This document shows, piece by piece, positions 1 through 33,190 of a stretch of DNA of 33,190 nt (positions are counted from its first letter, which is position 1; each line of letters opens with the position of its first letter). Origin of the DNA: Mogibacterium sp. (GTDB lineage: Bacteria; Bacillota; Clostridia; Peptostreptococcales; Anaerovoracaceae); assembly GCA_017512365.1 (NCBI GenBank), contig JAFWGQ010000003.1:1-33190 (forward strand), given 5' to 3'. Both the position numbers and the translations under genes were made by a program. Under the pieces are notes generated by a model, which did not search any database, was not told where the DNA came from, and worked only from the letters and a program-made list of their open reading frames with translations.

Positions 1-19
1 CGATGATGATGATGACTGA
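1..19 (+). CDS. Possible C-terminal end of an upstream gene (partial)
   Basis: From base 2 the frame reads five aspartate codons and then TGA at 17-19, like the acidic tail of a protein whose body lies outside the window. Nothing else supports it, and the other two frames also stop early. The hairpin just downstream (48-82) fits the end of a transcription unit, which is the main reason to mention it. Confidence 0.2.
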
Positions 20-46
20 AACCGTACTGTAACTACCCCCCTCTCT

Positions 47-90
47 TGAAGGAGCGATCTGCATTGCGCAGACCGCTTCTTCACTTTTGT
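47..90 (+). terminator. Strong hairpin, likely intrinsic terminator of the upstream unit
   Basis: Bases 48-62 (GAAGGAGCGATCTGC) pair with 68-82 (GCAGACCGCTTCTTC) with one G-U pair and one A-C mismatch around a 5-nt loop. The 3' side runs into ACTTTTGTGG, a weak T-tract. Its position before chrA suggests termination of the preceding gene. The poor T-tract leaves room for another role, such as insulating or attenuating chrA. Confidence 0.5.
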
Positions 91-92
91 GG

Positions 93-98
93 TAAAAT
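93..98 (+). promoter_or_regulatory. Possible -10 box for a leaderless chrA transcript
   Basis: TAAAAT lies 9 bp upstream of the chrA1 ATG. A start site about 7 nt downstream of the box would fall at or next to the start codon, and no Shine-Dalgarno sequence is visible. There is no convincing -35 at the normal distance (70-75 reads AGACCG), so this is a weak call. Confidence 0.3.
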
Positions 99-107
99 GT
101 TTTCGGC

Positions 108-725
108 ATGAGTATATTGGCAGAACTGTTTTGGGTATTTTTCAAACTCGGCGCCTTCACTGTAGGCGGCGGCATTGCCATGCTCCCGATACTGCAGAAT
201 TCCCTGATATACGAAAAGAAGTGGTTCACGGAGGAGGAATTCGTGGATGCCGTGGCCGTGTGCCAGGGTCTGCCGGGAGTCATAGTAGTCAACATGGCGA
301 CCTATGTGGGATATAAAAAGAAGGGGCTCGCCGGTTCCGTGGTGGCGACCTTCGCAGTAGTGACGCCGTCGTTTCTGATGATACTCATCATCGCGAAGTT
401 CCTCACCTCGGTCATCGACGACCCGTATGTGGCGGGAGCGATGGCGGGCTTCAGGGTCGCGGCCCTCGGACTCGTCGTCGTCGCGGTCATACAGCTCTCG
501 CCTAAGGTCATAAAAGGACCGTGGACTGTCGCTGCGGCGGTCCTGGCGTTCGTTCTCATAGCTGTATTCAATATCGATACGGCGTATGTCATACTGCTCT
601 TCATAGTGCTGGGCATCATCGCCACACTTGCCGGCGGCGGTAAAGCGGCCGGAGCCGCGGGAACAGCTCCGGGCTCTTCCGGAGAGGGAGAGACGGACAG
701 AGACGGGGGAGGTGACGGAGAATGA
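108..725 (+). CDS. chrA1: Chromate transporter family protein, first half of a split pair
   Basis: This is a 205-residue single-domain CHR (ChrA) family membrane protein. Bacillota often encode the chromate ion transporter as two short proteins that act together, whereas Proteobacteria use one long fusion. Family features visible are the N-terminal FKLGAFTVGGG segment (near residues 13-23), the QGLPG motif followed by VNMATYVGY (about 53-68), and several hydrophobic helices to about residue 175. The last 30 residues are a Gly/Ala then Glu/Asp-rich tail that is not part of the domain. ATG at 108 is the only upstream-limited start, because an in-frame TAA lies at 93, but it has no Shine-Dalgarno sequence. 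The stop overlaps the start of the second half by 4 bp. Substrate specificity cannot be judged from sequence; many family members are uncharacterised. Confidence 0.88.
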   Translation: MSILAELFWVFFKLGAFTVGGGIAMLPILQNSLIYEKKWFTEEEFVDAVAVCQGLPGVIVVNMATYVGYKKKGLAGSVVATFAVVTPSFLMILIIAKFLTSVIDDPYVAGAMAGFRVAALGLVVVAVIQLSPKVIKGPWTVAAAVLAFVLIAVFNIDTAYVILLFIVLGIIATLAGGGKAAGAAGTAPGSSGEGETDRDGGGDGE

Positions 726-1330
726 TATATCTCAGACTCTTCGTCGCCTTTGCCAGAGTCGGCGTGCTGGGCTTCGGGGGAGGTCTCGCCATCGTAAGGC
801 TCATATACGACAGCATACAGCCGTTCATGGACATGAGCCGCGAGATGTTCGCGAACATAGTGGCGATCTCGCAGATAACGCCGGGACCGCTTGCCGTGAA
901 CACCGCGACATATGTCGGGTACGTGGCAGCCGGGATCGGAGGAGCGGCGGCGGCGACTCTCGGAGTCGTTCTGCCCGAATTCATCATAATGAGCGCAGTG
1001 GTCCGCATGATGCACAGGTTCAGAGACAGCAAATGGGTGAACGGAGCCCTGAACGGGATACGGCCCGCCACCATCGGCCTCATAGGCGCTGCCGCGGTCA
1101 CTCTGATAGTCCCGGCCGTGGCGGGTGAAGGACGCCTCGGAAGGGGACTTTCGGCAAAGCTGGGCATAGACATATCGCAGGGCTTTGCTGGCAGCTTCTT
1201 CGGGCTGCCGGTCGACGTGGTCTCGCTCGTGATGCTGGCGCTGACCGTCGTGCTGATGGTCAGATACAAAAAATCACCGATATTCGTGCTGATCCTGATG
1301 GGGTGTTTAGGAGCGGTACTTGGTGTATAA
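722..1330 (+). CDS. chrA2: Chromate transporter family protein, second half of a split pair
   Basis: This 202-residue CHR-domain membrane protein is the partner of the preceding gene. It shows the paired motifs FARVGVLGFGGG (residues 9-20) and SQITPGPLAVNTATYVGY (about 51-68), followed by a hydrophobic block to the C-terminus. The ATG overlaps the previous stop (ATGA, 722-725), which indicates translational coupling and probably a 1:1 heteromer. The stop codon TAA (1328-1330) forms part of the first stem of the tandem repeat array that follows. Family identity is secure. Whether the pair exports chromate or another oxyanion is unknown. Confidence 0.88.
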   Translation: MIYLRLFVAFARVGVLGFGGGLAIVRLIYDSIQPFMDMSREMFANIVAISQITPGPLAVNTATYVGYVAAGIGGAAAATLGVVLPEFIIMSAVVRMMHRFRDSKWVNGALNGIRPATIGLIGAAAVTLIVPAVAGEGRLGRGLSAKLGIDISQGFAGSFFGLPVDVVSLVMLALTVVLMVRYKKSPIFVLILMGCLGAVLGV

Positions 1331-1556
1331 TGGTTTCTACAGAACATACGGCGTTGCCGTAAGGTAGAAACCATTGATCTTCGTCGGCTGCGCTCCTTCG
1401 ATAGAATGGTTCTACAGAACGTACGGCGTTGCCGTAAGGTAGAAACCATTGATCTTCGTCGGCTGCGCTCCTTCGATAGAATGGTTCTACAGAACATACG
1501 GCGTTGCCGTAAGGTAGAAACCATTGATCTCCGTCGGCTGCGCTCCTTCGATAGAA
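1329..1556 (+). repeat. Three tandem ~75-bp structured repeats
   Basis: Units lie at 1331-1406 (76 bp), 1407-1481 and 1482-1556 (75 bp each) and are nearly identical. Each has an outer stem: AATGGTTTCTAC at 1329-1340 pairs perfectly with 1364-1375, and units 2 and 3 lack one T and so bulge one base. Inside is a small hairpin, TACGGC-GTT-GCCGTA (1347-1361 in unit 1). After the outer stem comes a conserved 33-nt tail beginning TTGATCT and ending CGATAGAA. The first stem starts on the chrA2 stop codon. A diverged relative lies at 29867-29945. There is no coding capacity or transposase. The array could act in RNA as a 3' end stabiliser or terminator, or be a miniature mobile element that has amplified. 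Confidence 0.9.
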
Positions 1557-1558
1557 TA

Positions 1559-1573
1559 ATCAAGCTTGATCAA
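1559..1573. promoter_or_regulatory. Overlapping perfect palindromes before cysS
   Basis: ATCAAGCTTGAT (1559-1570) is a 12-bp perfect palindrome. It overlaps the 8-bp palindrome TTGATCAA (1566-1573). They sit between the repeat array and the cysS ribosome binding site (AAGGA near 1579-1583), where an operator or a short RNA hairpin could act. Chance is possible at this size. Confidence 0.25.
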
Positions 1574-1590
1574 TTACAGAAAGGATTAAC

Positions 1591-2991
1591 ATGCAAGTCT
1601 ACAATACACTTACGAACAGAAAAGAGGAATTCGTACCTATCGAGCCGGGCAAGGTAAAGATGTATGTCTGCGGCCCGACGGTCTACAACTTTTTCCATAT
1701 CGGAAACGCCAGGCCGTTCGTCGTCTTCGACACGCTCAGAAGATATTTCAAATACAGGGGCTACGATGTGAAATTCGTCCAGAACTTCACCGATGTCGAC
1801 GACAAGATCATAAACAGGGCAAAGGAGGAGGGCATCTCCGCGCCTGAGGTCTCCGAGAAATACATAAAGGAATATTTCGACGACGCCGGGGCTCTGAACG
1901 TCATGAAGGCCGATGTGCACCCTAAGGTCTCGGAGCACATCCCTGAGATCATCGAATTCGTGCAGACCCTTATCGACAAGGGCTACGCCTACGAGGCTGA
2001 CGGCGATGTCTACTATTCGACGCGCAAGTTCCCTGAGTACGGCAAGCTCTCGGGCCAGAACATAGACGACCTCGAAAGCGGCGCACGCATCGCCATCGGG
2101 GAAGTCAAGGAGGATCCGCTCGACTTTGCGCTATGGAAGGCGCGCAAGGAGGAATCCGAGATCGCGTGGGAGTCGCCGTGGGGCATGGGACGTCCCGGCT
2201 GGCATATCGAGTGCTCGACCATGGCAAAGAAGCACCTCGGCGAGACCATAGATATCCACGGAGGCGGCCAGGATCTGACCTTCCCGCATCACGAGAACGA
2301 GATCGCCCAGTCCGAGGCGTGCAACGGAGTCCCGTTCGCGCGCTACTGGATGCACAACGGATACATAAATGTCGACGGAAGGAAGATGTCGAAGTCGCTT
2401 AACAACTTCTTTACGGTAAGAGACATCAGAGAAAAATACACCGGAGACGTCATCAGGTTCTTCCTGCTCTCCGGCCACTACAGGAGCCCTATCAACTTCA
2501 GCGACGTTCTGATGGAGCAGTCGAAGCAGGGCTACGACAGGATAGCGACGGCTATCGAGACGCTCGAGTTCCTGATGGAGAACGGCACGGACGAGCCGAT
2601 GGCTGACGAGGCCGCAAAGCTCGCTTCTCTGGACAGGTTCAGAGACAAGTTCATCGAGGTGATGGACGACGATCTCAATACGGCAGACGGGATCGCGGCG
2701 ATCTTCGAGCTCGTATCGGAGATCAACCTGACTGTGAAGGACGGAGCCTCCAGGTCGTACGCGAAGGAAGCTCTCGGAAGGATAAAGGAGCTCACGGATG
2801 TTCTGGGCATCTTCGGAGGAGAGGATGAAGAGGAAGGCCTCGGAGACGACGTGCAGGCGCTGATAGACGAGAGGCAGGCGGCAAGGAAAGAGAAGAACTG
2901 GGCGCGCGCCGATGAGATCAGAGATCAGCTCGCGGCCATGGGCATAACGCTCAAGGATACGCCGCAGGGCGTTCAGGTGATAAGGAACTGA
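1591..2991 (+). CDS. cysS: Cysteinyl-tRNA synthetase
   Basis: This class I aminoacyl-tRNA synthetase charges tRNA-Cys with cysteine in the cytosol. At 466 residues it is close to the family norm. The HIGH-type signature is HIGN (residues 36-39) and the KMSKS loop is at 265-269. The active-site zinc ligands known from the E. coli enzyme are all present: C27, C208, H233 and E237, the last two in FPHHENE. The start is fixed by AAGGA about 8 nt upstream and by the normal N-terminus (MQVYNTLT). No T-box leader, common before cysS in Bacillota, is seen in the 260 bp upstream; that space holds the tandem repeats. Its stop overlaps the thyA start by one base. Confidence 0.98.
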   Translation: MQVYNTLTNRKEEFVPIEPGKVKMYVCGPTVYNFFHIGNARPFVVFDTLRRYFKYRGYDVKFVQNFTDVDDKIINRAKEEGISAPEVSEKYIKEYFDDAGALNVMKADVHPKVSEHIPEIIEFVQTLIDKGYAYEADGDVYYSTRKFPEYGKLSGQNIDDLESGARIAIGEVKEDPLDFALWKARKEESEIAWESPWGMGRPGWHIECSTMAKKHLGETIDIHGGGQDLTFPHHENEIAQSEACNGVPFARYWMHNGYINVDGRKMSKSLNNFFTVRDIREKYTGDVIRFFLLSGHYRSPINFSDVLMEQSKQGYDRIATAIETLEFLMENGTDEPMADEAAKLASLDRFRDKFIEVMDDDLNTADGIAAIFELVSEINLTVKDGASRSYAKEALGRIKELTDVLGIFGGEDEEEGLGDDVQALIDERQAARKEKNWARADEIRDQLAAMGITLKDTPQGVQVIRN

Positions 2992-3821
2992 TGAGTAAAG
3001 CAGACGTATTATTCGTTGATATGTGCCGCGATGTCCTGGACAACGGCTTCAGCACGGAGGGAATGCCCGTCAGACCCCGCTGGGAGGACGGCACGCCGGC
3101 GCACACGATCAAGAACTTCGGGGTGGTGAACAGATACGACCTCTCGGAGGAATTCCCGGCGCTGACCTTAAGGCCGACGGCGATCAGGCTGGCGACCGAC
3201 GAGATGCTGTGGATATGGCAGAAGAAGTCGAACCGCCTGGCAGATCTGAAATCCCATGTCTGGGATGAATGGGCCGATGAAGAGGGCACCATCGGGAAAG
3301 CCTACGGCTACCAGATGGCCAGGAAGTACAGATTCAGACAGGGCGAGATGGACCAGGTCGACAACGTGCTGTGGTGCCTCAAAAATGACAGGTACTCAAG
3401 GCGCATCCTGACAAACATCTACAATTTCGAGGACCTCTCCGAGATGAGGCTCGAGCCATGCGCCTATTCGATGACCTTCAACGTCAAGGGCGATACGCTC
3501 AACGGCATACTCAACCAGAGGTCCCAGGACATACTTGCTGCCAACAACTGGAACGTCGTACAGTACTCGATGCTCATGCTGATGATGGCGCAGGTGTCGG
3601 GCCTGAAGGCGGGAGAACTCGTACACGTGATCGCAGACGCTCACATCTACGACAGGCACGTGCCGCTGGTGGAGGAGCTGATCTCGAGGCGGCAGTATCC
3701 TGCGCCGAAGGTGAGCCTGAACCCGGATGTAAAGGATTTCTATGACTTCACAACGGACGATATAAAGATCGAGGATTATCAGCACGGAGAGCAGATACGC
3801 AACATTCCGGTGGCGATCTGA
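2991..3821 (+). CDS. thyA: Thymidylate synthase (ThyA type)
   Basis: The enzyme methylates dUMP to dTMP with methylenetetrahydrofolate, releasing dihydrofolate that DHFR (encoded at 5788) must recycle. The 276-residue length fits ThyA. The catalytic cysteine is C157, in LEPCAYS. It is followed by the QRSQD phosphate-binding segment, then an NNWN segment, and later the DAHIYDRH motif equivalent to the GDTHLY region of E. coli ThyA. The sequence is divergent: the classical PPCH motif reads EPCA, as in other clostridial-type ThyA proteins as far as I can judge. ATG at 2991 overlaps the cysS stop (TGATG), so the two are coupled. The gene sits inside the normally tight cysS-mrnC pair. Confidence 0.93.
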   Translation: MSKADVLFVDMCRDVLDNGFSTEGMPVRPRWEDGTPAHTIKNFGVVNRYDLSEEFPALTLRPTAIRLATDEMLWIWQKKSNRLADLKSHVWDEWADEEGTIGKAYGYQMARKYRFRQGEMDQVDNVLWCLKNDRYSRRILTNIYNFEDLSEMRLEPCAYSMTFNVKGDTLNGILNQRSQDILAANNWNVVQYSMLMLMMAQVSGLKAGELVHVIADAHIYDRHVPLVEELISRRQYPAPKVSLNPDVKDFYDFTTDDIKIEDYQHGEQIRNIPVAI

Positions 3822-3843
3822 ACAGGATTACAGAAATCGTAAG

Positions 3844-4257
3844 ATGATGACACAGGAACAGCTCAGAAAAATGAATACGACGACTCTCGCATACCTCGGG
3901 GACGCCGTCTTTGAGGTCATAGTACGTGAAAAGATCGTGTGCGAGAGGCCCGGCGATGTGGACAGGGCTCATCATTCGGCGGTCAGATACGTATCTGCCG
4001 CGGGCCAGGCAAAGGCGGCAAAAGCAATGGTCTCATCGGGCTTTCTGAGCGAAGAGGAACAGGCCGTATACAGGAAGGGCCGCAACCACCGCGCGATGTC
4101 GAGGCCGCAGCACGCCGACCCGAAGGAGTACAAGATAGCCACCGGCTTCGAGACCCTGCTGGGCTGGCTCTACCTCTCCGACGAGAGGGAGAGGCTGCGC
4201 GAGATCGCGGCCGAAGCCGTCCGGATAGTGGACGCGAGTGAAAAAAAGCGGGTGTGA
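3844..4257 (+). CDS. mrnC: Mini-ribonuclease III
   Basis: MrnC is an RNase III catalytic domain without a double-stranded RNA binding domain. In Bacillus subtilis it matures the ends of 23S rRNA in the cytosol. The 137-residue protein carries the family motif LAYLGDAVFE, with the metal-binding Asp at residue 20, and the second acidic position E103 in TGFETLLGWLYL. Two ATGs in a row (3844, 3847) could start it, and no strong Shine-Dalgarno sequence separates them. In B. subtilis rlmB follows directly. Here a ~10-kb block intervenes, though cysS upstream keeps the ancestral order. Confidence 0.95.
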   Translation: MMTQEQLRKMNTTTLAYLGDAVFEVIVREKIVCERPGDVDRAHHSAVRYVSAAGQAKAAKAMVSSGFLSEEEQAVYRKGRNHRAMSRPQHADPKEYKIATGFETLLGWLYLSDERERLREIAAEAVRIVDASEKKRV

Positions 4258-4284
4258 ACGAAGCGGTAACGATGGAGGAGAGTC

Positions 4285-4887
4285 ATGGGTAAGCAAAAAA
4301 AATATCTGATTCTGATGCTGGCGATGCTTATGTCAGTGAGCATGCTTCTGGCCGGCTGCGGAGGAAATGCCGGACCTGATCCGCAGGAGGAAGTGAATAC
4401 GGAAGAGAATCAGGATGACAGCAGGACCGCAGAGTCGGTAAGCGGCTACAACATCATGGAAGGATTTGAAGAGCTGGCCAATGATGACGGTTCGATCAAA
4501 TACCTGTACTTCAACGACTTCATGATGGTGATGCCGGGCAGCGGCAAGTGGAGCTGCGAGCCGGCAGAGGACGGACAGTCGGTCACGTTCTATCTTGACT
4601 CAGCAAAGGACGGCGGCTACGGAGGCAGGCTTGTCACCATTGCGGCGTTCGATATCAATGACGACTCATATAAGAACCTGCCAAGCTACAGTGTGGCCGG
4701 AACAGGCAGCTCAACGAACATGAGATTCGTTGCGGAGTTCCCGACAGACGTGCAGTGGAACGGAGAGGACCCTGAGCAGGATGCAGACTACAGGGACCTG
4801 TCCGATTATGTCCACAAGATCGGCGAGGGCGCAGTCAACAGTCCGCTCACGACAGGAGACAGCAGCCCGGAACCGCAGGCGGACTGA
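4285..4887 (+). CDS. Small lipoprotein of unknown function
   Basis: The 200-residue protein begins with a lysine-rich n-region, a hydrophobic stretch of about 16 residues and the lipobox LLAGC, with the lipidated cysteine at residue 25. It should therefore be anchored outside the cytoplasmic membrane. A flexible, acidic Gly/Asn/Glu-rich linker follows (about 26-50), then a globular domain rich in aromatic residues. I do not recognise the domain. The sequence looks like the generic small extracellular lipoproteins common in Clostridia. A clear GGAGGAG lies 4 nt before ATG. The gene lies 27 bp after mrnC and 28 bp before the PgeF-like gene, so it is probably co-transcribed. Confidence 0.75.
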   Translation: MGKQKKYLILMLAMLMSVSMLLAGCGGNAGPDPQEEVNTEENQDDSRTAESVSGYNIMEGFEELANDDGSIKYLYFNDFMMVMPGSGKWSCEPAEDGQSVTFYLDSAKDGGYGGRLVTIAAFDINDDSYKNLPSYSVAGTGSSTNMRFVAEFPTDVQWNGEDPEQDADYRDLSDYVHKIGEGAVNSPLTTGDSSPEPQAD

Positions 4888-4915
4888 CTCGGATCATTGT
4901 GCGGCTTATCTGCGT

Positions 4916-5791
4916 ATGAAGATAAATTATTCAAACGGCAAAAGGATATTCAGAGAACACAGCGAAGGCATTCCGTATCTGTCGGCCTGCATGCTCGACG
5001 GGCTCGGCGTGCCCAATCTTTTTGCGACCAGATTCATAAGCTGGGATGATGATAAGGGCGAGGGAACAGAAGGCCTGAGGACATCTCTGATGCCGGGAGA
5101 CGACATCAGCGGGACGGCGCCTGTCATACAGGAGTTCAGGGACAGACTGGCGCATCTGCTCGGCTCGTCCATAGACTTTGAGTGCATCACGGACCAGAGA
5201 CATACGAGTCACGTCCATGTAGCATCGGAGAACGATCTCGGGATAAGGTGGCCGAGGAGGCTGCCTCTGCACAGGCAGTATGTCGACGGGGTGGTGACAG
5301 ACGTCCCTGACGCGCTGCTGACGGCATTCGGAGGCGACTGCCCTCCTGTATATCTGGCCGATCCGGTCAGGAAGGCCGTGGGACTTGTGCACGCGGGCCG
5401 CAAAGGCACGCTCGGAAGGATACCGGCCGTGGCGATCGCGAGGATGATCGTGAACTTCGGCAGCGAGCCGGGCAATATGTACGCCGTGATAGGACCGGGG
5501 GTATGTCAGGACTGCTACGAGATGGGCGATGAGATCTACGACGAGTTTGCCTCTCGGTGGGGCGTCCCGGACGCGGAACGCATTTTCAGAAGATATCCGT
5601 CCGGCAGGTACCATCTCGACCTCAGGGAGGCGAACCGGATAACGCTCCTGAGAGCCGGCATACCGGAAGACCATATCGCGGTCTCGAACGTATGCACCGC
5701 CTGCAACGCCGATACCCTGTACTCGTACAGAGCGGGCCGCCTCGAGAACGAGGGCACCGCCATGATAGTGAACCGCTGGGAAGAAAAATGA
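4916..5791 (+). CDS. PgeF/YfiH-type laccase-domain protein (polyphenol oxidase / purine nucleoside phosphorylase family)
   Basis: The 291-residue protein belongs to the YfiH/YlmD (DUF152) family. Members act on purine nucleosides, oxidise polyphenols, or edit peptidoglycan precursors. The three zinc or copper ligands of the family are visible: H96 in QRHTSHV, C142 in GGDCPPVYLADP and H159 in VHAGRKG, with the 17-residue C-to-H spacing seen in E. coli YfiH. The usual HAGWRG motif reads HAGRKG, so the conserved Trp is replaced. I place the start at ATG 4916. The frame is open further upstream, but that would overlap the lipoprotein gene and read as low-complexity Arg-rich sequence. The stop overlaps folA (ATGA). 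Enzyme specificity is uncertain. Confidence 0.85.
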   Translation: MKINYSNGKRIFREHSEGIPYLSACMLDGLGVPNLFATRFISWDDDKGEGTEGLRTSLMPGDDISGTAPVIQEFRDRLAHLLGSSIDFECITDQRHTSHVHVASENDLGIRWPRRLPLHRQYVDGVVTDVPDALLTAFGGDCPPVYLADPVRKAVGLVHAGRKGTLGRIPAVAIARMIVNFGSEPGNMYAVIGPGVCQDCYEMGDEIYDEFASRWGVPDAERIFRRYPSGRYHLDLREANRITLLRAGIPEDHIAVSNVCTACNADTLYSYRAGRLENEGTAMIVNRWEEK

Positions 5792-6282
5792 ATCTCATAG
5801 CAGCAGCAGACAGTAAATGGGGAATAGGAAGAGGCGGCGGACTGCTGGCGTCCATCCCGACAGACATGAAGTACTTCAGGGACCATACCATGGGCAGGGT
5901 CGTCGTGATGGGGCGAAGGACGCTCGAATCCATGCCCGGCAAAAAGGGCCTGCCGGGCAGGACCAATTATGTCCTGACCTCGGACAGGGATCTTACGGCT
6001 GAGCGATGCGTCACAGTCTGCAGCATCGATGAGCTTCGCGAAGAGCTCTCGAAATACGATCCGGACGATGTGTTCCTGATCGGAGGCGCGACGCTCTACA
6101 ACAGTCTGTACAGGGAGTGCGACAGGCTCTACGTGACTAAGATCGACGCCGACCTCGACGCCGATACATTCATCACGGACTTCGACGAAGACCCGGACTT
6201 TGAGATCGAATCGGAGAGCGATCCGGTGCATGAGAACGGACTCACATACCGCTTCACGGTATACAGGAAAAAGGGAAAATGA
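5788..6282 (+). CDS. folA: Dihydrofolate reductase
   Basis: DHFR reduces dihydrofolate to tetrahydrofolate with NADPH, closing the cycle with the thymidylate synthase encoded 2 kb upstream. The 164-residue length is typical. Visible features are the N-terminal NLIAAADSKWGIG strand and loop, the proton-relay acid D26 in SIPTDMKYF, the NADPH-binding VVMGRRTLES segment (about 39-48) and the VFLIGGATLY motif. The Trp next to the catalytic Asp in E. coli is Ala here, a substitution tolerated in clostridial DHFRs. ATG at 5788 overlaps the previous stop by 4 bp, which fixes the start. Trimethoprim response cannot be predicted from this. Confidence 0.95.
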   Translation: MNLIAAADSKWGIGRGGGLLASIPTDMKYFRDHTMGRVVVMGRRTLESMPGKKGLPGRTNYVLTSDRDLTAERCVTVCSIDELREELSKYDPDDVFLIGGATLYNSLYRECDRLYVTKIDADLDADTFITDFDEDPDFEIESESDPVHENGLTYRFTVYRKKGK

Positions 6283-6289
6283 GGCGAAG

Positions 6290-7111
6290 ATGGAACGCAA
6301 GCTGATATTTCTGGATGTTGACGGGACGCTTACTGTTCCGGGCGGACGGGAAGCGCCTGAAAGCGCTGTCCGCGCGATAAGGAGAGCCCGGGAACACGGG
6401 CATCTGGTATTTCCGTGCTCGGGCCGCAACTACGAGATGCTTGAGCCTCTTCTGAAATACGGCTTCGACGGCGGCATAACAAGCTGCGGAGGATACGTGT
6501 TCGCCGGCGGGGACGTACTGCAGGACTGCCCTTTTACGGAGGAGCAGCGAAGCAGGATCGTGACACTGTTCCGGGAAGGCGGAGCTTTTCTCGAGATGGA
6601 GGCGAAGGACGCCGCGTTCATCGATGAGGGCGCGAAACGGTATCTCGAAGACAGCGGACGCAACGGGGACCTGCTGCGGATGATACAGGCCGTATGGATA
6701 GATCTCGGGCCGAAGACCATGGCGGAATATGACGGAAGGCCGGTCTACAAGATGGTGTTCGTCAGTCCCGGCGAGGACCGGATAGCCGCCGCGAAGACTG
6801 AACTCGGAGGCGAACTCGAATTCATCATCCACGATTTTTCCGAGCCGGACTGTATCTTCGGCGAGATCATAAACCGGAAGTTCGACAAGGGCAGTTCGGC
6901 GCTTCTGGTCGCTGAGGCTTTCGGCTGCGGCGCGGAGGATACCATCGGCTTCGGAGACAGCATGCTCGACATCGGACTCATCCGTGCGGCGGGAACGAGC
7001 GTCTGCATGGCGAACGGAAGCCCCAGGCTGAAGGAGATGAGCGACATGGTGTGCCCGTCCGTCGATGAGGACGGGATCGAATGGGCATTCAGGGAGCTTG
7101 GACTGATATGA
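6290..7111 (+). CDS. Cof-type HAD-IIB family phosphatase
   Basis: This 273-residue haloacid dehalogenase-superfamily hydrolase has motif I DVDGT (nucleophile Asp near residue 9) at the N-terminus, the Ser of motif II in PCSGRN, and motif IV GFGDSMLD near the C-terminus. A large C2-type cap is inserted between them, as in Cof/YbiV-like sugar phosphate or flavin phosphate phosphatases. I chose ATG 6290, 7 bp after folA, because MERKLIFLDVDGT matches the usual short N-terminus; an earlier ATG in frame would overlap folA by 80 bp. The stop overlaps the next ATG (ATGA). The substrate is not inferable. Confidence 0.9.
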   Translation: MERKLIFLDVDGTLTVPGGREAPESAVRAIRRAREHGHLVFPCSGRNYEMLEPLLKYGFDGGITSCGGYVFAGGDVLQDCPFTEEQRSRIVTLFREGGAFLEMEAKDAAFIDEGAKRYLEDSGRNGDLLRMIQAVWIDLGPKTMAEYDGRPVYKMVFVSPGEDRIAAAKTELGGELEFIIHDFSEPDCIFGEIINRKFDKGSSALLVAEAFGCGAEDTIGFGDSMLDIGLIRAAGTSVCMANGSPRLKEMSDMVCPSVDEDGIEWAFRELGLI

Positions 7112-7578
7112 AAGCATGTGTATTTTCGGATTCCCACGGATTCGCGGGCAATATGATGAATGCGGTAAGGCTGGAAAAGCCTGACGCAGTGTTCTTCCTC
7201 GGAGACGGAGAAGGGGACATAAAAGAGCTCAGCATGGAGTTCCCCGGACTGACGGTTTACGCTGTCAGGGGTAACTGCGATTTCAGATCGGATCTTGAGA
7301 ACGAGGTCTGCTGCACGCTTGACGGCGTCAGGATATTCGCGACCCACGGCCATCGTTATGAGGTCAAGTTCGATCCGGAGCTTGAGCTGCTCACCTCGCA
7401 GGCTCTCGAAGCCGGGGCTGAGATAGCGCTGTTCGGACACACTCACCGTCAGCACATGTCCGAAAACCGCGGGGTGACTCTGATAAACCCGGGCGAATCG
7501 GGAAGGGGATGGTATCCGGGCTACGCGGTGCTGACGATAGAAAGCGGCGGATTCAGCGCCGAACTCAAATCACTTTGA
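7108..7578 (+). CDS. YfcE/MJ0936-family metallophosphoesterase
   Basis: The 156-residue calcineurin-like phosphodiesterase has the complete metal-binding set in order: DSHG at residues 8-11, LGDGEGD, RGNCD, THGH and GHTH. Family members hydrolyse phosphodiester model substrates, and some act on cyclic nucleotides or serve as cytosolic housekeeping phosphatases of unknown target. The start ATG 7108 overlaps the upstream HAD stop by 4 bp; a longer frame exists upstream but lies inside the HAD gene. Two phosphatases of different folds are thus coupled. If the downstream SLOG/HD-RyR genes use a nucleotide signal, this enzyme would be a candidate for signal turnover, but that is speculation. Confidence 0.92.
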   Translation: MKACVFSDSHGFAGNMMNAVRLEKPDAVFFLGDGEGDIKELSMEFPGLTVYAVRGNCDFRSDLENEVCCTLDGVRIFATHGHRYEVKFDPELELLTSQALEAGAEIALFGHTHRQHMSENRGVTLINPGESGRGWYPGYAVLTIESGGFSAELKSL

Positions 7579-7590
7579 TCAAGGAGAAAC

Positions 7591-8640
7591 ATGTATTACT
7601 TCCACGGAAACTGCCGTAAGTGCACCGAAAAAATAGTCGGAGATCTGGTCAGGGAAGGAAAGACAAAGTTCATAATATACGGATTCGGCGACGCCGGTAT
7701 GAAGGTAAAAAGCATACTCAACGTCTGCATGGGCATACAGGAGCATCTGGTAGTCGACGACAGCCTTGCCGGACGGTACCGGAACATAAAGAGCCTTGCC
7801 GGACTGACTGCGGAAGATCTGAAGGACGCTGTCGTTCTTGTGGCGAGCGATGAAGATACCGTTTACAACGACATGGGTGAGCCGGAGGACGCATACAGCC
7901 GGTTCCGCGCCGATCTTTACCGCCATGTCCCGAAGGAGCAGTGCGTCGAGCTGTTCCCGAGACCGCGCAGGGTCCTTGAAGCGTTTCGCATCGGAGACAT
8001 GAGGGCGGATCTGGAGTCGGCTCTGCGCCTTGCCGCAACGGAGCAGACAGCAGAGTTCATAATGGAGAATCTGATCGATACGCCGCGCTATGCCGACCGA
8101 TATGAGCTGCTTGAGCACATACTGTGCGATGAACTGAGCGCTGATCCCGGACTCATGCTGGAATTCGGCGTGTTCAGGGGAAACAGCATAGATTTTATAG
8201 CCGGATACGCTCCGACGCATACTGTGTACGGCTTCGACAGCTTTGAAGGCCTTCCCGAGAGATGGACCTCCGATCCTGAGGGGATGTACTCAACGGGCGG
8301 CGTGCTTCCGGATGTGAAGCCGAACGTGCGGCTGATCAGAGGATGGGTTGAGGAGACTCTTCCGCGCTTTCTGAAGGAGCACGGAGAGAAATGCTCCTTC
8401 ATCCACATCGACTGCGATCTTTATTCGTCCGCCAGGACCGTGCTCAGCGAACTTCGTGAAAGGATCGTTCCGGGGACGGTCATCGTATTCGATGAGTATT
8501 TCAATTATCCGGGCTGGCAGCAGCACGAATACCGGGCCTTTCAGGAGTTCACGGAGGAGAGCGGCACTGCTTATGAATACATAGGGTACTGCAGAAACGG
8601 CCAGCATGCCGCCGTAAGGATAACGGAAGTGCGGAAATGA
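7591..8640 (+). CDS. TylF-like SAM-dependent methyltransferase with an N-terminal Rossmann-like domain
   Basis: The 349-residue protein has two parts. Residues 25-120 look like a small Rossmann-type domain (FIIYGFGDAGMKVKS, then LVVDDS), as found at the ends of sugar-modifying enzymes. Residues 185-349 match the macrocin O-methyltransferase (TylF) family: SAM-binding EFGVFRGNS (191-199), YGFDSFEGLPE (213-223), the acidic metal-site segment IHIDCDLYSS (271-280) and VFDEYFNYPGW (299-309). It should methylate a hydroxyl on a sugar or other small molecule in the cytosol; the substrate is unknown. AAGGAGAAAC precedes the ATG. Its stop overlaps the start of the SLOG-like gene (ATGA), so it is physically coupled to that module, an unusual partner for a TylF enzyme. 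Confidence 0.88.
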   Translation: MYYFHGNCRKCTEKIVGDLVREGKTKFIIYGFGDAGMKVKSILNVCMGIQEHLVVDDSLAGRYRNIKSLAGLTAEDLKDAVVLVASDEDTVYNDMGEPEDAYSRFRADLYRHVPKEQCVELFPRPRRVLEAFRIGDMRADLESALRLAATEQTAEFIMENLIDTPRYADRYELLEHILCDELSADPGLMLEFGVFRGNSIDFIAGYAPTHTVYGFDSFEGLPERWTSDPEGMYSTGGVLPDVKPNVRLIRGWVEETLPRFLKEHGEKCSFIHIDCDLYSSARTVLSELRERIVPGTVIVFDEYFNYPGWQQHEYRAFQEFTEESGTAYEYIGYCRNGQHAAVRITEVRK

Positions 8641-10241
8641 TAAACGGCAGCAGGATCCCTGTGACAGTCGGAGTGACCGGCCACAGGGACGTAAGGGATG
8701 AAGACAGGGAAATACTGAAAGAGGCGGTGAAGAAGGAACTCGGCGCGCTTCAGGCGAAGTGCCCGGAGTCTCCGGTAGTCGTAGTGACGGCCCTCGCGGA
8801 GGGAGCCGACCAGCTGTGTGCAGGGGCCGCTCTTGAGATGGGGCTCGATCTGATCAGCGTGCTGCCGATGCCGATGCCGGAGTATGCCAAAGACTTTGAA
8901 GGACCGGCTTTCGAAGAGCTGATGAGGCTTGCGGACGCATCTTCACAGGTGTTCGTATCGCCTGAGCCGGAAGCATATGACGAACGCTTCGGCAGCAGGC
9001 GCGACTGGCGCTACAGACAGGCCGGCCTGTACATCGGAAAGCACAGCCATGTGATGATCGCCCTCTGGGACGGTTCGGAAGGGGATGACTGCGGATGCGG
9101 CACAGCCAGCATCGTAAGAGCCGTGCGGAACGGCAGCTTCGGCGGATCCGGCCCGAGGAAGATCTGTCCTGACGACCGGACCGTCATACAGATAACGACA
9201 CCGCGCGCCGGAAGCGGAACGGAGCTCCCGGCGGGAGAGGTGAAGTATCACGGGGACGCGGCGGCTTTTGACAGCATGCTGCGTGACACCGAGACCTTCA
9301 ACGAAGACGCGCTGAAGCGCGGCGCAGCATCCGGAGACGGGGCGGAGGAGGACGGCGATCCGGTGACCGCCGGACTCAGAAGGCTTTACCGCGCAGCCGA
9401 TTCCATTAGCATGGGGAACGCGGTGATCCACAGGAGGTTCCTCGCCCGCCTTTCAGCGGCGGCGACGATGCTCACCATGGCCTTCCTTCTGTATGACGAA
9501 GCCGAATGGCACTGGATGATAATACTCTGCGGCATACTGATAATCGTGCTGTTCGCGATAAACCGCCTGAGCAGAAAAAGAAGATTCCGGGCGCGCTACC
9601 TCGAATACAGGGTGTTTGCCGAGGCCCTGAGGGTGCAGATCCACCTGAGGACGGCGGGCATCGGCTGCGAGGTCAGCGAGATAATGCCGTGGAACCTCCA
9701 GCTCGCGATGCCGTGGATAAGAAACGCGGTATCCGCCTGCATGACCGGTCCCGCTCAGACGGAGCGCAAAAGCGTCAGGGAGAGCTGGGTGATCGACCAG
9801 AGGGACTATCACAGGAGAGCGGCCGTAAAAAGCGGGCAGAAGCTCAGAAAGAACGACCGCATCATCAATATCGCTCTTGTCATGACGCTGCTGATATATG
9901 CTTTCGCCCTCGTCTATGAACTGGCGTGGGGAGACGCTCTCGGAGGGCAGCCTGCATTTTCACCGGAGGCGAACTGCATAATAAGGATGTACATAAAGAT
10001 AGCAATGGGAACGGCCGCGGCAGGCACGCTCTTTGCGGGCAGCTACTACGGCAAACAGGCTCTTCCCAACGTGACGGACGACCACCGCAAGATGGCGGCT
10101 CTGTATGAAGAGGCTGCCGAAGAGATCGGCAGACTTGGAGAGAAAGAAGAACTGCTCATCAGCCTCGCTGAGGATGAACTGACAGAGAACGCGAACTGGT
10201 ACGCATATCAGAGCAAAAATGAGCCTGACCTTGGGATCTAG
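8637..10241 (+). CDS. SLOG-like nucleotide-sensor domain fused to two pairs of transmembrane helices (SLATT-like)
   Basis: This is a 534-residue protein. Residues 6-165 resemble the SLOG/LOG-like Rossmannoid domain: VGVTGHRD (11-18), a TALAEGADQL segment (51-60), VLPMPMPEY (75-83) and IALWDG followed by a G-x-G-T-A run (141-157). SLOG domains bind or process nucleotide-derived ligands. Four hydrophobic helices follow in two pairs, about 268-286 and 291-309, then 407-428 and 448-470. A basic segment follows the first pair (RKRRFRAR) and a helical segment follows the second (ending NWYAYQSKNEPDL), an arrangement like SLATT membrane effectors. It probably senses a nucleotide and acts at the membrane. 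The ATG overlaps the methyltransferase stop; the HD-RyR gene starts 9 bp downstream. Domain calls are by eye. Confidence 0.72.
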   Translation: MINGSRIPVTVGVTGHRDVRDEDREILKEAVKKELGALQAKCPESPVVVVTALAEGADQLCAGAALEMGLDLISVLPMPMPEYAKDFEGPAFEELMRLADASSQVFVSPEPEAYDERFGSRRDWRYRQAGLYIGKHSHVMIALWDGSEGDDCGCGTASIVRAVRNGSFGGSGPRKICPDDRTVIQITTPRAGSGTELPAGEVKYHGDAAAFDSMLRDTETFNEDALKRGAASGDGAEEDGDPVTAGLRRLYRAADSISMGNAVIHRRFLARLSAAATMLTMAFLLYDEAEWHWMIILCGILIIVLFAINRLSRKRRFRARYLEYRVFAEALRVQIHLRTAGIGCEVSEIMPWNLQLAMPWIRNAVSACMTGPAQTERKSVRESWVIDQRDYHRRAAVKSGQKLRKNDRIINIALVMTLLIYAFALVYELAWGDALGGQPAFSPEANCIIRMYIKIAMGTAAAGTLFAGSYYGKQALPNVTDDHRKMAALYEEAAEEIGRLGEKEELLISLAEDELTENANWYAYQSKNEPDLGI

Positions 10242-10250
10242 GAGGAAGAC

Positions 10251-12386
10251 ATGGCATATACCGCATATGAAACGATGAGAAAGGTGAACTTTGAGAGATT
10301 CGGAAAGGATCTCGGTCCGTTCGAGCCTGCGCTTTACAAAAGCAGGAACCACCCGGACGGACTCAAGTCCGCGGCTCTCCGCTTCCTGCACAACAGGTGC
10401 GAGAGGCTGCGCTTTGACGACAGGAAAGAGGCCGAATTCAGGAACGGAAGGTATACCGGCAGAGGCATCTCGCGGCATCAGGTCCCGTACAACATGCAGA
10501 TGGATACAGACAGGCTCTGCCTTGAGCGCGAGCTTGAGAACTTCATCGATTCGGGGTCGGCCCGCGACGCCTATACGGTCTACTACTGCTTCCTCGAGAT
10601 GTTCGTAGGCAGATACGGGACCTCTCAGAGCATGATAGAGCTCCTCTCCGAGTTCGAGTCTAACGCGAGCTCGCTGCTCATGAAGCACCGGGACCACTAT
10701 TCCCACTCGGTATATGTATTCGCGCTCGGTCTTGCGATATACGAGACGAACGTTGAGTACCGCAGGATATTCAGGGAGTTCTACAGCGATCAGATCGGCT
10801 TTGAAGAAAGCGATGACGAGAAGAGAAAGGACTCCCGCGCGGCGTGCTTCTTCCTCGAGTACTGGGGCCTTGCCTCGCTCTTCCACGATATAGGCTATCC
10901 GTTCGAGATACCGTTCGAGCAGGTGATGTCCTACTTCGAGGTAGACAATAAAAAAAGAGGCCCGGGCAGCATCTATCTGGCGTACCACGATACCGGGGTG
11001 CTGACGGAGCTCTGTGACGAGGCCAGGGCGAGATTCAGGGAACTGTACGGTAAAGACTTCGCGACGACCGACGAACTGCTGGCGCACGACATAACAGCCA
11101 GGCTCGGAAAAGCCTACGGCTTTGATCACGAATACATGCTCGGCGTGCTGAAGAGCAAGCCCGGCGAGCCTCAGAACAACGGATATTTCATGGACCACGC
11201 GTACTTCAGCAGCGCGAGGCTCTGTACCGAGCTCTTCGATACGATCGGAAAGGAGCGGGGCGCGGAAAGCATAACACGGGCGCATGTCGATGTGCTCTCG
11301 GCCATCATGCTGCACAACAGCCTGTTCAAGTTCGCGATCGCTTTCTACAAGGAGCCGGAGGGCGTCAGAAAGCCCGAGCTCAAAGCGGAGCTGCATCCGC
11401 TGGCCTACATGCTCATGATCTGCGACGAACTCCAGTGCTGGGACCGCACGGCCTACGGCCGCAACTCGCGGACCGAGCTGCATCCGATGGCCGCCGATTT
11501 CGACTTTGCGGAGGGCACCATCGACGCCGTTTACTACAACGATGAGAATGAATCCGAAAAGATCAACAGCTTCAGGATAGAGTACGCGAAATGGGAGAAG
11601 AGGGTCTCAAAGGCGGAGAAAGAAGGGCTGGTTCCCGATGAGGAGCCGCCGAGGCTGAAGGCGTACAGCGACATGAACGAAAAGGAGAAGCGCTTCGTGA
11701 CCGAGATCGAGCACATAGTCGACACCTCGATAATGCCGCTCACGGTCGTTCCTTCGGTCAGAAAAGTGGACAGGTCGAGCAAGGGTATCTACCTTTCGGA
11801 CAGCAGCTTCCTCCACCTGTACGATTTCGCCGTATCGCTCAACGGGAGATACAGCCATCAGGGCGAAGAGGCAAGGGTCAAGACGGAGAAGCTCGAGAAG
11901 GAATTCAACGAGATGGCTCTCGAATACAAGCTCTCGAACATACGTCAGGCAGGGAGCTTCGACAGATATCTCAATGCCATCGGATGCTTCTTTACGGACA
12001 ATCCGGTGGACTTCGACATGGTCGGCAGCTTCTCTCAGAGAGAGCTCGACACGATCGCTCCGATGGAGCACGAACGCTGGGTGAGGGAGCATATCTCGAT
12101 GGTCTGGAAGGCAGGCAGCGATTACGAGACCATGCCGCTGACGCCTGAGGATGAGCAGGATGCCGCTTCCGGAAAGGTAACGGAGAAGGGGATCAGAGCT
12201 GGCTATCGCGAACAGATGAGGATGCACAGACTCAGCATGAACGGCAATGTGAGCTCAAAGGAGATATACGCTCATTACAATGAGCTTCCCGATAAAGAAC
12301 AGGGCAAGGACTGGAAACCGATGGAGAGCATGCTCAGGCTCATCAAGAAGTACGACGGCCTCCGCATCTACAGACTGGATCAGTAA
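10251..12386 (+). CDS. HD-domain phosphohydrolase fused to a C-terminal RyR domain
   Basis: This 711-residue soluble protein shows HD-superfamily features: H149 and H152 in RDHYSHS, the paired H212-D213 in SLFHDIGYPFE, H355 in IMLHNS and D392 in MICDELQ, a plausible metal site for a nucleotide phosphohydrolase or phosphodiesterase. The segment from about 580 to the end resembles the RyR domain: MEHERWVREH (605-614), a Trp-Lys a few residues on, then LPDKEQGKDW (679-688) and a final LRIYRLD strand. RyR domains are thought to bind nucleotide ligands and are found in prokaryotic conflict and signalling proteins. AGGAGGAAGAC precedes the ATG, 9 bp after the SLOG-like gene. The pair likely makes, senses or destroys a nucleotide signal; which is unknown. 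Confidence 0.75.
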   Translation: MAYTAYETMRKVNFERFGKDLGPFEPALYKSRNHPDGLKSAALRFLHNRCERLRFDDRKEAEFRNGRYTGRGISRHQVPYNMQMDTDRLCLERELENFIDSGSARDAYTVYYCFLEMFVGRYGTSQSMIELLSEFESNASSLLMKHRDHYSHSVYVFALGLAIYETNVEYRRIFREFYSDQIGFEESDDEKRKDSRAACFFLEYWGLASLFHDIGYPFEIPFEQVMSYFEVDNKKRGPGSIYLAYHDTGVLTELCDEARARFRELYGKDFATTDELLAHDITARLGKAYGFDHEYMLGVLKSKPGEPQNNGYFMDHAYFSSARLCTELFDTIGKERGAESITRAHVDVLSAIMLHNSLFKFAIAFYKEPEGVRKPELKAELHPLAYMLMICDELQCWDRTAYGRNSRTELHPMAADFDFAEGTIDAVYYNDENESEKINSFRIEYAKWEKRVSKAEKEGLVPDEEPPRLKAYSDMNEKEKRFVTEIEHIVDTSIMPLTVVPSVRKVDRSSKGIYLSDSSFLHLYDFAVSLNGRYSHQGEEARVKTEKLEKEFNEMALEYKLSNIRQAGSFDRYLNAIGCFFTDNPVDFDMVGSFSQRELDTIAPMEHERWVREHISMVWKAGSDYETMPLTPEDEQDAASGKVTEKGIRAGYREQMRMHRLSMNGNVSSKEIYAHYNELPDKEQGKDWKPMESMLRLIKKYDGLRIYRLDQ

Positions 12387-12413
12387 TAAGAGGAGATAAA
12401 CGACCTGTTCGAA

Positions 12414-13529
12414 ATGAATCAGAAAACCAGAGAAAGAAACCGGATCATTATAAAATACAGCATACTGGGAATAGCGATGAATCTGCTGCTGGCTGTTTTC
12501 AAGATAGCAGCCGGCGCCGCTGCCCGTGCCCACGCGGTCATGCTCGACGGAGTCAACTCGCTTTCCGACATGGTATCTTCACTGCTGACACTTCTGTCGT
12601 CGTATGTCGCCGGCAAAAGGGGAACGAAGGACCACCCGCTGGGGTACGGCAGGCTCGAGTACATAAGCTCGCTCGTTGTAACGATGATCGTCATGTACAT
12701 AGGCGCGATCACCCTGTTCGGAACGGTAAAGTCGATAATCCATCCGCATGATCCTCCGCAATACAGCACGCTGCTGACAGTGATCATGATCGTATCATTC
12801 GTCTGCAAACTCGCCTACGGCGTGCTCATGCGAAGGAGGGGGAGAGATCTGGATTCCGCTGCGATGATAATGACCGGAACCGAGAGTCTGGGCGATGCGC
12901 TGATATCCCTTTCCATCCTGTCGGCGATAGTGATCTACCGAGTCACAGGAGTCGACGTGGAGCACTGGCTGTGCGTGATCATAGCACTGATGATCCTGCA
13001 CACCGGCGTCAACATGATAAGGGAATGCGTCACCAAGATACTCGGGACGCGTCTTTCCGACGAGGACAGGAAGAGGACGGCAGCCATAGCGGCGGGCTTC
13101 GACGAGGTGCTGCACGTATCCAATCTGATGCTGCACAATTACGGAGAGGGCTGCGATGTGGGCTCGCTGGACATAGAAGTGGATGAGAACCTGACAGCGG
13201 CGGAGATAAGCAGGCTGACGCGCAGGATAATAAGGAGCGCCGCTGAACAGGGAGTGACACTGACCTCTGTCGGGATAAGCGGCACGAACACTACGGATCC
13301 TGAAGCGCTGAGGATGTGGGACGAGATCATAGCCGTAGCGAGAAAGCACGAAGGCATCAAGCGCGTGCATTCGCTCATGATGGATAAAGAGGAAAACGTC
13401 ATATCATTCGCCGTGGTGCCGGACTACTCGGTGAAGAAACGTGACGAAAGCCTGCGGGCTTTCATCGGGGAGCTGGAGGGTATGTATCCCGGAACGGCCT
13501 TCGATGTACGCGAAGAGATAGACATGTGA
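12414..13529 (+). CDS. Cation diffusion facilitator (CDF) family transporter
   Basis: The 371-residue membrane protein exports divalent metal by proton antiport, as CDF proteins do. It has about six helices in residues 13-200 and a cytosolic C-terminal domain. TM2 carries D45-G-V-N48-S-L-S-D52, and the short loop motif DHPLGYGRLEY matches the clostridial CDF clade. In TM5 the metal site reads E157-S-L-G-D161 rather than H or D at the first position, which may shift selectivity (Mn, Zn and Fe remain possible). Start choice is open: AGGAGA at 12391-12396 is 17 nt from ATG 12414 but 8 nt from an in-frame CTG at 12405. No direct link to the upstream HD-RyR gene is evident beyond proximity. Confidence 0.88.
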   Translation: MNQKTRERNRIIIKYSILGIAMNLLLAVFKIAAGAAARAHAVMLDGVNSLSDMVSSLLTLLSSYVAGKRGTKDHPLGYGRLEYISSLVVTMIVMYIGAITLFGTVKSIIHPHDPPQYSTLLTVIMIVSFVCKLAYGVLMRRRGRDLDSAAMIMTGTESLGDALISLSILSAIVIYRVTGVDVEHWLCVIIALMILHTGVNMIRECVTKILGTRLSDEDRKRTAAIAAGFDEVLHVSNLMLHNYGEGCDVGSLDIEVDENLTAAEISRLTRRIIRSAAEQGVTLTSVGISGTNTTDPEALRMWDEIIAVARKHEGIKRVHSLMMDKEENVISFAVVPDYSVKKRDESLRAFIGELEGMYPGTAFDVREEIDM

Positions 13530-13545
13530 CGAGGAGGACCCGGCC

Positions 13546-14565
13546 ATGCGTTACCATACAAAGGAATACTACAGACTGCTGATGGCTCTGGGCAGAGCTG
13601 ACTGCTACGAGCCGGTAATAGATAAGGATACCTATACTGAAGAGGACATCGCGGAGCTGTATCAGCGGGCTCAGGACAGGTACGTTGAAGAGGAACGGGC
13701 CGATTACGATGCTCCGCCGGATCCCATGATCGATGATGAGGATCTCGAGGAATTCGATCCGGAGGACTTTACGTTTTACGCCCCGGGACTTTTTGACGAT
13801 GCAGACCCTGACGATCAGACTCCGAGGCGCCCGGCTGACCGGGAGGAGCTCATGAAGCTCTGTGAAAAAATGTATGCCCTGGCTGTCGAAGAGTACGAGA
13901 ACAGGATGCCTTTCGATGAAGAGGAAGCGAAGGCGGATTTTGAAGAAATGTACAGGGACAATCTTCGGGAGCCGGACGAGGATCTGCCTGACTGGGTCAG
14001 GGAGGCTGTCGACCCGCGGATCATTGCGATGGAGTTTCTGCCTGAAAAGATCTACATGAAGCTTCTGGCGGAGGATGAGGCCAACGAGAGGAGCTTCGAC
14101 GCCCTCGATGAGGCGGCAGACGAAGCCTGCGAGGCCCGCATGGAAGAGCTTCCGCCGGAGTACCGCGAATTCACTGAAGTGCTCGAGGATCTGGAGGACT
14201 CGATCGTGATCAGTCTCGGCATGGAAAAAGGGATATTCAGCAGCGAAGAAGATGATGCGTGGCTGGAGATCCTCATGGTCGGCTGGAGCGATGAGGGAAA
14301 AGAGGTCCCGAGGATCCTTAAATTCATGAAGCCGGAATTCATGGAAGATGAGGGCATAGAAGTCAATGCGCGGGAAGATGAGTACGGTGATTCGGATTCA
14401 GACTGCGAGTTCCTGTACGGCGAGCTTTATCTCGAGGGAGGAAGTCCGGAATTCCACATGCTCTTTGACAACAACGGACTGAAATACCTTACGTTCAGGT
14501 GCGAAGAAGCGGTCGCGGAATACGGCTGGAACAACGAAAGGTGCAGGATAGGGAAGGTTTCATGA
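13546..14565 (+). CDS. Acidic protein of unknown function (possibly DUF4085-like)
   Basis: The 339-residue protein is strongly acidic, with Asp/Glu runs around residues 60-90 and 115-200, and has no signal peptide or membrane helix. The N-terminus MRYHTKEYYRLL resembles the start of DUF4085-type proteins of Bacillota, but I hold that lightly. The last 130 residues look globular, with alternating strands (GELYLEGGSPEFHMLFDNNGL). No catalytic motif stands out. GAGGAGG lies 8-9 nt before the ATG. The stop overlaps the rlmB start by 4 bp, which couples the two. Function unknown. Confidence 0.7.
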   Translation: MRYHTKEYYRLLMALGRADCYEPVIDKDTYTEEDIAELYQRAQDRYVEEERADYDAPPDPMIDDEDLEEFDPEDFTFYAPGLFDDADPDDQTPRRPADREELMKLCEKMYALAVEEYENRMPFDEEEAKADFEEMYRDNLREPDEDLPDWVREAVDPRIIAMEFLPEKIYMKLLAEDEANERSFDALDEAADEACEARMEELPPEYREFTEVLEDLEDSIVISLGMEKGIFSSEEDDAWLEILMVGWSDEGKEVPRILKFMKPEFMEDEGIEVNAREDEYGDSDSDCEFLYGELYLEGGSPEFHMLFDNNGLKYLTFRCEEAVAEYGWNNERCRIGKVS

Positions 14566-15524
14566 GCAAAAGAGACAACAGGAGATTCAACGACAGGGAC
14601 AGGAAGAACGCTCCGAAGAGGGGCGGCAAGAACCGCCGGGACTACGGAGCTGACTACGAGCCTGAAGCGGGAAGCGGCCCGGGAAGAGGACGGGGCGGGC
14701 GCAGGAAGGCGCCGGGACATGACGTGAACGGGACGTACGAAGATCGCATGCCTCACGCCGGTGCGGACGGTCTTGAGGTGGTAGCCGGCAGGAACCCGGT
14801 CGCGGAGGTCCTTGAAGGCGGCCGCCATGTCGAGAGGGTGTTCATAGCCGACGGCTCCGAGGGGTCGATATCCAGGATCATCGCCCTCGCGAGGGAGAAG
14901 GGAGTCGTGCTCGACTTCGTGCCGAAGGAAAAGATAGACGCGATGGCCCCGAATGTGAAGCACCAGGGGGTCGTCGCGAAGGTCAGCGAATACAAATATG
15001 CTGAGATGGAGGACATATTTGCGAAGGCGGAGGAGGCCGGCGAGGATCCCTTCATCATGATCCTGGATGAGATAAGCGATCCGCACAATCTCGGCGCGAT
15101 CATGAGGACGGCCGAGTGTGCCGGCGCTCACGGAGTGATCATACCGAAGAGACGCGCGGCGTCCCTGACTCAGACGGTCGCGCTGTCAGCGGCCGGCGCC
15201 GTCGAGACCATGCCTGTGGTACAGGTCACCAACCTCGGCCGGACCATAGAGGAACTCAAGGAAAAGGGCATATGGGTAGGAGCCGCCGACATGGACGGCG
15301 AGACCTACTACAGGGCGGATCTCACAGGACCGATCGCCATAGTCATAGGCAATGAGGGAAAAGGGGTAGGACGCCTCGTAAAGGAGAAATGCGACTTTGT
15401 CCTTTCTATCCCGATGTACGGAAAGATAAATTCGCTTAACGCGTCAAACGCCGCCGCCGTTCTTTTGTACGGCATCAGAAGAGCCAGAGAAGGAGGAGAC
15501 AGACAGGATGTACGGGATAATTGA
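14562..15524 (+). CDS. rlmB: 23S rRNA (guanosine-2'-O-)-methyltransferase RlmB / SpoU family
   Basis: This SPOUT-fold (TrmH/SpoU) methyltransferase uses SAM and is expected to methylate 23S rRNA, G2251 in E. coli numbering. All three SPOUT motifs are visible in the C-terminal half: DPHNLGAIMRTAECAG, IVIGNEGKGVG and IPMYGKINSLNASNAA, the last forming the trefoil-knot SAM site. Residues about 68-145 form the substrate-binding N-terminal domain (VVAGRNPVAEVLEGG). The first ~65 residues are an Arg/Gly-rich disordered extension that may bind RNA. I chose ATG 14562, which overlaps the upstream stop and has GGAAGG at 14552-14557; the protein is then 320 residues. This gene restores the ancestral cysS-mrnC-rlmB order after the inserted block. 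Confidence 0.95.
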   Translation: MSKRDNRRFNDRDRKNAPKRGGKNRRDYGADYEPEAGSGPGRGRGGRRKAPGHDVNGTYEDRMPHAGADGLEVVAGRNPVAEVLEGGRHVERVFIADGSEGSISRIIALAREKGVVLDFVPKEKIDAMAPNVKHQGVVAKVSEYKYAEMEDIFAKAEEAGEDPFIMILDEISDPHNLGAIMRTAECAGAHGVIIPKRRAASLTQTVALSAAGAVETMPVVQVTNLGRTIEELKEKGIWVGAADMDGETYYRADLTGPIAIVIGNEGKGVGRLVKEKCDFVLSIPMYGKINSLNASNAAAVLLYGIRRAREGGDRQDVRDN

Positions 15525-17487
15525 GAGAGATCAGGCGCTCGCGCCGTATGAAAACGACATAAGGATGAGGATGGAGCGCTATTCCGGCAAAAAGAGCCAG
15601 CTGCTCGGCAGCGAGTATTCATCGCTCAATGACTTCGCCAACGCCCACAAGTGGTACGGATTCCACAGGACAGAAGAAGGATGGGTGTACAGGGAGTGGG
15701 CCCCGGCAGCAGATCAGCTCTATCTGACGGGAGACTTCAACGGCTGGCACTGGACCGATACTCCGATGACAAGGCTCGACAACGGCAACTGGGAGCTCTT
15801 CCTTCCGGGAGACACCATCGGACAGGGCAGCAGGGTCATGACCATAGTCGACAACGGCGGCAGGCTCACACAGCACATACCGCTTTACGCCCGCCGCGTC
15901 ACCCAGGACTGGGAGACCCAGAGTTGGTGCTGCGAAGTATGGGACGACGAGCCGTACGACTGGACGGACGAGGGCTTTTCGAGCAGTGAGCCCCCTGTCA
16001 TATACGAGGCGCACGTCGGCATGTCGAGCGAAGAGCACAAGGTGGCGACGTACAGGGAGTTCGCGGACAATGTCCTTCCTCACATCGCGGCGACGGGATA
16101 CAACACCGTGCAGCTGATGGCTGTCATGGAGCATCCGTTCTACGGATCCTTCGGCTATCAGGTGAGCAGCTTCTACGCGGCGTCGAGCCGCCAGGGCTAC
16201 CCGGACGATCTCAAATACCTGATCAACAAGGCCCACGGCATGGGCCTGAGGGTGCTGCTCGATGTAGTGCATTCCCACGCTGTCGGCAACACGCTCGAAG
16301 GCATCAACGAATTCGACGGGACGGATTATCAGTTCTTCCATCACGGAGACAAGGGCAACCATCAGGCGTGGGGCACGAAGCTCTTCAATTACGACAAGCC
16401 GGAGGTGCTTCATTTCCTGCTGAGCAATCTGAAGTTCTGGCTCGAGGAATATCACTTCGACGGCTTCAGGTTCGACGGAGTGACGTCGATGCTCTATCAC
16501 GATCACGGACTGGGCTCGAACTTCACCGATCTTTCGATGTATTTCAGCATGAATACGGACGTCGAGGCGATATGCTACCTCCAGCTGGCCAACGAGCTCA
16601 TACGCGAGGTGAAGCATGACGCCATGACTATCGCGGAGGACATGAGCGGCATGCCGGGCATGTGCGAGCCTGTGGCGGACGGAGGCATCGGCTTTGACTA
16701 CCGCCTCGGCATGGGACTGCCTGACCTGTGGATAAAGCTGGTGAAGGACTGGCGCGATCAGGACTGGAACCTCGGCATGATATGGCACGAGATGACCTTC
16801 CGCAACGCGCGCACCATCGCCTACGCGGAGAGCCACGACCAGGCTCTCGTCGGCGACCAGACACTGATGTTCCGCCTCGCCGGCGCCCGCATGTACGACC
16901 AGATGGAGAAGGACTTCCACAGCTTCGAGATAGACAGGGCGATGGCTCTCCACAAGATGATAAGGCTCATAACAATGTCGGCCGGCGGCGACGGATATCT
17001 CGCGTTCATGGGCAACGAGTTCGGGCATCCGGAGTGGATAGACTTCCCGCGTCCGGGCAACGGCAACAGCTTCCAGTACTGCCGCAGGCAGTGGAGCCTG
17101 CTGCATAACCCTGCGCTCAAGTACGACCAGCTCTACGCCTTCGACCACGACATGATACATACGGCCGTCTACTATCATATCTTTGATCAGCGCTGGCCTG
17201 AGCTCAGGTGGCTGCACGAGGACGACATGGTGATAGCATTCGAGCGCGGAGGTCTGGTCTTCGTGTTCAACTTCTCGCCCGATCACGACTACGGGGATTA
17301 TCAGATCCCTGTCAGCCACGGGATCGACCACGCGGTGCTCTTCACGAGCGACGACTTCAGATACGGCGGCTTCGGCCGGATATCCCACGAGGACAGGAGC
17401 GCCTTCGTTCCGGGAAGAGAAGGGAACTTCCTGAGTCTCTTCCTGCCGTCGCGCACCTGCATGGTGCTGCGCCCCGTAGACAGATAG
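15508..17487 (+). CDS. glgB: 1,4-alpha-glucan branching enzyme, eukaryote-like GH13_8 type
   Basis: The enzyme makes alpha-1,6 branches in glycogen. The 659-residue protein has an N-terminal CBM48 domain (YREWAPAADQLYLTGDFNGW, 61-80) and a GH13 barrel. Catalytic residues are D323 (FRFDG, nucleophile), E377 (IAEDM, acid/base) and D444 (ESHDQ), with the DVVHSHA motif at 252-258. Segments such as FRFDGVTSMLYHDHGLG and MGNEFGHPEW match the branching enzymes of eukaryotes and a subset of bacteria (GH13_8) rather than E. coli-type GlgB. AGGAGG is 11 nt before ATG, and the start overlaps the end of rlmB by 17 bp. No other glycogen gene lies in the window, so its place inside the translation cluster is odd. 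Confidence 0.94.
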   Translation: MYGIIERDQALAPYENDIRMRMERYSGKKSQLLGSEYSSLNDFANAHKWYGFHRTEEGWVYREWAPAADQLYLTGDFNGWHWTDTPMTRLDNGNWELFLPGDTIGQGSRVMTIVDNGGRLTQHIPLYARRVTQDWETQSWCCEVWDDEPYDWTDEGFSSSEPPVIYEAHVGMSSEEHKVATYREFADNVLPHIAATGYNTVQLMAVMEHPFYGSFGYQVSSFYAASSRQGYPDDLKYLINKAHGMGLRVLLDVVHSHAVGNTLEGINEFDGTDYQFFHHGDKGNHQAWGTKLFNYDKPEVLHFLLSNLKFWLEEYHFDGFRFDGVTSMLYHDHGLGSNFTDLSMYFSMNTDVEAICYLQLANELIREVKHDAMTIAEDMSGMPGMCEPVADGGIGFDYRLGMGLPDLWIKLVKDWRDQDWNLGMIWHEMTFRNARTIAYAESHDQALVGDQTLMFRLAGARMYDQMEKDFHSFEIDRAMALHKMIRLITMSAGGDGYLAFMGNEFGHPEWIDFPRPGNGNSFQYCRRQWSLLHNPALKYDQLYAFDHDMIHTAVYYHIFDQRWPELRWLHEDDMVIAFERGGLVFVFNFSPDHDYGDYQIPVSHGIDHAVLFTSDDFRYGGFGRISHEDRSAFVPGREGNFLSLFLPSRTCMVLRPVDR

Positions 17488-17506
17488 AGGGCTCCGGGCA
17501 ATTTTT
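17471..17506 (+). terminator. Weak terminator-like hairpin at the end of glgB
   Basis: GCCC at 17471-17474 can pair with GGGC at 17496-17499 and is followed by AATTTTT. The stem is short and the loop, which contains the glgB stop codon, is long. Termination here would be partial at best, just before the rpmG promoter. Confidence 0.25.
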
Positions 17507-17519
17507 GTCAAGAATTTGC

Positions 17520-17548
17520 TTGACATGGGAAAGCCGCTCAAGTATAGT
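17520..17548 (+). promoter_or_regulatory. Strong vegetative promoter for rpmG-secE-nusG and downstream genes
   Basis: TTGACA at 17520-17525, a 17-bp spacer and TATAGT at 17543-17548 match the housekeeping sigma factor consensus almost perfectly. Transcription should start near 17555, leaving a leader of about 100 nt before rpmG. This marks where the highly expressed part of the cluster begins, separate from the tightly overlapping genes upstream. Confidence 0.88.
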
Positions 17549-17657
17549 AATTGAGCGACTTTAAGAGAAAGATCGGAGTTACGGGCAACCGGGCTTCGAG
17601 CTTTTGATTGAGAAAGACGCATTTTTCAAGCTTTATACAGTATTAAGGAGAAAACAG

Positions 17658-17819
17658 ATGGCAGCAGGCGTTAGACAGAAAGTCATCCTCGCATGCACGG
17701 AGTGCAAGCAGAGAAACTACAATACAATGAAGAACAAGAGAAACAATCCTGACAGGATCGAACTCATGAAGTATTGCAAGTTCTGCAACAAGGAGACTCT
17801 CCACAAGGAGACAAAGTAA
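17658..17819 (+). CDS. rpmG: 50S ribosomal protein L33
   Basis: This 53-residue protein of the large ribosomal subunit has the zinc-ribbon form: CTEC near residues 13-16 and CKFC near 41-44, so it is the zinc-dependent paralogue type. A longer in-frame reading exists from 17604, but AAGGAG at 17645-17650 and the conserved N-terminus (MAAGVRQKV) fix ATG 17658. It lies directly upstream of secE and nusG, as in B. subtilis. Confidence 0.96.
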
Positions 17820-17849
17820 TCTGAGTACAGTAATAGGCGGAGTAGCATC

Positions 17850-18077
17850 ATGGCTGAAAACAAAAAAGGAAGCGAGAAGTCCGGCGGCGGACTCATCGGC
17901 TATCTCAGGGGAGTAAAGCAGGAATTCAGCAAGGTCGTATGGCCGACCAGAGAAGAGCTCACGACAGACACCATCGTGGTGTTTGCCTGTGTTGCTTTCT
18001 TTGCGGTCACATTCTGGCTGGTCGATACGGGATTCCTGGCAGCCCTCAAGGGTATTCTGGGCATTACGCTGTCCTGA
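17850..18077 (+). CDS. secE: Preprotein translocase subunit SecE
   Basis: SecE is the small essential subunit that clamps SecY in the protein-conducting channel. The 75-residue protein has one transmembrane helix (about 43-68) preceded by the conserved amphipathic segment GVKQEFSKVVWPTREEL, the family hallmark. The short single-helix form is typical of Bacillota. It lies 30 bp after rpmG and 14 bp before nusG, in the classic secE-nusG pair. Confidence 0.97.
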   Translation: MAENKKGSEKSGGGLIGYLRGVKQEFSKVVWPTREELTTDTIVVFACVAFFAVTFWLVDTGFLAALKGILGITLS

Positions 18078-18091
18078 TCAAGGAGTTATAA

Positions 18092-18736
18092 ATGACAGAC
18101 AAGATCGATAACACCGAAAATATCGAAACTGCGGAAAACGAAGAGATAAAGGAAGCCGAAACAGTAAGCAGACCGCAGTCGAGCATCTCCCCTCTCGAGG
18201 GCGAAGGCCTCAGAGGAGACGGCACGGCGAAGTGGTATGTCGTACATACTTATTCCGGCTATGAAAACAAAGTAAAGACGAGCATCGACAGGATGGTCGA
18301 ATACCGCGGGATGCAGGATCTCATCCAGGAGGTGGTCATACCGACTGAAGACAGGATCGAGATCAAGGACGGAGTCAAGAAGGTCAAGACCAGAAAGCTC
18401 TTCCCGGGATACGTAGTCATCAAGATGATCGTCAACAACGAGACCTGGTACCTCGTGCGAAACACCGAGGGCGTTACGGGCTTCGTTGGTCACGGTTCCG
18501 ATCCTATCCCTCTGACCAAGGAGGAGATCGTAAGGATGGGTATCGAGAAACTCAAGATCGACCTGGATATCGAGGTCGGAGACACGATCCGCATCATCGG
18601 AGGCGTCTTCGAGGGCCAGCTCGGCATCGTCGAAGCCATCAATCCGGAGAAGCAGATCGTCAAGGTCCGTATCTCGATGTTCGGAAGAGATACTCCTGCG
18701 GAGATCGAATTCTCGCAGGTAAGCAAACTCCGCTGA
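18092..18736 (+). CDS. nusG: Transcription termination/antitermination factor NusG
   Basis: NusG binds RNA polymerase and modulates pausing, termination and transcription-translation coupling. The NGN domain starts near residue 46 ([16 protein letters not shown]) and contains [11 protein letters not shown] and TGFVG. The C-terminal KOW domain includes [18 protein letters not shown]. At 214 residues it is longer than B. subtilis NusG because of a ~45-residue acidic N-terminal extension (Asn/Glu/Thr-rich), likely disordered. AAGGAG lies 7 nt before ATG 18092, which supports this start. It is co-transcribed with secE and the L11-L1 genes. Confidence 0.97.
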
Positions 18737-18770
18737 CGGAGTTGCACAAAATCAAAGAAAGGAGCAGACA

Positions 18771-19196
18771 ATGGCAAAGAAGATCGACGGCTATATCAAG
18801 CTGCAGATCCCTGCCGGCGGAGCCACTCCTGCACCACCGGTTGGTCCGGCTCTCGGACAGAAGAGCGTCAACATCATGGACTTCTGCAAGCAGTTCAATG
18901 CAAGGACACAGGACCAGCAGGGAATGATCATCCCGGTAGTCATCACAGTCTACACTGACAGATCATTCGACTTCGTGTGCAAGACACCGCCAGCCGCAGT
19001 CCTCATCAAGAAGGCAGCAGGCATCGAGCATGCATCCGGCGTTCCTAACAAGGAAAAGGTCGCAAGCATCACGCTCGCACAGGCAGAAGAGATCGCAAAG
19101 ACAAAGATGCCGGATCTCAATGCAGCATCCCTCGAGGCAGCAACAGAGATGATCAAGGGAACAGCTCGCAGCATGGGAGTCACGGTAACTGAGTAA
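18771..19196 (+). CDS. rplK: 50S ribosomal protein L11
   Basis: L11 forms the GTPase-associated centre of the large subunit with 23S rRNA and supports the factor-binding stalk. The 141-residue protein shows the Pro-rich N-terminal hinge ([19 protein letters not shown]) and the rRNA-binding C-terminal domain ending in [17 protein letters not shown] precedes the ATG by about 7 nt. The order nusG-rplK-rplA is conserved. Confidence 0.98.
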
Positions 19197-19239
19197 TGAC
19201 GTGGGAGGCGAAAGCCGCATGCACCACAAGGAGGATTAA

Positions 19240-19935
19240 ATGAAAAGATCAAAGAGATACCAGGAGCTCGCAAAGACATATGACAAGCACGAGCTCGTGG
19301 ACGTAGCAACTGCAGTAAAGCAGCTCAAGAGCTTTGACAACGCAAAGTTCGACGAGACAGTTGAGATGCACTTCCGCCTCGGAGTAGACGGCAGACACGC
19401 AGATCAGCAGGTCAGAGGAGCTATGGTACTCCCTCACGGCACAGGTAAATCGAAGAAAGTACTCGTATTTGCCAAGGGCCCTAAGGCAGAGGAAGCCACA
19501 GCGGCAGGCGCGGATTATGTAGGCGCTGAAGACATGGCAGAGAAGATCCAGAAAGAGAACTGGTTCGATTTCGACGCAGTCGTTGCGACACCGGACATGA
19601 TGGGAGTCGTGGGACGTCTCGGTAAGGTCCTCGGACCTAAGGGACTCATGCCGAACCCTAAGTCGGGCACGGTAACGATGGACCTCGAGAAAGCTCTCGC
19701 CGACATCAAAGCAGGTAAGGTCGAGTACAGACTCGACAAGGCCAATATCATCCACTGCATCATCGGCAAGAAGTCCTTTACAGAGGAGCAGCTGGTAGAG
19801 AACGCCAACGCTCTCATCCAGGCTATCGCAAAGGCCAAGCCGGCAGCAGCAAAGGGCCAGTACTTCAAGAGCATCAGCATCGCTTCGACGATGAGCCCGG
19901 GAGTAAAGATCAACCCTGCAACAGTCACACAGTAA
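19240..19935 (+). CDS. rplA: 50S ribosomal protein L1
   Basis: L1 builds the mobile L1 stalk at the E site and in many bacteria represses its own operon. The 231-residue length is typical. The L1 signature ([17 protein letters not shown]) and the conserved C-terminal [15 protein letters not shown] are present. AAGGAGG precedes the ATG by 6 nt. The 44-nt spacer to rplK holds no obvious L1-binding structure. Confidence 0.98.
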
Positions 19936-19944
19936 GCCGCAAGG

Positions 19945-20110
19945 CGAACAAAACAGAATATCCAACCTGAGACAGCAGGTGCGAAAGCTTAATTTCCTGC
20001 CGAGGTACAAAGATAGATTTTTATCGGAGACTGTCTTACAGGTGGGGTGACAGCGCGAAAAGCGCCTGTCAGTCGGTAGGACAAGTCTCCATTTTGTACC
20101 TACAAGACTA
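19945..20110 (+). ncRNA. Ribosomal protein L10 leader
   Basis: The 206-nt spacer before rplJ contains the L10 leader found in Bacillota, where L10 or the L10-L12 complex binds the mRNA and limits rplJL expression. Signs are the TTAATTTCCTGCCGAGG segment near 19989-20005; an outer stem AGGTACAAA (20003-20011) with TTTGTACCT (20093-20101); an inner long stem GGAGACT-GTCTTAC (20026-20039) with 20076-20090; and a terminal GACAG...CTGTC hairpin (20049-20070). The long stem is followed directly by ATTTTGT, so it could also act as an attenuator. The outer stem and a terminator role would compete. Identified by pattern, not by covariance search. Confidence 0.85.
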
Positions 20111-20141
20111 GGCGAAGGGATATCGCCGGAAAGGAGAAACA

Positions 20142-20645
20142 ATGTCTGTAGAAGCAAAAGCAGCCAAGCAGGTCGTCATCGACGAGATCAAAGGCAAGTT
20201 TGACAAAGCCGGATCCGTAGTAGTCGTTGATTATCTGGGACTCACTGTAGCCGAAGCCGATAAGATGAGAGCGGATCTCAGAAAGGAAGGCGTCGACTTC
20301 ACAGTTTACAAGAACACTCTCATCAGAAGAGCCATCGACGGAACCGATTTCGCCGGACTCGCTGAGGGAGACACACTGAAGGGCTCGACAGCACTCGCAT
20401 TCAGCAGCGAAGAGGATGTTACAGCAGGTGCAAGAGTCGTTTCCAAGGCCATCAAGGACTTCAAGAAGATGGCGTTCAAGGGCGGCGTCGTGGAAGGAAC
20501 AGTATACGACAAGTCGCAGATCGAAGAGTTCGCTAACATCCCGGGCAGAGACGTGCTCATCGCACGCTTCATGGGAAGCATCCAGAGCCCGATGACAAAG
20601 CTCGCTCTTACACTCAAGGCTATCGCCGAAGCGAAAGAAGCGTAA
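20142..20645 (+). CDS. rplJ: 50S ribosomal protein L10
   Basis: L10 is the base of the ribosomal stalk and carries L7/L12 dimers. The 167-residue protein has the RNA-binding N-terminal domain (SVVVVDYLGLTVAEADKMR, YKNTLIRRAI) and a C-terminal helix (PMTKLALTLKAIAEAKEA) that binds L12. AAAGGAGAAACA precedes the ATG. The gene is under the L10 leader immediately upstream and lies 75 bp before rplL. Confidence 0.97.
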   Translation: MSVEAKAAKQVVIDEIKGKFDKAGSVVVVDYLGLTVAEADKMRADLRKEGVDFTVYKNTLIRRAIDGTDFAGLAEGDTLKGSTALAFSSEEDVTAGARVVSKAIKDFKKMAFKGGVVEGTVYDKSQIEEFANIPGRDVLIARFMGSIQSPMTKLALTLKAIAEAKEA

Positions 20646-20720
20646 GCTGAGAGAAGCAGTCAAATCAAATGTATGCGGCCGCAAGGCCATTCATCCGGTT
20701 TAGAAAAAAGGAGAAATAAA

Positions 20721-21089
20721 ATGGATAAGGATAAAATCATAGAGGCTCTTAAGAGCATGAGCATTCTTGAGATCAACGAGCTGGTAAAGGCTCTTGAGGA
20801 AGAGTTCGGAGTAAGCGCAGTAGCAGTAGCAGCACCTGCAGCAGGCGGAGCAGCCGGCGGCGAGGCAGCAGAAGAGAAGAGCGATTTCAACGTTATTCTC
20901 AAGGAGATCGGCCAGGAAAAGATCAAGGTCATCAAGGCTGTCAGAGAAGCTACAGGTCTCGGCCTGAAGGAAGCAAAGGAACTCGTCGATTCCGCTCCTG
21001 CAACAGTCAAGGAAGGCGCTCTGCCTGACGAGGCTAACGCTCTGAAGGAAGCTCTGGAGGCTGTTGGCGCTGTAGTCGAACTCCAGTAG
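20721..21089 (+). CDS. rplL: 50S ribosomal protein L7/L12
   Basis: This multi-copy stalk protein recruits translation GTPases such as EF-G and EF-Tu, both encoded later in this cluster. The 122-residue protein has the dimerising N-terminal helices, an Ala/Gly-rich hinge (about 35-52) and the conserved C-terminal factor-binding domain ([15 protein letters not shown]). The frame is open upstream to 20673, but AAAAAAGGAG and the normal [10 protein letters not shown] start fix ATG 20721. A structured 313-bp spacer separates it from rpoB. Confidence 0.98.
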
Positions 21090-21402
21090 TTTCCTGGACA
21101 TACTTGTATGGGCGGGCATATGTCCTGCCCGGACAATCTGAAGCCGCCGGCACTTAGCGATTGACGAGACGAAGACGAAGTCAGAGCTTAGTACCGCTGC
21201 GAGCTGAGGTTAGCGGGAGCGTGTCCGGAAAGAACATATGCCCGCCCCTTTACAAATTGGACCGTGCGATATCGGTCCGACCCACGCAATAAAATGAGCC
21301 CCGGCTACGAGGCTCATTTCGTGCGTAATAAGGGCCGTAAAATACGGCAAAAAACAGCATTTTTTCTGCATTTTTGAAGAAACAAAAGAAGGAGCAAAAC
21401 TA
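21090..21402 (+). promoter_or_regulatory. Structured rplL-rpoB spacer with long-range inverted repeat and stacked hairpins
   Basis: No gene is present. GGGCGGGCATATG (21110-21122) pairs perfectly with CATATGCCCGCCC (21235-21247), closing a ~110-nt domain. Inside are TGTCC-TGCCC-GGACA (21121-21135), a copy of a dispersed repeat (21158-21186) and a CCGCT...AGCGG hairpin near 21193-21216. Downstream come GGACCG...CGGTCC (21259-21278), AAATGAGCC...GGCTCATTT (21292-21319) and GCCGTA-AAA-TACGGC (21334-21348). The last is followed by A- and T-runs around CAGCA. In E. coli this spacer holds an attenuator and an RNase III site that set the ribosomal protein to polymerase ratio. A similar role is plausible here. 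Confidence 0.6.
21158..21186 (+). repeat. Dispersed structured repeat, family 2, copy 1
   Basis: The 29-nt core begins CGATTGACGAG and ends GAAGTCAGAG. Two related copies lie at 30650-30677 and 30708-30735. The core contains a GAC...GTC pairing. Its flanks ACTTAGC (21152-21158) and GCTTAGT (21186-21192) form an outer stem with one mismatch. Confidence 0.75.
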
Positions 21403-24400
21403 ATGCCACAACCAATCAAAGTTGGAAGAAAAGAGCGTATGAGCTTTGCCAAGATCCATGAGGTCTGCGAGATGCCTAACCTCATCGATGTACAGACAAA
21501 GTCGTACAAGTGGTTTATCGACGAGGGCCTCGGCGAGGTCCTCGAGGATGTATCTCCTATCCGCGACACCACCAACACTCTGAGTCTGGAGTTCGCGGAC
21601 TACAAGTTTTCCGACACTCCGAAGTATGACCAGGAGGAGTGCAAGGAGAGAGACGCCACATACGCCACTTCCCTGACTGTCAAGGTCAGACTGATCAACC
21701 GCGAGACCGGCGAGATCAAGGAACAGGACGTATTCATGGGAGATTTCCCGCTCATGACAGAGAAGGGCACCTTCGTATACAACGGAGCCGAGAGAGCCAT
21801 CGTCACGCAGATGGTGCGTTCCCCGGGGCCTTACTATGACGTAGCGACCGATAAATCCAACCAGAGACTGTACAGCTCTCAGGTCATCCCTAACAGAGGC
21901 GCGTGGCTCGAGTACGAGACGGATTCCCAGGGGATCCTTTATGTCAGAGTCGACAGGACGAGAAAGCAGCCGCTTACTTCGTTCCTCAGAGCGCTCGGCA
22001 TCATCGACCCTGAGGCTCTCGCGCTCAGCAGCAACGAGGACATCATCGCGATCTTCGGAGAGGATGAGAGACTCATGCGCACCCTCGAAAAGGACACTAC
22101 GAAGAACAGCGCCGAGGGACTCAGAGAGCTCTACAGAAGACTGAGACCGGGAGAGCCTCCTACAGTCGAGAACGCGAGGTCCATGCTCATGGCCCTGCTC
22201 TTCGACGAGAGGCGCTATGACCTGGCCAAGGTCGGCAGATTCAAGTACAACCGCAAGCTGGGACTCCACGACAGGCTCGTGGACACTGTCGCTGCAGAGG
22301 ACGTCATCGATCCGAATACCGGCGAAGTCCTCGTCGAGGAGGGCGGAGAGATCTCGAGATCCCTCGCCATGGAGATCGAGGATGCCGGAGTCGCTTCCGT
22401 GCTCGTATACAGCAAGAACGAGGATGACGAGGAAGGTGTCGTGACGAAGGTCATCGGAAACAACTTCGTCGATCCTTCGAAGTACATCAAATTCGACCTC
22501 GCTCCGTACAAGCTGTCCGAGAAGGTGTTCTATCCTGCTCTCATGGACATCATCGAGAAGTCGGAGGGAGACGAGGACAAGCTGAAGGCGGCGATCGCCA
22601 ACGGCAGAAGAGAGCTCAGCCCTAAGCACATCATCCTTGAGGACATCGTTGCTTCGATCAGCTATCTGATCAACCTGGATCACGGCGTCGGCGATACGGA
22701 CGACATCGACCACCTGAGCAACAGAAGACTCAAGACAGTCGGCGAGCTGCTGCAGAACCAGTGCAGGATCGGCTTCGCCAGGATGGAGAAGACTATCAGA
22801 GAGAGGATGACTACCGAGAATTCGACTCCTCAGCAGCTCATCAACATCCGTCCTGTAACAGCGGCCATCAAGGAGTTCTTCGGATCATCCCAGCTGTCGC
22901 AGTTCATGGACCAGAACAACCCTCTGGCAGAGCTCACGCACAAGAGAAGACTTTCAGCTCTCGGACCGGGCGGTCTTTCGAGAGAAAGAGCCGGCATGGA
23001 GGTCCGTGACGTACACTATTCGCACTACGGCAGGATGTGCCCTATCGAGACTCCTGAAGGTCCTAACATCGGACTTATCGGATCGCTCACGACATACGGC
23101 ATCATCAACGAGTACGGATTCATCGAGACGCCTTACCGCAAGGTGGACAAGAAGACAGGCATCGTAACGAAAGAGGTCAGGTACCTCACGGCTGCAGATG
23201 AGGATCTCATGATCGTAGCCCAGGCCAACGAGCCTCTCGATGAAGAAGGACACTTCGTGAACAACAAGGTAGCCGTAAGAGGCATCAAGGGCGAGATCAC
23301 CATGGTGCCGAAGAACGAAGTCGACTACATGGACGTGTCGCCTAAGCAGGTAGTATCGGTAGCTACGGCGATGATCCCGTTCCTCGAGAACGACGACGCC
23401 AACCGTGCTCTGATGGGATCGAACATGCAGAGACAGGCGGTCCCGCTGCTGGTCACCGAGGCTCCGTATATCGGAACGGGCATCGAGTACAAGGCTGCCT
23501 GCGATTCAGGCGCTGTAGTGCTCTGCAGGAACGCCGGTACGGTGACATACGTCGACGCCAACGAGGTCAGGGTAACCCGTGACGACGACGGCACTGTAGA
23601 CGAGTATAAGATGCTCAAGTTCAAGCGCTCCAACCAGGGCACCTGCATCAACCAGAGGCCTATCGTCGCATTCGGCGAGCATCTGGAAGAGGGCGAGGTC
23701 GTGGCGGACGGTCCTTCCACAAGCATGGGCGAGATCTCGCTGGGCAAGAACCTGCTGATCGGATTCATGACGTGGGAAGGCTACAACTACGAGGACGCCA
23801 TCATCCTCAACGAGAGGCTGCTCATGGACGACGTGCTCACATCTCTCCACATCGAGAAGCACGAGTGCGAGGCCAGAGACACCAAGCTCGGACCTGAGGA
23901 GATCACAAGAGACATCCCGAACCTGCCGCAGGACATGCTCAAGGAGCTGGACGAGGAAGGTATCGTCAGGATCGGCGCTGAGGTCAAGTCGAACGACATC
24001 CTCGTCGGAAAGCTGACTCCGAAGAGCGAGACAGACCTCACTCCTGAAGCGAGGATGCTCCGCGCGATCTTCGGCGAGAAGTCCAAGGAAGTAAGGGACT
24101 CGTCCCTCAAGCTGCCTCACGGCGAAGAGGGCATAGTCATCGACGTAAGGGTGTTCGACAAGAACAACAGCCAGGAGCTTCCGCCGGGAGTCAACAAGAT
24201 CGTAAGAGTCTACGTTGCCACCAAGAGAAAGATCAACGTCGGCGACAAGATGGCGGGACGCCACGGAAACAAGGGCGTCATCTCAAGGATACTGCCGCAG
24301 GAGGACATGCCGTTCAAGGAAGACGGCGAGCCGCTGCAGGTCATGCTGAACCCTCTGGGCGTACCGTCCCGAATGAACGTAGGACAGGTACTCGAGGTGC

Positions 24401-25272
24401 ACCTCGGACTCGCTGCCAAGTCGAAGGGCTGGTATGTATCGACACCGGTATTCGACGGCGCGAGCGAAAAGGACGTCATCAACCTGCTCAAGGAGGAAGG
24501 ATATCCTGAGACAGGAAAGCTGAGACTGAGAGACGGCCACACGGGCGAGTACTTCGACAGCCCTGTAACGGTGGGCTACATGTACATGCTCAAGCTCCAC
24601 CATCTGGTAGACGACAAGATCCACGCCAGATCGACCGGCCCGTACTCGCTGGTAACACAGCAGCCGCTCGGCGGAAAGGCTCAGTTCGGCGGACAGAGAT
24701 TCGGAGAGATGGAGGTATGGGCGCTCGAAGCTTACGGCGCGGCGTACACTCTCCAGGAGATACTGACCGTCAAGTCCGACGACATCATCGGACGTACAAA
24801 GACATACGAAGCCATCATCAACGGAGTCAACATCCCTGAACCGGGAATCCCTGAATCGTTCAAGGTACTCATCAAGGAACTCCAGGCTCTCGCTCTGGAT
24901 ATCCGCACAAAGGCCGGGGACGATTCCGAGATCAAGATCAGAGAGACATCCGAGTATGACGGCGCGCTGACATTCGACAGGATGATCAGCGAGAACGACA
25001 GAAGAGCGGAACGCGAGAGAAGAGAGCTCGAGCAGGACGCCGAGATGGCAGAGACTGCAGCTGAGATCAACGCCGCCGAGGCAGAGACCGATGTTGAGCT
25101 CGACATCGACGCCGTATCTTCGATGATAGAGTCCATCGCAATGGCCGCGGCTGAGCCGGAAGCTGAGCCGGAGCCTGACATGGACATCACGGATGCTGTA
25201 GAGATGGACAGCCTCGAGGCGCTCGCCGAAGAAGAAGCGAATGCCGATGAGGAATCCGAGGATGAAGAGTAA
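21403..25272 (+). CDS. rpoB: DNA-directed RNA polymerase subunit beta
   Basis: The beta subunit forms one pincer and part of the active centre of RNA polymerase. The 1289-residue protein has the rifampicin-binding cluster [19 protein letters not shown], then [13 protein letters not shown], with the common resistance positions (Asp, His, Ser) unmutated. Also seen are [13 protein letters not shown], the [10 protein letters not shown] segment, [13 protein letters not shown] and the C-terminal [19 protein letters not shown]. The last ~80 residues form a Glu/Asp/Ala-rich tail that makes the protein about 100 residues longer than B. subtilis RpoB. AAGGAG precedes the ATG by 8 nt. rpoC follows after 11 bp. 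Confidence 0.99.
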
Positions 25273-25283
25273 AGGAGGAAGAC

Positions 25284-28200
25284 ATGACGATTACAGACAA
25301 CAACCAGGATCTCAGAAATATCGAGTCCCTCCAGATCAAGCTCGCATCCACGGAGGCCATGCTCGAATGGTCGCACGGCGAGGTGACCAAGCCTGAGACC
25401 ATCAACTACAGATCGCTCAAGCCGGAGTTCGACGGCCTGTTCTGCGAGAGGATCTTCGGACCTACCAAGGACTGGGTCTGCGGCTGCGGCAAATACAACA
25501 AGATCAGATACAGAGGACTCATCTGCCCGTACTGCGGAGTCGAGGTCACCAAGGCCAAGGTCAGGAGAGAGAGGATGGGACACATCTCCCTCGTTTCTCC
25601 TGTATCGCACATCTGGTACTTCAAGGGCATCCCTTCGAGGATCGGCCTCGTGCTGGACATGACGCCGAAGGAACTCGAAAAGGTCCTTTACTTCGCGTCC
25701 TACGTGGTCACTGACCCGGGCGACACGCCGTTCGAGTACAAGCAGATCATCGAGGAGGAAGAGTACAACGAGGCGCGCGAGATCTACGGCAAGAGCTTCG
25801 AGGCCGGCATGGGCGCCGAAGCCGTCAAGAAGCTTCTCGAGGCCATCGATGTCGACGCCAGAGCCGAAGAGCTCAGAGAGGCGCTCAAGAAGGCGTCCGG
25901 CCAGAAGAAGATCAGACTCGTCAAGATCCTCGAGGTCATCGAGGCCTTCAAGCAGTCAGGCAACAGGCCTGAGTGGATGGTGCTCGACGTGATCCCTGTC
26001 ATCCCGCCTGATCTGAGGCCTATGGTCCAGCTCGACGGAGGCAGATTCGCGACATCCGATCTGAACGACCTCTACAGAAGGGTCATCAACAGAAACAACA
26101 GACTCAAGAAGCTGGGCGAACTCGGCGCTCCGGACATCATCATCCGCAACGAGAAGAGGATGCTGCAGGAGTCCGTCGACGCTCTGATCGATAACGGCAG
26201 GAGAGGCAGAGCCGTACAGGGAGCGGGCGGAAGAAAGCTCAAATCCCTGTCCGACATGCTCAAGGGCAAGCAGGGAAGGTTCCGTCAGAACCTCCTCGGC
26301 AAGCGTGTCGACTTCTCGGGACGTTCCGTAATCGTAGTAGGACCGGATCTGAAGTTCTATCAGTGCGGACTTCCTAAGACGATGGCGCTCGAGCTGTTCA
26401 AGCCGTTCATCATGAGAGAGCTCGCTGACAGAGACCTCGCTCAGAACACAAAGCAGGCAAGAGTCATGGTCGAGAGAGCTGACCCTGAGGTCTGGGACGT
26501 TCTTGATTACATCATCAAGGATCACCCTGTGCTCCTGAACCGTGCCCCTACACTGCACAGACTCGGTATCCAGGCATTCGAGCCGGTACTCGTCGAGGGC
26601 AAGGCCATCAAGCTGCACCCGCTGGTATGTACCGCGTTCAACGCCGATTTCGACGGAGATCAGATGGCCGTACACGTGCCTCTTTCGGTAGAGGCTCAGG
26701 CAGAGGCGAGATTCCTCATGCTCTCGGTCAACAACATCCTGGCTCCTAAGGACGGTTCGCCTATCACGGTACCGACCCAGGACATGATCCTCGGATCGTA
26801 CTACCTGACACATCCGGGCAGCGAAGAAAGAGGCCGCGAGCTCGAGAAGGGCGACGGAAAGTGCTTCACGGACTACGACGAGATGATCATGGCCTACGAT
26901 GCGGGAGCCATCGGCATCCACGCGAGGGTCAAGGTCCGCCGCTACGCGTACGAAGGCGATCCGGGACAGCTGGTGGAATCCACGGTCGGAAGGTTCATCT
27001 TCAACCACGGACTTCCTCAGGACCTCGGCTTCGTCGACAGGGAGAAGGATCCGTACTCGCTCGAGGTGGACTTCCTCTGCGACAAGAAGGCGCTCGGAAA
27101 GATCATCGCAGCCTGCTTCAAGGCTCACGGCAACACCGAGACGGCCCTGATGCTCGACTACATCAAGGATACAGGCTATCACTACTCGACTCTCAGCGCT
27201 GTAACGATCAGCATCTCCGACATGGAGATACCGGCTGCGAAGGCGGAGATCGTAAGCGAAGCCGAAAAGAAGGTAGACCAGTTCGAGGCTCTCTACAGAA
27301 AGGGACTCATGTCCGACAAGGAGAGATACGACAGCATCATCAGCACCTGGAGAAGGGCCACGGATGATACGGCCGACGCTCTGATGGAAAACCTCGGAAC
27401 GATGAACAACCTTTACATCATGGCGAGCTCCGGAGCAAGAGGTAACAAATCCCAGATCAGCCAGATCGGCGGAATGAGAGGACTGATGGCGAACGCGACC
27501 GGTCATACGGTAGAGATCCCTATCAAGTCGAACTTCCGTGAGGGACTGTCCATACTGGAATACTTCATTTCATCCAACGGTGCCCGCAAGGGACTTACCG
27601 ATACGGCTCTGAGAACGGCCGACTCCGGATATCTGACCAGGAGACTGGTGGATATCTCGCACAGCATCATCATCAATGAGCAGGACTGCGGAACGGAAGA
27701 CGGCGTCGAGATAAGAGCGTTCATGGACGGCAAGGAGGAGATCGAAAAGCTCTGGCTGAGGATCGCCGGCAGATACGCGAACGAGGACGTTGTGGATCCT
27801 GAAACGGGAGAGGTCCTCGTGGCTGCCAACGAGTACATCACTGACGACATGGCAAAGACCATCGAGGCCCGCGGCATCGAGACAGTGAAGATCAGATCTG
27901 CGATGACATGCCGCGCGAAGACCGGCCTCTGCGCCAAGTGCTACGGCAAGAACATGGCTACAGGCAGACTCGTCCAGCAGGGCGAAGCTGTAGGCATCAT
28001 CGCGGCCCAGTCCATCGGCGAGCCGGGTACGCAGCTGACCATGAGAACGTTCCACACGGGCGGCGTTGCCGGCTCGGACATCACTCAGGGTCTTCCTAGA
28101 GTAGAGGAGCTGTTCGAGGCCAGGAAGCCTAAGGGCCTTGCGGAGATCTGCGAGGGCGACGGCGTGGTCACGGCCATCGAACCGAGAGAAGACAACAAGA

Positions 28201-28934
28201 CCGATGTGGTCGTAGAGGAAAAGGGCGGCGAGAGAAACTACGTGATACCGTTCGGCGCAAGACTCAATGTCGAAGTAGGACAGGAGGTCAGGGCCGGCGA
28301 CCAGATCACGAAGGGACCGCTCGATCCGCACGACATCATGAGACTCAACGGCGTGCAGGGCGTTTACGAATACCTCCTGAGAGAAGTGCAGAGAGTGTAC
28401 AAGAACCAGGGTGTAGACATCAACGACAAGCACATCGAGATCATCGTCAGCCAGATGCTCTCCAAGTACAAGGTGGAGAAATCCGGAGACACAAGGCTCC
28501 TGCCTGGCGGACAGTACTCCAGGAGAGAGATCGAGGCCGCAAACGAGGCTGCCGAGGCAGAAGGCGGAGAGCCATGCACGGCAAACAGACAGCTTCTCGG
28601 TATAACCAAGGCGGCGCTGGCTACATCCTCGTTCCTCTCGGCTGCTTCCTTCCAGGAGACGACAAGAGTCCTGACAGACGCGTCCATCAAGGGCAAGACA
28701 GACAGGCTCGAGGGTCTCAAGGAGAACGTCATGATCGGAAAGCTGATACCTGCGGGTACCGGCATGAAGAGGTACGGCGACGTCAGAGTCGATTACGACG
28801 AATATGAAGCGTTCGTAAACGGCAGGGACGACGAAGACGAAGAGATCCATATCGAGGGCCTCGAGGAGACCAACGTTGCTCCTGAAGGCGAAGAGGAGAT
28901 CAAAGTATACGGCGAGGTAGCCATCGTAGAATAA
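25284..28934 (+). CDS. rpoC: DNA-directed RNA polymerase subunit beta'
   Basis: The beta' subunit carries the catalytic magnesium. The 1216-residue protein has the N-terminal zinc site ([20 protein letters not shown]), the clamp and lid regions, the invariant [12 protein letters not shown] with its three Asp ligands, the bridge helix and trigger loop region ([19 protein letters not shown], then [19 protein letters not shown]), the second zinc cluster ([11 protein letters not shown]), and the C-terminal [28 protein letters not shown], written here as one conserved block. AAGGAGG lies 5 nt before ATG. A terminator-like hairpin follows 22 bp after the stop. Confidence 0.99.
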
Positions 28935-28955
28935 TACGAAGCAGCTGATCCTATG

Positions 28956-28993
28956 AGCGGACCGGAGCAATGCGCTCCGGCCCGCTTTCCTCG
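28956..28993 (+). terminator. Probable intrinsic terminator after rpoC
   Basis: AGCGGACCGGAGC (28956-28968) pairs with GCTCCGGCCCGCT (28974-28986), 13 positions with one A-C mismatch and an AATGC loop. The following TTTCCTCGTCC is a modest T-tract. With the new promoter at 29352, it marks the end of the rpmG-rpoC unit. Confidence 0.65.
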
Positions 28994-29069
28994 TCCAGGG
29001 GAAGCTGTTGCTCACAGTAAACTCAGCAGGAAAGCCAGCGGCAATAACTGCTGGCTGTACCTCATTCAT
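28994..29069 (+). other. Gene-free stretch with one further hairpin
   Basis: This is the first part of the 517-bp rpoC-rpsL spacer after the terminator. It contains AGCCAGC (29033-29039) facing GCTGGCT (29051-29057) around an 11-nt loop. No coding frame is supported. The L7Ae-like gene (ybxF/rplGB) that occupies this position in B. subtilis is absent. Confidence 0.5.
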
Positions 29070-29245
29070 TTGTGTATTATTCGGGCATTTTCTTCTGATC
29101 ATACACAAATCTGTTGATTCTCTCCCTGTAAATGACGCGCAATCCCTCCGGTTTGTGTATTATTGATCTGAACTGGAGATCTAATACACAAGATTCCGGG
29201 AAAATTTGTGTATCGATCGCCGGATCCAAAGGAATATTACACAAG
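29070..29245. repeat. Three consecutive 40-41-bp inverted repeats with the arm TTTGTGTATTA
   Basis: Arms lie at 29070-29080 and 29102-29110; 29153-29163 and 29183-29192; and 29206-29214 and 29237-29245. Each left arm reads TTTGTGTAT, extended to TTTGTGTATTA in the first two. Each right arm is its complement (ATACACAAA, TAATACACAA, ATTACACAA). The outer spans are 41, 40 and 40 bp, while the interior sequences differ. In the second, an inner GATCT...AGATC extends the stem. Constant arms and spans with variable interiors suggest protein-binding sites or repeated RNA hairpins. They lie 110-280 bp upstream of the rpsL promoter. Confidence 0.75.
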
Positions 29246-29351
29246 AGACGCGACCCGATTGGCTGGAAGACCACGTGAGCGCTACGGGACACATGCGGAT
29301 CGATTTATTGTTCTTAAAACCCCGGAAGGTCAGCAAAAACCCACAAAATCG
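29246..29351 (+). other. Gene-free stretch between the inverted repeats and the rpsL promoter
   Basis: About 100 bp without a supported gene or strong hairpin. A frame opening at 29208 runs through here and out of frame into rpsL. It has no ribosome binding site and no recognisable protein sequence, so I leave it uncalled. Confidence 0.4.
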
Positions 29352-29380
29352 TTGACATTGCAGGGACTTGCTAGTAAAAT
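29352..29380 (+). promoter_or_regulatory. Strong promoter of the rpsL-rpsG-fusA-tuf (str) operon
   Basis: TTGACA at 29352-29357, a 17-bp spacer and TAAAAT at 29375-29380 match the housekeeping consensus. Transcription should start near 29387. The leader of about 65 nt contains a GCGCCTT...AAGGCG hairpin (about 29396-29415) before the rpsL ribosome binding site. Confidence 0.88.
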
Positions 29381-29451
29381 ATACAAGTTCGAGTGCGCCT
29401 TCGGAAAAGGCGGCGCGCAAGAGAAAAAATATTTGAAGAAAGGAGAAAAGA

Positions 29452-29868
29452 ATGCCTACAATCAACCAGTTAGTACGTCAGGGCAGACAGAGCTCAGTAA
29501 AAAAATCGACAGCTCCTGCACTCGGTAAGAACATGAACACACTTCGCAAGACTCTTACCGACGTAAATTCCCCTCAGAAGAGAGGCGTATGCGTAGCAGT
29601 AAAGACTGTCACTCCGAAGAAGCCGAATTCGGCTCTCAGAAAAGTCGCAAGAGTTCGTCTGACGAACGGAATGGAAGTCACAGCTTACATTCCTGGTATT
29701 GGCCACAATCTGCAGGAGCACAGTGTTGTTCTCGTAAGAGGCGGCAGGGTCAAGGACCTCCCGGGTGTGAGATATCACATCATCAGAGGTACTCTCGACA
29801 CTTCCGGCGTTGCAGAGCGCGGACAGGGCCGTTCCAAGTACGGAGCGAAGAAGCCTAAAAAGAAATAA
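29452..29868 (+). CDS. rpsL: 30S ribosomal protein S12
   Basis: S12 sits at the decoding centre and controls translational accuracy. The 138-residue protein has the [13 protein letters not shown] and [13 protein letters not shown] loops. The lysines whose replacement gives streptomycin resistance are wild type. AAAGGAG lies 7 nt before ATG. The TAA stop (29866-29868) is partly inside the stem of the repeat element that follows. A 295-bp spacer, long for this junction, separates it from rpsG. Confidence 0.99.
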
Positions 29869-29945
29869 GGTTTTCTGCTGATCCATACGCCGTTGGCGTA
29901 AGGACGAAAACCTTGATCTCCGGGGGCGGTGCCCCTCCGATAAAA
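29867..29945 (+). repeat. Dispersed structured repeat, family 1, diverged copy
   Basis: This is a relative of the tandem array at 1329-1556. Its outer stem is AAGGTTTTC (29867-29875) with GAAAACCTT (29906-29914). The inner hairpin is TACGCC-GTT-GGCGTA (29886-29900), and a 33-nt tail (29913-29945) is identical to the array tail at 25 positions. Stem sequences differ from the array but still pair. The tail here forms a GGGGC-GGT-GCCCC hairpin. Confidence 0.8.
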
Positions 29946-30003
29946 ACTCTCTTCTGATTGTATGCGCCTCCGGCGCGCAGCGGCGTTGCCGTAAGGATGA
30001 GAG
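29946..30003 (+). repeat. Partial or rearranged family 1 repeat
   Basis: Adjacent to the previous copy, CTCTC (29947-29951) and GAGAG (29999-30003) enclose a region with a GCGCC...GGCGC hairpin. The family's inner hairpin and flank, CGGC-GTT-GCCGTAAGG (29981-29996), is also present. The 33-nt tail is missing. Confidence 0.6.
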
Positions 30004-30634
<631 letters not shown>

Positions 30635-30649
30635 GAGGATTTGTCCTGA

Positions 30650-30677
30650 CGATTGACGAGCGGCAGCGAAGTCAGAG
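30650..30677 (+). repeat. Dispersed structured repeat, family 2, copy 2
   Basis: The 28-nt core starts CGATTGACGAG and ends GCGAAGTCAGAG. It is flanked by an imperfect stem in which GGATTT, CC and TGA upstream face TCA, GG and AAATTCC downstream (about 30637-30690). It begins 15 bp after the rpsG stop and 30 bp before copy 3. Confidence 0.75.
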
Positions 30678-30707
30678 TCATGGAAATTCCTTTACGCAGT
30701 GTGCCTG

Positions 30708-30735
30708 CGATTGACAAGCGCCAGCGAAGTCAGAG
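30708..30735 (+). repeat. Dispersed structured repeat, family 2, copy 3
   Basis: The core starts CGATTGACAAG and ends GCGAAGTCAGAG, differing from copy 2 at two positions. The flanking stem has a different sequence: GTGTGC-CTGC (30699-30708) pairs with GCAG-TT-GCACAC (30735-30746). A conserved core with different but paired flanks implies a conserved fold. Confidence 0.75.
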
Positions 30736-30769
30736 CAGTTGCACACGAGCCGTTATGAAAAGTAATCAC

Positions 30770-30798
30770 TTACAGGTTATTTACAAATGTCATATCTA
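30770..30798 (+). promoter_or_regulatory. Weak promoter candidate before fusA
   Basis: TTACAG (30770-30775), 17 bp, then TATCTA (30793-30798), in an AT-rich segment just upstream of the fusA ribosome binding site. The match to consensus is poor. The gene is in any case served by read-through from the rpsL promoter. Confidence 0.25.
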
Positions 30799-30827
30799 AA
30801 TGAATTCACGGTAGAAAGGAGGAAATA

Positions 30828-32894
30828 ATGGGAAGAAAGTTTTCTCTTGAGAAAACACGCAACATCGGGATCATGGCGCATATCGACGCCGGCAAGACGA
30901 CCACAACGGAGAGAATCCTCTTCTACACGGGCCGCACCCACAAGCTGGGTGAGACGCACGAAGGCGCCGCTACCATGGACTGGATGGAGCAGGAGCAGGA
31001 ACGCGGAATAACCATTACTTCCGCCGCTACTACTGCACAGTGGAAGGACACCAGGATCAACATCATCGATACTCCGGGACACGTAGACTTCACAGTCGAG
31101 GTCGAAAGATCCCTCAGAGTTCTCGACGGAGCAGTGATGGTGCTCTGCGCCAAGGGCGGCGTCGAGCCTCAGAGCGAGACCGTATGGAGACAGGCTGAGA
31201 AGTACGGGGTTCCGAGGATGATCTTCGTAAACAAGATGGATATCCTGGGAGCGAACTATTTCCACGTACTCGATATGATCCGCGACAGGCTCAAGGCAAA
31301 CGCGGTCGCCGTTCAGCTGCCGATAGGCTCGGAAGCTGACTTCATAGGAGTCATCGACCTCATAAGCATGAAGGCCGAGATCTACCACGACGACGACCTG
31401 GGCAAAGCGTTCGACGAAAAGGACATCCCTGAGAACATGCTCGACGAGGCCAAAGCGTGGAGAGACAGGATGATCGAGTCCGTAGCCGAGTGCGACGAGG
31501 ACCTCATGATGAAGTACCTCGAAGGCGAGGAGATCACTGAGGACGAGATAAAGAAGGTCATCCGTCAGGAGACGATCAAGGGCAACATGTATCCGGTATT
31601 CTGCGGATCGGCTTACAAGAACAAAGGCGTTCAGCTGATGCTCGACGGAGTCGTGGACTACATGCCGTCGCCTCTGGACATCCCTGCCATAAAGGGAACC
31701 AATCCTTACACCAAGAAGGAAGAGGAGCGTCATGCTGATGACAAGGGACCGTTCTCGGCCCTCGCGTTCAAGATCATGGCCGACCCTTATGTGGGCAAGC
31801 TCGCATTCTTCAGAGTGTATTCCGGAACTCTCGAGTCCGGCAAGCATGTATACAATGCCACCAAGGACCGCAAGGAGAGGATCGGGCGCATACTGCAGAT
31901 GCATGCCAACCACAGGGATGAGATCGACATGGTATATTCCGGAGACATCGCCGCGGCGGTGGGACTCAAGTTCACCACAACGGGCGACACGCTATGCGAC
32001 CAGAAGGCGCCTGTCGTGCTCGAGTCGATGGAATTCCCGGATCCTGTTATCGAGATCGCTATCGAGCCTAAGACCAAGATAGGCCAGGAAAAGATGGGCA
32101 TCGCTCTTGCCAAGCTGGCAGAGGAGGACCCTACGTTCAGGACCTACACTAACCCTGAGACAGGCCAGACGATCATCGCCGGAATGGGCGAGCTCCACCT
32201 GGAGATCATCGTCGACAGACTGCTCAGAGAGTTCAAGGTCGAGGCCAATGTCGGCAAGCCGCAGGTCTCCTACAAAGAGACTGTCACGGCCACAGCCGAT
32301 GTGGACTGCAAGCACGCCAAGCAGACAGGCGGAAGCGGACAGTACGCTCACGTCAAGATCAGACTCTATCCGAGAGAGCCGGGCGAAGGCTTCGAATTCA
32401 AGAACTCCATCGTCGGCGGTGCCATTCCTAAGGAATACATCCCGAAGGTGCAGGAGGGTATCGAAGAAGCCATGCAGGCCGGACCTCTGGCAGGCTACAA
32501 CGTAGTCGATGTCGGAGTCGAGCTCTATGACGGTTCGTATCACGAAGTCGATTCGTCAGACATGGCGTTCAAGGTAGCGGGTTCCAAGGCGTTCAAGGAA
32601 GCGGTGATGAAGGCGAAGCCTGTGCTGCTCGAGCCTATCTTCAAGGTAGAAGTGACCGTTCCTGACAACTACATGGGCGATGTCATAGGCGACATCAGCT
32701 CCAGAAGAGGCAGGATCGAGGGCTCGGATATCGAGAACGGCGCCGCCGTCATCAGAGGATTCGTGCCGCTGTCCGAGATGTTCGGATACGCTACGGACCT
32801 CAGATCGAGGACGCAGGGAAGAGGCATCTATACGATGCAGTTCGACCACTTCGAAAGACTGCCGGAATCGCTGGCAGAGAAGATCATCAAGTAG
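30828..32894 (+). CDS. fusA: Translation elongation factor G
   Basis: EF-G is the GTPase that drives ribosomal translocation and, with RRF, ribosome recycling. The 688-residue length is typical. The GTPase motifs are [12 protein letters not shown] (G1), the switch region [13 protein letters not shown] (G3) and NKMD (G4). Domain IV ([22 protein letters not shown]) and domain V ([17 protein letters not shown]) follow. GAAAGGAGG precedes the ATG by about 7 nt. It occupies its standard place between rpsG and tuf. Confidence 0.99.
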
Positions 32895-33025
32895 CCGCTC
32901 AACATTTCGCGGCAATAACGACCGCATGCGGAAAGACCGGCAGGGCATTTTATTCTATGCACGCAGGCTGACCGGGACAAAACAAACAATTATATTTTCT
33001 TTTAAATATTTAACAGGAGATAAAA
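32895..33025 (+). other. fusA-tuf spacer
   Basis: The 131-bp spacer carries the perfect palindrome CCGCATGCGG near 32921-32930. It ends in an AT-rich segment (TTATATTTTCTTTTAAATATT) shortened here to its core, before AGGAGA at 33015-33020. No clear -35/-10 pair or terminator is visible, so tuf is probably read through from upstream. Confidence 0.4.
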
Positions 33026-33190
33026 ATGGCTAAGCAGAAATACGAAAGAACCAAACCGCATATCAACATCGGTACGATCGGCCACGTTGACCACGGTAAG
33101 ACAACTCTTACAGCAGCTATCACAAGCGTACTGAACAGAAAGTACGGACTCGGCGGAGACGTAGCGTTCGACCAGATCGACAAGGCTCCG
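33026..33190 (+). CDS. tuf: Translation elongation factor Tu (5' part, cut by the window end)
   Basis: EF-Tu delivers aminoacyl-tRNA to the ribosome. Only the first 55 codons are present. They read [19 protein letters not shown] and then the P-loop [14 protein letters not shown], typical of bacterial EF-Tu. AGGAGA lies 5 nt before the ATG. The position after fusA is the standard end of the str operon. Confidence 0.97.

Follow-up and report, generated by a model that had tools for sequence, protein, structure and literature searches.

Organization of the gene pair

Two adjacent genes in a Mogibacterium sp. DNA stretch of 33,190 nucleotides (hereafter the window) raise the question whether their products, a SLOG-containing membrane protein and an HD-RyR protein, belong to one signalling system and, if so, what they would sense and act upon. 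The SLOG-4TM gene (8637..10241, + strand) encodes 534 residues, with a SLOG domain fused to two membrane-helix pairs, and the HD-RyR gene (10251..12386, + strand) encodes 711 residues. As the earlier note had read from the sequence, the genes are 9 bp apart and an AGGAGG ribosome-binding site (10240..10245, + strand) precedes the ATG of the HD-RyR gene. A TylF-like gene upstream overlaps the start of the SLOG-4TM gene by ATGA.

Domains and conserved residues

The domain assignments needed proof, since the single-sequence Pfam scores of the window proteins stayed below their cutoffs: for SLOG-4TM, YAcAr scored 19.5 bits against a cutoff of 28.2 (8.4e-4) and DUF4231 20.6 bits against 24.7 (6.1e-4), and for HD-RyR alone the RyR match was 0.002. 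None of the PADLOC models matched the window HD-RyR protein at E 1 or better. The SLOG domain (residues 7–228; 8655..9320, + strand) carries a GVTGHR motif and is predicted by the structural model to adopt the SLOG Rossmannoid fold; YAcAr matched at E 0.01 or better in 11 of the 27 proteins of alignment A4, a set that includes six without SLOG. The four-helix membrane/helical region (residues 242–527; 9360..10217, + strand) appears DUF4231/SLATT-like from this alignment and the model. Of the 27 proteins, 20 match DUF4231 with an E-value no higher than 0.01 (best 7.1e-6), and FLLYDE and YRxLAE motifs are kept in the region. The SLOG domain and the two pairs of membrane helices that had been proposed are supported.

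The HD phosphohydrolase domain of the second protein (residues about 80–505; 10488..11765, + strand) is of the class I phosphodiesterase (PDE) type. Its predicted structure has the HD fold and scores highest with class I PDEs (cyclic nucleotide PDEs), SAMHD1 scoring lower, while the Pfam HD model matched three of the 11 members of alignment A6 at E 1 or better (best 0.022). The six metal ligands H149, H212, D213, H316, H355 and D392 (codons at 10695, 10884, 10887, 11196, 11313 and 11424, + strand) are invariant in all 81 HD-RyR proteins, and likewise in all members of A6, ten of which are relatives 23–72% identical to the window protein. They form a complete H...HD...H...H...D site; the earlier note, too, had claimed a complete HD metal site from the one sequence.

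The C-terminal RyR (R12) domain (residues 510–710; 11778..12380, + strand), also suspected previously, is supported by both sequence profile and fold (PF02026). The profile matched a Bacteroides-human RyR chimera first and RyR2 second, the latter at 3e-31. Residues H607, W610 and D687 (codons at 12069, 12078 and 12309, + strand) are again invariant in 81/81 HD-RyR proteins and unchanged in 11/11 A6 members, and in the profile alignment they coincide with a His, a Trp and an Asp of the chimera. In RyDEP, a phage RyR-domain anti-Thoeris protein, H75, W78 and D117 bind and cleave 2'/3'cADPR (PMC13232231). By way of the chimera alignment, H607, W610 and D687 would correspond to these three residues, a correspondence supported by the HxxW spacing. 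The position of the phosphate-binding His of RyDEP (H100) is occupied by Ser or Thr in all six short-form distant members of A6; the window HD-RyR family has an insertion in this region, and H659 is conserved in 81/81 proteins.

Recurrence of the pair

The genome collection yielded 398 relatives of HD-RyR, and the best 80 of these 398 were analysed as loci; many are titled rumen or gut MAGs and they are not independent. In 20 of the 80 loci the HD-RyR gene has a SLOG-4TM relative no more than 300 bp away, and 29 loci contain one at any distance. SLOG is missing from the partner, and only the membrane part is present, in seven of these 29, one of which is truncated by the end of its contig. The order of the genes varies, SLOG-4TM coming first in the window, L040 and L041 and HD-RyR first in L044, L045 and others, with the two genes divergent in L043. 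Adjacent partners have diverged in a matched way (r 0.93 for the 20 pairs; 0 of 2000 permutations), a result that common ancestry by itself could explain.

Among 197 genomes of the window's family, SLOG-4TM was found in eight and HD-RyR in nine (two by the RyR part only), with both genes in five genomes, the window's included (Fisher 4.9e-7). For this value G039 and G067 were not counted as HD-RyR genomes, the match in them being to the RyR part alone; with both, the genes coincide in six genomes (3.0e-8). In one genome of this kind (G026) the order is an LRR gene, HD-RyR and SLOG-4TM. Neither of the two outcomes that the earlier note had named as fatal to its proposal, profile searches finding neither SLOG nor RyR and adjacency restricted to this lineage, has come about, and the neighbourhood survey that it had called for shows the pair to recur. 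That the two genes are unrelated passengers of an insertion spot, adjacent without meaning, would fit the further genes carried by the insertion in the window (HAD, YfcE, TylF, CDF and DUF4085-like) and a class-level sample of 391 genomes, where both genes occur together in the window's genome only. The recurrent spacing of 300 bp or less in either order, and the co-occurrence within the family, have already made such an explanation unlikely, and we consider it very improbable.

TIR genes as a third partner

Genes for TIR proteins are frequent neighbours of HD-RyR in the best 80 of the 398 loci: 23 loci have one within 300 bp, 44 have one no farther than 3 kb away, and 54 have one somewhere in the locus. 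Either a TIR or a SLOG-4TM gene is present in 62 of these 80 loci; the 18 with neither include several short contigs. In the same loci, TIR density is 0.275 per kb within 1 kb of HD-RyR (42 in 152.9 kb) versus 0.024 per kb at 3–10 kb (18 in 753.9 kb), a difference of 11.5-fold, counted as ORFs, of which some loci contribute several. The TIR profile was built from nine TIR domains of studied loci, and the count is slightly circular since three of these loci (L084, L100 and L111) belong to the 80. The gene caller hid some genes beneath overlapping ORFs in parts of the survey; the pair and TIR counts for the 80 loci used all ORFs. Pfam TIR_2 confirmed representatives, though not a TIR-like family of about 275 residues. 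At the aligned column of the TIR catalytic Glu, 54 of 85 domains have Glu; the remaining ones may be misaligned or inactive.

Several arrangements join the three partners. In L041, among the closest relatives, whose HD-RyR is 72% identical to that of the window with the same gene order, a TIR gene lies upstream in the gene run of the pair. In L072, L078 and some other operons, HD-RyR is followed by a TIR-like gene, then by genes for a TIR-LRR and a large LRR protein, and lastly by SLOG-4TM. L031 has an operon of SLOG-4TM, TIR, LRR and HD-RyR, and L152 one of two genes, TIR and SLOG-4TM. In G151 the row consists of SLOG-4TM, a TIR gene that matches PASTA weakly, an LRR protein and HD-RyR, and G027 has TIR-PASTA, LRR and SLOG-4TM on one contig and HD-RyR with TIR-PASTA on another. 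In the class-level sample, TIR adjoins SLOG-4TM in G356 and G257, two genomes without an HD-RyR match, and adjoins HD-RyR in G450 and G519, two genomes without a SLOG-4TM match; each protein can therefore accompany TIR without the other partner. The SLOG-4TM gene of G257 was hidden by the gene caller, and its position was taken from a separate search of the class sample. In G313 and G381, which have distant HD-RyR proteins, the stretches examined gave no TIR match.

Other neighbours of HD-RyR include a CorA-like protein (record MT836912, with TIR; PADLOC CorA 1e-48) and, in L075, L076 and L089, an alpha/beta hydrolase with a hydrophobic N-terminus. We count both as further membrane-type partners of HD-RyR, in favour of the function proposed below.

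Genomic location

The pair lies in a variable insertion (6283..14555, no strand assigned) between folA (ORF 5557–6282) and rlmB (from about 14556). In three genomes of the same genus (G082, G135 and G169) rlmB directly follows folA and the gap is empty, and in G196 the gap holds a decayed pair, with an HD-RyR lacking the HD core and a partner lacking SLOG. The labels HAD, YfcE, ThyX, MrnC, recombinase, relaxase, phage head-like and 'hydrophobic N-terminus' are our own readings of the sequences.

No TIR_2 match was found on the window contig. Within its bin, two other contigs, C31 and C58, carry the TIR matches. On C58, TIR genes flank folA on both sides, before rlmB; this contig probably comes from a related strain or contaminant because it carries its own folA and rlmB, the second set in a bin with a stated contamination of 6.94%. 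C31 carries four tandem TIR genes, and its tetranucleotide usage is close to that of the window (r 0.92, as compared to 0.87 for C58), which makes a source of TIR in trans for the window pair plausible. The argument that a housekeeping cluster speaks against a defence role does not hold, because the cluster is interrupted at this variable folA-rlmB spot, which is empty, decayed or beset with TIR genes elsewhere.

A stress-response or cell-envelope role without antiviral function has also to be weighed, in which TIR-LRR, kinase-LRR and SLOG proteins would answer host or envelope signals in gut bacteria. It draws on the neighbouring families, among which are LRR_5 repeats, TIR domains fused with TPR or WD40 repeats, and Ser/Thr kinases, of which one has an LRR part, and on the viral contigs, where a single relative was found. 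Such a role accords poorly with the sporadic presence of the genes (eight and nine of 197 genomes), with an insertion spot that has empty sites, with an HD-RyR copy (L120) on an element carrying recombinase and relaxase-like genes, and with the catalytic Glu retained in the majority of TIR domains. We therefore regard it as rather unlikely.

Proposed function

Since relatives of both genes adjoin TIR genes, the pair is probably part of Thoeris-like antiviral signalling. We propose, as the probable reading, that the two proteins are receptor-effector modules of a TIR-driven, nucleotide-centric immune system, whose signal would be of the ADP-ribose type and whose role would be antiviral. Upon infection, a TIR protein encoded elsewhere in the genome would make a nucleotide from NAD+. 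The SLOG domain would bind this nucleotide and open or distort the four-helix membrane part, and the RyR domain would bind a signal of the same family through its putative adenine-stacking Trp and its His/Asp pair, thereby controlling the PDE-like HD phosphohydrolase, which would destroy a nucleotide. The target of the HD domain is more likely a cellular nucleotide, as for an effector, and less likely the signal itself. One TIR-made alarm read by two receptor-effectors is the most economical reading. The earlier suggestion of a nucleotide-gated membrane effector acting with the HD protein is thus upheld as to nucleotide signalling; the likely maker of the nucleotide is the TIR protein and not the HD protein, given that many relatives have TIR genes next to one gene of the pair or to both.

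The main rival of HD-RyR as an effector is HD-RyR as an off-switch, whose RyR domain would open or hold cyclic ADP-ribose signals while the HD domain cleaves what results, so that the cell is spared its own TIR-SLOG alarm and SLOG-4TM is left as sole effector. RyDEP, which shares the H/D dyad, acts as a glycosidase on 2'/3'cADPR (PMC13232231), the HD fold is predicted to be nearest to cyclic nucleotide PDEs, and the RyR dyad is invariant in the 81 proteins. In the same source, however, none of the other RyDEP homologues tested degraded the signals, while six of eight bound them. Moreover, TIR adjoins HD-RyR in the two genomes where SLOG-4TM was not found, and there an off-switch would leave the effector role to the TIR protein or some other gene. 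These neighbours modestly favour the effector, since an effector elsewhere in those genomes is conceivable, and we hold the off-switch to be improbable.

Against a TIR-driven system in general count the window contig without TIR, the class-sample co-occurrence in the window's genome only, the 18 of the best 80 loci (of 398) with neither TIR nor SLOG-4TM, G313 and G381, the Ser or Thr at the H100 position in six distant members, the lack of signal cleavage by the other RyDEP homologues tested, the missed Pfam cutoffs, the absent PADLOC match and a matched divergence of adjacent pairs that common ancestry could produce.

More tentatively still, cellular RyR domains might be receptors for TIR-made cyclic ADP-ribose signals, with HD-RyR as a cADPR-gated phosphodiesterase effector parallel to the SLOG-gated membrane effector. 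ADP-ribose signalling in animals is tied to SLOG (TRPM2) and to R12 (ryanodine receptor). If cellular RyR domains were indeed cADPR receptors, bacteria would join SLOG and R12 in one TIR pathway, and the old puzzle of cADPR and the ryanodine receptor would gain a bacterial immune root. The pair bears on the question of a direct action of cADPR on the ryanodine receptors of animals, and it offers a testable cADPR-type receptor, an HD enzyme, and a membrane effector found both joined to a SLOG sensor and lacking one.

Comparison with known systems

SLOG, SLATT, TIR and RyR are already known as domains of biological conflict, and Burroughs and Aravind (2015) reportedly described TIR-SLATT and SLOG-SLATT units in a nucleotide-centric network. 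Word searches of the accessible literature found no paper describing HD-RyR linked to TIR or SLOG, although Burroughs 2015 or the Yirmiya 2025 TIR survey might contain it. The SLATT domain, which accompanies TIR genes, is predicted to act as an effector pore gated by nucleotides (PMC7159879, PMC9503650), a possible likeness to the membrane part of SLOG-4TM, which differs by its two helix pairs and a DUF4231 score below the cutoff. A word search for RyR in the accessible text of both sources gave no mention.

In Thoeris of the SIR2-SLOG type (ThsA/ThsB), the 3'cADPR pocket of ThsA sits in the SLOG domain (PMC11204291), and the present relatives resemble that system in the TIR partner of many of them and in SLOG as candidate receptor. 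Here, however, SLOG is fused to membrane helices rather than to SIR2, HD-RyR is an added receptor-like protein, and the TIR proteins of relatives bear LRR, TPR, WD40 or PASTA. A TIR gene in the same operon, like ThsB, is absent from the window contig but found in many relatives. As to a ThsA-type effector, neither SIR2 nor macro is among the Pfam matches at E 1 or better. Thoeris of the TM-macro type likewise combines TIR with a membrane effector that has a cytosolic ADP-ribose-type sensor (PMC11204291), whereas here SLOG replaces the macro domain and the membrane part has four helices.

A precedent for HD-RyR as a nucleotide-switched effector is CloA of Clover, an HD dGTPase that is switched by nucleotide ligands and acts in defence (PMC12265719). 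CloA has a nucleotidyltransferase as partner, and the HD-RyR model appears nearest to PDEs, with SAMHD1 lower. RyDEP, finally, shares the R12/RyR domain with H, W and D at putatively equivalent positions; HD-RyR differs in being cellular, fused to a PDE-like HD domain and TIR-linked rather than anti-TIR, and the phosphate-binding His is not clearly kept. Since, as a 2026 preprint showed, TIR-made immune signals are degraded by the RyR domain of a phage (PMC13232231), a host-encoded, TIR-linked RyR domain with the same active residues is its expected cellular counterpart.

Gene context within the window

The gene encoding the SLOG domain/four-helix membrane protein (SLOG-4TM) is directly preceded by a TylF-like methyltransferase gene (7591–8640), the stop codon of which overlaps the SLOG-4TM start codon (ATGA); because of this overlap, translational coupling of the two genes is suggested. 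When the window's reference genes were compared with loci L040–L043, SLOG-4TM and HD-RyR gave the only matches, and none was found for the TylF-like gene. The variable folA-rlmB insertion also includes a gene (13546–14565) for a very acidic protein of 339 residues with a weak match to DUF4085. Elsewhere in the window, open frames on the minus strand (about 616–1563 and 29494–30042) encode repeated peptides (LRQRR), and are probably interspersed repeats in intergenic DNA.

Related loci

A second cysS-folA-rlmB set is present in the same bin, on contig C58 (locus L133), likely reflecting contamination by a related strain. In this set, folA is flanked on both sides by TIR and TIR-Sel1 genes, which probably represents a second use of the folA-rlmB spot. 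Another locus of the bin (L132, 5283–10223) carries four tandem TIR genes, one with an LRR-type match, adjoining an HTH-like gene on the opposite strand.

In locus L029 (8406–10536), HD-RyR lacks the HD core and its partner lacks SLOG; both genes are still open reading frames, and the RyR residues are retained in the alignment. This amounts to a natural double domain loss.

In three loci, L058 (8146–9864), L065 and L114, a small HTH-like gene followed by a Ser/Thr kinase-LRR gene is found directly upstream of HD-RyR, possibly forming a sensor-regulator unit. Finally, L028 (543–6509 of MT836912, a record labelled as phage from human faeces) has consecutive CorA-like, HD-RyR and TIR genes, with a phage head-like gene close by; these may constitute a prophage-borne system.
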